Shown: piece by piece, positions 1 through 64,000 of the stretch
Numbering within the stretch: the first letter of the stretch is position 1
Layout of the letters: every line of letters begins with the position of its first letter
Assembly: GCA_944327845.1 (NCBI GenBank)
Contig: CALVHN010000004.1
Location: 1-64,000, forward strand
Length of the DNA: 64,000 nucleotides
Direction: 5' to 3'
From: an uncultured Bacilli bacterium
GTDB taxonomy: Bacteria; Bacillota_I; Bacilli_A; RFN20; CAG-826
Notes under the pieces: model-generated
What the model was told of the DNA's origin: nothing
Database searches by the model: none
The model's input: only the letters and a program-made list of their open reading frames with translations
Program-made: the position numbers and the translations under genes

Positions 1-1
1 C

Positions 2-82
2 AGTAATGGAATTATACCAAAATGGAAATTACTTTTTCGCGGAGCTTACAAATGGAAGTTAGTATTTCACTTATCTAAATAA
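2..82 (+). CDS. C-terminal tail of a gene entering from the left
   Basis: The second frame is open from the window edge to a TAA at 80-82 and encodes about 26 residues. The tail is rich in Trp, Lys and Phe (for example IIPKWKLLFRG) and reads like the end of a real protein, perhaps a membrane or glycosyltransferase type. There is too little sequence to name a family. The next gene starts 57 bases later. The open frame is short enough to be chance. Confidence 0.35.
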   Translation, partial: SNGIIPKWKLLFRGAYKWKLVFHLSK

Positions 83-139
83 AATAAAGAAATGAATTAA
101 TTTTGATATCTTTAATAATTTATATTAATATTTATAGCA

Positions 140-1465
140 ATGAAAAAGGATTTATTGGTTTCTGAATATAAAAACAATGTGTTAGCTAAAAAATCAAAAG
201 TATTTTTTGCAAGTTTAACTGATTATTTTTCGACACTTCTTTTATCTTTTGTTTTATTAATTGGTGTTGCAAATCCTATAGCTAGCTTGTTTAGTGGTTA
301 TCAGAATACAGTAAGTGAAATTTCTATTAATTATAATGAGTTGACCGATATTATTTCGTCGACTAGATTGGTAGAAATCAATGAAAAAACTAAAGAAACT
401 ATAGATATTAATGTAACTTCAAGAAAATATATTGAAAATTTAGTAAAAACATCATGTTATGTTTATCAAATAAACTATATTTATTATAATTCTGAAACAA
501 AAGAATATATTAATAAAATACCTGATATTAGCGAGACTTTTGTTCAAAAAACTACGGAAAATAGTGATGCTATATCTTATCCTAATGATAATTTATTATA
601 TTATTATTTAGTTTTTAAAACGGAAAACGAAGATCTAAATAGTTATATTTATAATGGGAATGATGTTAATAATAATAAAATTGATTATTTTTATAAAAAT
701 ATTTTAACTTTTGATGTTGATGGATTAAGAAATAATTTTATTACAAATACTGATTATTTAAATCTTAAGGAAAATATTCAAAATGAGCTAAATAGATTTA
801 ATATTTTAAATGAAATATCAACTAAAAATATGATTCAATATTTAGTTTATAATGATACTTCTTCAGAAAGTGTTACTAATTTATATAATTATTTAAATAA
901 TGCATATCAAAATGCGACACAATTCTTTATTGATGAAGTTGAAGCAAATTATACCCCTTATATAAATACTCGATTAACTTATAATAATGTTTATTCTCGT
1001 TTTGTTATTTATAATGTTTTAACTTTATTATCATCTTATGTTGTTTCTTTTATTATTTTATTTATTGTTCTTCCAATATTTTTAAAGAAAAAGACTTTAG
1101 GTTTAAAAATATTTAAACTAGGTTTTTCTCGAATTGATGAGTTAGAACCTTCTAAACTCAATTATTTTTTATATTATCTAATAATATTTATTCTATATTT
1201 TTCTAGTGCTTTATTCTCTTCTTTCTTTATAAATAATATGGGAGTTTTATCTTTTAATTTATATAATACCTCGTTTAATTTTTTTCAAATTATAATGTTT
1301 ACTTTACTTATTGGAATATTATCTTATTTATATTTAGCTTTTAATAAAAATCATCAAACAATATCTTTATTAGTTTCTAACATGGTTATTAAACAAACTG
1401 ATGAATATGAGAAAAATGAATCAGAAGAAAATTTAATTGTTGATAATAATAACCAAGGTAAATAA
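140..1465 (+). CDS. RDD-like multi-pass membrane protein with large extracytoplasmic loop
   Basis: This is a 441-residue membrane protein. One hydrophobic segment lies near residues 27-50, followed by a long polar Asn/Tyr-rich loop to about residue 290, then three more hydrophobic segments (about 290-318, 340-365 and 380-400). The segment before helix 1 (FFASLTDYF) and the motif KKKTLGLKIFKLGF after helix 2 resemble RDD-family signatures (Arg/Asp in helix 1, then G-x-T-x-G-x-x-I/L). The C-terminal cytoplasmic tail is acidic. It is followed after two bases by a second protein of the same layout, so the two are probably duplicates that work together, possibly as a heteromer. Function is unknown; RDD proteins have been linked to ion or osmolyte transport, but nothing here fixes a substrate. 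Confidence 0.6.
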   Translation: MKKDLLVSEYKNNVLAKKSKVFFASLTDYFSTLLLSFVLLIGVANPIASLFSGYQNTVSEISINYNELTDIISSTRLVEINEKTKETIDINVTSRKYIENLVKTSCYVYQINYIYYNSETKEYINKIPDISETFVQKTTENSDAISYPNDNLLYYYLVFKTENEDLNSYIYNGNDVNNNKIDYFYKNILTFDVDGLRNNFITNTDYLNLKENIQNELNRFNILNEISTKNMIQYLVYNDTSSESVTNLYNYLNNAYQNATQFFIDEVEANYTPYINTRLTYNNVYSRFVIYNVLTLLSSYVVSFIILFIVLPIFLKKKTLGLKIFKLGFSRIDELEPSKLNYFLYYLIIFILYFSSALFSSFFINNMGVLSFNLYNTSFNFFQIIMFTLLIGILSYLYLAFNKNHQTISLLVSNMVIKQTDEYEKNESEENLIVDNNNQGK

Positions 1466-1467
1466 TT

Positions 1468-2442
1468 ATGGAAGAAATTAAAAATAGACAGGAACTAGAA
1501 TATACTAAAGCAAAACTCTCAAAAAGAGTATTATCAGGGGTTGTTGATCTATTTTTTACTTTGTTTTTAACTTTTATTTTATTTGCTTTAACTAATTTAA
1601 TATTACCAAATTTAAACTTTTATCAAGAGATAATAACTCAAAGAGAAGAACTTCAATATTTATCTAATTTATATTTAGATGATGGAACATTAATTACTGA
1701 ATACACTGAAAATAGTAGTGATTTTGAAACATTTGAAGAAAGAAAGACTTACTTAAGTGAAAGAATTAATATTTTTTATCAAAATGAATTATTTTTTGAT
1801 AGTGAAGATAAAATTTTTGAAGAATATGATAGAAGAAAGCTTGAATATCAAGTTAATGATATTGGTTATATTTTTGAAAGAAATAGTGAAAACATCGTAG
1901 TTGAAAGAAATATAAATCCAGAATATTTATATCAATTTTATAAAAATGAAATAAATAATTATTCAATAGGCTATTTAATTAATAATAGTGAATATTTAGA
2001 GACAACTAGATCTTTATTTTTAATATCTTTAGTTAATTTATCTATTTGGTTTATCTTTTCAATAACAATATTTTATTTAATTTTTCCTTTATTTATTTTT
2101 AAAAGAGGCAGGAAAACAATAGGTATGGTAATTTTTTCTATTGGATTAATAGATATAACTGCTTTAAATATCTCTTGGAAAAAATATCTTTTAAGATTTA
2201 TTTTTACTTTAATTTTTATGTTTATTTTAAATATTTTTGCTTTTTTAATTCCTTTAATTATCTCTTTAGGCATGATGTATTGTTCAAAAAGAAACCAAGA
2301 TTTAGTTGATTATATTTTTAATAATTATGTAGTTGAAACAAAAAATTCAGAAATATATTTAAATTATTTAGAATATTTAGATAAATCTAATATTGATAAA
2401 AAGACAAAACTTGAAGATAAAAACCTTAATATTGGAAATTAA
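1468..2442 (+). CDS. RDD family membrane protein
   Basis: This 324-residue protein shows the RDD pattern more clearly than its upstream neighbour. The first helix begins AKLSKRVLSGVVDLFF, with Arg and Asp in the expected positions. The motif GRKTIGMVIFSIGL follows the second helix, and a late D-x2-F-x4-V motif (LVDYIFNNYVV) closes the domain. An acidic extracytoplasmic loop spans about residues 50-175. Four hydrophobic segments are visible. The start lies two bases after the stop of the upstream paralogue, so the pair is surely co-transcribed. There is no strong Shine-Dalgarno site (weak purines in the 3' end of the preceding gene), which suggests translational coupling. Confidence 0.7.
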   Translation: MEEIKNRQELEYTKAKLSKRVLSGVVDLFFTLFLTFILFALTNLILPNLNFYQEIITQREELQYLSNLYLDDGTLITEYTENSSDFETFEERKTYLSERINIFYQNELFFDSEDKIFEEYDRRKLEYQVNDIGYIFERNSENIVVERNINPEYLYQFYKNEINNYSIGYLINNSEYLETTRSLFLISLVNLSIWFIFSITIFYLIFPLFIFKRGRKTIGMVIFSIGLIDITALNISWKKYLLRFIFTLIFMFILNIFAFLIPLIISLGMMYCSKRNQDLVDYIFNNYVVETKNSEIYLNYLEYLDKSNIDKKTKLEDKNLNIGN

Positions 2443-2465
2443 TTTATTTTAAAAATAATTAGAAA

Positions 2466-2479
2466 TAGCAAGGTTTTTT
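2466..2479 (+). repeat. Dispersed intergenic element, copy 1
   Basis: TAGCAAGGTTTTTT lies 23 bases after the stop codon of the RDD gene. It matches the core seen at 20115, 56505, 62358 and 54681 (+ orientation), and in inverted form at 32102, 44349 and, weakly, 21762. It has no hairpin, so it is not an ordinary intrinsic terminator. The rest of the 2443-2627 gap is AT-rich and holds only the promoter below. Confidence 0.45.
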
Positions 2480-2594
2480 GATAAATTTTCCAAAAAAATT
2501 ACAAATAATTTACAATAAATAAATTAAATATAAATTAAAATTGATTGAATGTAGCTATTTGAATTTGTTTTTATAGAAAAAGTACATTTAAAAA

Positions 2595-2603
2595 TGTTAG
2601 AAT
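2595..2603 (+). promoter_or_regulatory. Extended -10 promoter of the ABC/nuclease operon
   Basis: TGTTAGAAT is an extended -10 box (TGn followed by TAGAAT). No good -35 is visible at the usual distance, as expected for an extended -10 promoter. Transcription would start near 2610, leaving an 18-base leader that holds the AAGAGGA ribosome site at 2615-2621 just before the ATPase start. Confidence 0.5.
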
Positions 2604-2627
2604 ATAAAAACCGATAAGAGGAATATT

Positions 2628-4400
2628 ATGGAAATTAAACTTAAGAATTTAACAAAAAGATTCCCAGGAAATCCTGGAAAAAACATTCCTGACACAATAG
2701 CTGTTAATAATTTGAACATCGATATTAAAGATGGTGAGCTTTTAGGATTACTTGGTCCTTCAGGATGTGGAAAATCAACAACACTTTATATGATTGCTGG
2801 ACTTAAAGCTCCAACAGAAGGAGAAATTTGGTTTGGTAAGGAAGACGTTACTCATCTTCCACCAGACAAAAGAGGCATTGGACTTGTTTTCCAAAACTAT
2901 GCTTTATATCCACATATGTCAGTTTATGATAATGTTAAGTTCCCTCTTACTAATTTAAGAGTTATCGCTACAAAAAAAGCAAATAAGATTTTAGATAACA
3001 ATAAGATTATCGAATTACTTACTAATAATTTTGACGAAGTTATTAACATTCTTGAAACTTCGATTTTCAAGAATAAATATTCTAAAGATGCTAGTGCTAG
3101 AAAATTAGTTTATCGTTTTAAAATTGTTACTTCTCTTGCTGAAAGAATTTTTAAATTTGGATTTCAAAAAGTTGAAGATAAAGAAACAAGAAGAAATGAA
3201 GTCATTGCTCAACTTGAGGAAGAAAATAAAGTAGAAAATGCTAAACTTGAACAAAAAGGCTACACTTTAAATGATGAATTTGAATTAATTAAAGCTCAAG
3301 ATCCAATTCCTGCAGTTGAAATTAAAGAAAACGAAGAAATTATTAGTTTATTAAATGAAAATTTTGAAAAAATATTTGAAGATTTTAAAACTTTAGATAC
3401 AAACGGAAAAACTGAATATTTAAAAAATAATTATCCAAATTTAAGTGAAAAAACTATTGAAAAGCTAACTAAAATTAATTTTTCTAAAGTAAAAGATTCT
3501 TCTTTATTTAAAGATGAAATCATTGCAAAATTCTCTCAAGAAAATGAAAAAATATTAAATCATTACCAAACTTTAGGTTTTTACTTAAATGATAAATATG
3601 AATTTGTTAAAGACATTTATACAATTACTGAAAAAAGAAGATTAACAAAAGATGAAATTGATGCTTTAGTTCAAGAAACTGCACGCCTTGTTCAAATTAA
3701 TGAATATTTAAGTAGAAAACCTTCTGAACTTTCTGGTGGTCAACAACAACGTGTTGCTATTGCTAGAGCTTTAGTTAAAAAACCAAAGGTTTTGCTTTTA
3801 GATGAACCTTTAAGTAACCTTGATGCTCGTTTAAGACTTCAAACTCGTGAAGAAATTAGAAGAATTCAAAAAGAAACTGGAATTACAACAATTTTTGTTA
3901 CTCATGACCAAGAAGAAGCAATGTCGATTTCTGATTCAATTGTTGTTATGAAGGATGGACTTGAAATGCAAAAAGATCATCCTCAAGAAGTTTATAACAA
4001 TCCTAAATCATTATTTGTTGCTAAATTCTTAGGAACTCCTCCAATTAATGTTTTTAAAGGTTATATCAAAAATAAAGCAATTTATATTGGAGATGAAAAG
4101 ATTTTATCTAATGATTCTTTAACTGAAGATAAAGAAGTTTATGTTGGCATTAGACCTGAAGGATTTATTTTAGATAACGAAGCAAAAGAAAATTACGTTA
4201 CTTTAACTGTTAATCAAATAGTTACAATGGGTAGAGATATGTCAATTGTTTGCTCAAATAAATTCTTAGACCAAGATGAAGCTAAGCTTATTATCGATAG
4301 CGATGTTAAAGTAAGTTTAGGAGACAATAAATTTACTTATCGTTCAAACAAAATTTTTGTCTTTGATGGCAAGAGCGAAGAAAGAATAGAGATTAAATAA
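2628..4400 (+). CDS. CUT1-type ABC importer ATPase (MsmK/UgpC-like) with ~225-residue insert
   Basis: This is the energising ATPase of a binding-protein-dependent importer; CUT1 ATPases are normally about 370 residues, here 590. Walker [10 protein letters not shown] is at residues 43-51, the Q-loop (VFQN) near 87-90, signature LSGGQQQR at 368-375, Walker B VLLLDEP at 388-394, and the switch His in [11 protein letters not shown] near 420, followed by a MalK-like regulatory C-terminal domain. Residues about 110-335 interrupt the helical subdomain between Q-loop and signature. The insert contains two related blocks (about 127-222 and 238-328) that share an ILNxxFE-like start and the ending G-x-x-LND-x-[FY]-E-[FL]-[IV]-K. 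All catalytic motifs are intact, so the protein should be active. From memory, mycoplasma homologues (MG187/MPN134) are also about 585 residues. It heads an operon with two permeases and a binding protein. Substrate is unknown; the adjacent nuclease hints at a nucleic-acid breakdown product. Confidence 0.88.
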
Positions 4401-4401
4401 T

Positions 4402-5358
4402 ATGGAAACAAAGAATAATTGGAAAGCTTGGTTATATTTAGTACCTGTTATAATTTTAATGGCCATTTTTACATTCTTCCCTATTATTAACACGATTTTT
4501 GTTTCCTTCACTGAAAATTATAACTATCTTAACGGATCATTTACTGGTTTTACTTTTAATAATTATATTGATATTTTAACTCCATTTATTTCTGGAGGTG
4601 GACCTGGTTCAACTTTTGAAGCAGTTGTTCAAATTGCTTTACCTAATACTTTACTTTTAACAGTTATTACTGTGCCATTATCAATTATTATTGCTTTAGC
4701 AATCGCAATTGGATTAAATTCTATTAAATTTTTCCAAAGAATATTCCAAACAATATTCTTCTTACCATATGTTACAAATTCAATTGCAATTGGTATGGTT
4801 TTTGCAGTTATTTTTGATACAGACTATGGTATTTTTAATTTTCTTTTTGGATTAGATGGGCACCCTTGGGTTGCCTTATCTCCATCAGCAATCGTTGCTG
4901 GAAAAACAATTAATTATTGGTCAGCTGTTTTTGCTGTATCTTTCTATATTATTTGGAATTCGCTCGCATATAAAATTTTAATTTTCCTTAGTGGTCTTCA
5001 AAATATTGATAAACAATATTATGAAGCGGCACAGGTTGATGGAGCAGGAAAGTTAAAAACTATTTGGAAAGTTACAATTCCTTTACTTTCCCCACAAATT
5101 TTATATATCACAATCACATCATTTATTGGTGCATTTAAAGAATATAATTCAGTTATTGGTATGTTTGGAACAGAAGGTGGAGCTTTTGATGCTTCAACTG
5201 GTCCAAGAAACTTAACAACTGTTGTTTACTATATTTATGATCAAATTTCTGGTGGTAAAGTTCATTATGCTTCAGCAGCAGCTGTTGTTTTATTTATCAT
5301 TATTTTGATCTTTACATGGCTACAATTTAAGGTTTCAAAGAAGAGGGTACATTATTAA
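4402..5358 (+). CDS. ABC importer permease, UgpA/MalF-like
   Basis: This 318-residue inner-membrane permease has about six hydrophobic segments. The first begins at residue 10, directly after a short Lys/Trp N-terminus. The permease-ATPase coupling (EAA) loop is visible as YEAAQVDGAGKLKTIWKV followed by TIPLLSP, typical of CUT1 permeases. It starts one base after the ATPase stop (TAA-T-ATG), so translation is coupled, and it is followed one base later by the second permease. It would form the heterodimeric channel with that protein. The substrate cannot be told from sequence. Confidence 0.88.
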   Translation: METKNNWKAWLYLVPVIILMAIFTFFPIINTIFVSFTENYNYLNGSFTGFTFNNYIDILTPFISGGGPGSTFEAVVQIALPNTLLLTVITVPLSIIIALAIAIGLNSIKFFQRIFQTIFFLPYVTNSIAIGMVFAVIFDTDYGIFNFLFGLDGHPWVALSPSAIVAGKTINYWSAVFAVSFYIIWNSLAYKILIFLSGLQNIDKQYYEAAQVDGAGKLKTIWKVTIPLLSPQILYITITSFIGAFKEYNSVIGMFGTEGGAFDASTGPRNLTTVVYYIYDQISGGKVHYASAAAVVLFIIILIFTWLQFKVSKKRVHY

Positions 5359-5359
5359 T

Positions 5360-6283
5360 ATGGAAAAAAGATATAACGATTTAGAATTAGTATTAAAAAG
5401 TGAATCTCTTTCTACTGAAACTAAGGAAAGAGTTTCAAAAATTGGTCGAATTACTTCCTTAATTTTTATTTATATTTTCTTAATTTTTGTTGCTATTCTT
5501 GTTATTTTCCCATTTTATTGGATGCTTATTACATCTTTAAAAACTGGTGCAGAAATTCAATCATTACAACCAACGTTCTGGCCTGAAATTATTCGTTGGG
5601 AAAACTATTCCGATGCTTTACATCGCTTAGATTTTGGAACGCTTTTAGGAAACACAATTTTTGTTGGAATTGTAGAAACTATTGGAACTTTATTGACAAC
5701 TATTTTTGCAGCTTTTGCTTTTGCAAGATTAGAGTTTAAAGGAAAAGATGCTTTATTTTCATTACTTTTAGCTACAATGATGATTCCTGGAGAAATGATG
5801 GTTATTTCTAACTACACTTCAGTTTCTTTACTTGGATTAACGACAAGCCATGGTGGAAAACTTGCTGCAATTATTCTTCCTTTTATGGTTAGTGTTTTCT
5901 ATATTTATTTATTAAGACAAAACTTTAAACAAATACCTAATGAGTTATATTTAGCAGCTAAGGTTGACGGAAAATCTGATTGGTCCTTCTTATGGAAAGT
6001 TATGGTTCCATTAGCTTCACCTACTTTAATTACAATCTTTATTCTTAAACTAATGGGTGCATGGAACTCTTATGTCTGGCCAAACTTAATTGCAAGTGGA
6101 GACGAATCAGTTTTCTTAATTACAAATGGTTTAAGAAGTTCATTTAATGTTACTGCTGACTATGATGAATATGGAATTCAAATGGCTGCAACTGTTGTTG
6201 TTACGGTTCCATTGTTATTGCTATTCATAATTTTCAGAAAATATATTATGAAAGGTGTTGGTAGAGCAGGTATTAAAGGTTAA
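5360..6283 (+). CDS. ABC importer permease, UgpE/MalG-like
   Basis: This 307-residue permease is the partner of the preceding gene. It has a longer cytoplasmic N-terminus (about 30 residues, acidic then basic) and about six membrane segments. Its EAA loop reads YLAAKVDGKSDWSFLWKVM followed by VPLASP. The C-terminus (RKYIMKGVGRAGIKG) is the usual short tail of the MalG/UgpE branch, which is known to contact the ATPase. It starts one base after the upstream stop and precedes the binding protein by 23 bases. Confidence 0.88.
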   Translation: MEKRYNDLELVLKSESLSTETKERVSKIGRITSLIFIYIFLIFVAILVIFPFYWMLITSLKTGAEIQSLQPTFWPEIIRWENYSDALHRLDFGTLLGNTIFVGIVETIGTLLTTIFAAFAFARLEFKGKDALFSLLLATMMIPGEMMVISNYTSVSLLGLTTSHGGKLAAIILPFMVSVFYIYLLRQNFKQIPNELYLAAKVDGKSDWSFLWKVMVPLASPTLITIFILKLMGAWNSYVWPNLIASGDESVFLITNGLRSSFNVTADYDEYGIQMAATVVVTVPLLLLFIIFRKYIMKGVGRAGIKG

Positions 6284-6306
6284 ATTGGTTAAATTGGAGG
6301 GAATAT

Positions 6307-7842
6307 ATGAAATTTAAAAAGAGTAAATTATTTAGTTTATTATCAGTTGGAGTAGCAACTCTTGGGATTGCTTTAACTTCTACTTCATGTAGTAATTTTT
6401 CTGTTGATGTTGATCAAGAATTACCAACTGATGATCCAACTAGAGAAGTAAGAATTGTTTTTTGGCATTGTTTAGGACAAGAGAACGAAAGAACACTTCA
6501 ATCAATTACTGATGAATTTAATGCAAAATATGATGGTAAATATGAAGTTGTACTTCAAAAACTTGGTGGAAGTTATGATGAATTACATAACCAAGTTACT
6601 ACTAAAATTTCGGGTAATGAAGTTCCTGCTTTAGCTATGGGTTATCCTGATAGTTTTGCTGAATATATCACAACAGATGTTAATCAATCTTTCTTATTAA
6701 GACTTGATAATTTTATTAATGATCCTGAATTTGGTTATACTAAAGAAGAATTAGATGATTTTGTTGATGAATATTTAGATGAAGGTAAACATTATCAATT
6801 TGAAGGTACTTGGTCTATGCCAATGTATAAATCTACTGAAATCATGTATTACAACGTCAATTATTTCAATGGAGAAAATGCTCAAACTCAAGCTGTTTTA
6901 GGAAGCGATAAAACTTATCAAGAACTACTTGCCGATGTTGAAGGAGATCAAAATATTCCTAATAAAGAACATTTAGATGCTTTAAAAGAATATGTTGATG
7001 CACATGGTGGATATACTTACGAAGTTCCTACAACTTGGGATGAAATGATGAGTTTAGGTCAACAAATGTTAGCTGATCGAAAAGAAACCAATACCACAAC
7101 TGAATTTTTCCCAATTGGATATGATTCAGATTCTAACATGATGATTTCTCAATTTGCTCAAAGAGGTATTGAATATACAAAAGTTACTAGTGAAGGTGAA
7201 GCTTATAGTGAGCATTTCCAATTTAATACTCCAGAAGCAAAGGCTTTTGTTACTGAAGTTACAGGAAAAATTAGGGAAGGTGTATTCATTACAAAGAATT
7301 CTTTAGGTGGTAATACTTATACTAATACTTATTTTAATGATGGTAGAGCTGCTATGGTTATTGGTTCTAGTGCTGGATCTGATTATAACGTTTCTGCAAA
7401 CTTTGCTGTTGGTCTAGCTCCAGTTCCATATTATGGTGAAACTCCAAAATACATTATGCAAGGACCTTCAATTTGTTTCTTTAATAACGAAGATCCATAT
7501 ATTCATAAAGGAGCTTGGTTATATTATAAACACTTAGCTGATCCTAAAACTAACGCCATATTGGCTTTACAAAATTCATATAATCCAGTTAGAGATTCTT
7601 CTTACGAAACTGACGAATATAAACAATATATTTCTTATGCTGGTAGAGGAAATTTAGCTTATGATATTCCTGCAGCAACTCGTGATTTAAGAGAATATTA
7701 TATGACATCACCTGTTTTCTTTGGTTCTTCAACTGCAAGAACTGAGATTGGAAATATTATTTCTTATGTTTCAATGGTTGGAATGCCTGTCGATACAGCA
7801 TTTACAACTGCAATAAATAACTGCAATAGAGCAGGACAATAA
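6307..7842 (+). CDS. Solute-binding lipoprotein of the ABC importer (family 1)
   Basis: This 511-residue lipoprotein has a basic N-terminus, a hydrophobic stretch and lipobox TSTSC (Cys28). The mature part starts with the family-1 pattern VRIVFWHCLGQENE and continues with a FNAKYDGKYEV segment and a late region rich in Gly/Tyr/Trp, as in extracellular solute-binding proteins for sugars and sn-glycerol-3-phosphate. It is longer than most family members (about 400-450). A strong ribosome site GGAGGG is 7 bases before the ATG. It captures substrate outside the cell and hands it to the two permeases. In Gram-positive bacteria such proteins are tethered to the membrane by the lipidated Cys. Substrate unknown. 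Confidence 0.88.
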   Translation: MKFKKSKLFSLLSVGVATLGIALTSTSCSNFSVDVDQELPTDDPTREVRIVFWHCLGQENERTLQSITDEFNAKYDGKYEVVLQKLGGSYDELHNQVTTKISGNEVPALAMGYPDSFAEYITTDVNQSFLLRLDNFINDPEFGYTKEELDDFVDEYLDEGKHYQFEGTWSMPMYKSTEIMYYNVNYFNGENAQTQAVLGSDKTYQELLADVEGDQNIPNKEHLDALKEYVDAHGGYTYEVPTTWDEMMSLGQQMLADRKETNTTTEFFPIGYDSDSNMMISQFAQRGIEYTKVTSEGEAYSEHFQFNTPEAKAFVTEVTGKIREGVFITKNSLGGNTYTNTYFNDGRAAMVIGSSAGSDYNVSANFAVGLAPVPYYGETPKYIMQGPSICFFNNEDPYIHKGAWLYYKHLADPKTNAILALQNSYNPVRDSSYETDEYKQYISYAGRGNLAYDIPAATRDLREYYMTSPVFFGSSTARTEIGNIISYVSMVGMPVDTAFTTAINNCNRAGQ

Positions 7843-7851
7843 GGAGAAGAT

Positions 7852-9726
7852 ATGAAATTATTTAAAAAGACAAGCATTTTATTATTTAGTGGAGTAATAT
7901 TAGCTTTTGGTTTAGTAGGATGTAATACGGAAGAACCTGTATCTTTTATCAATGCTTCTTCAAACTCTCCTTATGGAAAAGTTGAAAATTTCTCAGTTGA
8001 TATAAATAGCGATGAATTAAAAGCAGGAGAACTCATTACATTTACTGTTACTCCAAATGAAGATTATTTAATTTCCTATGTTCAAGTAAATGGAGAAAAT
8101 TGTATTCAAGAAATTGGTGAAAATGTTGCTCCAAATACTTATTCTTGGACTCTTCAGCCTGGACAAAATAGATTAGTTGCTTCTTTTAAAATTAATCCTA
8201 GTGTTGATGTTGTTGATAAATTTAAATTAAACGTTGATGAAACAACTTTTAATAAAATCATGAACACAGACGATTTTGATTTTAGAGAAGATGGTATCGA
8301 AGAAATGAATCTCTCAGGTTATAGGTTTATTGTTGATGGTGATACAACTCACTTTGAAACAAAACAACAAGGCTATACCGTTAAAGTCAGATATTTAGGT
8401 ATTGATACTCCTGAATCTTCTTCTGAGCTTGAAGAATGGGGTAAATCTGCTTCTTTATTTAGTGAAAGTATTCTTGGCGAAGGAGGAACAGCCAAACACG
8501 TTATTCTTCAATCTCAAGGGAGAGCGATGTATCCAACTTTAAGTGAAGATCAAGATAAAACTGTTTGGGCTAGTGAAACCGATACTTATGGTAGAAATTT
8601 AGCCTATGTTTGGTATTCCACTAAAGAAAATCCTACCTTAAATGATTTTAGATGTATGAATCTTGAAATGATGTATCGTGGATTCTCTCAAGGTTTAGGT
8701 GGATCTACTGAAGATATGGGTGATTATTACTATAGTTATTTTGATAAAGCCTTACAATCTGCTCAAGCTAATACAAGAAATTACTATAGTGATATGGTTG
8801 ATATTAATTACTATTATGGTGATCCAGTCGATTTAACTTTAAAAGAAATTTATGATACTTCTACACCTGGTGAAACTGATTCTGATTACTGCGATGAAAA
8901 AACTTTATATCGTGTAAAAGGTTATGTTTCTAGAAAAGTAGAAAATTCATATTATATTCAAGATAAACCTTCTTATGAAAGAAGTGCTAGTGGAGAACTT
9001 CCTGAAGCTTATGGAATGTATGTTTTTACTTATTCTTCTAACACTATTCAAGTTGGTGATTATGTTTCAGTAATTGGTGTTTTATCTGAATATGGTGGAA
9101 GCTATCAAATGTCTGGAACTTCTTATCGTGTTTTTAATCAAGATAAAAATAGAGATACAATTATTGAATCTTCTGGACATGAAATTGTTCCAATTGAATT
9201 AAGTGCAAAAGAATTTGAAGAAGTTGATTATAACAATGTTCTTGTTACAATTACCGATGATTTAGCATGTGTTGAAAGTATGGGTGGTCAATGGCTCTTA
9301 AATAGAGGAGGAACCCATGAAATTGATACAGGTGGAGAGCAAAATGCTCCTGGCGGAGTATTAAAATATCCATTCTATTATGATGACAACCAAATTGTTA
9401 CTTTCGGTAATGTTACTGGCGATACTTTTGATTATCGTATTAAAGTAAGTGGAGAAATCATCTTATCTCACGATGGACAATCATCCGTTTCATATAAATT
9501 CTTCTCTGGTGGAACAAATATTTATAGTGCAAAAGGCGCAAAATATGCTTATGAAAAAGGCAAAGATTTTGATGAAAAAGAATGTGTTGTAACTGAATAT
9601 AAACAAAGAGTATTTACTGAATTAACCTGTATTTCACAACAATATATATCAACATCTGGTGCTACAAAATCAATGCAAATGACAATAGTTGGAAGAGGAG
9701 ACGTAAAATTAGGATACGTCTCCTAA
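7852..9726 (+). CDS. Surface lipoprotein nuclease (SNase domain plus OB-fold)
   Basis: This 624-residue protein has lipobox LVGC (Cys24). After an InlB-like beta repeat (about 35-115) comes a staphylococcal-nuclease (TNase) domain, about 150-310. Visible catalytic residues are Asp in VDGDT (about 161-165), Arg180 and Glu188 in RYLGIDTPE, and Arg248 in TYGRNLAYVW, matching SNase Asp21, Arg35, Glu43 and Arg87. An OB-fold-like region (about 335-420, VKGYVSRKVENSYYIQD then GMYVF) and a beta-rich C-terminus follow. It should cleave extracellular DNA and/or RNA in a Ca2+-dependent way at the membrane surface. It starts nine bases after the binding-protein stop with site AAGGAGA, so it belongs to the ABC operon. 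B. subtilis YhcR also joins OB and SNase domains. Mycoplasma membrane nucleases also sit beside ABC transporters. Confidence 0.85.
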   Translation: MKLFKKTSILLFSGVILAFGLVGCNTEEPVSFINASSNSPYGKVENFSVDINSDELKAGELITFTVTPNEDYLISYVQVNGENCIQEIGENVAPNTYSWTLQPGQNRLVASFKINPSVDVVDKFKLNVDETTFNKIMNTDDFDFREDGIEEMNLSGYRFIVDGDTTHFETKQQGYTVKVRYLGIDTPESSSELEEWGKSASLFSESILGEGGTAKHVILQSQGRAMYPTLSEDQDKTVWASETDTYGRNLAYVWYSTKENPTLNDFRCMNLEMMYRGFSQGLGGSTEDMGDYYYSYFDKALQSAQANTRNYYSDMVDINYYYGDPVDLTLKEIYDTSTPGETDSDYCDEKTLYRVKGYVSRKVENSYYIQDKPSYERSASGELPEAYGMYVFTYSSNTIQVGDYVSVIGVLSEYGGSYQMSGTSYRVFNQDKNRDTIIESSGHEIVPIELSAKEFEEVDYNNVLVTITDDLACVESMGGQWLLNRGGTHEIDTGGEQNAPGGVLKYPFYYDDNQIVTFGNVTGDTFDYRIKVSGEIILSHDGQSSVSYKFFSGGTNIYSAKGAKYAYEKGKDFDEKECVVTEYKQRVFTELTCISQQYISTSGATKSMQMTIVGRGDVKLGYVS

Positions 9727-9752
9727 TCCAATTTAAATAAAAGGTATTACTT

Positions 9753-10247
9753 ATGAATTTTAAAGATAAAATAAAAGAAATATTTCATAAATTTATAGAC
9801 TTCTTCGTCTATATGTTTAAAGATAAACCAGAAAATGTTGAAGAAATTATTTCTTTTACTGGTGAAAATAAAATCAGCAATTTAGATAGTGAAAAAATTT
9901 CTTATTTTTCAAATATTTTACATAAAAACGATGCTAAGGCTTCAGAAAAGATTCAATCAAGCCTTTGTTATGTAGTTCTTGGTGCAATTTTTGCAGTGAT
10001 TGGTATTATTTTCATATTTTTATCTTTAAGAAAAAGACTAAATAGAATTATTGGTATTAATTTTGCTTCAGTTCAATTTGTTGTTTGTGTTGTTTGTTTA
10101 ATTTTAGGTGCTTTTTTACTTACACTTGGCATACTTAAAGCATTAAATGCTAATAAGAGAAGAAAGTCTTATCGTACATATATTGGTTTACTTGCAAAAA
10201 GAGAAAAAGATTTAAAAGAAGTAAACGATTCTAAACTTAATAAATAG
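9753..10247 (+). CDS. Small two-helix membrane protein of the ABC/nuclease operon
   Basis: This is a 164-residue protein of no recognised family. The N-terminal third is polar and probably cytoplasmic, and two hydrophobic helices (about 72-92 and 107-130) are separated by a short basic loop (LRKRLNR). The C-terminus is Lys/Arg-rich. The arrangement suggests both ends are inside. It lies 26 bases after the nuclease, has a purine-rich site (AAAGG), and its stop codon forms the first arm of the operon terminator, so it is the last gene of the transcription unit. A role in anchoring or regulating the importer or nuclease is only a guess from position. Confidence 0.7.
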   Translation: MNFKDKIKEIFHKFIDFFVYMFKDKPENVEEIISFTGENKISNLDSEKISYFSNILHKNDAKASEKIQSSLCYVVLGAIFAVIGIIFIFLSLRKRLNRIIGINFASVQFVVCVVCLILGAFLLTLGILKALNANKRRKSYRTYIGLLAKREKDLKEVNDSKLNK

Positions 10248-10275
10248 CGAATGTTCTTTAGAAATTCGCTTTTTA
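10246..10275 (+). terminator. Intrinsic terminator of the ABC/nuclease operon
   Basis: AGCGAAT (10246-10252) pairs with ATTCGCT (10264-10270). A further TTC/GAA pairing extends the stem inside the loop, and a T-run follows. The stop codon TAG of the small membrane protein overlaps the first arm, a compact layout. Confidence 0.8.
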
Positions 10276-10305
10276 TATAAAAAAACTTATATTAGGAGGA
10301 AATTT

Positions 10306-12966
10306 ATGAGAAAAAGAGGTCTTAATGTAATTGCATTATCTGCAATTCTTGCATTAGGAGGAGTTGTTGGAGTAACACTTTCAAGTTGTGGTTCAACTGA
10401 TAGCGAGACTACTAAATATAGTGTCAATTATACTGCAAGTTCTGATTACACTATTTCAATTGCTAGTGGAACTCAATATGAAGAAGGTGCTACAGTTAGC
10501 TTTACTGTTACCGCTGCAAGTGGAAAAGTAGTTGAATCTGTTACTGTTAATGGAAGCCCATTAGTTGCTACTAACGGAACATATTCATTCCGTATGCCAA
10601 AAAGCAATGTTACTATTGCTGTTACAGTAGAGGATGAAGCTGTTGTTACATATACTTTTGAAGGAAAGCTAGATGGTATTTATCAAGAAGGACAAACTTT
10701 AACTGCTACTGCTACTGTTAATGATACATCTATTAGCAATTTCACTATAACTGCTACAACTGGTGCTTCACTTGTAAAAATTAATGAACATTCAATTTCA
10801 TTAGTAGCTCCAGGAGAAGTAACTATTCAATTTAGTACAACTTTTGAAGGGCAAGCTCTTACTGATGAAATTTCCTTTACAATTGAAGATAGTGGATTAA
10901 TGACCATTGCCGAAATTAAAGATGCTGATGTTGGTAGTGAAGTTACATTTAGAGCTGAAGTTATGGTAAGTGGTGGAACTAGTGCTTATTTAGCTGATTC
11001 AACTGGTGGAATTTATGTTTATAACTGGTCGTTTAATAGCAATGATACAGCGATAAATAATAAAATGTGGACAGTTGGAGATACTGTTGAAGTTAGAGCA
11101 CTCTTAAAAGTAAATGACAATGTCAATCAAGATGAAAAACCTTTACAAATATCAAATTATGATGGTGGAAGAGTTGAAGGAACATATGCTATTAAAGTAG
11201 ATGCAGACATTACACCAATGGAGCCAATTCAACTTGATGAAGATGGTTATAATAATTTAGATATTAAAGATGCCGGTAACTTATATACATTTAAAGCTTA
11301 TTATCAATCAGGTGCACCTGTAGCAGATAAAGCCGCTGATATTACATTTAAAATTGGAAATACAGGAATTACATTAAGAACTGATGGCGGTTCTAAAAAA
11401 ATGTATGATAATGATATTGATTCTCTTATTGCAAATTGGGATGAAATGGCACTTGAAAAAGGCGATGAAGTTGAAATTACTACAGCTTTAGGTTGGTTCT
11501 ATGATCCTCAATTTGCATATGTTTCTCATGGTACAACCATTACCAAAACTGGTAATAAAGAAGATGTTGCTACTGAAGTTTCATATTTACCTGAAATATT
11601 GAAAATGAATAGTTCTGGAGCTATTTATACTGGTAGAGCTATTTATATGGGTAGAAACGATAAAGCTTATGATAAAGATGGAATGTCCTATAATGCAGTA
11701 TATGTTGCAGATGGCAGCAATTATTATATGTTATATACTGTTCCTCAAGAAATGATCGATGGCCTTAATTTAGTTCCAGGACAATCAATTATTGAATGGG
11801 ATGGAGAAACAGCTGACTATGGTGGTTTAAAAGAATCAAGAGTTTCTGAAATACGTCTTGTTGAAGAAGATTCAAATATCAAAACCCCAGTTGTTCCAAC
11901 TTTAAATGAAACAAGCCCATTAACTTTAACTAAAGACTTATTAAGCACTAAAGTTAAAATCGAAGATGCAGTTGTCACCGAAAAAACCACTGATAGTCAT
12001 GGAAATTGGACAGTTTTATTTACCGTTAATAATGCAGAATACACCTTATATCTTGATAGCAGATATAGTGATTTAACCGCTGATTATATTAAAGATTTAG
12101 CAGTTGGTGATATATTCTCTACTTATTCATTTGTAAGTATAAATGGTAATAATTTACAATTTGTTTATGTTGAGGATTTTACAATTGAAGGCGAAGTTGC
12201 TCCTGTTTTACCAGAATCAGTTGAATTAACTGCTTCAAAAACTGAATTAAAAATGGGTGAGTCTGTTCAATTAAGCTATACCTGTGTCCCTACAACTGTT
12301 AATGTAACTCCTACATTTACATCAAGTAATAGTAATATTGCTAGTGTTAATAATAATGGAATGGTTACAGGTGTAGCTCAAGGAAAAGCTACAATTACTG
12401 TTGAATTTTCTAATGGAGTTAAAGATACATTAGATTTTACCGTAACTAATGAAGCTGTTGAATCTATTAAATATAGTTATACTCCTGCATATTATAATGA
12501 AGGTGACGATACAAAAGGTGAACACACTGATATGTATGGAAAAATATATAGCAGCGCCGTGTATAATAAGAGCCTTTCTGATGGGAATGCTGTTTTAGAA
12601 GCTATCAACGATACAAAAAACGATAGAACTGAGGATGTTATTACTTCGGTTTCAAATATTAAAAACGTTTATACTGATTCAGATCCATCAGCTGGGATAA
12701 AACTTGGTTCCGGTAGTAAAGCTGGTTCATTCGACTTTACAGTCAGTTCAGCTTTTTCTCAAATTAAATTATCTGTTATTAATTGGAACGGAGATAAACC
12801 AAAAATAGCTATTAATGATATAACTCAAGCTACAACAATCAATGATGCTTCTACTCCTGAAGTTCTTACCTTTACATTTGCTGAAGCAACAACAAACTTT
12901 AGTTTAGTTTCTCAACAAGCAAGCAATGGTAGATTTGTAATTGTAGGAATAGAGTTTATAAAATAA
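10306..12966 (+). CDS. Large surface lipoprotein with OB-fold-like and Ig-like domains
   Basis: This 886-residue lipoprotein has lipobox LSSC (Cys28) and a strong AGGAGG ribosome site. Order: an InlB-type repeat (about 35-103), an Ig-like beta domain (115-190), an OB-fold-like segment starting MTIAEIKDADVGSEVTFRAE (about 200-290), further OB-like strands (440-510 and 535-625), a BIG2 Ig-like domain (about 640-715; SVELTASKTELKMGESVQL then VTGVAQGKATITV), and a C-terminal beta-sandwich. OB-folds of this kind accompany nuclease domains in YhcR-type proteins. No nuclease active site is visible here, so a nucleic-acid or glycan binding role is more likely than catalysis. It stands between two terminators as its own unit, next to the nuclease operon. 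Confidence 0.7.
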   Translation: MRKRGLNVIALSAILALGGVVGVTLSSCGSTDSETTKYSVNYTASSDYTISIASGTQYEEGATVSFTVTAASGKVVESVTVNGSPLVATNGTYSFRMPKSNVTIAVTVEDEAVVTYTFEGKLDGIYQEGQTLTATATVNDTSISNFTITATTGASLVKINEHSISLVAPGEVTIQFSTTFEGQALTDEISFTIEDSGLMTIAEIKDADVGSEVTFRAEVMVSGGTSAYLADSTGGIYVYNWSFNSNDTAINNKMWTVGDTVEVRALLKVNDNVNQDEKPLQISNYDGGRVEGTYAIKVDADITPMEPIQLDEDGYNNLDIKDAGNLYTFKAYYQSGAPVADKAADITFKIGNTGITLRTDGGSKKMYDNDIDSLIANWDEMALEKGDEVEITTALGWFYDPQFAYVSHGTTITKTGNKEDVATEVSYLPEILKMNSSGAIYTGRAIYMGRNDKAYDKDGMSYNAVYVADGSNYYMLYTVPQEMIDGLNLVPGQSIIEWDGETADYGGLKESRVSEIRLVEEDSNIKTPVVPTLNETSPLTLTKDLLSTKVKIEDAVVTEKTTDSHGNWTVLFTVNNAEYTLYLDSRYSDLTADYIKDLAVGDIFSTYSFVSINGNNLQFVYVEDFTIEGEVAPVLPESVELTASKTELKMGESVQLSYTCVPTTVNVTPTFTSSNSNIASVNNNGMVTGVAQGKATITVEFSNGVKDTLDFTVTNEAVESIKYSYTPAYYNEGDDTKGEHTDMYGKIYSSAVYNKSLSDGNAVLEAINDTKNDRTEDVITSVSNIKNVYTDSDPSAGIKLGSGSKAGSFDFTVSSAFSQIKLSVINWNGDKPKIAINDITQATTINDASTPEVLTFTFAEATTNFSLVSQQASNGRFVIVGIEFIK

Positions 12967-12988
12967 TAAAAATATAATAATTATTTGG

Positions 12989-13016
12989 GGCATCACTAAT
13001 AAGTGATGCCTTTTAA
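12989..13016 (+). terminator. Intrinsic terminator after the OB/Ig lipoprotein
   Basis: GGCATCACT (12989-12997) pairs perfectly with AGTGATGCC (13002-13010) around an AATA loop, followed by TTTTAATT. This is one of the strongest hairpins in the window. Confidence 0.88.
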
Positions 13017-13040
13017 TTCTAAAAAATTATAGGAATTACT

Positions 13041-14093
13041 ATGAAGTCATAAGGAATTTTATTATTACTATCTTCTTTGTTTGTTTTAGTAGGCGGTAAT
13101 ACTAATAATGAAACTAATACAACTAACAAATTTGATTTAAATATTGAATATAATTACGAACATGGTGTTGTTTCTGGTTCAATTAATGGTGAATATAGTG
13201 AAAATACATTAATCACTTTAGAAGCAATAACTAATGAAGGATATGTTTTTGAAGGGTATTATATAGAGGAAACTTTAGTATCAGAAAATACAAAATATGA
13301 ATTTAATATTACTAAAGATATTGATATATTTGTTTCATTTGTAAAAAGAAATTATTCTAGCAAAATCATATGATTTCTCAATTACTTTTGGCTCAACTAT
13401 GGGTATAATTACTGGAACTAAAAATGGAAGTTATGAAGAAAATACATTAATTACTTTAACTGCAACTTTATTAGATAATTTTGAATTTGTTGGGTATTTT
13501 GAAGGCGATTCCTTAGTATAGTATCTAATAAACTTAATTATCAATTTAATTTAACAAAAAACACTGGTTTGGAAGGGATTTTTAAAGAAAAAGAAAGTTT
13601 TGAAGGTGAACTACAAACTTTCTCACATATATTTAATCAAGCTGATTTTTCTGGAAGTGGCTATAATACAACGGCTGGAACAAATACTATTAATGGACTA
13701 ACTTTTAGTTATGGTGCTTTTAGTTTTTTAGGCCAATCTTCTAATGGATATCATGGTAATAAGTTCTATGATGAAACTAATACTGAAATAACTTTCTTTC
13801 CTAATATTAGTGCAACGCCAAATGCAGCTCATTTATATCAAGGAGATTTTAGAGGTGATGTTGCTAGAATCTTATTTTATATGGCTACAAGATATGATTT
13901 TTTATCTTTAAATGATGATTTAGATGTAGCACAAGATACAAAAATGGGTAAATTATCTGTTTTATTAAAATGGAACGAAGAAGATTCTGTTGATAAATTT
14001 GAGATTCAAAGAAATAATCGAATCTATGAATATCAAGGCAATAGAAACCCTTATATTGATCACTCAGAAATAGCTTCAAAAATATTTGGTTAA
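13041..14093 (+). pseudogene. Decayed endonuclease I (BsnA/EndA-like) surface protein gene
   Basis: The gene starts at ATG 13041 behind an AGGA site, but codon 4 is TAA. Read on, it encodes a secretion signal (ILLLLSSLFVLVGG) in which the expected lipobox Cys is Gly, then two InlB-like repeats (GVVSGSINGEYSENTLITLE and GIITGTKNGSYEENTLITLT). The frame shifts near 13365 and again near 13520. The C-terminal half (13569-14093) is intact and is clearly the end of the Endonuclease_1 family: RGDVARILFYMATRYDF, LLKWNEEDSVDKFEIQR and YQGNRNPYIDHSE. The N-terminal catalytic half with its NREH motif is missing, replaced by a short Gly/Ser/Thr-rich stretch. So it once encoded a secreted nuclease and is now inactive. 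Its loss next to an intact SNase gene fits redundancy. Confidence 0.8.
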
Positions 14094-14115
14094 ACATTTT
14101 ATAATCTTTTGTTTT

Positions 14116-14144
14116 TTGAAAAATCCTTCTAATTTTAATATAAT
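14116..14144 (+). promoter_or_regulatory. Promoter of the 5'-nucleotidase gene, inside an inverted repeat
   Basis: TTGAAA (14116-14121), a 17-base spacer and a perfect TATAAT (14139-14144) form a strong sigma-A-type promoter. A 12-bp inverted repeat (AAAAATCCTTCT at 14119-14130, AGAAGGATTTTT at 14149-14160) brackets the -10 box. The RNA or DNA hairpin could also terminate readthrough from the upstream pseudogene. Start would be near 14151, inside the right arm. Confidence 0.6.
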
Positions 14145-14160
14145 TTATAGAAGGATTTTT
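14119..14160. repeat. 12-bp inverted repeat overlapping the promoter
   Basis: The arms AAAAATCCTTCT and AGAAGGATTTTT are perfect complements around an 18-base loop that contains the TATAAT box. It could be an operator for a dimeric regulator or an intrinsic terminator (T-run at the right end) shared with a promoter; the sequence alone does not decide. Confidence 0.6.
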
Positions 14161-14178
14161 CTTCCTTTTATTTTACTT

Positions 14179-17013
14179 ATGAAATATAAAAAACTATTAT
14201 TTACCTTATCAATTATTCCATTAATTTTATTAACAAGTTGTGATTTTTTAAGTTCTCAAAATGAACTTGAAGTGAAATTTAATGAAAGCGATTTAGAGTT
14301 TGTTATTGATCAAGAATTTGATTATTCAATATTTACTGTTTCAAATAAAAATACTAATGAATTAATATCTGATTTTGATATTTATTTAGATAATACTTTT
14401 ATTGAAGATGGAGAAATTTTAAAAGAAAACGGAACTTTTGATTTAACAATAAAAGTAGAAGGATATAAAGATTATGTTTTAAACGATAGTTTATATGTTT
14501 TTAATAATGAATTAAAAGTAGATACTTCTAATATTAGATTAACTTATAAAGTTGGTGAAGCAATTACTTTTAATGGTTTAAAAGTATATGATAAATTTAA
14601 TAATGAAGTTAAAGATTATAATTTAGATTATAAAGAAGGGCATATATTTACTTATAAAGGAAGATATCAAGTAGTAATAAGTAAGAAAGATTATATTAGT
14701 GCAACATTTTATTTAACTATTGAAGAAAGATTAGAAATAAAGTTAGATACAATAAATATTAAAAAAATATATACGATTGGTGAGAAATTTAGTTTAAATA
14801 ACCTAATTGTTAAAGATAATTTAGGAAATGAAATTGTTGATTATACTTCTTCTATTAAAGAAGGAACTATTTTAAATGAAGAAGGTAAATTTGTTGTTAC
14901 AATTACTTACCTAGATTACCTTCCGGCAAGTTTTGAAATAGAAGTTACTTCTTTAAAATTAATGGAAATTAAAGCTTATCCTAAACAAAATTATATTATT
15001 GGAGAGAGTTTTGATTTTAGTGACATTGAAATAATTGATTCAACAAGTAATGAAGAAATAACTGATTATATTTTTAAATTAAATGGTACTGTTATTGATT
15101 CAAATTATGTCTTTAAATCTTTAGGAGAATTTGAAATTATTGTTGAATCAAATGGATATTTATCAGTTGAATATCTTGTAACTGTTAATAATTCTGGATT
15201 ATATGTTGATTCTTTGCCTAATAAAGTTGATTATTTAGTGGGAGAAAGTTTCTCATTAGAAGGTTTAAAAGTAACAGATCACTTTAATATTATTAACGAT
15301 TATCAAGTATCTTTAAATGAAGGATATATTTTTAAACATAAAGGAGAAGTTGAAATTAAAATAACTAAAGAAGGTTTTAATTCAACATCATTTAAGATAA
15401 ATGTTTTAAATAAAAAAGGGTTATTTATTAAAGCTAAACCTACTAAAGTTTATTATGAATTAGGAGATACCTTTAATCCTTCTGGTTTAATTATTCAAGA
15501 TAATAATACTTATCAAGAAATTAAGGATTATTCTTTATCTTTAAATTCCGGAGTAGCTCTTAATACATTAGGTGTGATTAATGTTGAAGTAAAAAAAGAA
15601 AACTATCCAGTAACTTCTTTTGAAATTGAGGTTTTACCTAAATTTGAAGTTAATGAAGTTAGAGAATTTAAAATTTATACACTTAATGATACTCATGGTG
15701 CATTTATAAGGGATAGTGAAAATAATGAAGCTGGTATGGCTTATATTGGAAAGTATTTTAAAGAAAGAAAGGATGAAAATACTTTAATTTTATCAATGGG
15801 TGATATGTTTCAAGGTGGACTAGAATCTAATGATACGCGTGGAAATATCATGGTTGATGCTATGAACTTAATTGGCTTTGATGCAATGGCTCTTGGCAAT
15901 CATGAATTTGATTGGGGAGAAGAAATTTTAAAAAATAATGCCGATTTAGCAAGTTTTCCATTTCTTTCAAGCAATACTTTTAAAGCTGATACAAATGAAT
16001 TATTAGATTTTATTTTACCTTCTTATACTTTTAATTTAGCAAATTTAAAGGTAGGAGTTATTGGAAGTGCTAGAGAAGACATGGGTTCATCAATTTTAGG
16101 TTCTATTTCAAAAAACTATGTTTTTCCTAATCCAATTAGTTATATAAAAGATGAATCTGATAAATTAAGAGATTTAGGATGTGATTTAGTTATCTTAGCA
16201 AGTCATGATGAAGGATTTGAAGGATATAGCGGAGAACCTACTGAATTTAATAGTTTAACAACAATAAGTAACATATCGAACGAAAGATATGTTGATTCAA
16301 TGCTTTTTGCTCATGACCATTTAAGAAAATCTGGTGTATATAATGATGTAAGTTTCTTAGAAGCTGGTGGAAATGGAGAATATTTTGGTGAAGTAACAAT
16401 TAATGTAAAAAAAGTTAACGATAATGAATATCAAATTGTTAACAATGCTTCAAGATATGTAAACGCCTTTACTACTTGTAAAGAAGAGAATCAAGAAATC
16501 TCTAATTTAGTTAATAAATATGATGATTTAATTAGAAATCGTGATTCAGTTATTTATACTTTTAAAAGCAGTTATTCTAGGGAAGAATTTGGAGAGATCG
16601 TTTGTCAAGCAATTTTCTGGTTTATGAATAAATATAATTATATTTTTGATAATCGAAATATTTATTTAACAACTCATAATACTGCTGGAATTAGAAATGA
16701 AGTAAATTCTGGTCCATTTACTTATGCTGATTTAGTTAAAGCTTGTCCTTTTGATAATTGCTTAGCTTTACAAAAATGTACAACTAGTGAAATGAGATAT
16801 TTAAGAAGCAATCGAGCTTTAATTAATTATCAAAATCCTAATGGAAAAATCGATGATGATGGATATTATTATTGTGGAACGATATCTTATGTTGCTGAAT
16901 GGACTGATTATAGTGGAGATAGTATTACAACAGATTACACCTTATATCCTGAATATATAATTGGTGATGTTGTTTATGAATTTTTAATAAATAACCAAGG
17001 ATCAAATTTATAA
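14179..17013 (+). CDS. Surface lipoprotein 5'-nucleotidase with six Ig-like repeats
   Basis: The start was placed at 14179 rather than the in-frame ATG at 14086, because 14086 lies upstream of the promoter and 14179 opens a proper signal peptide with lipobox LLTSC (Cys21). The protein is then 944 residues. Six repeats of about 70 residues follow (each with a YxVGExF-like turn, a D-Y strand and a G-x-[FY]-x-[IV] strand), probably Ig-like stalk domains. From about residue 498 comes a UshA/CD73-type metallophosphoesterase: TLNDTHG, SMGDMFQGG, LGNHEFDWG, LASHDEG and FAHDHL supply the two-metal ligands. A 5'-nucleotidase C-terminal domain follows (THNTAGIRNEV; FTYADLVKACPFDN). It should remove phosphate from extracellular nucleotides, giving nucleosides and phosphate, a logical next step after the SNase. 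Confidence 0.87.
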   Translation: MKYKKLLFTLSIIPLILLTSCDFLSSQNELEVKFNESDLEFVIDQEFDYSIFTVSNKNTNELISDFDIYLDNTFIEDGEILKENGTFDLTIKVEGYKDYVLNDSLYVFNNELKVDTSNIRLTYKVGEAITFNGLKVYDKFNNEVKDYNLDYKEGHIFTYKGRYQVVISKKDYISATFYLTIEERLEIKLDTINIKKIYTIGEKFSLNNLIVKDNLGNEIVDYTSSIKEGTILNEEGKFVVTITYLDYLPASFEIEVTSLKLMEIKAYPKQNYIIGESFDFSDIEIIDSTSNEEITDYIFKLNGTVIDSNYVFKSLGEFEIIVESNGYLSVEYLVTVNNSGLYVDSLPNKVDYLVGESFSLEGLKVTDHFNIINDYQVSLNEGYIFKHKGEVEIKITKEGFNSTSFKINVLNKKGLFIKAKPTKVYYELGDTFNPSGLIIQDNNTYQEIKDYSLSLNSGVALNTLGVINVEVKKENYPVTSFEIEVLPKFEVNEVREFKIYTLNDTHGAFIRDSENNEAGMAYIGKYFKERKDENTLILSMGDMFQGGLESNDTRGNIMVDAMNLIGFDAMALGNHEFDWGEEILKNNADLASFPFLSSNTFKADTNELLDFILPSYTFNLANLKVGVIGSAREDMGSSILGSISKNYVFPNPISYIKDESDKLRDLGCDLVILASHDEGFEGYSGEPTEFNSLTTISNISNERYVDSMLFAHDHLRKSGVYNDVSFLEAGGNGEYFGEVTINVKKVNDNEYQIVNNASRYVNAFTTCKEENQEISNLVNKYDDLIRNRDSVIYTFKSSYSREEFGEIVCQAIFWFMNKYNYIFDNRNIYLTTHNTAGIRNEVNSGPFTYADLVKACPFDNCLALQKCTTSEMRYLRSNRALINYQNPNGKIDDDGYYYCGTISYVAEWTDYSGDSITTDYTLYPEYIIGDVVYEFLINNQGSNL

Positions 17014-17046
17014 AAATATTGGAGTTTAGAGAGATTTTTTATTTAA

Positions 17047-20000
17047 ATGGAGAATTATTTAATTGGAAGAAATATAACTAGAGCCATTAAAGAACATAAG
17101 TGGTTAGCAATTAATTATTTAAATTCTCATAATGAACTAACTAAATATTGGATCGGAATTAAAGATATAAATCCAAATAATAAAACCTTAACTGTTGATA
17201 TTTTTAATGAATATCGAGGTGGTAATTTTAATAAAAGCTATCCAATTAGTATTAAATATAGTGGAATTAAAGAAGCTGTTGTTTTAGATTTAACAATAAA
17301 TAGTAATGATTATGGATTAATTGAAAAAATAGAAAAAAATCCTGAAGCTTATAGGTGGTTAAATTATGACTCATTTAATCATAATATTTTAAATTATTAT
17401 TTAGAATGTGATTACTATAACAAAGATCCTTCTTTAAATAGCCAAGTTTTAATTGAAGGAATTGATCTAGATAGTTTTAAAGAAAAGAATCAAATTTCAT
17501 TAAATCAAGAACAAGAAAAAGAGATCATAGATTTTATAAAATCATATGATTTACATCCTAAAAGTGGAACATTCTTTCTTGTTATTAATGAATTATCATT
17601 ATCTTTACCTTCAAATAAATTTTATGTTGTTTTTTATCATACGATTAAATATAACCCTAAAACTAATAAGTTAATCCTTAATAAAGAATTAGAGATTAAT
17701 AAATCTTTCTTAATCGAAGAAAGAAGTAAATCCCTTCAAGATTATGTTGATATGAATCTTGATGAATTTTTTGAGTTATATAAACAAGATAAAGAAAAAG
17801 CTATTAGTTATATTAATTTAAAAAGAGAATTAATTGATACTCGACCTAATATATTTTCTTTAAAAGTTGATAGTATTAAAAATTTAGCAGCATATTATCA
17901 ATATATAGAAAAATTATATTTAAATGAACAATTAACTAATCCATTAAAAGCTTTCTTTGGAATTCTTAATAAAAGAAATTATGTAAGGAAAAAAGAACCT
18001 TCAATTATTTTATATGATAATAAAATAGATCCTTATCAATTAAGAGTAATTTATAATGCTTTAAAATATCCTACAACTTACGTTCAAGGGCCTCCAGGAA
18101 GTGGAAAAACTCAAACAATTTCAAATGTTATTTTATCTTGCTTTTATGAAAATCGAACTTGCTTAGTTTGTTCTAATAATAATGCCGCTGTAGATGGAGT
18201 ATTTAATAAGATTAATCTTTATTATTCTAATGAAAAAATAAGGTTTCCTTTTTTAAGATTAGGTAATAAATCTGAATTAAGGAAAGCTTTAGATTATATC
18301 TATGAGTTATCTAAATTAGAAATTGATGAATCAAAGATAAATTTAAAAACTTTATCTTCTATTAAAAAAGAAAATGAATACGATAATGAAAAATTAGCAA
18401 ATCTTTTAAGTAATGATGATAAAAGAATTGAAACTTTAAGTTATATAGAACAATCAGAAAGACTTTATCAAAGGTTAAATAATGAAACATCTAAAGTTGC
18501 TCGAACTTTAAAAACAAAGATTGAAGAATTAGAAAAAGTTGCTCACACTTTTAAAGAGATAACAAGCGAGGATGTTTTAAGCTTTTTTAAACCTTTAAAG
18601 AATAATGATAGGTTATTAAGATATATTAATGATATTTGTAATTTAAAAATATTAAAATTAAAAACTCCAAAATATAAAAAAATAATTGAGATTTGCACGA
18701 TTATCGATAAAGAAGAAGGAGTTAAGAAATTTGTTGAATTTTTAAGAGAGAATAATAATTTAAAGCTATTATTAGATGTTTTCCCAATTATTTTTTGTAC
18801 AAATCAATCGATTTATCGACTTGGAACTCCGACTTTTAAATTTGATTTAGCTATTATGGATGAAGCTGGGCAATGTGATCCTGCCACATCTTTAATACCT
18901 ATTTCAAAGTGTGACAATTTGTTATTAGTTGGAGATCCTAATCAATTAAAACCAATCGTTACTTTTTCTAAAGAAACAAATGATGAATTATTAAATAAAT
19001 ATAATATTGAAAATAAAGAAATATATAATTACTTTGAAAATTCAATTATTGAAGTAATGAAAAATGCAGATAATATCACAAAATATATTATGCTAAGATG
19101 TCATTATCGATGCGGAAAAAAGATAATTGATTATTCAAATAAAAGGTATTATCAGAATAAACTTGAAGTATTAAATAATACTGAAGGAAGTCTTGGTTTT
19201 ATTAATGTAAATAACGTTAATGGAGAAAAAAATAAAGCAATTGATGAAGCATTATCAATTTTAAATTATGTTAAAGATAATCAAATAAAGGATTGTTGTG
19301 TTTTAACTCCATTTGTTGAACAATCAAAGTTATTAAAGGAATTATTTAAGAAAAATAATATTGAAGATGTAACTGCTGGAACTATTCATTCTCTTCAAGG
19401 TTCAGAAAAAAATACAATTATTTTTTCTCCTGCAATTACTCAATATACCAAAAGAAGAACGTATGATTGGGTTAAAAACAATTCAGAAATTATTAATGTT
19501 GGAGTAACAAGAGCAAAGAATAGATTTATTATCTGTGGAGATAAAGAACAAATTTTAAAAAGATCTTCATATAGTAAGAATGATGATTTATCTACATTAG
19601 TTCAATATGTTTTAAATAAAGGAAACATTAAAATTGATCAAAGTAATAATACAAAAGTTGAAATTGGATATTCAAATTATAGTGTTTATGAGGATGAATT
19701 TTATAAAACATTGGTTCATTTTTGTTCTTGCTATAAAAACTTTGAAGCGAAAAGGAATGTTCGAGTTAAAAAATTAATTGAAGATATGAAAGTAGATCTA
19801 GCAATTAATAAAGATTATGAATTTGATTTAGTTTTATTTGATAAAAAATTATTTAAGTCTGTTCCAATTTTAGCGTTTGAAGTTAACGGTAGTGAGCATA
19901 TTGGTAATATTAATCGAATTGAATCTGATAAGATGAAATCCTTAATTGCAAAGAAGTTAAATATACAACTAGTATTTATTCCAAATTCATTTGTTAAGCG

Positions 20001-20085
20001 ATATGAATATTTATCTAAATTAATTGTTTTAGCTAGTAAGAAAAAAGATCATTTAGAAACTTCTTTATTTGATTTTTCTTTTTAG
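17047..20085 (+). CDS. UPF1-like SF1 helicase with C-terminal nuclease-like domain
   Basis: This 1012-residue protein has an N-terminal beta-rich region (about 1-85, KWLAINYLN then YWIGIKDI, WYL-like in look). A helicase core follows: Walker A GPPGSGKT (348-355), motif Ia-like NNAAVDGV, motif II DEAG (605-608), motif III LLLVGDPNQLKPI, motif V TAGTIHSLQGSE and motif VI VGVTRAKNRFI. This matches AAA_11/AAA_12 (UPF1/Dna2) helicases. The last about 100 residues, with FDLVLFDKK and ILAFEVNGSEH, resemble a DUF2726-like restriction-endonuclease fold (D...ExN/DG...H). The job is unknown: DNA/RNA processing or defence. The ribosome site is weak. It lies 33 bases after the 5'-nucleotidase gene and may simply follow it. 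No partner gene is adjacent. Confidence 0.78.
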   Translation: MENYLIGRNITRAIKEHKWLAINYLNSHNELTKYWIGIKDINPNNKTLTVDIFNEYRGGNFNKSYPISIKYSGIKEAVVLDLTINSNDYGLIEKIEKNPEAYRWLNYDSFNHNILNYYLECDYYNKDPSLNSQVLIEGIDLDSFKEKNQISLNQEQEKEIIDFIKSYDLHPKSGTFFLVINELSLSLPSNKFYVVFYHTIKYNPKTNKLILNKELEINKSFLIEERSKSLQDYVDMNLDEFFELYKQDKEKAISYINLKRELIDTRPNIFSLKVDSIKNLAAYYQYIEKLYLNEQLTNPLKAFFGILNKRNYVRKKEPSIILYDNKIDPYQLRVIYNALKYPTTYVQGPPGSGKTQTISNVILSCFYENRTCLVCSNNNAAVDGVFNKINLYYSNEKIRFPFLRLGNKSELRKALDYIYELSKLEIDESKINLKTLSSIKKENEYDNEKLANLLSNDDKRIETLSYIEQSERLYQRLNNETSKVARTLKTKIEELEKVAHTFKEITSEDVLSFFKPLKNNDRLLRYINDICNLKILKLKTPKYKKIIEICTIIDKEEGVKKFVEFLRENNNLKLLLDVFPIIFCTNQSIYRLGTPTFKFDLAIMDEAGQCDPATSLIPISKCDNLLLVGDPNQLKPIVTFSKETNDELLNKYNIENKEIYNYFENSIIEVMKNADNITKYIMLRCHYRCGKKIIDYSNKRYYQNKLEVLNNTEGSLGFINVNNVNGEKNKAIDEALSILNYVKDNQIKDCCVLTPFVEQSKLLKELFKKNNIEDVTAGTIHSLQGSEKNTIIFSPAITQYTKRRTYDWVKNNSEIINVGVTRAKNRFIICGDKEQILKRSSYSKNDDLSTLVQYVLNKGNIKIDQSNNTKVEIGYSNYSVYEDEFYKTLVHFCSCYKNFEAKRNVRVKKLIEDMKVDLAINKDYEFDLVLFDKKLFKSVPILAFEVNGSEHIGNINRIESDKMKSLIAKKLNIQLVFIPNSFVKRYEYLSKLIVLASKKKDHLETSLFDFSF

Positions 20086-20114
20086 CAAATTAAAATTAAA
20101 AAAATAAGTTTATT

Positions 20115-20127
20115 TAGCAAGGTTTTT
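20115..20127 (+). repeat. Dispersed intergenic element, copy 2
   Basis: TAGCAAGGTTTTT lies 29 bases after the helicase stop, the same position relative to a gene end as copies 1, 3 and 4. Flanking AT sequence gives only a weak stem. Confidence 0.45.
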
Positions 20128-20184
20128 ACTTAAATAAGTTAGATATTTAAATCAATTCAAATAATTAGAAATCTTATAAAAAAA

Positions 20185-20193
20185 TGATAAAAT
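20185..20193 (+). promoter_or_regulatory. Extended -10 promoter of the GNAT gene (near-leaderless)
   Basis: TGATAAAAT forms an extended -10 whose predicted start falls at about 20200, the A of the ATG. No Shine-Dalgarno sequence is present between 20160 and 20199. The mRNA would be leaderless. Confidence 0.45.
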
Positions 20194-20199
20194 AAATGT

Positions 20200-20748
20200 A
20201 TGAATTTTTCTAATCAAATTAATGTTAATGATAAATACGTTTTAAGAAAACTTACTTTAAATGATGCTGAAACAATTTTTAATAACTATGCTCAAGATGA
20301 AAAAGTTTTAAAATATTTAACTTTTAGTAAACATCAATCAATTAATGATACGATTTCCTATTTAAATGATGCAATTAATAATTATAGTAAGAATATACCT
20401 ACTTCAATTGAGCTTGGAATATTTGAAAAGAATAATTTAAACGATATTATTGGTTCAGTATCGATTCGTTTTTTAGATGTTGATAAGGTGGAATTTGGTT
20501 ATTTATTAAAATATGATTATCAAAATAAGCGTATTATGACTAATTTAATTAATTTTTTAATTGATTATTTATCTAAAAATTATTCAATTAAAAAATTTAT
20601 AATTACGTGTAACGTTAATAATATTGCTTCAAATAAAGTTGCAATTAATAATGGATTTTATTTTTTAAAAAAAGAACAAAAAGAAATAAAAAAAGATAAT
20701 AAAATATATTTAGTAAATACTAATTATTATATGTTAGTGAGAGAATAA
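20200..20748 (+). CDS. GNAT-family N-acetyltransferase (RimJ/RimL-like)
   Basis: This 182-residue protein opens with the RimL-type LRKLTLNDAETIFNNYAQDEKVLKYLTF pattern (seen in pieces YVLRKLTLNDAE and VLKYLTFSKH). It continues with IIGSVSIRF, the beta-strand 4 region FGYLLKYDYQNKRIM and a late ASNKVAINNGF. These are typical of acetyl-CoA-dependent protein or small-molecule N-acetyltransferases. The usual R/Q-x-x-G-x-A pyrophosphate loop is degenerate (YQNKRIMTN), so acetyl-CoA binding may differ. Substrate unknown. It overlaps no neighbour; nrdG begins three bases after its stop, so they are probably co-transcribed. Confidence 0.75.
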   Translation: MNFSNQINVNDKYVLRKLTLNDAETIFNNYAQDEKVLKYLTFSKHQSINDTISYLNDAINNYSKNIPTSIELGIFEKNNLNDIIGSVSIRFLDVDKVEFGYLLKYDYQNKRIMTNLINFLIDYLSKNYSIKKFIITCNVNNIASNKVAINNGFYFLKKEQKEIKKDNKIYLVNTNYYMLVRE

Positions 20749-20751
20749 ACT

Positions 20752-21447
20752 ATGGATTTTTCTGGTATAGATAAATTAACAATTATAGATTTTCCTTCTA
20801 AAGTAGCTTGTATTTTATTTTATAAAGGATGCAATTTTCGTTGTCCATATTGTCATAATTCAAGTTTAGTTGATCCACTTAAAAAAGTAGATACAATTCC
20901 TTTTAATGAAATACTTTCTTTTTTAAAGAAAAGACAAGGTATATTAGATGGAGTTGTTATTTCAGGTGGAGAACCTACATTAATGAAAGATTTAAAAGAA
21001 AAAATTATCGAAATAAGAAAATTAGGCTTTTTAATTAAGTTAGATACTAATGGTTCAAATCCAGAAATATTGATGGATCTAGTTAATTCAAAACTTGTTG
21101 ATTATGTTGCAATGGATATAAAGAATTCTTTAAAAATGTATGGGAAAACAATAGGTTTATCAAATTTTACTCATGAAAACATATTAAAATCGATTAATTT
21201 TTTAAAGGAAAATCATTGTGATTATGAATTTAGAACTACTTTAGTAAATGAATTATTTTCTGAAGAATCTATTAAAGACATGGGAGAAACTTTAAAAGGA
21301 GGAAAAAGACTTTTCCTTCAAAAATTTGTTAAATCAAATGAATGTTTAAATGCTAATTTTTTAAGTGAAGTTAGTGAAAAAGATGTAAAAAAATATCAAA
21401 AAATATTATTAAATTATATTGATGAAGTTTATTTAAGGGGATATTAA
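20752..21447 (+). CDS. nrdG: Radical SAM activase, anaerobic ribonucleotide reductase type (NrdG2-like)
   Basis: This 231-residue radical SAM enzyme has the Fe-S motif C-x3-C-x2-C in GCNFRCPYCHN (about Cys26, Cys30 and Cys33) and the SAM-binding GGEPT motif (VISGGEPTL). The start FSGIDKLTIIDFPSKVACILFYKGC is characteristic of the NrdG2 branch. Such enzymes use S-adenosylmethionine to place a glycyl radical on class III ribonucleotide reductase (NrdD), needed for anaerobic dNTP synthesis. NrdD is not in this window. Pyruvate formate-lyase activases are related, so the partner is inferred. The protein is cytosolic and oxygen-sensitive. Confidence 0.72.
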   Translation: MDFSGIDKLTIIDFPSKVACILFYKGCNFRCPYCHNSSLVDPLKKVDTIPFNEILSFLKKRQGILDGVVISGGEPTLMKDLKEKIIEIRKLGFLIKLDTNGSNPEILMDLVNSKLVDYVAMDIKNSLKMYGKTIGLSNFTHENILKSINFLKENHCDYEFRTTLVNELFSEESIKDMGETLKGGKRLFLQKFVKSNECLNANFLSEVSEKDVKKYQKILLNYIDEVYLRGY

Positions 21448-21448
21448 T

Positions 21449-21763
21449 ATGGACTCAATGAAAGATTATAAAAGAATGGATTTTCTTAGAGAATTTGTTT
21501 TTGATGAAGACGTACTTTACTATTCTTACTTTGAAGGAGAAAAAGTAATATTCCTTGAAATTTCTAGGTATTATGGTCCAATAACTATGCAGTTTGTTAT
21601 GCCTGGAGGAATAAGATCTTTATATCAAGGATTAATTATTATTCAAGGTTTGTTTGATCTTTGTGCTGTAAGTAAATTAATTTTTAGAGACAAGGTTTAT
21701 ACTTCTAAAGAATTTATTGAATTGGTCGGAGAAAAAAATCTACTTAATCAATATTTTGAGTAA
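21449..21763 (+). CDS. Conserved-looking small protein of unknown function
   Basis: This 104-residue protein starts one base after the nrdG stop, so it is coupled to it. It is soluble by sequence, with an aromatic-rich centre (YYSYFEGEK, RYYGPITMQFVMPGG) and a hydrophobic helix around residues 55-75. No family is recognised. The tight spacing argues for a real gene. Its stop lies within a weak copy of the dispersed element. Confidence 0.6.
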   Translation: MDSMKDYKRMDFLREFVFDEDVLYYSYFEGEKVIFLEISRYYGPITMQFVMPGGIRSLYQGLIIIQGLFDLCAVSKLIFRDKVYTSKEFIELVGEKNLLNQYFE

Positions 21764-21778
21764 AAATCCTCCAAAACC
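21762..21778 (-). repeat. Dispersed intergenic element, weak copy
   Basis: AAAAATCCTCCAAAACC, read on the - strand, is GGTTTTGGAGGATTTTT, which matches the core except that GCA is GGA. It overlaps the stop codon of the preceding small gene. The rest of the gap to 21888 is almost pure A/T. Confidence 0.3.
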
Positions 21779-21887
21779 CCATTATTTTACTAAAATTTTT
21801 ATTTTTTATTTTATAATTTTAATAATTTTTACTAATTAATTTTTAAGAAAATTATTAATTATTTTAAATGAATCTATAGTCTTTTTT

Positions 21888-21896
21888 TGTTATAAT
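21888..21896 (+). promoter_or_regulatory. Extended -10 promoter of pcrA (leaderless)
   Basis: TGTTATAAT is a perfect extended -10 box ending 7 bases before the ATG at 21904. Initiation would fall at about 21903. Only T and C lie between, so no ribosome site exists and the transcript is predicted to be leaderless. Confidence 0.65.
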
Positions 21897-21903
21897 TTTT
21901 TTC

Positions 21904-24138
21904 ATGTTAGATTTAAGTTTATTAAACAAAGAGCAATATAAAGCAGTAACTTCAACTGCTCAAAATTTAAGGATTATTGCAGGCGCAGGAAGTGGTAAAA
22001 CTCGTGTCTTAAGTTTTCGTATTGCTTATTTAATCGAACATTTTAATTTAGAACCTTATCAAATTTTAGCCATTACTTTCACTAATAAAGTTGCTAAAGA
22101 AATGAAAGAAAGAACTATTTCTTTATTACCATATATTAATGCAAAAGATTTAAATATTTTTACTTTTCATTCGTGGTGTGCTCGTTTTTTAAGAAGAGAG
22201 ATTGATTGTATTGATTTTCCTAAATCGTTTGCAATTATTGACGATGTTGATCAACTTAAAATTTTAAAAGATATTGCTGAAGATAGGGGTTATAAAAAAA
22301 GCGATGATATTGTTAAATATGCTTTAAATTTTATTTCTAAATATAAAACAGAAGGTTTATTGCCTTCAGATATTAATCCTAAGGAATTATTTAAGGTATT
22401 TGATAAAACAGCTTTAGAATTTTTTAAAGAATATGAAAAATATAAAAATGAAAACTATTTTTTAGATTTTGATGATTTGCTTGTTTATTCGGTAAGAATT
22501 TTAAAAGAATTTCCTGAGATAAGAAAAAAATATGCTTTTAGATATCATTCAATACTTGTTGATGAATTTCAAGATACAAATAATCTTCAATATGAATTAA
22601 TTAAATTGCTTTCAACTGTTGAAACAAAAATTTTTGTTGTTGGTGATCCTGATCAAACAATTTATACCTGGAGAGGTGCTAATCAAAAAATTATATTAGA
22701 TATCGATCAAGTTTATCCAGATATGGAAACAGTAATTCTTAATCAAAATTATCGTTCTACAGATTGTATTTTAACAGCCGCTAATAAATTAATTTCTTAT
22801 AATAAAGATCGTTATAAAAAAGATTTATTTACTAATAATAAAAAGAACGAACCAATCGTGGTTAAGATGTTCCATACAAAAGAAAAAGAAGGAGATTTTG
22901 TTGCTAAAACAATTAAAGAATTAAAAAGAACGACACCTAATTTTAAATATAATGATGTTGCTATTTTATATCGTTCTTCTTATTTATCATTTAAAATTGA
23001 AAGTAATTTATTAAAGAATAATATTCCTTATGTTGTTTATGGTGGTATAAGGTTTTTCTCTCGTGCAGAAATTAAAGATTGTTTAGCTTTCTTTAGATTA
23101 ATATTAAATGAAGATGATGATTTTTCTTTTTTAAGAATAATTAATGTTCCAAAAAGAGGAATAGGTGATAAAACAATAGAAAACTTAAAAAGTGAAGCTA
23201 AAGATTTAAATCTTTCTTTAATTAATTATTTAAAGAAAATTCATTTATATAATTCAAAAGTAAAAGGTCAAATTGTTAATCTTTTAATGGATCTTATTTC
23301 TAATTTAGATAAAACTAGAGAAAAAATAAAAATTGCAAAAAAGACCGAAATAGCAGGGATTTTAAATGATTTTATCAAAGATATTGGCTATAAAGATTAT
23401 CTTGCACAAATTAAAAATGAAAAAGAAGAAGATCGCCTTGAAAATGTTCAAGAGTTAATTGAAGATATTACCTCTTACTTTAAAAACGATGAAGAAGCTA
23501 GCTTAAATGGATATTTAGAAAATGTTACTTTACTTTCAGCTCAAGATGAGATTACTGATAAAGATGTCGTATCTTTAATGACCGTTCATACAGCTAAAGG
23601 ACTTGAATTTCCATATGTTTTCCTAATCGGATTTTCTAATGAAACATTTCCTTCATTAAAATCATTACTTGAAAGAAAAGGAGAAGAGGAAGAAAGAAGA
23701 TTAGCTTATGTTGCTTTTACTCGAGCAAAAGAAAAACTTTATATAACATGTAATAGTGAATATAGTTATGCTACTGGTCAAAATCAAACACCTTCTAGGT
23801 TTATAAAAGAAGCTGAATTAAATATTCAAAGAAATGAAAATATCTTATTTAGTGGATTTAATTCAAAAGAACCAAAATATCCTACTTATCGATATGGATA
23901 TGATTATGTTAAACCAAGATCAACATTTACTTATAAAGACTTCCAAAAAGAAGACAATGATGTTGTGGAGATTAGACCAAAAAACGATATTAAATGGAAT
24001 TTAAATGATCGTTGCTATCATGAAACATTTAAAAGTGGAACAGTTATTGATATAAATGATGATGTTTTAACTATTGAATTTGATGATTTTGGAAGAAAGA
24101 AAATTTCTGGAACACATATAAAATTAAAGAAAATTTAA
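21904..24138 (+). CDS. pcrA: ATP-dependent DNA helicase PcrA/UvrD
   Basis: This 744-residue SF1A 3'-5' DNA helicase acts in replication, repair and removal of proteins from DNA. Visible motifs: Q-motif LNKEQYKAVTS, Walker A AGAGSGKT (26-33), motif Ia ITFTNKVAKEMKER, motif II DEFQD (220-224), motif III VGDPDQTIYTWRGA, motif IV LNQNYRST, motif V MTVHTAKGLEFPYVF and motif VI RRLAYVAFTRAKE. The C-terminus carries a Tudor-like strand set (WNLNDRCYHETFKSGTVIDI) as in PcrA, which binds RNA polymerase. Length is normal. It starts the pcrA-ligA-gatCAB block conserved in low-GC Gram-positives. Initiation appears leaderless. Confidence 0.95.
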   Translation: MLDLSLLNKEQYKAVTSTAQNLRIIAGAGSGKTRVLSFRIAYLIEHFNLEPYQILAITFTNKVAKEMKERTISLLPYINAKDLNIFTFHSWCARFLRREIDCIDFPKSFAIIDDVDQLKILKDIAEDRGYKKSDDIVKYALNFISKYKTEGLLPSDINPKELFKVFDKTALEFFKEYEKYKNENYFLDFDDLLVYSVRILKEFPEIRKKYAFRYHSILVDEFQDTNNLQYELIKLLSTVETKIFVVGDPDQTIYTWRGANQKIILDIDQVYPDMETVILNQNYRSTDCILTAANKLISYNKDRYKKDLFTNNKKNEPIVVKMFHTKEKEGDFVAKTIKELKRTTPNFKYNDVAILYRSSYLSFKIESNLLKNNIPYVVYGGIRFFSRAEIKDCLAFFRLILNEDDDFSFLRIINVPKRGIGDKTIENLKSEAKDLNLSLINYLKKIHLYNSKVKGQIVNLLMDLISNLDKTREKIKIAKKTEIAGILNDFIKDIGYKDYLAQIKNEKEEDRLENVQELIEDITSYFKNDEEASLNGYLENVTLLSAQDEITDKDVVSLMTVHTAKGLEFPYVFLIGFSNETFPSLKSLLERKGEEEERRLAYVAFTRAKEKLYITCNSEYSYATGQNQTPSRFIKEAELNIQRNENILFSGFNSKEPKYPTYRYGYDYVKPRSTFTYKDFQKEDNDVVEIRPKNDIKWNLNDRCYHETFKSGTVIDINDDVLTIEFDDFGRKKISGTHIKLKKI

Positions 24139-24148
24139 TTTATTTTAG

Positions 24149-26161
<2,013 letters not shown>

Positions 26162-26183
26162 CAATGTTTTTAGGAGGAAAGAG

Positions 26184-26477
26184 ATGAAAAAAGTTAATAA
26201 AGAAATTTTAAAAGATGCTGCAAAAAGATTAATGTTTGATCTTGAAGATAGTGAATATGAAACTCTTTTAGATGAATTTAAAACAATAAAAGAACAACTT
26301 TTATTAATGAACAATGTTCAGGGATTAGATAATGTTGAACCAATGACTTTTCCTTTTGATTGTTCAATTACTTATTTAAGAGAAGATGTACCTTGTACTC
26401 CTTTAACAAATGAAGAAGTTTTAAAAAATGCTAAGTCAACAAAAGATGGACAAATCAAATTACCAAAGGTTATTTAA
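26184..26477 (+). CDS. gatC: Asp-tRNA(Asn)/Glu-tRNA(Gln) amidotransferase subunit C
   Basis: The start at 26184 was chosen over an in-frame ATG at 26127 because a strong AGGAGG site (26173-26178) lies just before it and because 26127 is inside ligA. The product is 97 residues, the normal GatC size. It shows the N-terminal helix and the GLDNVEPMTFPF and LREDVPCTPLTNEEVLKNA segments of GatC, which wraps around GatA and stabilises the complex. It is the first gene of gatCAB and is needed for Gln-tRNA and/or Asn-tRNA formation by transamidation. Confidence 0.9.
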   Translation: MKKVNKEILKDAAKRLMFDLEDSEYETLLDEFKTIKEQLLLMNNVQGLDNVEPMTFPFDCSITYLREDVPCTPLTNEEVLKNAKSTKDGQIKLPKVI

Positions 26478-26478
26478 T

Positions 26479-27951
26479 ATGAAGAAAGATTATTTAAGTT
26501 TAACAATTTTAGAAATTCATGATGCTTTAGTTAACAAAGAAGTAACACCTTTAGAATTAACTTTAGAAGCTTTAAAAAGAGCTAAAGAAAATAACGATAA
26601 TGCTTTTGAAATTATTCTTGAAGAAGAAGCAATAAATAAAGCAAAATCACTCGAAGGAAAAGAAGTTCCTAAAGATAAATTAATGTTTGGAATTCCTTAT
26701 GCTGCTAAGGATAATTTTTCAACAAAAGGAATTGAAACTACTGGTGGTAGCGATATTTTAAATGGATATGTTCCTTTATTTGATGCAACAGTTATTAAAT
26801 ATTTAAATGAACAAGATGCTATTTTAATTGGTAAAACTACTTTAGATGAACTTGCAATGGGTGGAACTGGAACTAGTGGTCATAAAGGAATTCAATACAA
26901 TCCTTATGATTTAACACATAATCATTTAATTGGTGGTAGTAGTTCTGGAAGTGCAATAAGTGTAGCAAGCGCAATTGTCCCTTTTGCTTTAGGAAGTGAT
27001 ACCGGAGATAGTGTTAGAAAACCAGCAAGTTTTGGAGGTTTAGTTGGATTTAAACCAACTTGGGGATTAATTTCTCGTTTTGGATTATTTCCTTTTGCAC
27101 CAAGTTTAGATCATGTTGCTTATTTTACTCGTTCAATTGATGATGCTAGTAGTATGTTAGATATCCTTGCTAAATATGATGAAAATGATTCAACTAATAC
27201 TTATCATAAAAGACCTGAAACATATTTATCCTATGATGGAAATGTAAAAGGCAAAAAGATTGCTGTTATTAAAGAAATTATTGATTCAATCAAAGATAAA
27301 GATTTATTAAATTCGTTTAATAAATCAATTGAAGAATTAAGAAATGATGGTGCAGTAGTTGATTTTGTTTCGATGGATTCAAATTTATTAAAAGCAATCT
27401 ATCCAGCATATATTGTTATTTCTTCAAGTGAAGCAACATCAAATAATGCTAATTTAGATGGAATCAAATTTGGACCTAACTATGGTGGAAATACTTATGA
27501 AGAAGTTATGTTTAATGCTCGAACAAAAGGATTTTCCAATTTAATTAAAAGAAGATTTGTTTTAGGAAGCTATGCTTTAATGAGTGAAAATCAAGAGGAA
27601 GTATTTTTAAAAGCTCAAAAAATTAGAAGATTAATTGTTGAAGCAACAAATTCTATTTTAAAAGAATATGATGCAATTTATGCTTTAGCTTCTCCAACAA
27701 CTGCTCCTAAATTTAATGAATCATCTGATAAATTATCATCAACCTATTTAATTGCTGATAACTGGTTAGGTATTGGTAATTTTGGTGGATATCCTTCAGT
27801 TACTTTACCAATTGGATTTAAGGATGGTTTACCATTTGGAGCTAATTTAACATCAAAACCATTTGATGAAATTAATATGTTTAATATTGCTAAATCAATA
27901 GAAAATCATACTAATTTAAAGAATGTATCTACATTAAATTATAAAAAATAG
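26479..27951 (+). CDS. gatA: Asp-tRNA(Asn)/Glu-tRNA(Gln) amidotransferase subunit A
   Basis: The start at 26479 lies one base after the gatC stop, with site AAAGG about 10 bases before it. An upstream in-frame ATG at 26428 is within gatC and would add a non-homologous tail. The 491-residue amidase generates ammonia from glutamine. The Ser-cisSer-Lys triad is visible as Lys77 in AAKDNF, Ser154 in GGSSSGS and Ser178 in GSDTGDSVRKPASF. The last motif has Asp where GSDTGGS is more usual, a variant that keeps the catalytic Ser. It operates with GatB and GatC in the cytosol. Confidence 0.95.
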   Translation: MKKDYLSLTILEIHDALVNKEVTPLELTLEALKRAKENNDNAFEIILEEEAINKAKSLEGKEVPKDKLMFGIPYAAKDNFSTKGIETTGGSDILNGYVPLFDATVIKYLNEQDAILIGKTTLDELAMGGTGTSGHKGIQYNPYDLTHNHLIGGSSSGSAISVASAIVPFALGSDTGDSVRKPASFGGLVGFKPTWGLISRFGLFPFAPSLDHVAYFTRSIDDASSMLDILAKYDENDSTNTYHKRPETYLSYDGNVKGKKIAVIKEIIDSIKDKDLLNSFNKSIEELRNDGAVVDFVSMDSNLLKAIYPAYIVISSSEATSNNANLDGIKFGPNYGGNTYEEVMFNARTKGFSNLIKRRFVLGSYALMSENQEEVFLKAQKIRRLIVEATNSILKEYDAIYALASPTTAPKFNESSDKLSSTYLIADNWLGIGNFGGYPSVTLPIGFKDGLPFGANLTSKPFDEINMFNIAKSIENHTNLKNVSTLNYKK

Positions 27952-27962
27952 GGGGATTTAGA

Positions 27963-29387
27963 ATGAATTTTGAAGCAATTATTGGATTAGAAATCCACGT
28001 AGAAATGAAAACTAAATCTAAGATGTTTTCTTTAGCACCTATTAATTTTGGTGAAGAACCTAATACTGAAGTTACTTTACTTGATTTAGCTTTTCCTGGA
28101 ACTATGCCTCGAGTTAATAAAGAAGCGGTTAAAAATGCTATTAGAGTATGTAATGCTTTACATATGAATATTGACCATGAATTATGGTTTGATCGTAAAA
28201 ATTATTTTTATAGTGACCTTCCAAAAGGTTATCAAATTACTCAACAAAAAAGACCAATAGGAAGTGAAGGATATCTTGAAATTGAAGTTGATGGCAAAAA
28301 GAAAAAGTTAGAAATTGAAAGACTACACATGGAAGAAGATACTTGTATGCAACATCACTTCTCTGATTATACCTTACTTGATTATAACCGTGCTGGTATT
28401 CCACTTATTGAAATTGTTTCTAAACCTGTTATGAGAAGTGGAGAAGAAGCAAGAAAATATGTTGAAAAGATACGTGAAATCGTTACTTTTTCTAATGTTA
28501 GTGATGGAAAAATGGAAGAAGGTTCTTTAAGATGCGATGTTAATATCTCTATCAGACCTTATGGTAGTGACAAGTTTGGAACAAAAGTTGAAGTTAAGAA
28601 CTTAAATTCTATCTCAAATATTGAAAAAGCTATTGATTTTGAAATCAAAAGACAATCTAGACTTTTACTATTAGGACAAGAAATTCAACAAGAAACAAGA
28701 AGATTTGATGAATCTAAAAAGGAAACGGTTTTAATGAGAGTTAAAACTGATGCAGTTGATTATAAGTACTTTACTGAACCTAATATTCCTCCAATTAAAA
28801 TCGATGATGAATTTATTAAAGACGCTATTGATACTTGCCCAGAACTTTATGATTCAAAATTAAATAGATATTTAAATGATTATAAAATAAATGATGTCGA
28901 TGCAAAAATTTTATTAAATAGTGTGGAATTTGCAGACTATTTTGATAAAGTAGCAAGTTTTTCTAATTCATATCAAAATATTGCTAATTTCTTAATTAGT
29001 ATTGTTCAAAGATATTTAAACAAAGAAAATATTTCAATTAAAGATTTTAAAGTTGAACCAAAATATATTGCTGAACTTGTTGAACTTTTAAAATCTAAAC
29101 AAATAAATTCTACTCAAGGTAATGAAATATTTAATGAATTATGTGTCTCTAATCGTTCTCCAAAAGAGATTCAAAAAGAAAAAGGTTTTATTTTAATGAA
29201 TGATGATTCTAAGATTAGAGAAATAGTTAAAGAAATTATTGCTTCTGATCCTTCAATTGCTGAAAACTTTAAAGCTGGTAAAACTCGTTCTCAAGGTTTT
29301 GTTATGGGACAATTAATGAAAAAGACTGGTGGTAAAGTAGATCCTGCTAAAGCTAATAAAATAATTGTTGAGGAATTATTAAAATAA
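27963..29387 (+). CDS. gatB: Asp-tRNA(Asn)/Glu-tRNA(Gln) amidotransferase subunit B
   Basis: This 474-residue GatB binds mischarged tRNA and activates it for amidation. Family landmarks are AIIGLEIHVEMKTKSKMFS, the KNYFYSDLPKGYQITQ segment, MEEDTCMQHH, DYNRAGIPLIEIVSKP, GSLRCDVNISIRP, the KNLNSISNIEKAIDFE segment, and a C-terminal YqeY-like tail domain (from about 325, ending NFKAGKTRSQGFVMGQLMK). Its length is normal. It follows gatA by 11 bases with site GGGGG. The complete gatCAB implies that at least one of GlnRS or AsnRS is absent in this organism. Confidence 0.96.
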   Translation: MNFEAIIGLEIHVEMKTKSKMFSLAPINFGEEPNTEVTLLDLAFPGTMPRVNKEAVKNAIRVCNALHMNIDHELWFDRKNYFYSDLPKGYQITQQKRPIGSEGYLEIEVDGKKKKLEIERLHMEEDTCMQHHFSDYTLLDYNRAGIPLIEIVSKPVMRSGEEARKYVEKIREIVTFSNVSDGKMEEGSLRCDVNISIRPYGSDKFGTKVEVKNLNSISNIEKAIDFEIKRQSRLLLLGQEIQQETRRFDESKKETVLMRVKTDAVDYKYFTEPNIPPIKIDDEFIKDAIDTCPELYDSKLNRYLNDYKINDVDAKILLNSVEFADYFDKVASFSNSYQNIANFLISIVQRYLNKENISIKDFKVEPKYIAELVELLKSKQINSTQGNEIFNELCVSNRSPKEIQKEKGFILMNDDSKIREIVKEIIASDPSIAENFKAGKTRSQGFVMGQLMKKTGGKVDPAKANKIIVEELLK

Positions 29388-29391
29388 GTTA

Positions 29392-29769
29392 ATGGCTAAG
29401 ATACAAATTAAATATATTACAAGAGACAATAACGAAGTTAAAAACTTTCGTAATTCATTTAAAAATAATGATGAATCTTTTGATGTAACTAAATTTTTAG
29501 ATGACTTTAACCATTTTGGTTTAATTATTTATAAATACTCTAAAGTAAGTGGATTAGTTTTTTTAGAAAATGATGAAGATAAGAAATTATTAACTATAAA
29601 TAAAATATTTTTTGAGTCTAAAGATGATTTAAAAGAAGTAATTGATTATTTATACTATAAATTTAATTTTTATCGTTTTATTATCGATGATAAAGAGATA
29701 AGACCAAATATTTTAAAAAATTATCAATATAAAAAAGAAAACAATAAAGTAATCATTTATTTTAACTAA
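29392..29769 (+). CDS. Small protein of unknown function after gatB
   Basis: This 125-residue soluble protein starts four bases after gatB and relies on coupling. Alternating beta/alpha hydrophobicity (FGLIIYKYSKVSGLVFLEN, KLLTINKIFF, LKEVIDYLYYKFNFYRFII) resembles a reduced GNAT-like fold, but no acetyl-CoA loop is visible. I do not recognise the family. It ends the pcrA-ligA-gatCAB transcription unit; prs after it has its own promoter. Confidence 0.6.
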   Translation: MAKIQIKYITRDNNEVKNFRNSFKNNDESFDVTKFLDDFNHFGLIIYKYSKVSGLVFLENDEDKKLLTINKIFFESKDDLKEVIDYLYYKFNFYRFIIDDKEIRPNILKNYQYKKENNKVIIYFN

Positions 29770-29799
29770 ATATTTTTATATTAATTTTTACTTGTTATT

Positions 29800-29828
29800 T
29801 TGATATCAGTATAAGAAAAAATTATAAT
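29800..29828 (+). promoter_or_regulatory. Promoter of prs
   Basis: TTGATA (29800-29805), a 17-base spacer and TATAAT (29823-29828) form a near-consensus sigma-A promoter. Initiation is expected near 29835, giving a short leader with AAAGGAGA before the start. Confidence 0.8.
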
Positions 29829-29852
29829 AGATAAATAAAAGGAGATTTTTAA

Positions 29853-30830
29853 ATGTTAAAAGATATATTGGTTTTCTCTTTATCTTCAAATGTCAAACTT
29901 ACTAATCAAGTATGTAACATTTTAGGCATTGAAATGTCTAAAAGTGAAATACATCATTTTGCTGATGGCGAATGTTTAGCAAAATGTGACTGCGATGTAA
30001 GAGGTAAGAAAATTTATATCATTCAATCTACATCTCGTCCAGTAAATGACAGAATTATGGAAACACTCATTTTTATTGACGGGATTAAAAGAGCAAATTG
30101 TAAAGAAATTACTTTGATTACACCTTATTATGGTTATGCTCGACAAGATCGTATCGCAAGCATGAATGAGCCAATTTCTGCTCGTCTTGTTGCTGATTTA
30201 TTTACTTCAGTTGGTGTAAGTAGAGTTATTACAGTAGAGCTTCATACTCCTCAAATTCAAGGATTTTTTGGCGTCCCTGTCGATAATTGTTCACCTTCTT
30301 ACATCTTTGCAAAATATTTAAAAAAGAGATTAGCAAATACTAATGCTTTAGAAAATGGTTCAATCGCTATTGTTGCTCCAGATCATGGTGCAATGTATCG
30401 AGCAAGAGATTTAGCTAACGCTATGGGAAGTGGAACTTCAATTGTTGTCATTGATAAAAGAAGACCTAGACCAAATGTTGCCGAAATTACTAATATTGTT
30501 GGTGATATTGATGGAAAAATTTGCGTTATGGTCGATGATATTATTGATACAGGTGGAACTATTTTAGCTGGTGCAAAAGCTTTACATGATAAAGGAGCAA
30601 AAGAAGTTTATATTTGTTGTACTCATGCTTTATTTAATGGTGATGCTTTATCTAAATTTGAAAAAGCAGATTATGTAACAGAATGTATTGTCACTGATAC
30701 AATCGAACATCCTGAATTTGAAAATAACGCACGTATTAAAGTAGTTTCAATTGCTGATATGCTTGCTAATGTTATTAAATCTCATGAATCTCATGAAAAA
30801 ATAAAAGATCGTTACGTTAGATTCCATTAA
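29853..30830 (+). CDS. prs: Ribose-phosphate pyrophosphokinase (PRPP synthetase)
   Basis: This 325-residue enzyme makes PRPP from ribose-5-phosphate and ATP for nucleotide synthesis and salvage. Landmarks: FADGECLAK, the flexible loop PYYGYARQDR, HTPQIQGFF, APDHGAMYRARDLA, the KRRPRPN segment and the PRPP-binding loop VMVDDIIDTGGTI. Compared with common bacterial Prs it has PDHGAMYRA where PDxGGVxRA is more usual, a modest variation. It is expressed from its own good promoter. The next gene starts four bases after its stop. Confidence 0.94.
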   Translation: MLKDILVFSLSSNVKLTNQVCNILGIEMSKSEIHHFADGECLAKCDCDVRGKKIYIIQSTSRPVNDRIMETLIFIDGIKRANCKEITLITPYYGYARQDRIASMNEPISARLVADLFTSVGVSRVITVELHTPQIQGFFGVPVDNCSPSYIFAKYLKKRLANTNALENGSIAIVAPDHGAMYRARDLANAMGSGTSIVVIDKRRPRPNVAEITNIVGDIDGKICVMVDDIIDTGGTILAGAKALHDKGAKEVYICCTHALFNGDALSKFEKADYVTECIVTDTIEHPEFENNARIKVVSIADMLANVIKSHESHEKIKDRYVRFH

Positions 30831-30834
30831 TTTT

Positions 30835-31713
30835 ATGTTTTTAGAAAATGATTTTTTAAAAATTGAAGTTACCACTAAAGGTGGTAGCTTCACTTCTATT
30901 TTTGATAAAACAAAAAATGAAGAATTACTTTATCAAATTAATAAAGATTCTTGGCAAGGACAAGATATCTTTATTTTTCCATTTATTGCTCGACTCAAGG
31001 ATGGATATTATCTCAATTTAAATAAAAAGTATGAGCTTAAAAATCATGGTTTAATTCGTTATATGGAAGGGGTTATTGAATCTTTAAGTAAGGATAAATT
31101 AACAATAACTTTTGAATCAAATGAAGAAACATTAGCTCGTTATCCATTTAAATTTAAAGCTTCAATTACTTATCAAATCATTCAAAAAACTATTGAAATC
31201 TCATATAAAATATTAAATCTTAATGAAAATGAGATGCCTTTTATGTTAGGTGCTCATCCTGCTTTTAGATTGCCTGGAAAGTTATTAGATAATGAATTTA
31301 ATATTGATGGAAATTATCTTATTTTTAATAATAAAGAAAATATTTCTCGAATTAGACAGGATGATAGCTTTTCTTTTTGCATTGATGAAGAACCTGATTT
31401 TATTAAAGGAAGTAGATTAGATTTATCTAAGAAACTATTTTCAAAAATAGATACAATTATTTTAAAAGCAGATGACTTTAACCAGGTTTTACTTAATAAA
31501 ACTAATGGTTCTAAATTAAATATTAAAATTGGAAACGCTCCTTATGTTGCTTTATGGAGTGATGGATTAAAGGGTGATTTAATATGTATTGAACCTTGGT
31601 TTGGTTTGCCTGATTATTTAGAACCAGAAAGAGAAATAATAAAGAAAAAAGCAATTAATATTTTAGAATCCTACAAATCATTTAATTATAAATATATTAT
31701 TGAGGTTAATTAA
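30835..31713 (+). CDS. Aldose 1-epimerase family protein
   Basis: This 292-residue beta-sandwich protein is of the galactose-mutarotase superfamily, LacX/YeaD-like. Recognisable parts are ENDFLKIEVTTKGGSFTSI, the KNHGLIR segment with the first catalytic-region His, LGAHPAFRLP with the second His, and CIEPWFGLPDY near the C-terminus, close to the general-base position. It interconverts alpha and beta anomers of aldoses or hexose phosphates in the cytosol; the exact sugar is unknown. It is coupled to prs (4-base gap) and to the Nudix gene (2-base gap). Confidence 0.82.
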   Translation: MFLENDFLKIEVTTKGGSFTSIFDKTKNEELLYQINKDSWQGQDIFIFPFIARLKDGYYLNLNKKYELKNHGLIRYMEGVIESLSKDKLTITFESNEETLARYPFKFKASITYQIIQKTIEISYKILNLNENEMPFMLGAHPAFRLPGKLLDNEFNIDGNYLIFNNKENISRIRQDDSFSFCIDEEPDFIKGSRLDLSKKLFSKIDTIILKADDFNQVLLNKTNGSKLNIKIGNAPYVALWSDGLKGDLICIEPWFGLPDYLEPEREIIKKKAINILESYKSFNYKYIIEVN

Positions 31714-31715
31714 TA

Positions 31716-32120
31716 ATGATTACTTTAACTAATATGTGTTTGATTATTAATGATAAAAATGAAATATTATTTCAAGATCGTTTAAAAAAAGATTGGCCTG
31801 GATTAAATTTACCAGGAGGACATGTTGAAGTTAATGAATCAATTACAGATTCAGTAATTAGAGAAATTAAAGAAGAAACAAACTTAACTTTAATTGATTT
31901 AGAATTTGTTAATTATTTTGAATGGATTAATACTAAAACATCTAACAGAGAAATTGTTTTTCTATTCAAATCTAATAACTTTAAAGGTGAAATCATCAAC
32001 TCTTTAGAAGGAAAATTATATTGGTTAAAAATTGAAGATTTAAAAGATAAAACTTTATCTCTCGACCTTGATAAAATTTTAAAATTGTACGGATTTGATA
32101 TAAAATCCCTGCAAAACTAA
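31716..32120 (+). CDS. Nudix hydrolase (MutT-like)
   Basis: This 134-residue protein has a complete Nudix box: GGHVEVNE, then SVIREIKEETNL, matching G-x5-E-x7-REUxEExGU. The preceding WPGLNLPGG segment is typical of 8-oxo-dGTP diphosphatase-like members. It hydrolyses nucleoside diphosphate-linked compounds, perhaps oxidised dGTP. The last codons (KSLQN) overlap the promoter and one inverted copy of the dispersed element. Confidence 0.85.
   Translation: MITLTNMCLIINDKNEILFQDRLKKDWPGLNLPGGHVEVNESITDSVIREIKEETNLTLIDLEFVNYFEWINTKTSNREIVFLFKSNNFKGEIINSLEGKLYWLKIEDLKDKTLSLDLDKILKLYGFDIKSLQN
32096..32104 (+). promoter_or_regulatory. Extended -10 promoter of the SIR2-family gene
   Basis: TGATATAAA lies inside the 3' end of the Nudix gene. 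Initiation near 32111 would give a leader of about 38 bases that contains the strong AGGAGG site (32138-32143). Confidence 0.45.
32102..32117 (-). repeat. Dispersed intergenic element, inverted copy
   Basis: AAAATCCCTGCAAAAC, read on the - strand, is GTTTTGCAGGGATTTT. It overlaps the last codons of the Nudix gene and the presumed start site of the SIR2-family transcript. Confidence 0.45.
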
Positions 32121-32148
32121 TATATTTTACAAAAATAGGAGGTTTAAA

Positions 32149-33453
32149 ATGGCAAAAAGTCGAAATAATTATATCTTTAGTAAAAAATGTTTATTAATTA
32201 TCCTTTATTTATTTTATATAAATAATGTTAATTATAATGATATTATCTTTCGTTCTTTTGGATTTCATTTTCCTCCAAGTTGTAATTATAAAATTATTGT
32301 TAATTCTTTAAAAAATCATACTCATAAATATGCTGTTAGAATATTTCATTCTTTAAAAGAAGCTGACATTGAAGATTTAGATGTTATGGGAAATATTAAT
32401 GTTTTAAAAGTTCCTAATATTCATAAAATCACAAAAATTTACTCCCCAAAACAAGCAATAAATATTTACTTTGATGAAGTAAAATTTATTTCGGAAGGTT
32501 TTATTGAAGGAAAGTTTTTTAAATATGAGTTAGATGAAACATCAGATTCTTTATTTAAAGATGATTTATTGCATTATTTAAGTAATGATTCAAAAAAATA
32601 TCGTTCAAAAGACGATGACTCTTTCTTATTATGGCTTTTAAAGTTATATACTTCTAGACTTTCTACTGACTTAGTATTAGGTGCTGGGATTAATTGTGAC
32701 TATGGTGCAAAAGATTGGAAAAGCCTGATTACAACATTAAATTCAGATTTTTATAAAAACAATAATCGTGCTCTTAATGAAACTAAACATTATGTTGGAG
32801 AAGAGTTATTTGTCTCATCAAAAGTCTTAACTACAAATGGCTTTGATGTTTATAAATCTTTAAATACTGAACTTTATTTATTTAAAGAAGCTAAGTCTTT
32901 TAATGATCAAGATTCTACTTTATATCGTTGTGTCGATTATATTGCTAGACATCAAGGAACTAACGTTATTACTTATAATTACGACACTAATCTTGAATAT
33001 TTATTAAGAAAAAGAAATTTACTATATTCAACAGTTTATGATGAAAATTCTTTTTTAATTAAAGGAAGTTACTGTAATATTTTTCATGTTCATGGATTAC
33101 TTCCATATAATAAATATAATGAATCAAGATATACTGATTCTTTGATTTTTTCAGAAAGTGAATATTTTTATTTATATAATAATCCTTATACATGGAATAT
33201 TTCTAAGCAACTTCACGATTTTACCTTTAATACATGTATTTTTATTGGAATATCTTTAACTGATCCTAATATGAAAAGGTTATTAGAACTTTCTAAAAAT
33301 CCACTAAAATTCAACTTTATCTTCTTAAAAAAAGAAAAAGATTACTTAGATTCAACTTTTAAAGACTTAACAAATTACTATTTTACTTATGATTTAATTC
33401 CTTTATGGATTGATGATTATCCTGATATTTCAAATTGGTTAGATTGTATTTAA
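32149..33453 (+). CDS. SIR2-family protein, candidate NAD-consuming defence effector
   Basis: This 434-residue protein has a C-terminal SIR2_2-type domain from about residue 165. LVLGAGINCDYG (GAGIN at 178-182) is the NAD-binding loop, NVITYNYDTNLEYLL follows, HVHG (313-316) carries the expected catalytic His, and GISLTDPNMKRLLEL closes the Rossmann fold. The first about 160 residues are unassigned and begin with a basic and hydrophobic segment. SIR2 domains of this class occur in antiphage systems (Thoeris ThsA, DSR, SIR2 Argonaute partners), where they deplete NAD+. Here the gene is solitary, between Nudix and a lipoprotein locus, with its own promoter and AGGAGG site. It could instead be a regulatory deacylase-like protein. 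Confidence 0.75.
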   Translation: MAKSRNNYIFSKKCLLIILYLFYINNVNYNDIIFRSFGFHFPPSCNYKIIVNSLKNHTHKYAVRIFHSLKEADIEDLDVMGNINVLKVPNIHKITKIYSPKQAINIYFDEVKFISEGFIEGKFFKYELDETSDSLFKDDLLHYLSNDSKKYRSKDDDSFLLWLLKLYTSRLSTDLVLGAGINCDYGAKDWKSLITTLNSDFYKNNNRALNETKHYVGEELFVSSKVLTTNGFDVYKSLNTELYLFKEAKSFNDQDSTLYRCVDYIARHQGTNVITYNYDTNLEYLLRKRNLLYSTVYDENSFLIKGSYCNIFHVHGLLPYNKYNESRYTDSLIFSESEYFYLYNNPYTWNISKQLHDFTFNTCIFIGISLTDPNMKRLLELSKNPLKFNFIFLKKEKDYLDSTFKDLTNYYFTYDLIPLWIDDYPDISNWLDCI

Positions 33454-33527
33454 AAAAATAAATATAAATTATTTATTTTAAAAAAATCGCAGAAACTATA
33501 TATTTTTTTCACTATTTTTTTTGAGTA

Positions 33528-33555
33528 TTGACTTTAAAAAAATAATAGGTATTTT
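33528..33555 (+). promoter_or_regulatory. Probable promoter of the lipoprotein/YwaF-ABC locus
   Basis: TTGACT (33528-33533), then a 16-base spacer and TATTTT (33550-33555). The leader contains AAAAGGAG before the lipoprotein start. The -10 is weak and TATTAT at 33555-33560 is an alternative. Confidence 0.45.
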
Positions 33556-33592
33556 ATTATTGTTAAAGCCTTAATTAAAAGGAGAATTATTT

Positions 33593-36229
33593 ATGAAAAA
33601 GATTATTAAGATGTTAGGGTTAGCTTTACTTGGATTAAGCGCAAGTAGTTTAGTGGTCGGTTGTGGACCAACTGAAAGTTATACAAATGATGATGTTAAA
33701 TCAATTGCTATTAATGAAAAAACCTTTAATAACAATTGGGATTTTACTTTGAATCAAACTGTCAATTATTCGTCTTTGCAAATTGATCTTTTAGATTCAA
33801 GCGATAAAGTTCTTGATACATTAAGTTATACTGAAAATAAAAATAGTATTACTTACACTGAAATTGATACATCTAAATTAGCAACTGGATTAGAATTTAC
33901 TGTTACTTATACTGATAGCGATGGTAAGAAATTTAATGCCACACATGAATATGATGTAGTTGAAACTAATTATATCCTTACAAACTGGGGTGCTTCTGTT
34001 GCATATTCTGAATATCAAGAATTAAAAAATGCTGCCTTAGATAAACAAGAAAATTTATTAACAAATGGGGAATTAGATTATTCAAAAATTAAAACTAATC
34101 ATGAAGCTTTAGTTGGCGGATCAAATATTAAATCAGATGGCAAATTTTATGTTGCAAATCATAATGCAGTTAGATTAAGTCCACAAGTTTATGGCTTAAG
34201 TGCTGAAGATTTAACTAAGCCTGATGTTTCACCTGTTCCAATTAATGAATTACCTGAAGATATGACTTTAACTATTTCAAGTCAATCAGCAAAAGAAAAT
34301 CTTGATGTTGAAGATTATTTTGATGAAGGTGGCCTTGAAAAAGCTTTAAATACAGGATTAGTTGATTTTAAAGATGATTTAACTGGTCTTGAAACTGATG
34401 TTACATTAACTTTCTCTTGTTCATTAGGTTCAAGTTTTCCTTCTATTTCATTAGATGTAACTATAGTTGATGGATGGAACATTACTGATGCAAAAGAATT
34501 AGTTTTATTTGATAATGCAAAATCAACATCTTATCATGGATATTCAAGTGAATTATGCCAAAGCTATGTTGATTTAAAGAACGAAGTTTTAGGAACAACT
34601 AATGCTACATCAACTACTTCATTTGAAAACTTTGTTTTATTTAACAATGTTTCAATCGGAGCTGATGATTTACCAACAGGTTTAATTTGGTCAAAAGATG
34701 ATGAAGAATCTACAAATTATTTAAATGGTTCTTTAAAAGATTGGCATTTTATTTATGAACATAATGTTGGTAAAGAATGGGATAATTTAGAATCGGATTC
34801 ATTTAATTTTTATGGAAACTATAACCAATTAAGCTTAGGAGATGATTTCCCTTGGGTTTTAAGTGAAAGAAGTGATTATGGTGGACATCAAAATGACGAA
34901 GAAAAACCTACTAAAATTGATACTCATACAACTTTATTTGGTAGCGACCAAGATGATTTCACTCAAAATCAAGATTATCAATATAATTTTGTTGATTTTT
35001 CTGCAATTGGAAATCAAGGTGTTGCTGAAAATCAATTAGTCGATATTAACGGAACTCCAGAAAATGAAGATGATGATGTTGTTGGTGGTGGAGTTTTATT
35101 TGGAAAATTCAGAAGAGATTTAAATTATAATAACTGCAATATCAATAGTTTCTTTACAGTTAATGTCACTCAAGGTGAAACTAGTGTGAATAATATTAGT
35201 AATGAATATCAAATCGCAATTAATGTTAATGATTCTAAAATTAGTAACTGCTATAGTTCAATGTTTTTTAACTATGGTGAAAGTGACATTTATGTTAATA
35301 GATCGATTTTAACTGAAGCTGGTGGGCCTTTAGTTATCAACCAAGCTATTCCATACAATGATCCAAATTCTGGATTCCAAGATGTTGACCCTTCTGATAT
35401 TCAAGGAACAAACTTTTTTGCAGATGATACTTCTATTTTATTAAATGTTGTTACTGGTCAAGGTGGATGGTTTGATATTTATGGTGCATCTTCTTCAATT
35501 GCTATGATTAGACAAATTTCTGATGGAGCTTTCAAAAAAGAAAAATATACTTTATTCACAGATAGAGGAGATGGTGAAACTGGTTTGAATTTAGTTGGTA
35601 TTTCTATGTGCATTCACATGGAATCAGCTGGTGCTTTAAAACCTGGTATGCATTCTCGTATTGCAATTGGTGGAAGAGATTATATTAATTATGGTGAAGG
35701 TGGAGAAGATCAACAAAATATTCAAAAAGCTCTTCTTGCTTTAAGTGGTGGAGATATGACTCAACTTCCAACTTTAGTTAATTTATTAACAAATACTCCA
35801 TACGGAAGCCAATTATTATTGAATTTTGCTTCTTCTTTAGGTGGACAATTTGCTGCAGCTGCCCAATTACCTTTATTTACAACTTATGATGCTAGTGGAA
35901 ATAGAGTAATTAGTTCTTTACAAGTTACTGATCCATCTAACTTAGAAAATTCATCATTAACTACTTTAGATTATTATTTAAATTTAGCTATGGGAAATCA
36001 AACTTCTCCTTCAATTCCTGATAATTTTGGAAATCTTAATGCAAATGGTAGTAATTATATTGGAGCTTATGTTCAATTAGCTGGTGCAGCAACAAATAAC
36101 TTATCTACATATAATGTTTCTCCTCGAATTGACCAAACTCAACTTATTACTCGACTTGCTCAATATCTTAAAACTTATAAAGGATCAACTTCATATGGAG
36201 TTGTTATGGAGCTTTTCGACTTAGAGTAA
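33593..36229 (+). CDS. Large surface lipoprotein, unknown family
   Basis: This 878-residue lipoprotein has lipobox VVGC (Cys24) and a good AAGGAG ribosome site. The N-terminal part (about 30-125) is a beta-rich Ig-like region, followed by an acidic/aromatic middle and, around residues 480-620, short hydrophobic strands with repeated Asn/Tyr/Asp turns (SKISNCYSSMFFNYGESDIY style), suggestive of a right-handed beta-helix. A Met/Leu-rich helical part near 720-790 is odd for a surface protein. No enzyme motif is recognised. It is the first gene of a four-gene unit with an ABC exporter (10-base gap), so it may be exported, presented or processed by that system. Confidence 0.72.
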   Translation: MKKIIKMLGLALLGLSASSLVVGCGPTESYTNDDVKSIAINEKTFNNNWDFTLNQTVNYSSLQIDLLDSSDKVLDTLSYTENKNSITYTEIDTSKLATGLEFTVTYTDSDGKKFNATHEYDVVETNYILTNWGASVAYSEYQELKNAALDKQENLLTNGELDYSKIKTNHEALVGGSNIKSDGKFYVANHNAVRLSPQVYGLSAEDLTKPDVSPVPINELPEDMTLTISSQSAKENLDVEDYFDEGGLEKALNTGLVDFKDDLTGLETDVTLTFSCSLGSSFPSISLDVTIVDGWNITDAKELVLFDNAKSTSYHGYSSELCQSYVDLKNEVLGTTNATSTTSFENFVLFNNVSIGADDLPTGLIWSKDDEESTNYLNGSLKDWHFIYEHNVGKEWDNLESDSFNFYGNYNQLSLGDDFPWVLSERSDYGGHQNDEEKPTKIDTHTTLFGSDQDDFTQNQDYQYNFVDFSAIGNQGVAENQLVDINGTPENEDDDVVGGGVLFGKFRRDLNYNNCNINSFFTVNVTQGETSVNNISNEYQIAINVNDSKISNCYSSMFFNYGESDIYVNRSILTEAGGPLVINQAIPYNDPNSGFQDVDPSDIQGTNFFADDTSILLNVVTGQGGWFDIYGASSSIAMIRQISDGAFKKEKYTLFTDRGDGETGLNLVGISMCIHMESAGALKPGMHSRIAIGGRDYINYGEGGEDQQNIQKALLALSGGDMTQLPTLVNLLTNTPYGSQLLLNFASSLGGQFAAAAQLPLFTTYDASGNRVISSLQVTDPSNLENSSLTTLDYYLNLAMGNQTSPSIPDNFGNLNANGSNYIGAYVQLAGAATNNLSTYNVSPRIDQTQLITRLAQYLKTYKGSTSYGVVMELFDLE

Positions 36230-36239
36230 TATTATTTAA

Positions 36240-38651
36240 ATGAATTTTTTTAAACAATTATTAAATCTCCCTACATTAATTATTGCTATAGTAGCACTTG
36301 TTGCTACTATAGCATTTTATATTGCTTTTCCAAATTTAATTGGTGTTTATTCAACAGTTTTTTTAATTTTATTAATATTATTTCTTTTCCTTTTATTTGT
36401 TCCAAATTTAATTAAGGATAATGAAGGTGAAAATAAAATCTCTAAATTTACTTTTATTAATAAAATTAAGGAATATTTTTCAAATAAAGAGAATAAAATT
36501 GCTTTAGTTAGACAAATTTTTGCTCTTATTTTATTTTTCATTTTCTTAACTCGCTTCTTTTTAAATCATGATTATTTAGAAAGTGTGGTTAGTATGGAAA
36601 GCGATATTTTATCTCCTGTTGAGATTGTTTTTTCTACATTCTTAAATCAATGGTGGATTGGATCAATTATTCTTATTTTAATAAATGAATTTGTTAAAAG
36701 TGAGATATTTGAAACGCTTGTTAAATTTATTTCTACTCCAATTTTAATCTTATCATTTTTCTTGTTATTTTTAATTATACCAGGGATTTGCGGGGATATT
36801 TCTTTAGAAACACTAGATCCTAGAGCATATTTAATGGGAGCAGAACTTGGAATTTCTCTTGCTTTTGTTGCCTCTATCTGGTTTAAAAATCATTCATTTA
36901 AATTAACAAAGGAGTTAGGAATATCCTTAGGACTTGGTTATTTTCTTTTAATAATTGCTAATTTTAGTGGATATATTCCTAAAATATTTTTTGGTACAAG
37001 TATTGGTGAATTACCTCTTCCTTTAGATTTAAATTGGACACATCGTGTTTATATTTATATTTTGATTTTATTACCTACTTTATATTTTGTTTTACTTTAT
37101 CGATATGATTATAAACATCGTCGATATTTTTTAACTTATATTTCAATATGTGTTTTATTTTCTTATTTATGTTTAAGAAGATACGAAATTTTTGAAAGCC
37201 CAAGAAGCTTACAATTACATCTTTGTAATTTGGCTATGTTTATCATTCCAATTACTTTAGTATTTAAAACAACAAAAGTTTTTTACTTTACAATGTTTAT
37301 TAATGTAATTGGTGCAATTCTTGCTTTCTTAATGCCAAATTATAATGAAGGTTTAGGTATATTTGATGTATCGGTTATTGAATTCTTTATTAACCATTTA
37401 TATGCTGCATTTATGCCAATATTGATTGTTTTACTTGGTGTTTATGAACGACCTAAGATGAAATATTTTATTTATTCAATGGTTGGATTTTTAATTTATT
37501 ATTTATTTATCTTAGTTTGGAATACATATTTTGGTACAGACTATTTCTTTATTAATTCTAACTTTGTTGCTGATAAGCTTGGTGATTGGGCAGAAGATAT
37601 CTTTAATATTGAAGCCTCATTTGAAATATTTGGAAAAACATTAACTTTTCATCCGGTTTATCAAATTATCTTCTTTGTTGTTTATGTTATCTTTGCTTTC
37701 ATCATGTGGTACGTTTATGAGTTATTATTTAAAATAGTTGATAATTTAACTTTACTTGTTGAGAAAAATAAAATTGTAAAAAAGAAAAATAATGAATTTA
37801 TTTTATATTTAAAATCTGTGCGAGGTAAAAGTATGAAAGAAATTAGAAAAGAAGATTTAAAAATTGATTATGATGAGCTTGAAGCTAATTTAAAAATTGA
37901 ACATTTAAATAAGCGATATGGTAATGCTAAAAAAGCAGCGGTAGAAGATTTTTCCTTAACTCTTGAAGGTGGAAAAATATATGGTTTCTTAGGTAAAAAT
38001 GGTGCTGGTAAATCAACAATTATTAAATCTATTGTTGGTATGCATACTTTTAATAGCGGTAAAATTACAGTTTGTGGTTTTGATATTAATCATCAACCTG
38101 TTGAAGCTAAAAGCCTAATTGGTTTTGTTCCAGATCATTATGCTTTATATGAAAATTTAACTGGTAGACAATATATCAATTATATTGCTGATTTATATAA
38201 TGTTTCAAAAAAAGATCGTGAAGAAAGATTAAAAGATTTATTACCTCGTCTTGAACTTGAAGATAAGATTGATAAACAAATTAAAACTTATTCTCATGGT
38301 ATGAAACAAAAAATTACAATTATTGGTGCTTTAATTCATAATCCAAAGATTTGGATTTTAGATGAACCTATGACTGGTGTTGATCCTAATTCGATTTTTC
38401 AAATTAAAGAATGTATGAGAGAACATGCTAAAAAAGGTAATATTGTTTTCTTCTCATCTCACTTAATTGATGTTGTTTCTAACTTATGTGATGAAGTTAT
38501 TATGATTAAACATGGTGATTTCATTTTAAGAACTTCTCTTGAAGAATTAAAACAAAATAATGTGGATTTAGAATGGTTATTCTTAGAAAAAACCAAGGAT
38601 GATGAAGATATCAAAGACAATAATCTTGAAGTAAAAGGAGCTAATAATTAA
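36240..38651 (+). CDS. YwaF/TMEM164-like membrane domain fused to an ABC exporter ATPase
   Basis: This 803-residue protein has about 500 residues of multi-pass membrane sequence at the N-terminus. Part of this (about 330-470: LQLHLCNLAMFIIP, ILAFLMPNYNEG, FFINHLYAAFMPI) matches the YwaF/TMEM164 integral-membrane pattern. The C-terminal ABC ATPase has Walker A GKNGAGKST (585-593), signature YSHGMKQK, Walker B IWILDEP and switch His in VFFSSHLID. The CcmA/drug-export type of ATPase normally stands alone at about 230-300 residues. A membrane domain on the N-terminal side that is not a normal ABC permease is unusual. The permease gene follows 4 bases later. No strong ribosome site is visible, suggesting coupling to the lipoprotein. 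Confidence 0.78.
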   Translation: MNFFKQLLNLPTLIIAIVALVATIAFYIAFPNLIGVYSTVFLILLILFLFLLFVPNLIKDNEGENKISKFTFINKIKEYFSNKENKIALVRQIFALILFFIFLTRFFLNHDYLESVVSMESDILSPVEIVFSTFLNQWWIGSIILILINEFVKSEIFETLVKFISTPILILSFFLLFLIIPGICGDISLETLDPRAYLMGAELGISLAFVASIWFKNHSFKLTKELGISLGLGYFLLIIANFSGYIPKIFFGTSIGELPLPLDLNWTHRVYIYILILLPTLYFVLLYRYDYKHRRYFLTYISICVLFSYLCLRRYEIFESPRSLQLHLCNLAMFIIPITLVFKTTKVFYFTMFINVIGAILAFLMPNYNEGLGIFDVSVIEFFINHLYAAFMPILIVLLGVYERPKMKYFIYSMVGFLIYYLFILVWNTYFGTDYFFINSNFVADKLGDWAEDIFNIEASFEIFGKTLTFHPVYQIIFFVVYVIFAFIMWYVYELLFKIVDNLTLLVEKNKIVKKKNNEFILYLKSVRGKSMKEIRKEDLKIDYDELEANLKIEHLNKRYGNAKKAAVEDFSLTLEGGKIYGFLGKNGAGKSTIIKSIVGMHTFNSGKITVCGFDINHQPVEAKSLIGFVPDHYALYENLTGRQYINYIADLYNVSKKDREERLKDLLPRLELEDKIDKQIKTYSHGMKQKITIIGALIHNPKIWILDEPMTGVDPNSIFQIKECMREHAKKGNIVFFSSHLIDVVSNLCDEVIMIKHGDFILRTSLEELKQNNVDLEWLFLEKTKDDEDIKDNNLEVKGANN

Positions 38652-38655
38652 CTTT

Positions 38656-40365
38656 ATGGAAACTAAATCTATAAAGAAAAAAATGTTTGATAAAGATTAT
38701 CTTAAAGAAAGATATGGCTTTAATTTTGCTCACTTTTTAACTCTGGTTAAAATGCTTTTGCAAGATAAATTAAAGATATCTTTTAAAGCTAATAAAAAAC
38801 AATCAATTATTAAGATTATATCTTTTGTTGTTGGTTTTATTGTTTTAACAGCGGCTAGCTGGCTTTTATATTATATTGTTCAACTTTTACACTTATTTTC
38901 TGTTTTAAGTTATATTCCTTTAACTGTTCCTTCACTTATTTCAACAGTTATATTTGTTTTAGCTTTTTTAGGAGCAATTTTTGGTTTAACTAGAACTTTA
39001 TATTATAGTAATGATAATCGATTGATGATTACATATCCTTGTAATGGTAATACAATCTTTTTAGCGAGGTTATTTGTTTATTTTGTAAATGAAGTTATCC
39101 GAAATTCAGTAATTCAAATTCCTTTGTTTTTAGGCTATATGATTGTTATGAATTTTCCTTTATATATGGTTATATGGCTAATAATTGGAATTGTTTTAGT
39201 TACTTTTGTTGAAGTATTACTCGCAAGTTTAATTTCTATTCCAGTATATTATGCCAATCGTTTTTTAGAAAAATTTTCATTAATAAAGTCATTTATAAGT
39301 TTATTTATTATTTTTATAATTGTTGGTGGAATATCTTATATTGTTTATCTTATTCCTGAAAGTATTGATATTTTTACTAATTGGGGACCATATTTTAGAA
39401 GAATTCAAGCTTTTTTAAATGGCTATGGAACTTATTGTTCTCCATTTTATTTTCTTACTCAATTTTTAATTGGGAATTTAAATGGTTTTGTTGTTCAACC
39501 TTTTACTTTAACAACTTTATATGTTGGCTTAGTTTTAATTGGCTCTATTGCTTTATTGTTTGGTTTATGTTTATTAGTTGTTAATCCAATATATTTTAAA
39601 CTTGCTAGTGAATCTTTTGAATTTGAAAGTGATACTACCTTTATTTCAAAAAGAGTTAAGAAAAGAAGATATGTTAATTCTCAAATTCATAAAGAATTAC
39701 TCCTTTTCTTAAAAGATCCAAATTATTCTACTTCAATTATTGGTTCGTTTATTTTCTTACCTATTATTCTTACTTTAATGAATAAATTATATGGTGCAAT
39801 GAATGTTAATCATTTTGGAGATTATATTGTTTCTTGTGTAAATGTTTTAGTAATTTTAATTATTGCTTTAAATTCTAATTCTGTTGTTGCTAAATCTTAT
39901 TCTGATGAAGGAAATGCTTTTAAATATAATTTAGTTTATCCTAAAAATAGTTATTTCCTTTTGTTTTCAAAAAATATTATTCCATTTAGTATTGGTGCAG
40001 TTTCAATTTTAATTTCTTGTTGTTTATTTGGATTTTTAAAAGATTATGGTGCAGTTGAAGTAACTTTAATGTTTTTTGGAATAATTTTTATTTATTTAGC
40101 TCATATGTTATTTGCTTCTCAACTTGATTTTTGTTCGATTACATCGCAATTTTCTCGTTCTTCAGCCCAAACTAAAGCTCAAAGAGTTATTTCAATTACT
40201 GCGTTTGTTATTCCTATAATTTTAGTTTTACTTTTCTTCTTATATCTTAATGACAATATTTTAACGGCCTATATTAAATTATTAGTTCTTGGAATTATTA
40301 TCTTTGCTATTTCCTTATGGATTTATATTTTAAGGGTAAAATTAGTTTATCAGGAGGGAAATTAA
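38656..40365 (+). CDS. ABC exporter permease, about 12 membrane segments
   Basis: This 569-residue membrane protein has a cytoplasmic N-terminus of about 55 residues and about 12 hydrophobic helices grouped as 6 + 6. A basic cytoplasmic region (SKRVKKRRYVNSQIHKELLLFLKDP) lies in the middle. The segment LMITYPCNGNTIFLARLFVYF resembles the conserved helix-loop of ABC-2-type putative exporters. With the preceding ATPase it should form the transporter. Substrate unknown. It has the usual exporter association with a CcmA-type ATPase and follows it by four bases. Confidence 0.75.
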   Translation: METKSIKKKMFDKDYLKERYGFNFAHFLTLVKMLLQDKLKISFKANKKQSIIKIISFVVGFIVLTAASWLLYYIVQLLHLFSVLSYIPLTVPSLISTVIFVLAFLGAIFGLTRTLYYSNDNRLMITYPCNGNTIFLARLFVYFVNEVIRNSVIQIPLFLGYMIVMNFPLYMVIWLIIGIVLVTFVEVLLASLISIPVYYANRFLEKFSLIKSFISLFIIFIIVGGISYIVYLIPESIDIFTNWGPYFRRIQAFLNGYGTYCSPFYFLTQFLIGNLNGFVVQPFTLTTLYVGLVLIGSIALLFGLCLLVVNPIYFKLASESFEFESDTTFISKRVKKRRYVNSQIHKELLLFLKDPNYSTSIIGSFIFLPIILTLMNKLYGAMNVNHFGDYIVSCVNVLVILIIALNSNSVVAKSYSDEGNAFKYNLVYPKNSYFLLFSKNIIPFSIGAVSILISCCLFGFLKDYGAVEVTLMFFGIIFIYLAHMLFASQLDFCSITSQFSRSSAQTKAQRVISITAFVIPIILVLLFFLYLNDNILTAYIKLLVLGIIIFAISLWIYILRVKLVYQEGN

Positions 40366-40367
40366 TT

Positions 40368-40853
40368 ATGAAGAAAAGTGTTATATTATTAATTTCTTGT
40401 ATTTGTATAATTTCGATTGTTATTGTTGCTTTTTTTGGAGTTAGTGCACAAAACATTTCACCTATTATTTATATTACCTCTGTTGAAATTTTAGATATGG
40501 ATGGAAATGAAATTCCTGAAAATGTGACCAATCCTGATGCAAAATCATTTAATATTACATTTAATCCTACTTTTGAAAATGAAGGTGTTCAATATATGGA
40601 ATATGTTTTTTCAACAAAAATTCTTCCTGATAACGCAACGAATAATAGTATTTTATATTCATGTGATTCAACTGATGGAACTGTTGAATGTTTAAATGCT
40701 CAAGGCGGTGGATTTGTTTTTAGAGAAATTAATAATCCTAGTGTTCCTTTTTATGTTACCAGAGTTAATTGTCGTTCTAATGATGGCGGAAGACAAGTTA
40801 ATGACACTATATTGTTATTAGTTGATTATCGTGAATATCTTGACATTATTTAA
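40368..40853 (+). CDS. Secreted or membrane-anchored Ig-like protein
   Basis: The start at 40368 was chosen for its AGGAGG site (40353-40358); an in-frame ATG at 40317 lies inside the upstream gene. The 161-residue product starts with a single hydrophobic helix (about 4-24), which could be a signal peptide ending near VSAQN or an anchor. The rest is beta-rich (YITSVEILDMDGNEIPENV; NITFNPTFENEGVQY) and reads like one Ig-like domain with two Cys in the middle (LYSCDSTDGTVEC) that might form a disulfide. No known family. Last gene of the export locus. Confidence 0.65.
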   Translation: MKKSVILLISCICIISIVIVAFFGVSAQNISPIIYITSVEILDMDGNEIPENVTNPDAKSFNITFNPTFENEGVQYMEYVFSTKILPDNATNNSILYSCDSTDGTVECLNAQGGGFVFREINNPSVPFYVTRVNCRSNDGGRQVNDTILLLVDYREYLDII

Positions 40854-40911
40854 TTAAAATTATTTAATTTGACTAATTTAAAATTTACTCGATAATAAAT
40901 AAATTTTTAAT

Positions 40912-40929
40912 TTGGTAAAAAAATACTGA
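40912..40929. promoter_or_regulatory. Operator-like site 1 upstream of rex
   Basis: TTGGTAAAAAAATACTGA is an imperfect 7-4-7 inverted repeat. It matches site 2 (40988-41005) at 16 of 18 positions. Rex operators have the same 7-4-7 layout (TTGTGAA-N4-TTCACAA type), so this is a candidate autoregulatory Rex site. Confidence 0.5.
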
Positions 40930-40956
40930 ATTGTTTAATAATTTTTATTTTTAATC

Positions 40957-40984
40957 TTGTTTTTTGATGTGGACTTGTTATAAT
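40957..40984 (+). promoter_or_regulatory. Promoter of rex-adhE
   Basis: TTGTTT (40957-40962), a 16-base spacer and TATAAT (40979-40984), the latter also preceded by TGT (extended -10). Initiation is expected near 40991, inside operator-like site 2, about 18 bases before the rex ATG. No Shine-Dalgarno site is visible in that leader. Confidence 0.65.
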
Positions 40985-40987
40985 TAA

Positions 40988-41005
40988 TCGGTAAAAAATT
41001 ACTGA
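40988..41005. promoter_or_regulatory. Operator-like site 2 at the rex transcription start
   Basis: TCGGTAAAAAATTACTGA is a 7-4-7 palindrome with one mismatched pair. It lies across the predicted transcription start and ends four bases before the rex start, a position where a bound repressor would block initiation. Confidence 0.55.
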
Positions 41006-41008
41006 ATT

Positions 41009-41656
41009 ATGTCAAAGAACCTTTCAAAGAATCAATTAAGAAGATTACCTGAGTATCTAACTTTATTAAGAAACTTGAAGCAAAATGGCATCAAGTATAT
41101 TTCTTGTCAAACAATTGCAGATTGTTTAAATCTTAATAAAGAACTTGTTAGAAAAGATATTGCAGCTGTTTCTTCATATGATGGTGTTCCTAATAAAGGA
41201 AGGGACATTGTTTTATTGATCAAAGATTTTGAAAAAATTCTTGGATATGATTCTTCACACAACGCAGTATTAGTTGGAGTTGGAAGTTTAGGCAAAGCCC
41301 TTTTATGTTATGATGGCTTTTCTACTTATGGATTAAAAATTGTTGGAGCTTTTGATAGAAATCCTGAATTAATTGGAAGAACTATTAATGACATCCATAT
41401 TTATGATTCAAGAAGAATGTTTGGAACTTTATCAACTTTGAACGCTAATATTGGAATTATTTGTGTACCATCGGGCTTTGCTCAAGAAGTTGCAAATGAT
41501 TTAGTTGATAGTGGAATTGAAGCAATTTGGAATTTTGCTCCAACAAAAATTGAGGTTAAAAAAGATGTAATTTTATCCAATATGGATATGGCAACATCTT
41601 TAGCTGTTTTATCTCATCAATTGTATTTAAAAAAGAACAAAAGGAAGGAGAATTAA
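41009..41656 (+). CDS. rex: Redox-sensing transcriptional repressor Rex
   Basis: This 215-residue Rex has an N-terminal winged helix (about 1-75) with the diagnostic LNLNKELVRKDIAAV recognition region (Rex family: QVRKDL-like) and a C-terminal Rossmann domain with VGVGSLGKALLCY (about 88-100). The final dimer-swap helix region (MDMATSLAVLSHQLYLKK) is present. Rex binds DNA when NAD+ is high and leaves it when NADH rises, which turns on fermentative dehydrogenases. The next gene is adhE, starting right after the rex stop, so target and regulator share a transcript. Confidence 0.94.
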   Translation: MSKNLSKNQLRRLPEYLTLLRNLKQNGIKYISCQTIADCLNLNKELVRKDIAAVSSYDGVPNKGRDIVLLIKDFEKILGYDSSHNAVLVGVGSLGKALLCYDGFSTYGLKIVGAFDRNPELIGRTINDIHIYDSRRMFGTLSTLNANIGIICVPSGFAQEVANDLVDSGIEAIWNFAPTKIEVKKDVILSNMDMATSLAVLSHQLYLKKNKRKEN

Positions 41657-44272
41657 ATGGAAGAGTATACTTATCCAAAAGAAGTCGTTACTGAAATTGA
41701 TGCTTTAGTCGATAAAGCAACAGTTTGCTTAAATGAATTTAGAAATTTAAATCAAGAACAAGTTGATTATATTGTTGCTAAAGTTTCTTGTGCTGTCTTA
41801 GATCATCACGAATATCTTGCACGTTTAGCACTTGAAGAAACAAAAAGAGGTGTTTTTGAAGATAAATGTACTAAAAACCTTTTTGCTTGTGAATATGTCG
41901 TTAACAATATGAGACATTTAAAAACTTGTGGAATTATTTCTGAAGATCCTGTTACTGGAATTACAGAAGTTGCAGATCCTTTAGGAGTAATTGCTGGTGT
42001 TACTCCTGTTACTAATCCAACAAGTACAGTTATTTTTAAATGTTTAATTTGTTTAAAAACAAGAAATCCAATTATTTTTGGTTTTCATCCAAATGCTCAA
42101 AAATGCTGTGTTGAAACTGCAAAAATTATTGAAGAAGCTGCTGTTAAAGCTGGTGCACCTAAAAATTGTGTTCAATATATTTCAAATCCATCCCTTGATG
42201 CAACTAAGTATTTAATGCATCATCCAGGAGTTGCTTCAATTTTAGCTACTGGTGGTAATTCAATGGTAAGAGAAGCATATAGTTGTGGAAAACCTGCGCT
42301 TGGAGTTGGTGCTGGAAATGTTCCTGCATATGTTGAAAAAACATGTAATGTTGCTCAAGCAGCAAATGATATTTTAATGTCAAAAGCATTTGATAATGGT
42401 ATGGTTTGTGCTTCTGAGCAAGTTGCAATCGTTGATAAAGAAGTATATGACGAATTCTTAAAAGATTTAGAAAAATATGGTGCATATATTTGTAATGATG
42501 AAGAAAAGAAACTTCTTGAAAAATATATGTTTAGACCTACAAAAGATGGAAAATCCACTGCTTTATTCTCAGGTCTTGTTGGTCATCCAGCATATGAAAT
42601 TGCACATGAAGCAGGATTTGAAGTTCCTGAAAAAACCCCTATTTTAGTCGCTAAAATTTCAAAAATTGGAATGGAAGAACCTTTATCAAGAGAAAAACTT
42701 TCACCAGTACTAGGTATTTTAAAAGTTAAATCTAATGAAGAAGGTTTAAATGCTGCTGAACAAATGGTTGAGCTTGGTGGATTAGGACATTCTGCTTGTA
42801 TTCATTCAACAAATGAAGAATTAGTTAAACAATTTGGTGAAAAATTAAAAGCTTGCAGAATCATTTGGAATTCTCCTACATCTTTCGGTGGAATCGGTAA
42901 TATTTATAATTCCTTTATACCATCTATGACTTTAGGTTGTGGTTCATATGGTCATAACTCAGTTAGTGGAAACGTTGGTGCTATTAACTTAATTAATATT
43001 AAGAAGATTGGAAAAAGGAGAAATAATATGCAATGGTTTAAACTTCCAAGCAAGATTTACTTTGAAAGAAATTCAATTCAATATTTAATTGATTGTAAAA
43101 ATGTAGAAAAAGTATTTATTGTTACTGATAAATCTATGGTTCAACTTGGATTTATGAATAAGATTGTCGATCAATTAAAATTAAGAAGAAACGAAGTTAG
43201 TATCCAATTATTTACTGATGTTGAACCAGATCCAGATATTAAGACAGTTAGAGCTGGTGCTAAATTAATGGATTCATTTAAACCTGATACAATCATCGCT
43301 TTAGGTGGTGGTTCGGTTATGGATGCTGCAAAAGGTATGTGGTTATTCTATGAAAATCCTGAAGTTAATTTTGATGATTTAAAACAAAAATTCATGGATA
43401 TTAGAAAAAGAGCATTCAGATTCCCTCAATTAGGTAGAAAAACAAAATTAATTTGTATTCCTACAACTAGTGGAACAGGTAGTGAAGTTACTCCATTTGC
43501 TGTCATTTCTGATCATGAAAATCAAAAGAAATATCCTTTAACTGATTATTCTTTAACTCCAACAATTGCTATTGTTGATCCAGAATTTACTACAAACTTA
43601 CCTCCTCAAGTTACTGCAGATACTGGAATGGATGTTTTATGTCACGCAGTTGAAGCTTATGTTTCAATGTTAGCAAGCGACTTTACAGATGGTTTAGCAA
43701 AACAAGCAATTGAACTTGTTTTTGGATATTTAGAAAGAGCTGTAAAAGATGGAAAACATGATTTAGAAGCTAGAGAAAAGATTCATAATGCAGCTACAAT
43801 TGCTGGTATGGCTTTTGCTAATGCTTTCTTAGGTATGTGTCACTCTATGGCTCATAAAGTTGGTGGTTTCTTTGCACTTCCTCATGGAAGAATTATTGGA
43901 ATCTTATTACCTTATGTTATTAGATATAACGGACAAATTCCTCAAAAATTAGGAACATGGCCAAAATATAAAGTTTATGATGCAGATAAACGTTATGCTA
44001 AACTTGCTCATCTTTTAGGTTTAAAAGCTAAAAATGATGCAGAAGGAGTTGAAGCATTTGCTAATGCTGTCTATGATTTAAGTATGAGAATCGGTGAAAA
44101 ACCATCATTCAAAGATTGGGGAATCGATGAAAAAGAATTTATGGATCATGTTGAAGAAATTGCATATCTTGCTTATGAAGATCAATGTACTCCAGCAAAT
44201 CCAAGAATTCCTCTTGTTCAAGATATGATTCAAATCTTAAAAGACGCATATTACGGAAATTTTAAAAAATAA
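41657..44272 (+). CDS. adhE: Bifunctional acetaldehyde-CoA/alcohol dehydrogenase
   Basis: This 871-residue AdhE reduces acetyl-CoA to ethanol in two NADH-dependent steps. The N-terminal aldehyde dehydrogenase domain (about 1-440) shows catalytic Cys251 in GMVCASEQ and the preceding GGNSMVREAYSCGKPALGVG segment. The C-terminal iron-dependent alcohol dehydrogenase (about 455-871) shows GGGSVMDAAKGMW, TTSGTGSEVTPFAVI and the metal-binding His set in CHAVEAYVS, MCHSMAHKVGG and LPHGR. AdhE forms spirosomes in other bacteria. A GGAG site lies in the rex 3' end. It is the main NADH sink under anaerobic sugar fermentation and a classic Rex target. Confidence 0.96.
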   Translation: MEEYTYPKEVVTEIDALVDKATVCLNEFRNLNQEQVDYIVAKVSCAVLDHHEYLARLALEETKRGVFEDKCTKNLFACEYVVNNMRHLKTCGIISEDPVTGITEVADPLGVIAGVTPVTNPTSTVIFKCLICLKTRNPIIFGFHPNAQKCCVETAKIIEEAAVKAGAPKNCVQYISNPSLDATKYLMHHPGVASILATGGNSMVREAYSCGKPALGVGAGNVPAYVEKTCNVAQAANDILMSKAFDNGMVCASEQVAIVDKEVYDEFLKDLEKYGAYICNDEEKKLLEKYMFRPTKDGKSTALFSGLVGHPAYEIAHEAGFEVPEKTPILVAKISKIGMEEPLSREKLSPVLGILKVKSNEEGLNAAEQMVELGGLGHSACIHSTNEELVKQFGEKLKACRIIWNSPTSFGGIGNIYNSFIPSMTLGCGSYGHNSVSGNVGAINLINIKKIGKRRNNMQWFKLPSKIYFERNSIQYLIDCKNVEKVFIVTDKSMVQLGFMNKIVDQLKLRRNEVSIQLFTDVEPDPDIKTVRAGAKLMDSFKPDTIIALGGGSVMDAAKGMWLFYENPEVNFDDLKQKFMDIRKRAFRFPQLGRKTKLICIPTTSGTGSEVTPFAVISDHENQKKYPLTDYSLTPTIAIVDPEFTTNLPPQVTADTGMDVLCHAVEAYVSMLASDFTDGLAKQAIELVFGYLERAVKDGKHDLEAREKIHNAATIAGMAFANAFLGMCHSMAHKVGGFFALPHGRIIGILLPYVIRYNGQIPQKLGTWPKYKVYDADKRYAKLAHLLGLKAKNDAEGVEAFANAVYDLSMRIGEKPSFKDWGIDEKEFMDHVEEIAYLAYEDQCTPANPRIPLVQDMIQILKDAYYGNFKK

Positions 44273-44305
44273 TAACTCTCATAAATAAATCCCATAAATC
44301 TTCAA

Positions 44306-44345
44306 GAAAACTCTAAAGTGATTTACACTTTAGAGTTTTCTTTTT
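44306..44345 (+). terminator. Intrinsic terminator of rex-adhE
   Basis: A perfect 15-bp stem: GAAAACTCTAAAGTG (44306-44320) with CACTTTAGAGTTTTC (44326-44340), loop ATTTA, followed by TTTTT. The remainder of the gap to 44501 is AT-rich and holds one inverted copy of the dispersed element and a TATAAT at 44474-44479. Confidence 0.92.
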
Positions 44346-44348
44346 AAT

Positions 44349-44365
44349 AAAATCATTGCAAAACC
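44349..44365 (-). repeat. Dispersed intergenic element, inverted copy
   Basis: AAAATCATTGCAAAACC, read on the - strand, is GGTTTTGCAATGATTTT. It lies immediately after the adhE terminator T-run. Confidence 0.42.
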
Positions 44366-44501
44366 TCAATATTTTTTAAAATAATTTTAAAATTTATCTA
44401 TTAATCATGTTTATTTTTTCTTAAAAATTTATTAGAATTATTAAAAAAATTATTTAAGTGAAGTAATTTTAATTATAATTAATCAATCGGAGATAATTTA
44501 T

Positions 44502-46337
44502 ATGGCACTTAATGGAATGGAGTACGATCCTTATGATTTATATTATAAGGGTGGATTAAAAAATCAATTTAGAGAAAATACAACTAATTTTTATGAAAAA
44601 TTAGCTAAAGAAGCTAACATTGATAAAGAAAGAAATAAGGAAATAGTTAATCAAGTAAATAAATTACAAAAGAAAATAGATGATGTTAGTGGAAAATTAG
44701 GTATTTTTAAGTTTTTAAAAGTTTTATTAATTATTCTTATTATTGGAAGTGCAGTTTCAATAATTATTGGAATATTTGCTTTTTATAATGAGGCTAAAAA
44801 TTCCTTATTAGTAGGTGGATTATGTTTAGGAATAGGAATTGCAGTTTTAATTATCTCACTTTTACTTTTATTCTTAGTTGTAAATAAAAAATGTAAAAAT
44901 TTAAATAATTCTCTTCAAAAATTAGAAGATAAAAAAAATAGTGCAATAAATGAAGGTAGAATGCAATTATTACCTCTTTTAGGGCGTTTTTCTTTTAAAG
45001 ATTTTATTAATTTAGTTAACGGAATGAATATCAATATTAAATTAGATGATAAAGTTGATCAAAAGAAACTTTTACTTTTATCAAACTTATTTCATTATAA
45101 TTCAAATTTAAATATTGATGAATGTGTCTTTGACTGTATATCAGGAAATATTGATGATAATCCATTTTTAAGAGTTCAATTATTTAATCGTAATATCATT
45201 AATAAAACTTATACCGGAACTAGAGTTATAACTTGGACTGAAACTTATCGAGATGGTCAAGGTAACTTACAAGTAAGAACGGAAAGTGATACACTCGTTG
45301 CTCATTACACTGCTCCAGCCGCAGTATTTTATAAAAACTCTTTTGTAATTTATGGAAATGAAGCTGCTCCTAATTTATCTTTTTTAAGAACTCCATCTGG
45401 ATTAGAGTTAATTCATGATAAAAAAGATGTTGAAAAAATAATAAATAAAAATTATAAAAAATTAAAGAGTTTAAGTGAAAAAACCTCGCTAAAAGGCAAT
45501 AAAATTACTCTTTTAGCTAATGAAGATTTTGAAGGATTATTTAACTGCAACGATAGAGACAATGAAGTAGAATATCGTTTACTTTTCACTCCTCTTGCTC
45601 AACAAAATTTACTTGAAGTAATAACTTCAGCTACTCCATATGGAGATGATTTTTCATTTAAAAAGATGAAAAAATTAAACATTGTTAGTGCAAAACATTC
45701 TCAACATTTAATTAATTTTGATTATCAATCTGAATTATTCTTCTTTGAATATGATTATGAAAGATTGACTACAAATTATATTAATAAAATGTGTGAAGCT
45801 TTTGAAAGCTTATATTTTGATTTAATTCCTTTACTTTGTATTCCTTTATATCAAATGAGTGAACCTGAAGTTTATGATCCAATTCAAAATTCAAGAAACG
45901 TTTCAGATTATGAAGCTGAAAGCTTAGTTAATCACTCTTCACCTGAATTATTTAGAAATCCTAATGCTAATACTGAACAAATTTTGAAGGTTAAATATCT
46001 TGATTCTATCGATGGGAGCGATATTTTTAGCGTTAATTCCCAATCTTATAATAAGGTGAGAAGAGTTGAACAAATTCCTTGTTTATGTAGAAATGGACAA
46101 ACTTATTTAGTTCCTGTTGTTTGGTATGAATTCATCCCATTTAATAGAGATACTAAAATCGCTATTCGTAACATAAATGATAATAATCTCGCTTCAAATA
46201 ATAATCAAAACAATAATCAAAATATTTATCGCTATAAAAACTTTGCAGCATATTATTTAAATCAAAATAATTTAAATGAAGAAGAAAATAAATTATTTAA
46301 AGAAACAAGCGATAAATCATATACTTTTTATAAATAA
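44502..46337 (+). CDS. Large two-helix membrane protein paired with LemA
   Basis: This 611-residue protein has a polar N-terminus with a short coiled coil (about 38-65), two membrane helices (about 68-94 and 99-126) joined by a short loop, a second short coiled coil (about 130-150), and about 450 residues of mostly soluble sequence that should lie in the cytoplasm. The soluble part has a WTETYRDGQGNLQVRTESD beta region. The C-terminus is Asn-rich (NNNQNNNQN). The family is not recognised. The next gene is lemA, 90 bases on, with its own TATAAT at 46396-46401, so the pair may act together at the membrane. Confidence 0.65.
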   Translation: MALNGMEYDPYDLYYKGGLKNQFRENTTNFYEKLAKEANIDKERNKEIVNQVNKLQKKIDDVSGKLGIFKFLKVLLIILIIGSAVSIIIGIFAFYNEAKNSLLVGGLCLGIGIAVLIISLLLLFLVVNKKCKNLNNSLQKLEDKKNSAINEGRMQLLPLLGRFSFKDFINLVNGMNINIKLDDKVDQKKLLLLSNLFHYNSNLNIDECVFDCISGNIDDNPFLRVQLFNRNIINKTYTGTRVITWTETYRDGQGNLQVRTESDTLVAHYTAPAAVFYKNSFVIYGNEAAPNLSFLRTPSGLELIHDKKDVEKIINKNYKKLKSLSEKTSLKGNKITLLANEDFEGLFNCNDRDNEVEYRLLFTPLAQQNLLEVITSATPYGDDFSFKKMKKLNIVSAKHSQHLINFDYQSELFFFEYDYERLTTNYINKMCEAFESLYFDLIPLLCIPLYQMSEPEVYDPIQNSRNVSDYEAESLVNHSSPELFRNPNANTEQILKVKYLDSIDGSDIFSVNSQSYNKVRRVEQIPCLCRNGQTYLVPVVWYEFIPFNRDTKIAIRNINDNNLASNNNQNNNQNIYRYKNFAAYYLNQNNLNEEENKLFKETSDKSYTFYK

Positions 46338-46427
46338 TAAGATTTTAAAGTTTATTATTTACATTAATTTTAATTTAATAAATGTAGAGATATAGTATAA
46401 TAAAGTATCGATTAGGAGGATATCTAT

Positions 46428-47093
46428 ATGGCTAATCAATTAGATGAAATGACTGGACCTATTAACGAACAAGGAAAAGATGTTAATGTTATTCAAAAGC
46501 AAATTCCTGTTAAAGTTGGAGTAGGTTCAACAATTTTTGAAGTAATTCTTTGGGTTTTAGGAATTATTCCTGGTGTTATTTTCTTATTTATGAAAATTAA
46601 AGCTGGAACTTATTTAAGAAGCTTAGAACAAAAAATTCAACATGATGCTTCTCAAATTGATAATTATCTTGAACAAAGAGTTATGATTTTACAAAACGCA
46701 GCTAAATTATTGGATAAAGCTATTGATTTAGATAAAGATGTAATGAAAAGCGTTGCAATGTATCGTGGTGGTGGAAATCATACCGATGTTGAAAGAAATA
46801 ATGCAAGCCAATCATTAGATCGTTTATTTAGAGATGTAAATGTTGCTTTTGAACAATATCCAAATCTTCAAGCACATAATGAAATTGAAGATTGCTTAAA
46901 ACAAAATAGTTATCTTCAAAAAGAAATTACTGCTGCTAGAGAGCTTTATAACGATACTGTTTTTGAATGGAATAGTGCTATTCAACAATGGCCAACAAAA
47001 ATGATTGTTGCTGCTAAAAATGGTTATACTACAAGAATTCCATTTACAACTTCTCAAGAAATTAAAGAAAAGGCTCGTGACGTTTTCTTTTAA
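46428..47093 (+). CDS. lemA: LemA family membrane protein
   Basis: This 221-residue protein has one membrane helix (about 32-56) after a polar N-terminus and then long alpha-helices. LemA landmarks are LEQKIQHDASQIDNYLEQR, the VMILQNAAKLLDKA segment, DRLFRDVNVAFEQYPNLQA and the EWNSAIQQWP region with FTTSQEIKEKARDVFF near the end. LemA proteins are widespread and of uncertain function; they are often found beside membrane proteins of unknown role, as here. A strong AGGAGG site precedes the start. Confidence 0.88.
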   Translation: MANQLDEMTGPINEQGKDVNVIQKQIPVKVGVGSTIFEVILWVLGIIPGVIFLFMKIKAGTYLRSLEQKIQHDASQIDNYLEQRVMILQNAAKLLDKAIDLDKDVMKSVAMYRGGGNHTDVERNNASQSLDRLFRDVNVAFEQYPNLQAHNEIEDCLKQNSYLQKEITAARELYNDTVFEWNSAIQQWPTKMIVAAKNGYTTRIPFTTSQEIKEKARDVFF

Positions 47094-47116
47094 ATCTTAA
47101 ATAATTAAAAATCTTT

Positions 47117-47146
47117 AAAAAAAGGCTACTTAAATAGCCTTTTTTA
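47117..47146 (+). terminator. Intrinsic terminator after lemA
   Basis: GGCTA (47124-47128) pairs with TAGCC (47135-47139). The flanking A-run and T-run extend the stem to about 11 bp, and a TTTTTTATT tail follows. Confidence 0.82.
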
Positions 47147-47156
47147 TTCGTTTTTA

Positions 47157-47165
47157 TGATAAGAT
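47157..47165 (+). promoter_or_regulatory. Extended -10 promoter of cysS
   Basis: TGATAAGAT is an extended -10 directly after the lemA terminator. Initiation near 47172 gives a short leader with AAAAGGAT before the start. The leader is far too short for a T-box riboswitch. Confidence 0.5.
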
Positions 47166-47188
47166 AAATACACTTAAAAGGATTAATT

Positions 47189-48520
47189 ATGGAAATTAAA
47201 ATTTATAACTCACTAACAAATAAATTAGAAGTATTTAAACCAATTAAAGAAAAAGAGGTTTCAATGTATGTATGCGGACCAACAGTTTATAATGATCCAC
47301 ATATTGGAAATATGCGACCAGCAGTAGTTTTTGATACTTTTGTTCGCTTTTTAACTTATTTAGGATATAAGGTTAAATATGTTAGTAATTTTACTGATGT
47401 TGACGATAAAATTATTAATAAAGCTCTTGAATTAAATAAAACTGAAAAAGAACTTACTGATTATTATATTGATGAATATAAAAAAGTTTTAAATAGTTTA
47501 AATATCTTACCTCAATATAAAAATCCTCGAGTAACAGAATATATGGATGAAATTATTAATTATATTGATAATTTAGTTAAAACTGGACATGCATATGTTG
47601 TTGATGGAGAGGTATTTTTTGATGTAAATTCTGTGCAAAACTACGGTATTTTATCAAATTTAAAGAAAGATGAACTTATTAGTGGAGCAAGAGTTGAACA
47701 AAATACTAAAAAGAAAAATCCTCTTGATTTCTTATTATGGAAAAAAACTGATAAGGGAATTAAATGGCACACTAAATGGTGCGATGGAAGACCTGGATGG
47801 CATACTGAATGTTGTGTAATGATCGATTCAATTTTTAATGGAATTATTGATATTCATGGGGGAGGAATCGATTTAAAATTTCCTCATCACGAAAATGAAA
47901 TTGCTCAAAGCTATGCAACTCATCAAAATTATTTAGCAAATTATTGGATGCATAATGCGATGATGAATATTAATGGTGATAAGATGTCTAAATCATTAGG
48001 CAATGTCATCTTAGCAAAAGACGCTATTAAAGAATATGGTGGAGATATTATTCGTTTATTTTTAATTAATGCTCCATATCGTAGTGTAATTAATTTAAAT
48101 GATGAAACTATTAAAGATAATGCTTCAATTATTAATAAAATTTCATCAGTTTATAAACAACTTAATTTGAAATTAGGCATGGAAAATATTAACTTAAATG
48201 AAAAAAGTGCTGATTTAGCAGAGTTTTTATCATGTTTAGCTGATGATTTAAATGTCCCAAATGCTATTACTTATTTATTAAATATTATTAAAAAAGCTAA
48301 TCAAGATTTACGTAATAAATCTATAGATCTAGCTATTTTAAAAGAAGAATTCTTAAAAATTAATGATATCTGTTATATCCTTGGTTTAAGTTTTAAAGTT
48401 AAAGAATATACTCAAGAAGAAAAAATATTATATAATAAGTACATAGAAGCAAAGAATAATAAAGATTTTAATTTATCTGATACTTTAAGAACAAAATTAA
48501 TTGAATTAAATATCCTTTAA
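47189..48520 (+). CDS. cysS: Cysteinyl-tRNA synthetase
   Basis: This 443-residue class Ia synthetase charges tRNA-Cys. The HIGH motif is HIGN in YNDPHIGNMRP, and the KMSKS motif is in GDKMSKSLGN. Zinc ligands are seen in CGPTVY, CDGRPGWHTECC and the HHENE segment. The N-terminal YNSLTNKLEVF pattern is typical. Length is normal for a low-GC Gram-positive CysRS. In B. subtilis, cysS is followed by mrnC, rlmB, yacP and sigH. Here mgtC, rlmB and a sigma factor follow, so the block is partly conserved. Confidence 0.96.
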   Translation: MEIKIYNSLTNKLEVFKPIKEKEVSMYVCGPTVYNDPHIGNMRPAVVFDTFVRFLTYLGYKVKYVSNFTDVDDKIINKALELNKTEKELTDYYIDEYKKVLNSLNILPQYKNPRVTEYMDEIINYIDNLVKTGHAYVVDGEVFFDVNSVQNYGILSNLKKDELISGARVEQNTKKKNPLDFLLWKKTDKGIKWHTKWCDGRPGWHTECCVMIDSIFNGIIDIHGGGIDLKFPHHENEIAQSYATHQNYLANYWMHNAMMNINGDKMSKSLGNVILAKDAIKEYGGDIIRLFLINAPYRSVINLNDETIKDNASIINKISSVYKQLNLKLGMENINLNEKSADLAEFLSCLADDLNVPNAITYLLNIIKKANQDLRNKSIDLAILKEEFLKINDICYILGLSFKVKEYTQEEKILYNKYIEAKNNKDFNLSDTLRTKLIELNIL

Positions 48521-48546
48521 TCTTTTTATTCTTTTAAGAGGTATAT

Positions 48547-49314
48547 ATGGCTAATTTTATTTCTACATTAACAGATGTTGCAAATATCCAATCCGCTGAT
48601 GGGATTATTGTTCAATGGTTTAATTCCGGATTTAATGGATCTATTCCTGAATGGGTTGGAAACTTAATTTTAATTTTATTATCATTATTTGCTGCGACAT
48701 TATGTGGTGGATTAATTGGTTATCAAAGAGAAATTAATGGCCATTCTGCAGGGTTTAGAACTCATATTCTTATTTCTTTAGGTAGCGCATTAATTATGAT
48801 TTTATCAGTTTATGGAATAAGCAATGAGATTACTCGAGATCCAATGAGACTTGCTGCAGCTGGAGTTACTGGAGCTGGATTTTTAGGAGCAGGAACGATT
48901 ATTCAAAATGGATTTAATGTTAAAGGTTTGACAACCGCTGCTTCAATTTGGGTGACTGTTGCAATAGGAATGTGCACTGGATGTGGATATTTTGTAATTG
49001 GAATATTAGGAACATTAATTACTTTACTTTGCTTAGGAATGTTTAGAAGAATTGAAATGAGAGCTTCAAGGAGAAATTCAAATGTTTTATTAATTGCTGA
49101 TTCGAATTTACCTTTGCTCTCAATGATTTTAGATTTAGCTGAAAAACATGACGTAGCAATTAAAGATATTTCTTCTTCACTTGTTAAATATGGCGATAAT
49201 CAATATTTAAGAGTTGTTTTTAAATTAACGACTCAAAATACTAAAGCAATTCAAGCTTTTCTAGATGAGTTAAAACAAATTACTTCACCTGTTGAATTAA
49301 AGGTTTTGAATTAA
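48547..49314 (+). CDS. MgtC/SapB family membrane protein
   Basis: This 255-residue protein has five or so membrane helices and the MgtC/SapB core: GGLIGYQREINGHSAGFRTHIL, LAAAGVTGAGFLGAGTII, then GLTTAASIWVTVAIGM. A soluble ACT-like C-terminal domain (about 180-255) follows. Family members affect Mg2+ homeostasis or inhibit F-type ATPase in pathogens; in other bacteria the role is unclear. A sequence AAGAGG precedes the start. It sits between cysS and rlmB, where many Firmicutes carry Mini-III RNase. Confidence 0.9.
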   Translation: MANFISTLTDVANIQSADGIIVQWFNSGFNGSIPEWVGNLILILLSLFAATLCGGLIGYQREINGHSAGFRTHILISLGSALIMILSVYGISNEITRDPMRLAAAGVTGAGFLGAGTIIQNGFNVKGLTTAASIWVTVAIGMCTGCGYFVIGILGTLITLLCLGMFRRIEMRASRRNSNVLLIADSNLPLLSMILDLAEKHDVAIKDISSSLVKYGDNQYLRVVFKLTTQNTKAIQAFLDELKQITSPVELKVLN

Positions 49315-49403
49315 TTTTTATAAATAATTTATTATTTATAAATATTAGTAAAAGAGATTAAATTTAGAAAATATATAAATAGAGAAAAAAGAGGTTATTT
49401 GGG

Positions 49404-50114
49404 ATGAGTATAATTTATGGCAATAACACTGTTAAGAATGCTTTAATTAACAATCGAGTTATTAAACTTTATAAGCTTGAAACTTTTAATAATAAAGAAG
49501 TTTTAGAACTTGCTAAAAAGTTTTCCGTAAAAGTTGTTACGATTACAAAACAAGAGATTGATTCTTTTTGTAAAAACAAGAATCATCAAGGCATTATTGC
49601 TGAAGTTAAACCATATCAAACATATCAATTTGAACCAATATTAGCTAAGTTAAAAAATAAAAGTAATTCATTATTAGTTATTCTTGATGAATTAAACGAT
49701 CCACATAATTTAGGAGCTATTTTAAGAAGTAGTGATGTATTTGGTGTCGATGGAATTATCTATAAAAAAAATGGTCAAGTAGGTTTAAATGATACAGTAA
49801 GTAAAGTATCAACTGGAGCTATTGACTATGTTCCATGTATCGAAGTTACGAATCTTTCAATGACTATCGAAAAATTAAAGAAAGAAGGTTTTTGGGTTAT
49901 CGGATTAGCTGGTGAAGCTAAAAGTGATCTAAAAAGCATTCCAAAGGATGTTAAGCTTGCAGTTGTTATCGGAAGTGAGGGCAAGGGGATCTCTCAACTT
50001 GTTAGAAAACATTGCGATTTATTAGTTAAAATACCGATGTTAGGTCATGTTAGTTGTTTAAATGCTTCCGTTGCTGCAGGAATAGTTTTGTATCATATTA
50101 GAAATAATATGTAA
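49404..50114 (+). CDS. rlmB: 23S rRNA 2'-O-methyltransferase RlmB (TrmH/SpoU family)
   Basis: This 236-residue SPOUT methyltransferase has an N-terminal RNA-binding L30e-like part (YGNNTVKNALINNRVIKLY) and the three SpoU motifs: motif 1 LDELNDPHNLGAILRSSDVFG with the catalytic Asn/Arg, motif 2 VVIGSEGKGIS and motif 3 IPMLGHVSCLNASVAAGI. It methylates 23S rRNA guanosine (G2251 in E. coli numbering) with S-adenosylmethionine. Motif 3 has H-V-S-C-L-N where G-x-V-x-S-L-N is usual, a small deviation. Synteny with cysS and the sigma gene supports the assignment. Confidence 0.9.
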   Translation: MSIIYGNNTVKNALINNRVIKLYKLETFNNKEVLELAKKFSVKVVTITKQEIDSFCKNKNHQGIIAEVKPYQTYQFEPILAKLKNKSNSLLVILDELNDPHNLGAILRSSDVFGVDGIIYKKNGQVGLNDTVSKVSTGAIDYVPCIEVTNLSMTIEKLKKEGFWVIGLAGEAKSDLKSIPKDVKLAVVIGSEGKGISQLVRKHCDLLVKIPMLGHVSCLNASVAAGIVLYHIRNNM

Positions 50115-50118
50115 ATAA

Positions 50119-50781
50119 ATGGATAATTTAATTTTTAATGATGAAGTTGCTTTTTCATTATATTTAAAAGCTAAAGATGGAAATAAACAAAAACAAACTG
50201 AGCTGTTAAAATTGCTAATAATAGAGACGAAAACTATTAGATATCAATATTTAAATCGAGCTAAGAAAGTAGGTCTTTCACTAGAGGATTTAGAGGATGA
50301 TGTTGTTCATGCATTATATATTCTCTTTGCAAAAAAACTTGATGTGATCAAAGAAAATACCTTTCTTAGCTTTTTTAAATATATTTATTTAAGAACGATT
50401 CAACAAAATATTCGTAACAAATTTAGAAAACGAGAAATAAGTTTAACTGATTATTTGTCGATTAAAGATGATCCATTTTTTCAAACTGATCGATTAATAA
50501 TTTTTGCTGATAGTGAAGAAAAAGAACAAACTCACTTTATAGAAAATGAAATGACTCATAAATTTATTTATGAAAATGCTTGTGATTTATCAAGAGATGA
50601 ACAAGATGTAATGATTTTATTTATTAATGGATATAATTTATTTGAACAAGCAAAAAGATTAAAAATACCAAACTCAACAATTTATAATCGCTTTAATTCT
50701 GGACTTAAAAAGATAAGAAACTACATTATTAAAAATAAAATATTTGAACTAGATTGTATTGGCAATATTGTTCATCAATAA
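50119..50781 (+). CDS. RNA polymerase sigma-70 family factor at the sigH locus
   Basis: This 220-residue protein starts four bases after rlmB. Region 2 is visible (LEDLEDDVVHALYILFAKK, NTFLSFFKYIYLRTIQQNIRNKFRKRE) and a C-terminal region-4 helix-turn-helix (LSRDEQDVMILFINGYNLFEQAKRLKIPNSTIYNRF). The position after cysS-...-rlmB is that of sigH (spo0H) in Bacillus. The sequence is divergent, so identity with SigH is inferred from synteny, and its regulon is unknown. No anti-sigma factor is adjacent. Confidence 0.72.
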   Translation: MDNLIFNDEVAFSLYLKAKDGNKQKQTELLKLLIIETKTIRYQYLNRAKKVGLSLEDLEDDVVHALYILFAKKLDVIKENTFLSFFKYIYLRTIQQNIRNKFRKREISLTDYLSIKDDPFFQTDRLIIFADSEEKEQTHFIENEMTHKFIYENACDLSRDEQDVMILFINGYNLFEQAKRLKIPNSTIYNRFNSGLKKIRNYIIKNKIFELDCIGNIVHQ

Positions 50782-50871
50782 GCTCTATTTTGAGATAGAA
50801 TTTATAATATAAATATTATAAATACTTTAAATTTATATTGATTTATAACATCAATTCTATAAAATATAACG

Positions 50872-50948
50872 CATGGGGAGTAGCGAAGCACATATTTCGT
50901 CAACACGGATTTATCCCGGATATGTGCAATATAGATTAGCCAGACCAT
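50872..50948 (+). ncRNA. yybP-ykoY manganese riboswitch
   Basis: The conserved L1 sequence GGGGAGTAGC (50875-50884), the CGTCAACA segment (50899-50906), a hairpin CGG-ATTTAT-CCCGG, and the closing TAGCCAGACC (50937-50946) match the yybP-ykoY consensus. P1 is ATGG/CCAT at the ends. P2 is GCACATA (50888-50894) with TATGTGC (50921-50927). This aptamer binds Mn2+ and switches on Mn2+ exporters or related proteins. Here it lies 34 bases upstream of a P-type ATPase, a classic target (L. lactis YoaB). The expression platform is not obvious: no strong terminator hairpin lies between aptamer and the AAAGGAGG site. The -10 is uncertain (TATAAA at 50858-50863). Confidence 0.9.
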
Positions 50949-50982
50949 TAATTTTCTATAATGTTAAAAGGAGGAAAAGCTA

Positions 50983-53835
50983 ATGGCAAATAAAAATAAA
51001 AATAATGCCACTTTAACAGAAAAAGAAGTAAAAGAAAAAGTAGCTTTTGAAACTTTAACTATCTCTCAAACTGAAGAAGCATTGCAAACAAATGTTAAAA
51101 CAGGTTTAAGTGAAGCTGAAGCTCAAGCACGTCTTGAAAAGTATGGTAAAAATGCTTTACAAGAAAAGAAAAAGAAAACTTGGTTTAGAATTTTCTTAGA
51201 ACAAATGAATAACCCAATGATTTTCGTATTATTTGCTGCAATTATTGTTACATTAGGAATCTCTATTTTTGAAACAATAAACGCTGCTAATGCTGGATGG
51301 ATTGGAGAAAATGGTCAAGTGATAACCAATGCATTTTTAGAAGTTGGCGATTGGCCTGATGTTATTATTATTCTTGCAGTTATCCTTTTAAATGCGGTTA
51401 TTGGTACTGTTCAAGAAGTTAAAGCTCAAAATTCTCTTGAAGCTTTAAAGAAATTATCATCCCCTGAATCTACTGTAATTCGTGATGGAAAAAGAATGAA
51501 AATTAAATCTTCAGATTTAGTTATAGGTGATGTAATTGTTTTAGAAGAGGGCGATACCATTGGTGCTGACATTCGTCTTATTGAAACAATTAATCTTAAA
51601 GCTAATGAATCTAGTTTAACTGGTGAATCAGTTCCAGTTGAAAAGAATTGTGATTTAGTATTTTCTAAAAAAGCTCCAATTGGAGATCGAGTTAATATGG
51701 CTTATATGTCTACTCCAGTTACATATGGTCGTGGTAAAGGTATTGTTACTTCAACTGGTATGGATACTGAGATTGGTACTATAGCTCACGCTTTAGATAG
51801 TGAAGAAGAACAAGAGACTCCTTTACAAAAAAACCTTGCTAAACTCTCAAAATTATTAGGAATTTTAGCTTTAGGTATTGTTATTTTAGTTTTAATTGCT
51901 GATATTATTTGGATTTTCGTTGATGGCAATGCTAGTAAAATCGACACATGGCTTGATGCAGTAATTTCGGCAATTGCTTTAGCAGTTGCGGCAATTCCTG
52001 AAGGTTTACCAGCTGTTGTTACTATAGTTTTAGCAATTGGTGTTAGAAGAATGGTTAAAGCTAATACTGTTGTTAGAAAATTAAATAGCGTTGAAACTTT
52101 AGGTGCAGTAAGTATTGTTTGTTCTGATAAAACAGGTACTTTAACTCAAAATAAAATGACTGTTGTTGAAGCTTATGTTGATGATACCTATTTTACTAGT
52201 GAAGAATTTAATATAAATCAAGAAAATGAAGATATAAAACTTTTAGCTAAAGGTATGTCTTTATGTTCAAATGCAACAGTTGATGAAGGATTATATGGTG
52301 ATCCTACTGAAATTGCTTTAGTTGTTTTTGGAAATCAATTTGAATTAAATAAGAGTAAGATTGAAGAAATTACTCCAAGGATTGATGAATTACCTTTTGA
52401 TAGTGTTAGAAAGATGATGTCGACAAAACATAGAATTAACGACAATGAAACTATCACTTATACAAAAGGAGCACTTGATAGTATTTTAAAACGTACTACT
52501 AAAATATTAATTAAGGGTGAAGTTAGAGACATTACTCAAGAAGATATTGATAGCATCTATAAAGCTAATACATATTTCTCTAATAAAGCTTTAAGAGTTC
52601 TTGCATTAGCTTATAACAATAAAGATAAAATTGATGAAAATGATCTTGTTTTTGTTGGTTTAACGGCAATGATTGATCCTGCTAGACCTGAAGCAAAACC
52701 AGCTGTAGCTAAATTTAAAGTTGCTGGTATTACAACTATTATGATTACTGGTGATCATAAAGATACAGCATTTTCTATTGCTAAAGATTTAGGTATTGCT
52801 AGTGATCCATCTCAATGTGTAATGGGTGAAGAAATTGATGGATTAAGTGAAAGTGAATTGCAAGAATTATGTAAAACTGTAAGAGTTTTCGCCCGTGTTT
52901 CTCCTGAAAATAAAGTTTCTATTGTTAAAGCTTTTGAAGCTAATGGAAATATCTGCGCTATGACTGGAGATGGAGTTAATGATGCTCCAAGTTTAAAGGC
53001 TGCTGATATTGGAATTGCTATGGGTATTACTGGAACTGATGTTGCAAAAGGTGCAGCAGATATGGTTTTAACTGATGATAATTTTGCTAGTATTGAAAAA
53101 GCAGTTGAAGAAGGTAGAGGAATTTATGCCAATATCAAAAAGACTGTTGTTTTCTTACTTTCAAGTAATATTGCTGAAATCCTTACAATGTTTATTATCA
53201 TTTGTATCGGTTTCCCAACACCATTTATTGCTATTCACTTATTATGGGTTAATTTAATTACTGACTCTCTTCCAGCAATTGCTCTTGGTATGGATCCTAA
53301 AGATCCTAAAATTATGGAAGAAAAACCTCGTAATCCAAAAGATGGTATTTTAGCTAATGGTGGATTTAAAAATACTTTCTTATTTGGCGCTGTGATTACA
53401 GTTGCAGTTTTAATTGCTTATTTTGTTGCAGCACTTGTTTCTCCAGAATTCTGGGGAGAATATTCTCAACAAGGTTTCCTTGGAATTAAAGCTTTCTATG
53501 AATCTCATCCACTTGAACTTCATCAAGCTCAAACTATGGCATTCACTACCTTAGCTGTTTCTGAATTATTCCATATGGTTGGTATGTCTAATCTTGATCG
53601 TTCATTTATCCATGTATTTAAGAATAAGAATTGGATGATGCTTGTGGCTTTTGCTACAGGTTTAGTCTTACAATTATTTGTTATCATGACTCCTGGTGTT
53701 CAAGAAGTATTCTCAACTACTTCATTAACATGGCTTGAATGGATAATTACTTGTGTATTAGCTGTATTACCTTTAATTGCTCATGAAATTTATGTTTTAG
53801 TGAAGTGGATTATAAAGAAAAAAAGAGTTCAATAA
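50983..53835 (+). CDS. P2-type cation-transporting ATPase, predicted Mn2+ exporter
   Basis: This 950-residue P-type ATPase has N-terminal cation-ATPase domain VKTGLSEAEAQARLEKYG, actuator motif SLTGESVPVE, TM4 ion motif AIPEGLPAVVT (typical of P2A Ca2+/Mn2+ pumps), phosphorylated Asp382 in CSDKTGTLTQNKM, nucleotide domain and hinge GDGVNDAPSLKAADIGIAMG, and about ten helices. It would expel a divalent cation using ATP. Sequence alone would be called a calcium pump. The yybP-ykoY riboswitch directly upstream argues for Mn2+. A strong AGGAGG site precedes the ATG. Two successive hairpins and its own riboswitch make it a monocistronic unit ended by the terminator at 53872. Confidence 0.93.
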   Translation: MANKNKNNATLTEKEVKEKVAFETLTISQTEEALQTNVKTGLSEAEAQARLEKYGKNALQEKKKKTWFRIFLEQMNNPMIFVLFAAIIVTLGISIFETINAANAGWIGENGQVITNAFLEVGDWPDVIIILAVILLNAVIGTVQEVKAQNSLEALKKLSSPESTVIRDGKRMKIKSSDLVIGDVIVLEEGDTIGADIRLIETINLKANESSLTGESVPVEKNCDLVFSKKAPIGDRVNMAYMSTPVTYGRGKGIVTSTGMDTEIGTIAHALDSEEEQETPLQKNLAKLSKLLGILALGIVILVLIADIIWIFVDGNASKIDTWLDAVISAIALAVAAIPEGLPAVVTIVLAIGVRRMVKANTVVRKLNSVETLGAVSIVCSDKTGTLTQNKMTVVEAYVDDTYFTSEEFNINQENEDIKLLAKGMSLCSNATVDEGLYGDPTEIALVVFGNQFELNKSKIEEITPRIDELPFDSVRKMMSTKHRINDNETITYTKGALDSILKRTTKILIKGEVRDITQEDIDSIYKANTYFSNKALRVLALAYNNKDKIDENDLVFVGLTAMIDPARPEAKPAVAKFKVAGITTIMITGDHKDTAFSIAKDLGIASDPSQCVMGEEIDGLSESELQELCKTVRVFARVSPENKVSIVKAFEANGNICAMTGDGVNDAPSLKAADIGIAMGITGTDVAKGAADMVLTDDNFASIEKAVEEGRGIYANIKKTVVFLLSSNIAEILTMFIIICIGFPTPFIAIHLLWVNLITDSLPAIALGMDPKDPKIMEEKPRNPKDGILANGGFKNTFLFGAVITVAVLIAYFVAALVSPEFWGEYSQQGFLGIKAFYESHPLELHQAQTMAFTTLAVSELFHMVGMSNLDRSFIHVFKNKNWMMLVAFATGLVLQLFVIMTPGVQEVFSTTSLTWLEWIITCVLAVLPLIAHEIYVLVKWIIKKKRVQ

Positions 53836-53871
53836 TTTAGTAATTTAATTAAAAAGTGTTTTTAAAATTAT

Positions 53872-53902
53872 GCTCCTTCATTTGAAGGAGCTTTTATTAT
53901 TT
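53872..53902 (+). terminator. Intrinsic terminator of the P-type ATPase
   Basis: GCTCCTTC (53872-53879) pairs with GAAGGAGC (53884-53891), loop ATTT, tail TTTTATTATTT. It lies between two convergent genes and may serve both. Confidence 0.9.
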
Positions 53903-53955
53903 AATTTAAGAATGAAGTAGTGGCAGTGTAATTTTTGGTTAATTTTTAAATAAGT

Positions 53956-54669
53956 CTATTCTAAACTTATCTCTTCTTTAACATCTTCATTTTTACTAAA
54001 TAAAGTAAAGCTATAAAGGATTAAAAGTAGAATAACTATTAATAATATAAAGAAATTAACGTATTCAATATCAATAAAGAATTTATATGGAAGATAAAAA
54101 GCAATAATACCAATAATAAAACATAAAACAATTAATAATGTTTCAGAAGCAATACATAAACATTTTCTATCTTTATTTTTAATAGCTAAAAAATAATTCG
54201 CACTAATTTGTTTAATCATCGCAGTAATCATAGTAGTAGTTGAAGGATGATTATTAATAGTTGAAAAGATATGAGATTGCATTGCACCAAATAATGCTAA
54301 ACATATAACACTAAATATATTTAAAGGATCAAGTATTTCTAAATGAGGATCAATAACTAAAGTAGGTATTAATAATATAATCATTAAAGGAAAAACAATA
54401 TGTTCATAATTAAATTTAAATTTATGACCAATAACAAAAATAACTTCGCTTAAAATAACTCCTAAAATAAAAGAAATAAGAATAATAAATCTAAATAAAG
54501 CTAAAGAATAATTATTATCAATTAAATCAGTAAATAAATTCATCAAATTACCAGTTTGCATACCAGTAAAAGCACCTCTAACTGATAAAGAATATAATTC
54601 TAAGAATCCACCAATAAATCCAAGAATTAATCCCTTAATTAAATCTAAATTAAAATACTCTTTTTTCAT
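53956..54669 (-). CDS. DUF1275 (YoaK) family membrane protein
   Basis: This 237-residue protein is the only gene on the - strand. DUF1275 landmarks: FIGGFLELYSL near the N-terminus, RGAFTGMQTGNLMNL, LFGAMQSHIFS and TTTMITAMIKQIS in the middle, and six or seven hydrophobic helices. A GAGGATA ribosome site precedes the ATG. Function of YoaK proteins is unknown; they resemble small transporters. Its upstream region (54670-54874) is shared with the divergent GH13 gene. Confidence 0.85.
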   Translation of the reverse strand: MKKEYFNLDLIKGLILGFIGGFLELYSLSVRGAFTGMQTGNLMNLFTDLIDNNYSLALFRFIILISFILGVILSEVIFVIGHKFKFNYEHIVFPLMIILLIPTLVIDPHLEILDPLNIFSVICLALFGAMQSHIFSTINNHPSTTTMITAMIKQISANYFLAIKNKDRKCLCIASETLLIVLCFIIGIIAFYLPYKFFIDIEYVNFFILLIVILLLILYSFTLFSKNEDVKEEISLE

Positions 54670-54680
54670 AAAATATCCTC

Positions 54681-54696
54681 GTTTTGCAGGCTTTTT
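54681..54696 (+). repeat. Dispersed intergenic element, copy in a divergent gap
   Basis: GTTTTGCAGGCTTTTT lies in the leader region of the - strand gene, not after a + strand gene end. This shows the element's orientation is not tied to transcription. Confidence 0.45.
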
Positions 54697-54838
54697 AAAA
54701 ATTTAATGAAGTATTTAGTAATAAATATAATCTAAAATACACAATATTATATAATAAATACATTCTTGATATAAACTACATTATTTTTAAAATACATTAT
54801 TTTTTAGTTAGGTCTTTAAAGTATTTAATGATATTAGA

Positions 54839-54844
54839 TATAAT
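54839..54844 (+). promoter_or_regulatory. -10 box for the GH13 gene
   Basis: TATAAT, with TTTAAA 18 bases upstream (54815-54820) as a poor -35. The 205-base gap 54670-54874 is otherwise AT-rich and holds the dispersed element; no operator was recognised. Confidence 0.4.
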
Positions 54845-54874
54845 TTATTAGAATTTCTTAAGTAGGAGAAAAAT

Positions 54875-56494
54875 ATGATTAAAAGTAAAGATTGGATTAA
54901 AGATTTAGTTGTTTATCAAATTTACCCAAGAAGTTTTAAAGATTCTAATAATGATGGAATCGGAGATATTAAAGGAATAATTGAAAAATTAGATTATCTT
55001 GAATATTTAGGGATAAATGCAATATGGTTATCACCAATTTATAAATCTCCAATGATTGATAATGGCTATGATATTGAAGATTATTATGCTATTAATGAAG
55101 AATTTGGAACAATGGAAGATTTTGACAATTTATTAAGCGAAGCTAAAAAAAGAAATATCATAATTATTATGGATCTTGTTTTAAATCATACATCTAATAA
55201 ACATCAATGGTTTATTGAAGCTTCTAAAAGTAAGAATAATAAATATTCTAATTATTATATCTTTAAAGATGGGAAGAATAATAAAGAACCTAATAATTGG
55301 GGTTCAACTTTTGGAGGAAGTGCTCGGACATATGTAAAAGAAAGAGATCAATACTATCTCCATCTATTTGCTAAAGAACAGCCTGATTTAAATTGGAGCA
55401 ATGTTGAAGTTAGAGAAGAAATATATAAAATGATTAACTTTTGGATTGATAAGGGCGTTAAAGGATTTAGAGTCGATGCAATAAGCTATTTAGATAAAAC
55501 AAAAGAAATGTTAGATGCTCCATATCCTTTAAATAATGAAGGATATTCTCCATGCAAAGCTTTTATTGCTGGAAATGAAACAACCCATAACTATATCAAA
55601 GAATTAGGAAATATCTTTAATTCAAGAAATATTTTTTCAGTAGGAGAATGTTTTATTCAAAGTGATGAAGATTTTAAAAAATATGTATTAACTGAATCTA
55701 ATGAATTTGATATGGCTATTCCTTTTATTCCACCTGTTGTAGAAATTAAAAATATTTCTCCAAATTATTTAAAAAATACTTTTAAACATCGATATGAAAT
55801 ATTGAAAAATGGTGGCTGGCGGGCTAATTTCTTATCAAATCATGATAAGCCAAGACAAATTTCTTTGTATGGTAATGATTCAATTGAATCTGGTAAGATG
55901 CTAGCAACTTTACTTCATACTCTTCCTGGAACACCTTTTGTTTATCAAGGCGAAGAGATTGGAATGACAAATGTTTATTATGATAGTATTGATGAATATA
56001 ACGATCTTGATACAAAAAATTATTATTCTTATTTATTAAAATCTAATAAATCAAAGGAAGAAGCTTTAAAAGAAATTCACCTTACTTCAAGAGATAATGC
56101 TCGTTCTCCTATGCAATGGGACAATAGTGAATTTAGTGGATTTTCTAAAGTTAAACCTTGGTTAAATGTTAATCCTAATTACTTAAAGATTAATGTTAAA
56201 AGTGAATTAAATAATCCTAATTCTATTTTTAATTATTATAAAAAGTTAATTTCTTTAAGAAAAAATAACGATATTTTAAAATATGGGGATTTAGAGTTTA
56301 TCGATTCAAGTGATGGAACAATAGTTTATTTAAGAAAATATAAAGAAATTAAATGGTTAGTTGTTCTCTCTTTTTTAGATAAAGAAATTGATTTTAAAAT
56401 CGATTATAAAATTAAAAAAGTTATTTTAGAAAACTATCCATTAAAAGAAAATAAATTAGGTAGTTATCAAGCTTTAATTTTAGAAATTGAATAA
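54875..56494 (+). CDS. GH13 alpha-glucosidase (oligo-1,6-glucosidase-like)
   Basis: This 539-residue cytosolic enzyme hydrolyses short alpha-glucans. It begins WIKDLVVYQIYPRSFKD and has the GH13 regions: DLVLNHTSNKH, nucleophile Asp201 in GFRVDAIS, acid/base Glu258 in SVGECF, and Asp324 in SNHDKPR. The length and start match GH13 subfamily 31. The residue after the nucleophile is Ala, where strict alpha-1,6 enzymes often have Val, so alpha-1,4 (maltose-type) preference is possible. It follows an AGGAG site. It is monocistronic, with no sugar transporter adjacent in this window. Confidence 0.92.
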   Translation: MIKSKDWIKDLVVYQIYPRSFKDSNNDGIGDIKGIIEKLDYLEYLGINAIWLSPIYKSPMIDNGYDIEDYYAINEEFGTMEDFDNLLSEAKKRNIIIIMDLVLNHTSNKHQWFIEASKSKNNKYSNYYIFKDGKNNKEPNNWGSTFGGSARTYVKERDQYYLHLFAKEQPDLNWSNVEVREEIYKMINFWIDKGVKGFRVDAISYLDKTKEMLDAPYPLNNEGYSPCKAFIAGNETTHNYIKELGNIFNSRNIFSVGECFIQSDEDFKKYVLTESNEFDMAIPFIPPVVEIKNISPNYLKNTFKHRYEILKNGGWRANFLSNHDKPRQISLYGNDSIESGKMLATLLHTLPGTPFVYQGEEIGMTNVYYDSIDEYNDLDTKNYYSYLLKSNKSKEEALKEIHLTSRDNARSPMQWDNSEFSGFSKVKPWLNVNPNYLKINVKSELNNPNSIFNYYKKLISLRKNNDILKYGDLEFIDSSDGTIVYLRKYKEIKWLVVLSFLDKEIDFKIDYKIKKVILENYPLKENKLGSYQALILEIE

Positions 56495-56504
56495 AATATA
56501 AGGA

Positions 56505-56520
56505 TTTTGCAAGGATTTTT
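56505..56520 (+). repeat. Dispersed intergenic element, best copy
   Basis: TTTTGCAAGGATTTTT, 11 bases after the GH13 stop. An additional AAGGATTTT just before it makes a partial tandem. This copy joins the two variants of the core and so best represents the consensus. Confidence 0.5.
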
Positions 56521-56592
56521 ATATAAAAAAAAGAATTTTAAAGATAATTTTATATAATTAAAAAAATAATAGTTCTTTTATTTAAAAAATAT

Positions 56593-56620
56593 TTCCAATA
56601 AAATCTAATTATAAATCGTA
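56593..56620 (+). promoter_or_regulatory. ECF-type promoter of the sigma/anti-sigma operon
   Basis: TTCCAATA (56593-56600), 14 bases, then ATCGTA (56615-56620), followed by TTTATGGTG. The same two blocks with the same 14-base spacing precede the lipoprotein gene at 58305-58332. Initiation near 56627 would leave only about 9 bases before the sigma ATG and no ribosome site. Confidence 0.75.
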
Positions 56621-56635
56621 TTTATGGTGTGAATA

Positions 56636-57157
56636 ATGGAAGAGAGTTTATTAAAAAGTTACGTCACGGAAATGCAAAAAGGCAATATGGAATACTTTAA
56701 TGCTTTTTATGAAGAAACAAAAAAAGCTGTTTTTTATAATATCTTCGCTTTAACCAAATCTCATGAAATAAGCGAAGATCTTTTGCATGATACTTATGTT
56801 AAATTTTTAAAAGAAATTAAAAATATTGATTTAAATAAATCAATAGGTGGATATTTAATGATGATTTCTAAAAATATTACCTTAGATTATTTTAAAAAGA
56901 ATAATCGAATCGAATTAAATGATGAAGAAAATAAATATGTAGAAAAAGAAAATAAGAATGAATTAGATCAAAATTTATTACTTGAAAAAATTAAAGAAAT
57001 TTTAAAAGAAAAAGAGTTCCAGATTTTTGTTCTTCATGCCTTAAACGATTTAACTTTTGAAGAGATAGCTAAAATTATTAAAAGACCACTAGGAACAGTA
57101 ATTTGGTCTTACAATAATTCAATTAAAAAAATTAAAAAGGAGGTGGAAATTTTATGA
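56636..57157 (+). CDS. ECF-type RNA polymerase sigma factor
   Basis: This 173-residue sigma factor has region 2 (MEYFNAFYEETKKAVFYNIFALTKSHEISEDLLHDTYVKF, seen in pieces) and region 4 (LKEKEFQIFVLHALNDLTFEEIAKIIKRPLGTVIWSYNNSIKKIKKE, with the helix-turn-helix LTFEEIAKIIKRPLGTV). No extra domains. It overlaps the next gene by ATGA (57154-57157), the common sigma/anti-sigma arrangement. It is predicted to drive its own operon and the downstream lipoprotein gene from the shared promoter motif. The trigger signal is unknown but is probably sensed outside the membrane. Confidence 0.87.
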   Translation: MEESLLKSYVTEMQKGNMEYFNAFYEETKKAVFYNIFALTKSHEISEDLLHDTYVKFLKEIKNIDLNKSIGGYLMMISKNITLDYFKKNNRIELNDEENKYVEKENKNELDQNLLLEKIKEILKEKEFQIFVLHALNDLTFEEIAKIIKRPLGTVIWSYNNSIKKIKKEVEIL

Positions 57158-58299
57158 AAAGAATAGATGATAAAAAGATAATTGAACAAGTAAAAAAAGA
57201 AGAATCTAATTATCAAATAAAATTAACAAGTCAAGAAATTTTAAATTCCTACTATGCTTTAAATGAAATTGAACCTCAAAAAGAAAAAGAAAATAAAAAA
57301 AGAAATAGGAAAACAATAGGTTTTTCTATTTTAGGTAGTGCTTTATTAGTTGGAGCTTTATCAGCAATTATCGTTATAATTCCTAAAAATAGTAACCATA
57401 ATAATCCAAATGAAGTTAATTTTATTACCCCAAACAGTTCTAAAACTTTAACTACTGAGCTCTTAACTTTTGCAAGTTTTAATAATGATAATATTTCTAA
57501 AGACACAAGAATTTTAAATAAAATATTTAAGTTTAGAAGGGATTTTAACTTAAATTCAAGAGAAAATTCAAATTTAAGTGAAGAAACATTAAGAAATATT
57601 GTTCAAGGATATGACAAAATAAGTTTAGGAATAAATAATTTATTTAATTTAGAGAATAATTTAACTCATAAAGATTATGCTGAAACATTTAAATATAAAG
57701 ATAAAGAATATTTATATCGAACAGATTATTTTTTAGATAATCAAATTATTTCAACATTATACTATAATGATTTATCTAGTTTTGATGATGGAGATGAATT
57801 AAATAATTATTTAAATGCTTTATATTTAGTTAATAATAAATATTATGAAGTATATATAAATCAAGAAATAGAAAAAGAAGATAATGATGAGATCGAAAAT
57901 GAAATTGAAGCAATTTTTATTGGTGAAGATGAATTTTATAAAGTAAATAAAGAAGAAGAAGTTGAAGGTAATGAAAGTGAAAATAATTTTACTTATACTC
58001 AATATGATTCAATAAACGATGCTTTTTTAGATGATGATAATTATATTTACCAGGTTGAATATAATTATGAAGTAGAAGGAAATAAAGGGGAAATTGAACT
58101 TTCTATTGATGATAAATTAAACAATTTAGAATACCAATATCAACACATCACTAAATTAAGTGAAAATCATTATCGTTTTTATTATGAATATGAAGATGAT
58201 AGTTCAGATCAAGAATTTGAAGGCTATATTGAATTAGTAATAAATATCGATAATTCCCGTACTTATAGTGCAAATGGAACAACAATAAAAATTATTTAA
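57154..58299 (+). CDS. Transmembrane anti-sigma factor with extracellular sensor domain
   Basis: This 381-residue protein has a cytoplasmic N-terminus (1-50, helical, no Cys/His zinc motif), one helix (about 52-75) and an acidic extracellular domain of about 300 residues. The start overlaps the sigma stop and has the strong site AGGAGGTGG. The N-terminus would hold the ECF sigma factor. The extracellular part contains the motif VEGNESENNFTYT and a following Tyr/Asp-rich beta region that correspond to EGNESETNFEYT and its context in the lipoprotein at 58369, so the two sensor-like domains are paralogues. Very acidic composition suggests cation binding, but that is a guess. Confidence 0.75.
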   Translation: MKRIDDKKIIEQVKKEESNYQIKLTSQEILNSYYALNEIEPQKEKENKKRNRKTIGFSILGSALLVGALSAIIVIIPKNSNHNNPNEVNFITPNSSKTLTTELLTFASFNNDNISKDTRILNKIFKFRRDFNLNSRENSNLSEETLRNIVQGYDKISLGINNLFNLENNLTHKDYAETFKYKDKEYLYRTDYFLDNQIISTLYYNDLSSFDDGDELNNYLNALYLVNNKYYEVYINQEIEKEDNDEIENEIEAIFIGEDEFYKVNKEEEVEGNESENNFTYTQYDSINDAFLDDDNYIYQVEYNYEVEGNKGEIELSIDDKLNNLEYQYQHITKLSENHYRFYYEYEDDSSDQEFEGYIELVINIDNSRTYSANGTTIKII

Positions 58300-58304
58300 A
58301 AAAA

Positions 58305-58332
58305 TTCCAATAATTTAAATCTCTTAATCGTA
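58305..58332 (+). promoter_or_regulatory. ECF-type promoter of the lipoprotein gene
   Basis: TTCCAATA (58305-58312), 14 bases, ATCGTA (58327-58332), then TTTATGGTG. It matches the promoter at 56593 in both blocks, spacing and downstream nine bases, while the spacer between is unrelated. Selection on a binding site is the simplest reason. Confidence 0.78.
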
Positions 58333-58368
58333 TTTATGGTGAAGTTAATAAAAAAGGAGATTAAGAAT

Positions 58369-59250
58369 ATGAAAAAAACAAAATTATTATTAGGATTAGT
58401 ACTTGGCGTTACAGTTACTATTGGTCTTGCAAGTTGTGTTGATACTAAGTTACCAACTCACATTAATGATGGAAAATTATCAAGCAGTGAAAAATTAACA
58501 ATGCAAGCTGCTACTGGTATTAAATTATTAAGTGAAACTTCATCTGTTCTAACAAATAATATGAGAATGAAAAGAAGTATGAGCGAAGATCAAATTAATG
58601 TAGTAACTAAAATTTTACCTCAACTTGATTTAATGTTTGAAAATGATAATGCTTTTATTGGCATGGTTGAAGAAGGTGAATTTAGTATTAATGAAACTAA
58701 TTACCAATATAAAGAAACTATCACTTTTAAAGATATTAATTTAGAAGACGTAAGTTATGTTATGTATTATAACGTTGATGCTAAATTTGAAGAGCATGAT
58801 GATAAAGATGAAGTTGAAACATTTTCTCGAATAAGTGGTGTTGTAAGTTATGATAATGAAACCTACTTTAACTTTGTATCATTTACTGAAACTGAAACTG
58901 AAGAAGATGAATTTGAAGAAGAAAGAACATTTAGAATCAATGTTTCTAACGAAAGCTACGTTTTAATTGAAGAATCTAAAGAACAAGAAGGTAATGAATC
59001 AGAAACTAATTTTGAGTATACTCTTGTTGAAAATAGGAAAAAAGTCTTAAATTATTCAATTGAAGTTGAATCTGAAGGACATAAAGATAGTATTGAATAT
59101 GAAATAAATGACCAAGAATATGAAGTTACTAAAAGAGATGATCTTTATATAGTTAAAATTGGTGAAGATGATGATTTTAACGAAGAAGTCGGAAGATTTA
59201 AGAAAGTAATCGATGAAAATAACAATGTTACTTTCCAATATATTGTTTAA
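58369..59250 (+). CDS. Lipoprotein related to the anti-sigma sensor domain
   Basis: The start at 58369 was chosen over the in-frame ATG at 58336 because the site AAAGGAG (58354-58360) and a clean signal peptide with lipobox GLASC (Cys23) follow it. The 293-residue product is a surface lipoprotein of very acidic character. Its mature region aligns by eye with the extracellular part of the anti-sigma factor: a YKETITFK/YRTDYFLDN strand, a VMYYN/TLYYN strand, then the EGNESE-x-NF-x-YT motif and a Tyr-rich tail. It should be controlled by the same ECF sigma factor, and could act as a ligand-binding feedback partner or as the protective product of the stress response. Confidence 0.75.
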   Translation: MKKTKLLLGLVLGVTVTIGLASCVDTKLPTHINDGKLSSSEKLTMQAATGIKLLSETSSVLTNNMRMKRSMSEDQINVVTKILPQLDLMFENDNAFIGMVEEGEFSINETNYQYKETITFKDINLEDVSYVMYYNVDAKFEEHDDKDEVETFSRISGVVSYDNETYFNFVSFTETETEEDEFEEERTFRINVSNESYVLIEESKEQEGNESETNFEYTLVENRKKVLNYSIEVESEGHKDSIEYEINDQEYEVTKRDDLYIVKIGEDDDFNEEVGRFKKVIDENNNVTFQYIV

Positions 59251-59280
59251 ATAAAATTGGTAATCCATTATTAATTAATA

Positions 59281-59310
59281 AGGTTAAGTTAAAAAACTTA
59301 ACCTTTTCTA
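59281..59310 (+). terminator. Intrinsic terminator after the ECF lipoprotein gene
   Basis: AGGTTAAGTT (59281-59290) pairs with AACTTAACCT (59295-59304), loop AAAA, followed by TTTCTATTTTT. Confidence 0.85.
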
Positions 59311-59331
59311 TTTTTATTAAGAAAAACTTTG

Positions 59332-59337
59332 TAAAAT
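59332..59337 (+). promoter_or_regulatory. -10 box of the PH-domain gene (leaderless)
   Basis: TAAAAT ends 6 bases before the ATG at 59344, so the transcript would begin at about the start codon. No Shine-Dalgarno sequence is present between it and the terminator. Confidence 0.35.
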
Positions 59338-59343
59338 AATTAT

Positions 59344-60012
59344 ATGAAAAAAATTGATGAAAATTATTTTATAAAAAAAGATAAGGTTAATTTTGAACCA
59401 ACCATTGAAGAAAGTTTATACGAAAATGAAACTATTTTATGGAAAGGAAAACCAAAAAAGAATTCATATATTTGGAATTCAATTTTAAAGTTTTTACCTT
59501 TTGCTTTGATTTGGCTAGTTTTTGATGGTTTTATGATCGGGATGATGTGTTCTTTTACTGAAGGAATACCTCTTCCTTTATTAATCTTTTTAATATTCTT
59601 TTTCATATTTCATTTATTACCTGTTTGGATTTGGGTTAGTAATATTGTCACAGTTTCTAAAAGATTAAAAATAGAAGAATATGCTTTTACTGAACAAAGA
59701 ATAATTATTAAAAGAGGATTTATTGGAGCAAATATTGTTTCGATTAATTATTCTTCTTTAGTTAGTGTTAATTTAAGAATTGGATTAATTGAAAGAATAT
59801 GTAAAGTTGGTGATATTTATCTAGTTTCTGGTGATAAACAAAAAAATGTTTTGGAAGATATCAGCGATCCTTATTTTATTTATAATAAATTACAAAAAAT
59901 TGCTAATGATATTAAAGCTGATATTTTATATCCAAATAATTTAAGACCAGAAGAAAATAAGGGATATAAAACTAGCTATAAAGGTGATGTAAATTTTAAA
60001 GATAAGAAATGA
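59344..60012 (+). CDS. Bacterial PH-domain (YdbS/bPH2-like) membrane protein
   Basis: This 222-residue protein starts with a polar segment then ILWKGKPKK, two membrane helices (about 45-68 and 75-102), and a bPH2-type pleckstrin-homology-like domain (YAFTEQRIIIKRGF, VSINYSSLVSVNLRIGLIER, GDIYLVSGD, FIYNKLQKIAND). Its stop codon TGA overlaps the ATG of the following DUF1848 pseudogene (60009-60012), which shows the two were once translationally coupled. Role unknown. Confidence 0.8.
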   Translation: MKKIDENYFIKKDKVNFEPTIEESLYENETILWKGKPKKNSYIWNSILKFLPFALIWLVFDGFMIGMMCSFTEGIPLPLLIFLIFFFIFHLLPVWIWVSNIVTVSKRLKIEEYAFTEQRIIIKRGFIGANIVSINYSSLVSVNLRIGLIERICKVGDIYLVSGDKQKNVLEDISDPYFIYNKLQKIANDIKADILYPNNLRPEENKGYKTSYKGDVNFKDKK

Positions 60013-60916
60013 TTCTTTTTGTTAGTAGAAGAACTATATATTAAGTTATTATCCTAAATAGTTTATAAATAGAGTTAAAGAAGGTTTTCTTGGTATAAAA
60101 AATCCTTTTAATAATAAATTAGTATTTTGAATATATTTTAAAGATGTTGATTTAATTTTATTTTGTTTTAAAAATCCTCATTTATTTTTAATATATTTAA
60201 ATGAATTAGATTCTTTATTAAATATTCCTAAAGTTTTCATATCACATTAACTCCATATAAAGAAGATATTGTGACTAGTATTGCTAAAATTAAAAAAGCG
60301 TAATTGAAGATATCAAGTATTTAGCAAAAAGATATGGAAAAACATATGTTTTTTAAGATATGAAATATTTAAAAAATAAAAAATATAATTTAAATTATCA
60401 TTTAAAAGCTTTTAGTAAATTAATTGATTTTACTCATCATTCTATTAGTAATATAGTAATTTCTTTTATTGATTTATATAAAAATGTTAAGAAAAATAAT
60501 GAAAAAATATTTAAGAATAGAAACTTTTTGCCTAAAGAAATCGATATTTTAGCTAAAGAATTTAAAAATATAACAGATAAATATAATTTAAATATTTTTA
60601 CATGTTGCAAAAAAGATGAACTATTAAGATAAGACTTTAATAAAGGAGCATATTTATTTTTCGAATATGCTTCTAAATTATTAAATATAATCGAAGTTAT
60701 AAATTAAAAAGACAAACAGTAAGAAAAGAGGAAAATATTGCATGTAATTGTGTAAAAATGTGTGATATTTGCGCTTATAATTCTTATTTATCGAAATGTC
60801 GATATTGTTATGCTAATTTTAATGAAGATAATGTAAATAATGATTATTTAATGCATGATGATTCTATTTTATTAATTGGGAAGCAAGAAAAGGATGATAT
60901 TACAAAGATTAGATGA
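60009..60916 (+). pseudogene. Decayed DUF1848 gene
   Basis: The start MILFVSRRT at ATG 60009 matches the DUF1848 N-terminus (MIxSVSRRTDIP). After one frameshift the sequence continues with FINRVKEGF, KNPFNNKL, DVDLILFCFKNPHLF, NIPKVF, IEDIKYLAKRYGKTY, then DFTHHSISNIVISFIDLYK, LPKEIDILAKEFKNITDKYNLNIFTCC, and finally the Cys motif CVKMCDICAYNSYLSKCRYCYANF and DSILLIG. At least three stops (60057, 60135, 60248) and several frameshifts break it. Where family members have Trp, this copy has stop, Cys or Leu (for example K-stop-F for EWF). It is therefore inactive. Function of the intact family is unknown; its Cys cluster suggests a metal or Fe-S site. Confidence 0.85.
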
Positions 60917-60981
60917 AAATAATAATTATTTACTGTATTATTTTCATGTAAAACATTTAAGTCTAATAAGGAAACCTTTTT

Positions 60982-62343
60982 ATGAAAATAAGAAAATTAT
61001 TCGTTATCCCGATATCTATTTCTTTATTATTATTAACTTCATGTAATCAAGAACCAGAAAAAACTTATTCTTATCAATTAATGTTAAAAGCATCATCAAC
61101 TTATTTAGATGATACAAGGTATTCTGATATTAATTATAGTTTTTTAATTGATAAAGGAACTATTATTCAAGAGGGCTATCATGATTTAAAAGCAATTTTA
61201 TGTGAAACTTCTACTTTTTTAAAACCTGTTGCGATTGAATATATTACTGTTGATGGGAAAATTACTAAAAATAAAGAATTAAGCTATGAAGAGACAATTG
61301 AAAAATTAAATCCTGTTATTGAATTTTCTGATTAATTTTTTGGAGCGAAAAATTTTGATATTAATCTTTATTCAACTCCTCAACAAAGAACACTAAAGGT
61401 CACTTCTAATGAAGCAAACGTGAAAGAATCAGAATTATATAATATACAAATTTCAATTAATGATGATATTCCTCCTGAATTTGATAATAATGAATATTCT
61501 TTTGAAAGTGAAGTTGGTTATGATGGTTGGTGGGATTTTTCATCATCTGCTCAAGACGCTAAAAAAGAAATAAGAGAATATATTTTAAGTAAAGTAAATG
61601 ACAATAACTTAGAAAGCGAAATAACTTTACATTATTTTATGGATGAAAATTGTAATCAAGAATCAAGCTTTGATGAAATGATTAAAAGTGTAAGAGCTAA
61701 TCCTAATTTAATTAAAAATAATAAGATACAACCAATTACAATTTATATAAAAGCAGAAGATAACAACAACAATTTTTCAGATGTTATTAAATTTAATCTA
61801 ACATTAAGAGATAATGTTGCACCTTATTTATGTGATGAGAATTTTGAGGAAATAAAAGATCCGACACTTGGATTTAACGAAGAAAGACAATATTATCCTG
61901 ATATTTATGATGATTTAGAAAAAGCTTTTAGATCATATAATTATAAAGCTTATGATGAAGTTGAAGGTGAAATTAAACTTATTGAAGGAAACTATTCATT
62001 ACATATAAGTACTAATGGAACAATATTAAATATTTATTCAAAAAATCGTGGTACTTCGGCTAGTATTAGTGATCGTATCTCTAAAATGGTAGGAGATAAG
62101 GATGCAAGTTTTGTTTATTATCCTGAAGGATCAAGTGTATCCAAAAATCCTGAAAGAGGAATTAAATATCTTTTTATTAATACAAATGAAATTTCTTTAA
62201 CTACACCTAATATTGAAGATGTATCAGAATGGAAAGGTACTGATGGAAAAGGAAATGTCATACTTCCAACAGAGATAATCTTATATGGCCATACATATAA
62301 AGTAACAAAAGTTTCAAGTTTATTAGAAAGCTATATAAATTAA
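60982..62343 (+). pseudogene. Surface lipoprotein gene interrupted by one stop codon
   Basis: ATG 60982 opens a signal peptide with lipobox LLTSC (Cys21). The frame is open to TAA at 61333-61335 and then, in the same frame and with no further break, to 62343. Without the stop it would be a 453-residue lipoprotein. The part after the stop has an IQISINDDIPPEFD strand and NDNNLESEITLHYF, typical of Ig-like surface domains, and the sequence after it is not decayed. This is a single-mutation pseudogene, a very recent one, or a readthrough/phase-variable gene. Sequencing error is possible too. No family is recognised. Confidence 0.7.
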
Positions 62344-62357
62344 AAAATAATTAAGAT

Positions 62358-62370
62358 TAGCAAGGCTTTT
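62358..62370 (+). repeat. Dispersed intergenic element, copy 4
   Basis: TAGCAAGGCTTTT, 15 bases after the lipoprotein pseudogene stop. Confidence 0.45.
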
Positions 62371-62400
62371 AATTATAAAATAGACAAATTTTTTAAGTTT

Positions 62401-62447
62401 AAAACAAGCGTTTTGTTGTAAAAACGCTTGTTTTTTTTTTTTTTTTT
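62401..62447 (+). terminator. Intrinsic terminator with 17-T tail
   Basis: CAAGCGTTTT (62405-62414) pairs with AAAACGCTTG (62421-62430), loop GTTGTA. A run of 17 T follows directly, the longest homopolymer in the window. The remaining bases to 62571 (about 124) show no gene or other element. Confidence 0.9.
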
Positions 62448-62571
62448 CACTAAACTTAATACTTAGAAGTAAGAATTGCTTATGAATTGCCAAATTATGT
62501 TATTTGAAATAAGTCTATTAATTCGTCGATAAGAATAATTTTCATTTATTTCATATATTTTTTAGCGAGTT

Positions 62572-62585
62572 AGTAAGCGCTTACA
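62572..62585. promoter_or_regulatory. CcpA/LacI-family operator (cre-like)
   Basis: AGTAAGCGCTTACA contains the perfect 12-bp palindrome GTAAGCGCTTAC and fits the cre consensus TGNAANCGNTNNCA except for the first T. It stands upstream of a surface-protein pseudogene and a GH3 glycosidase, where a sugar-responsive LacI/GalR repressor or CcpA would make sense. The nearby promoter is not clear (TATATT at 62554-62559 is one option). Confidence 0.65.
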
Positions 62586-62615
62586 TCTTACATATTATTT
62601 AGAGGAGAAAGAAAT

Positions 62616-62924
62616 ATGAAAAAACATATTGTTCGATTTTTAGTGGCCTCAATGATGTTTAACTTTGGTTTTGTTGGAATGGTTGGATATGAATAACGCC
62701 ACTCAAGAAGTAAAGCCAAAAGAAGCTACTTTAGAATCAATTAGTGTTATAACAACTCCTACAAAAGTTACCTATAAAAAGGTGAATCTTTTAAAAGAGG
62801 TGGAATGGTTGTAAATGAAGAGCGGAATGTTAGTCAAATAGTTGATAAAAGTGAATATAGAAACTATATGGGTAATCTAAGCTCTATTAATTTAGATAAT
62901 ATTAACGTTGAATTTGGGGAATAA
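62616..62924 (+). pseudogene. Decayed Ig-like surface protein fragment
   Basis: A good AGGAG site and ATG at 62616 open a signal peptide (MKKHIVRFLVASMMFNFGF) that hits a stop after 26 codons. In the next frame follow NNATQEVKPKEATLESISV and TTPTKVTYKK, and, after another shift, GESFKRGGMVVNEERNVSQ. This is the usual start of a bacterial Ig-like (TPTKxxYxxGExFxxxGM) domain. The remains are too short to have been a full surface protein unless most was deleted. It ends two bases before the GH3 start. Confidence 0.7.
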
Positions 62925-62926
62925 TT

Positions 62927-64000
62927 ATGAAATTAAAAGTAAATAAATTAACAATTGGTAGAATCGCTCAACTTATCGGAGCAACAGTAATTACTGGGGC
63001 TGCTATTGCTGGAACTTGTGTTGCCGCTTTTTTCGCTCCATATATTACAACCTTTTTAAGCGGAACAGGTGCTGGCAACTTTGAAAGCGACGAGTATAAA
63101 CAAGCTGCTGCATTATCCGATGAACTTTGTCAAAAAGTTGAGGAAGAAGGCGTAGTTTTACTTAAAAACAAAAATAATGCTTTACCTCTTGATACTGATA
63201 AAGTAAATCTTTTTGGATGGAGAAGCACAGATCAAGGTTTCCATCTTTCAGGTATTGGAAGTGGAGCATCAACAATTAATGAAAATAAGAAAGTAACATT
63301 ACTTGATGCTTTTGAAAAAGAAGATATTCAATATAATCAAGAATTAATCGATTTTTATAATGATTATGATGACTTTGAAGGTGGTTATGGCACTGGAACA
63401 AGTAACAGAATGCCTTTTAGAGAACCTTCACTTAATGAATATAGTGATGACTTGATTAATAACGCTATTGAATTTTCAGATGTAGCTATTGTTACTATTT
63501 CTCGTGTTAGTGGAGAAAACGTTGGAGAAATTCCAATGACTCAAGATAAGATTCATCAAAACGATGATTCTTCAAGACATTATCTTGAATTAACCACTGA
63601 AGAAGAAGATTTACTTAAAATGTGTAGAGAAAACTTCTCTAAAGTCATTGTTCTTTTAAATACTTCTAATCAGATGGAATTAGGTTTCTTAGAAGATTTA
63701 GACATTGATGCTGCTTTACTTGTTGGTTTAACTGGCCAATCTGGTGCTTTAGCTATTCCTCGTATTTTAAAAGGAGATATTAATCCATCTGGTAGAACTG
63801 CTGATATTTTCCCATACGATTTAACAAATGATCCTACATTTAATAACTATGCTAGAAGTTGGGATAATGTTACTTATGCAGAAGATATTTATTATGGATA
63901 TAAATACTATGAAACTGCAGATAATATCGGTAATTTTAGTTCTGTTAATAATGAATATGGTGAAGGATATAATGGAGTTATTCAATATCCATTTGGATAT
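62927..64000 (+). CDS. Membrane-anchored GH3 beta-glycosidase with inverted domain order (partial)
   Basis: The open frame runs off the window end (358 codons visible). After a hydrophobic helix (about 13-38) that anchors it, the sequence begins with what is normally the C-terminal alpha/beta domain of GH3: LCQKVEEEGVVLLKNKNNALPL, VNLFGW, then SDVAIVTISR, KVIVLLNTSNQMELG, GQSGALAIPRIL and NPSGRTADIFP. So the C-domain comes before the TIM-barrel domain, the order known for Ruminococcus albus and Butyrivibrio-type beta-glucosidases. The nucleophile Asp should lie in the missing part. A GGGGA site overlaps the preceding pseudogene end. A cre-like site upstream suggests sugar control. It is probably a beta-glucosidase or xylosidase acting on the cell surface. 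Confidence 0.85.
   Translation, partial: MKLKVNKLTIGRIAQLIGATVITGAAIAGTCVAAFFAPYITTFLSGTGAGNFESDEYKQAAALSDELCQKVEEEGVVLLKNKNNALPLDTDKVNLFGWRSTDQGFHLSGIGSGASTINENKKVTLLDAFEKEDIQYNQELIDFYNDYDDFEGGYGTGTSNRMPFREPSLNEYSDDLINNAIEFSDVAIVTISRVSGENVGEIPMTQDKIHQNDDSSRHYLELTTEEEDLLKMCRENFSKVIVLLNTSNQMELGFLEDLDIDAALLVGLTGQSGALAIPRILKGDINPSGRTADIFPYDLTNDPTFNNYARSWDNVTYAEDIYYGYKYYETADNIGNFSSVNNEYGEGYNGVIQYPFGY

Follow-up and report, generated by a model that had tools for sequence, protein, structure and literature searches.

The 64,000-nucleotide stretch analysed here (the window) lies on contig C4 of a gut bacterium whose genome of 1.135 Mb is 97% complete in 9 contigs. Its plus strand carries genes for an ECF sigma factor, a putative membrane anti-sigma factor and a lipoprotein as one module, in which the sigma and lipoprotein genes have identical promoters and the lipoprotein is homologous to the ectodomain of the anti-sigma factor. 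We suggest that the module is a self-activating ECF stress circuit whose output is an acidic, lipid-anchored copy of its sensor domain, and that this copy may act as a sink for the ligand and as an effector that protects the cell, with negative feedback. The architecture and the predicted regulation are well supported, and we infer the ligand and the feedback; taken as a whole, this is the reading that we prefer, at a probability a little short of even. The features concerned are, in order along the window:

56593-56629, plus strand: promoter of the sigma gene, -35 element TTCCAATAA from 56593, -10 element CGTATT at 56617-56622
56636-57157, plus strand: ECF sigma gene, 173 aa, domains Sigma70_r2 and Sigma70_r4_2, start nearly leaderless
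57154-58299, plus strand: gene of the putative membrane anti-sigma factor, 381 aa, with a short, helical cytoplasmic part and an acidic ectodomain in the model
57943-57999, plus strand: EGNESE acidic hairpin of the anti-sigma ectodomain, residues 264-282
58305-58341, plus strand: promoter of the lipoprotein gene, -35 element TTCCAATAA, -10 element CGTATT at 58329-58334
58354-58359, plus strand: strong ribosome-binding site AAGGAG of the lipoprotein gene, with no counterpart before the sigma gene
58369-59250, plus strand: lipoprotein gene, 293 aa, lipobox with Cys23, homologue of the anti-sigma ectodomain
58966-59022, plus strand: EGNESE acidic hairpin of the lipoprotein, residues 200-218
59280-59305, plus strand: terminator-like stem-loop with a T tail, directly 3' of the lipoprotein gene

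The sigma factor, for which 26 sequences were aligned, scores above cut-off with PF04542 and PF08281 (Pfam) and with the sigma70-ECF model TIGR02937 (NCBIfam). Together with the paired promoters, these family models support the original prediction of an ECF sigma module with a probable shared sigma-dependent promoter. The start of the second gene overlaps the sigma stop codon as ATGA, and its product has a single transmembrane segment at about residues 53-78 and a modelled helical N-terminus, which points to an anti-sigma factor that is probably co-transcribed with the sigma gene. Neither this protein nor the lipoprotein has a family match in Pfam or NCBIfam. The true start of the lipoprotein gene is at 58369 and not at the listed open reading frame start 58336, which falls within the promoter block; it is supported by the upstream AAGGAG, the signal peptide MKKTKLLLGLVLGVTVTIGLASC and the LASC lipobox with Cys23. 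The protein thus has the signal peptide, lipobox and +1 cysteine of a bacterial lipoprotein, and Cys23 is invariant in 27 sequences. No terminator-like stem-loop was found between the anti-sigma and lipoprotein genes.

As originally predicted, the bipartite element TTCCAATA-N14-ATCGTATTTATGGTG precedes both the sigma and the lipoprotein gene, in blocks of 37 bases. The two copies present compare with 0 expected from 100 shuffles of the window, and the genome has no further exact copy, so that the genome scan proposed with the prediction reveals a pair of sites rather than a motif in many unrelated places. Relaxed to CCAATAA-N13..17-NGTNTTNAT, the pattern again matches just these two sites genome-wide (1 match for the reversed-pattern control), and a still looser one adds 3 genome matches, each within an open reading frame. 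A broad regulon in this genome is rejected on these grounds, and a housekeeping promoter pair is rejected as well, since a sigma-70 scan gives 23 matches against 25 expected and none at the two sites. ECF target promoters typically combine an AAC-type -35 element with a CGT -10 element. The -10 element CGTATT of the window fits the CGT type; the -35 element is CCAATAA here and CCAACAA in certain other genera.

In 59 genomes, the strict pattern CCAATAA-N14..17-CGTATTWAT has 30 matches, mostly exactly two per genome, of which 28 lie at the sigma and lipoprotein genes of the module and 2 elsewhere, the latter equalling the 2 matches of the reversed control. In a sub-clade with CGTTTTTAT promoters, the corresponding pattern gives 13 matches, 11 of them in the module and 2 before a Colicin_V/CvpA-like gene. 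These last are third promoter matches in two CGTTTTTAT genomes (L228 and L229), placed before orthologous genes for a Colicin_V/CvpA-like membrane protein. A perfect intergenic match was also seen at L109:653 (genome G012), with no recognisable gene downstream.

The regions upstream of both genes were gathered from 46 genomes with both anchors. Over this set the -35 element CCAATAA is common to the lineages, and the -10 element is lineage-specific, yet the same at both promoters within a genome; the variants include CGTATT, CGTTTT, AGTATT, TGTATT, TGTATA, CGCTTT, CGTATATA and CGTAATAT, among others. In a further group of genera (L259, L266), CCAACAA takes the -35 position before both genes. 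As the shuffle test ignores relatedness, it was rerun on representatives of nine lineages with sigma identity below 45%, for which -10 similarity is 8.1 of 9 within genomes versus 6.0 between them (p=5e-5). For the spacers of the same nine lineages the values are 5.2 versus 5.1 (p=0.43), without a within-genome effect. We read the co-variation as a probable sign that the cognate sigma factor has kept both promoters under selection for a long time, and together with the identity of the promoters it would imply positive autoregulation. The duplicated promoter with differing spacers that had been proposed earlier therefore stands with respect to the shared elements and the spacers, but not as a recent segmental duplication, because the spacers differ and the elements co-vary by lineage. 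One genome, G009, has two modules with unlike -10 elements, CGTATT (L057) and TGTACTAGT (L079), which suggests that the two circuits may be insulated from each other.

The resemblance of the lipoprotein to the extracellular part of the anti-sigma factor, noticed at first from the motif EGNESE-x-NF-x-YT, is genuine (22 of 58 residues identical, E=3e-4 in pairwise BLAST) and part of a homology over the full domain. Within-genome BLAST comparisons of the two proteins are mostly not significant alone, and the homology thus rests on profiles. In hhalign the match between lipoprotein and ectodomain has a probability of 99.3% and spans 216 columns, where a reversed profile reaches 43% and shuffled ones about 0%; with profiles built from other relatives, the values are 99.6% and 246 columns. 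Moreover, the lipoprotein profile independently finds the neighbouring anti-sigma ectodomains, with E-values down to 1e-27. AlphaFold2 models of both proteins (mean pLDDT 73.8 each, beta domains mostly 80-93) consist of one long helix followed by a meander of about 14 antiparallel strands. Compared by strand order, the two models agree, so that alignment and structure prediction lead to homologous profiles and matching topologies instead of unrelated folds. Neither model has a significant PDB neighbour by fold or by sequence, and a known fold (LolA, RseB, lipocalin) is rejected for this reason; weak similarities to ApoB, lipovitellin and Osh6 (best E 0.03) were left out of the argument.

In the acidic hairpin of the anti-sigma factors, E267 is invariant, and conservation of E269 and E276 reaches at least 90% in the alignment of relatives; the equivalents of the latter two in the lipoprotein, E205 and E212, are invariant in 27 sequences. 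The two domains carry net charges of about -37 and -38, and both are strongly acidic in relatives that have the lipoprotein. The comparison covers only four other lipoprotein-like open reading frames, none equally acidic, and acidity may be general among surface proteins of the group.

The lipoprotein occurs in 123 of the 279 genomes of the order and in 33 of its 56 genera, and the three-gene order is repeated in most of the loci examined. Genomes of the same genus, as grouped in the analysis, include the MAG Candidatus Onthovivens merdipullorum. The full module with paired promoters is also found in Izemoplasma relatives and in Mycoplasmatota strain zrk2, for which the genome is complete. In a tree with several long branches and unsure deep forks, ectodomains and lipoproteins mostly fall into separate old groups. 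The original prediction of a sensor domain freed from the membrane anti-sigma factor is therefore upheld in terms of shared ancestry but not as a recent copy; the event would be ancient. An exception is L073 of genome G043, for which the anti-sigma ectodomain nests with its own downstream lipoprotein (57% identity over 104 residues, 50% over 154), although the N-terminal part is still of the anti-sigma type. This is a natural transplant, in which the domain of the lipoprotein replaced the sensor domain. In conjunction with the promoter co-variation, it indicates that the pairing is functional and that, in at least one lineage, the domains are interchangeable.

In the circuit that we envisage, an envelope signal would bind to the acidic beta-meander domain of the anti-sigma factor, which would then be cleaved and release the sigma factor. 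The genome encodes one site-2 protease; PrsW was considered as the site-1 protease and not found in the genome. The released sigma factor would fire its own promoter and that of the lipoprotein gene. The sigma mRNA would be almost leaderless, and the lipoprotein would be translated from a strong ribosome-binding site. Counted from the first base of the -10 element, the median distance to the start codon is 21 nt for the sigma gene and 39 nt for the lipoprotein gene; a sequence like a ribosome-binding site is present before the former in 5 of 25 genomes and before the latter in 24 of 26. Given this asymmetry and equal promoters, the lipoprotein should be produced in excess over the sigma factor. 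It could then build up outside the membrane, capture the same ligand and protect the cell, and by removing the signal it would close a negative-feedback loop. The strong and conserved acidity suggests a cationic ligand, for example an antimicrobial peptide, lysozyme or a polycation.

The closest precedent for such a double role is RsiV, which is both receptor and lysozyme inhibitor, so that the anti-sigma factor neutralises the ligand and its accumulation ends the response (PMC5014341). The SigV-RsiV systems of Bacillus subtilis and Clostridioides difficile resemble the module in combining an ECF sigma factor with a single-pass membrane anti-sigma factor that has a receptor ectodomain. They differ in that receptor and extra copy are here two proteins with two promoters, and the window proteins have no match to DUF4163 or DUF3298, which make up the RsiV ectodomain (Pfam, E<=1). 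The dual job of the Bacillus protein would thus be divided between two proteins. The combination of both jobs in RsiV, and the domain swap in G043, which points to equivalent function, favour a sink and effector role. Several observations count against it, among them the possibly general acidity and the absence of a significant PDB neighbour described above. Some lipoprotein genes (L072, L258, L263, L265, L267) have no sigma/anti-sigma pair recognised alongside in the stretch fetched, and a local circuit would be unneeded there. In Acholeplasmataceae (L136, L140, L142, L145, L150), the same sigma/anti-sigma pair and paired promoter are accompanied by an unrelated partner lipoprotein with an RsgI_M (DINPS) domain and a long coiled coil, and the sensor copy would thus not be essential to the circuit there.

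The main rival to a ligand sink is direct binding. The lipoprotein could be a co-regulator in the manner of RseB or MucB: it would form a heterodimer with the homologous anti-sigma ectodomain, shield it from the first protease and, since its synthesis depends on the sigma factor, shut the response off. The gene order of sigma factor, anti-sigma factor and exported protein is that of rpoE-rseA-rseB, the anti-sigma/lipoprotein pair is kept together in nearly all genomes, and homologous beta sheets with extended edges would be able to pair. The RpoE-RseA-RseB and AlgU-MucA-MucB systems also share with the module an exported third protein tied to the anti-sigma factor and a theme of envelope stress. 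However, the third protein is here a homologue of the ectodomain, a lipoprotein, and the product of its own sigma-dependent promoter, whereas RseB is not known to be homologous to RseA. MucB protects MucA from cleavage (PMC7400510). The lipoprotein matches neither the N- nor the C-terminal MucB_RseB domain (Pfam, E<=1) and has no significant fold match, and for a partner of common descent, competition for the ligand would be the more natural role. We consider this co-regulator reading unlikely.

The second rival is an output without feedback. Here the lipoprotein would be an envelope protection protein (a trap, chaperone or scaffold) of sensor ancestry and have no direct regulatory part, comparable to cellulosomal enzymes, which have modules of sensor type in common with RsgI anti-sigma factors. 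Distant lineages provide examples of such outputs, as extra CCAATAA-type promoters in Izemoplasma and Acholeplasma relatives (L201, L211, L214, L220, L197, L207) precede genes for secreted subtilases, DUF2202 proteins and another RsgI_M lipoprotein. In a Clostridia MAG (L155), an RsgI_M-bearing anti-sigma gene is followed by a CCAATAA/TTCGTTTAAT promoter and the gene for an HtrA-like serine protease lipoprotein. The theme across lineages is probably envelope quality control or defence. In Clostridium thermocellum, the sensor domains of RsgI anti-sigma factors are of the same kinds as domains in the SigI-regulated products (CBM3, GH10) (PMC4711584), a likeness to the module. In contrast, SigI falls outside the ECF factors and controls many enzymes instead of one lipoprotein, and RsgI_N and RsgI_M are absent from the window proteins according to Pfam, RsgI_M being present in the second target of the Acholeplasmataceae. 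An effector-only role is rendered improbable by the window genome and most of the genus, where the sensor-domain lipoprotein is the sole output and no other target is seen, and by the interchange of sensor and output domains in G043. Finally, an artefact, in which the promoter repeat would have been copied recently from the DNA upstream and the proteins would resemble each other by chance as Glu-rich, low-complexity sequences, could appeal to the many glutamates of both proteins and the score of the reversed profiles, but it is hardly credible in view of differing spacers, promoter elements conserved and co-varying over lineages, the long profile match, the same predicted strand order and the independent recognition of anti-sigma factors by the lipoprotein profile.

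Returning to the sensor copy as sink and effector, each component is of a known kind, and the combination is new. A search of the open-access literature, with most subscription journals outside its scope, found no description of the same layout. Tentatively, the module may represent a new class of ECF circuit in Onthovivens-, Acholeplasma- and Izemoplasma-like Bacilli, with a lipid-anchored decoy of its own sensor as dedicated output; sensor and decoy would swap domains, the promoter pair would diverge in step, and circuits would stay insulated. ECF systems normally turn on repair or resistance genes. In the genomes of about 1.1-1.4 Mb considered here, the detectable regulon comprises nothing but the switch and a copy of the sensor domain that the switch itself uses. 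Sensor-decoy feedback thus becomes directly testable on just two genes and their two promoters, and the conserved pairing provides a way into the question of which surface signals uncultured gut Bacilli perceive. The matched promoter pairs, which have diverged in step across many lineages, are natural orthogonal sigma-promoter parts.

Beyond the module, the window contains a DUF1848 protein fragment at 60360-60632 (profile positions 124-205 of 262), for which the gene has probably decayed. A lipoprotein-like open reading frame with an early end at 60982-61335 is followed by another at 61420-62343, and the two are possibly one interrupted surface-protein gene.
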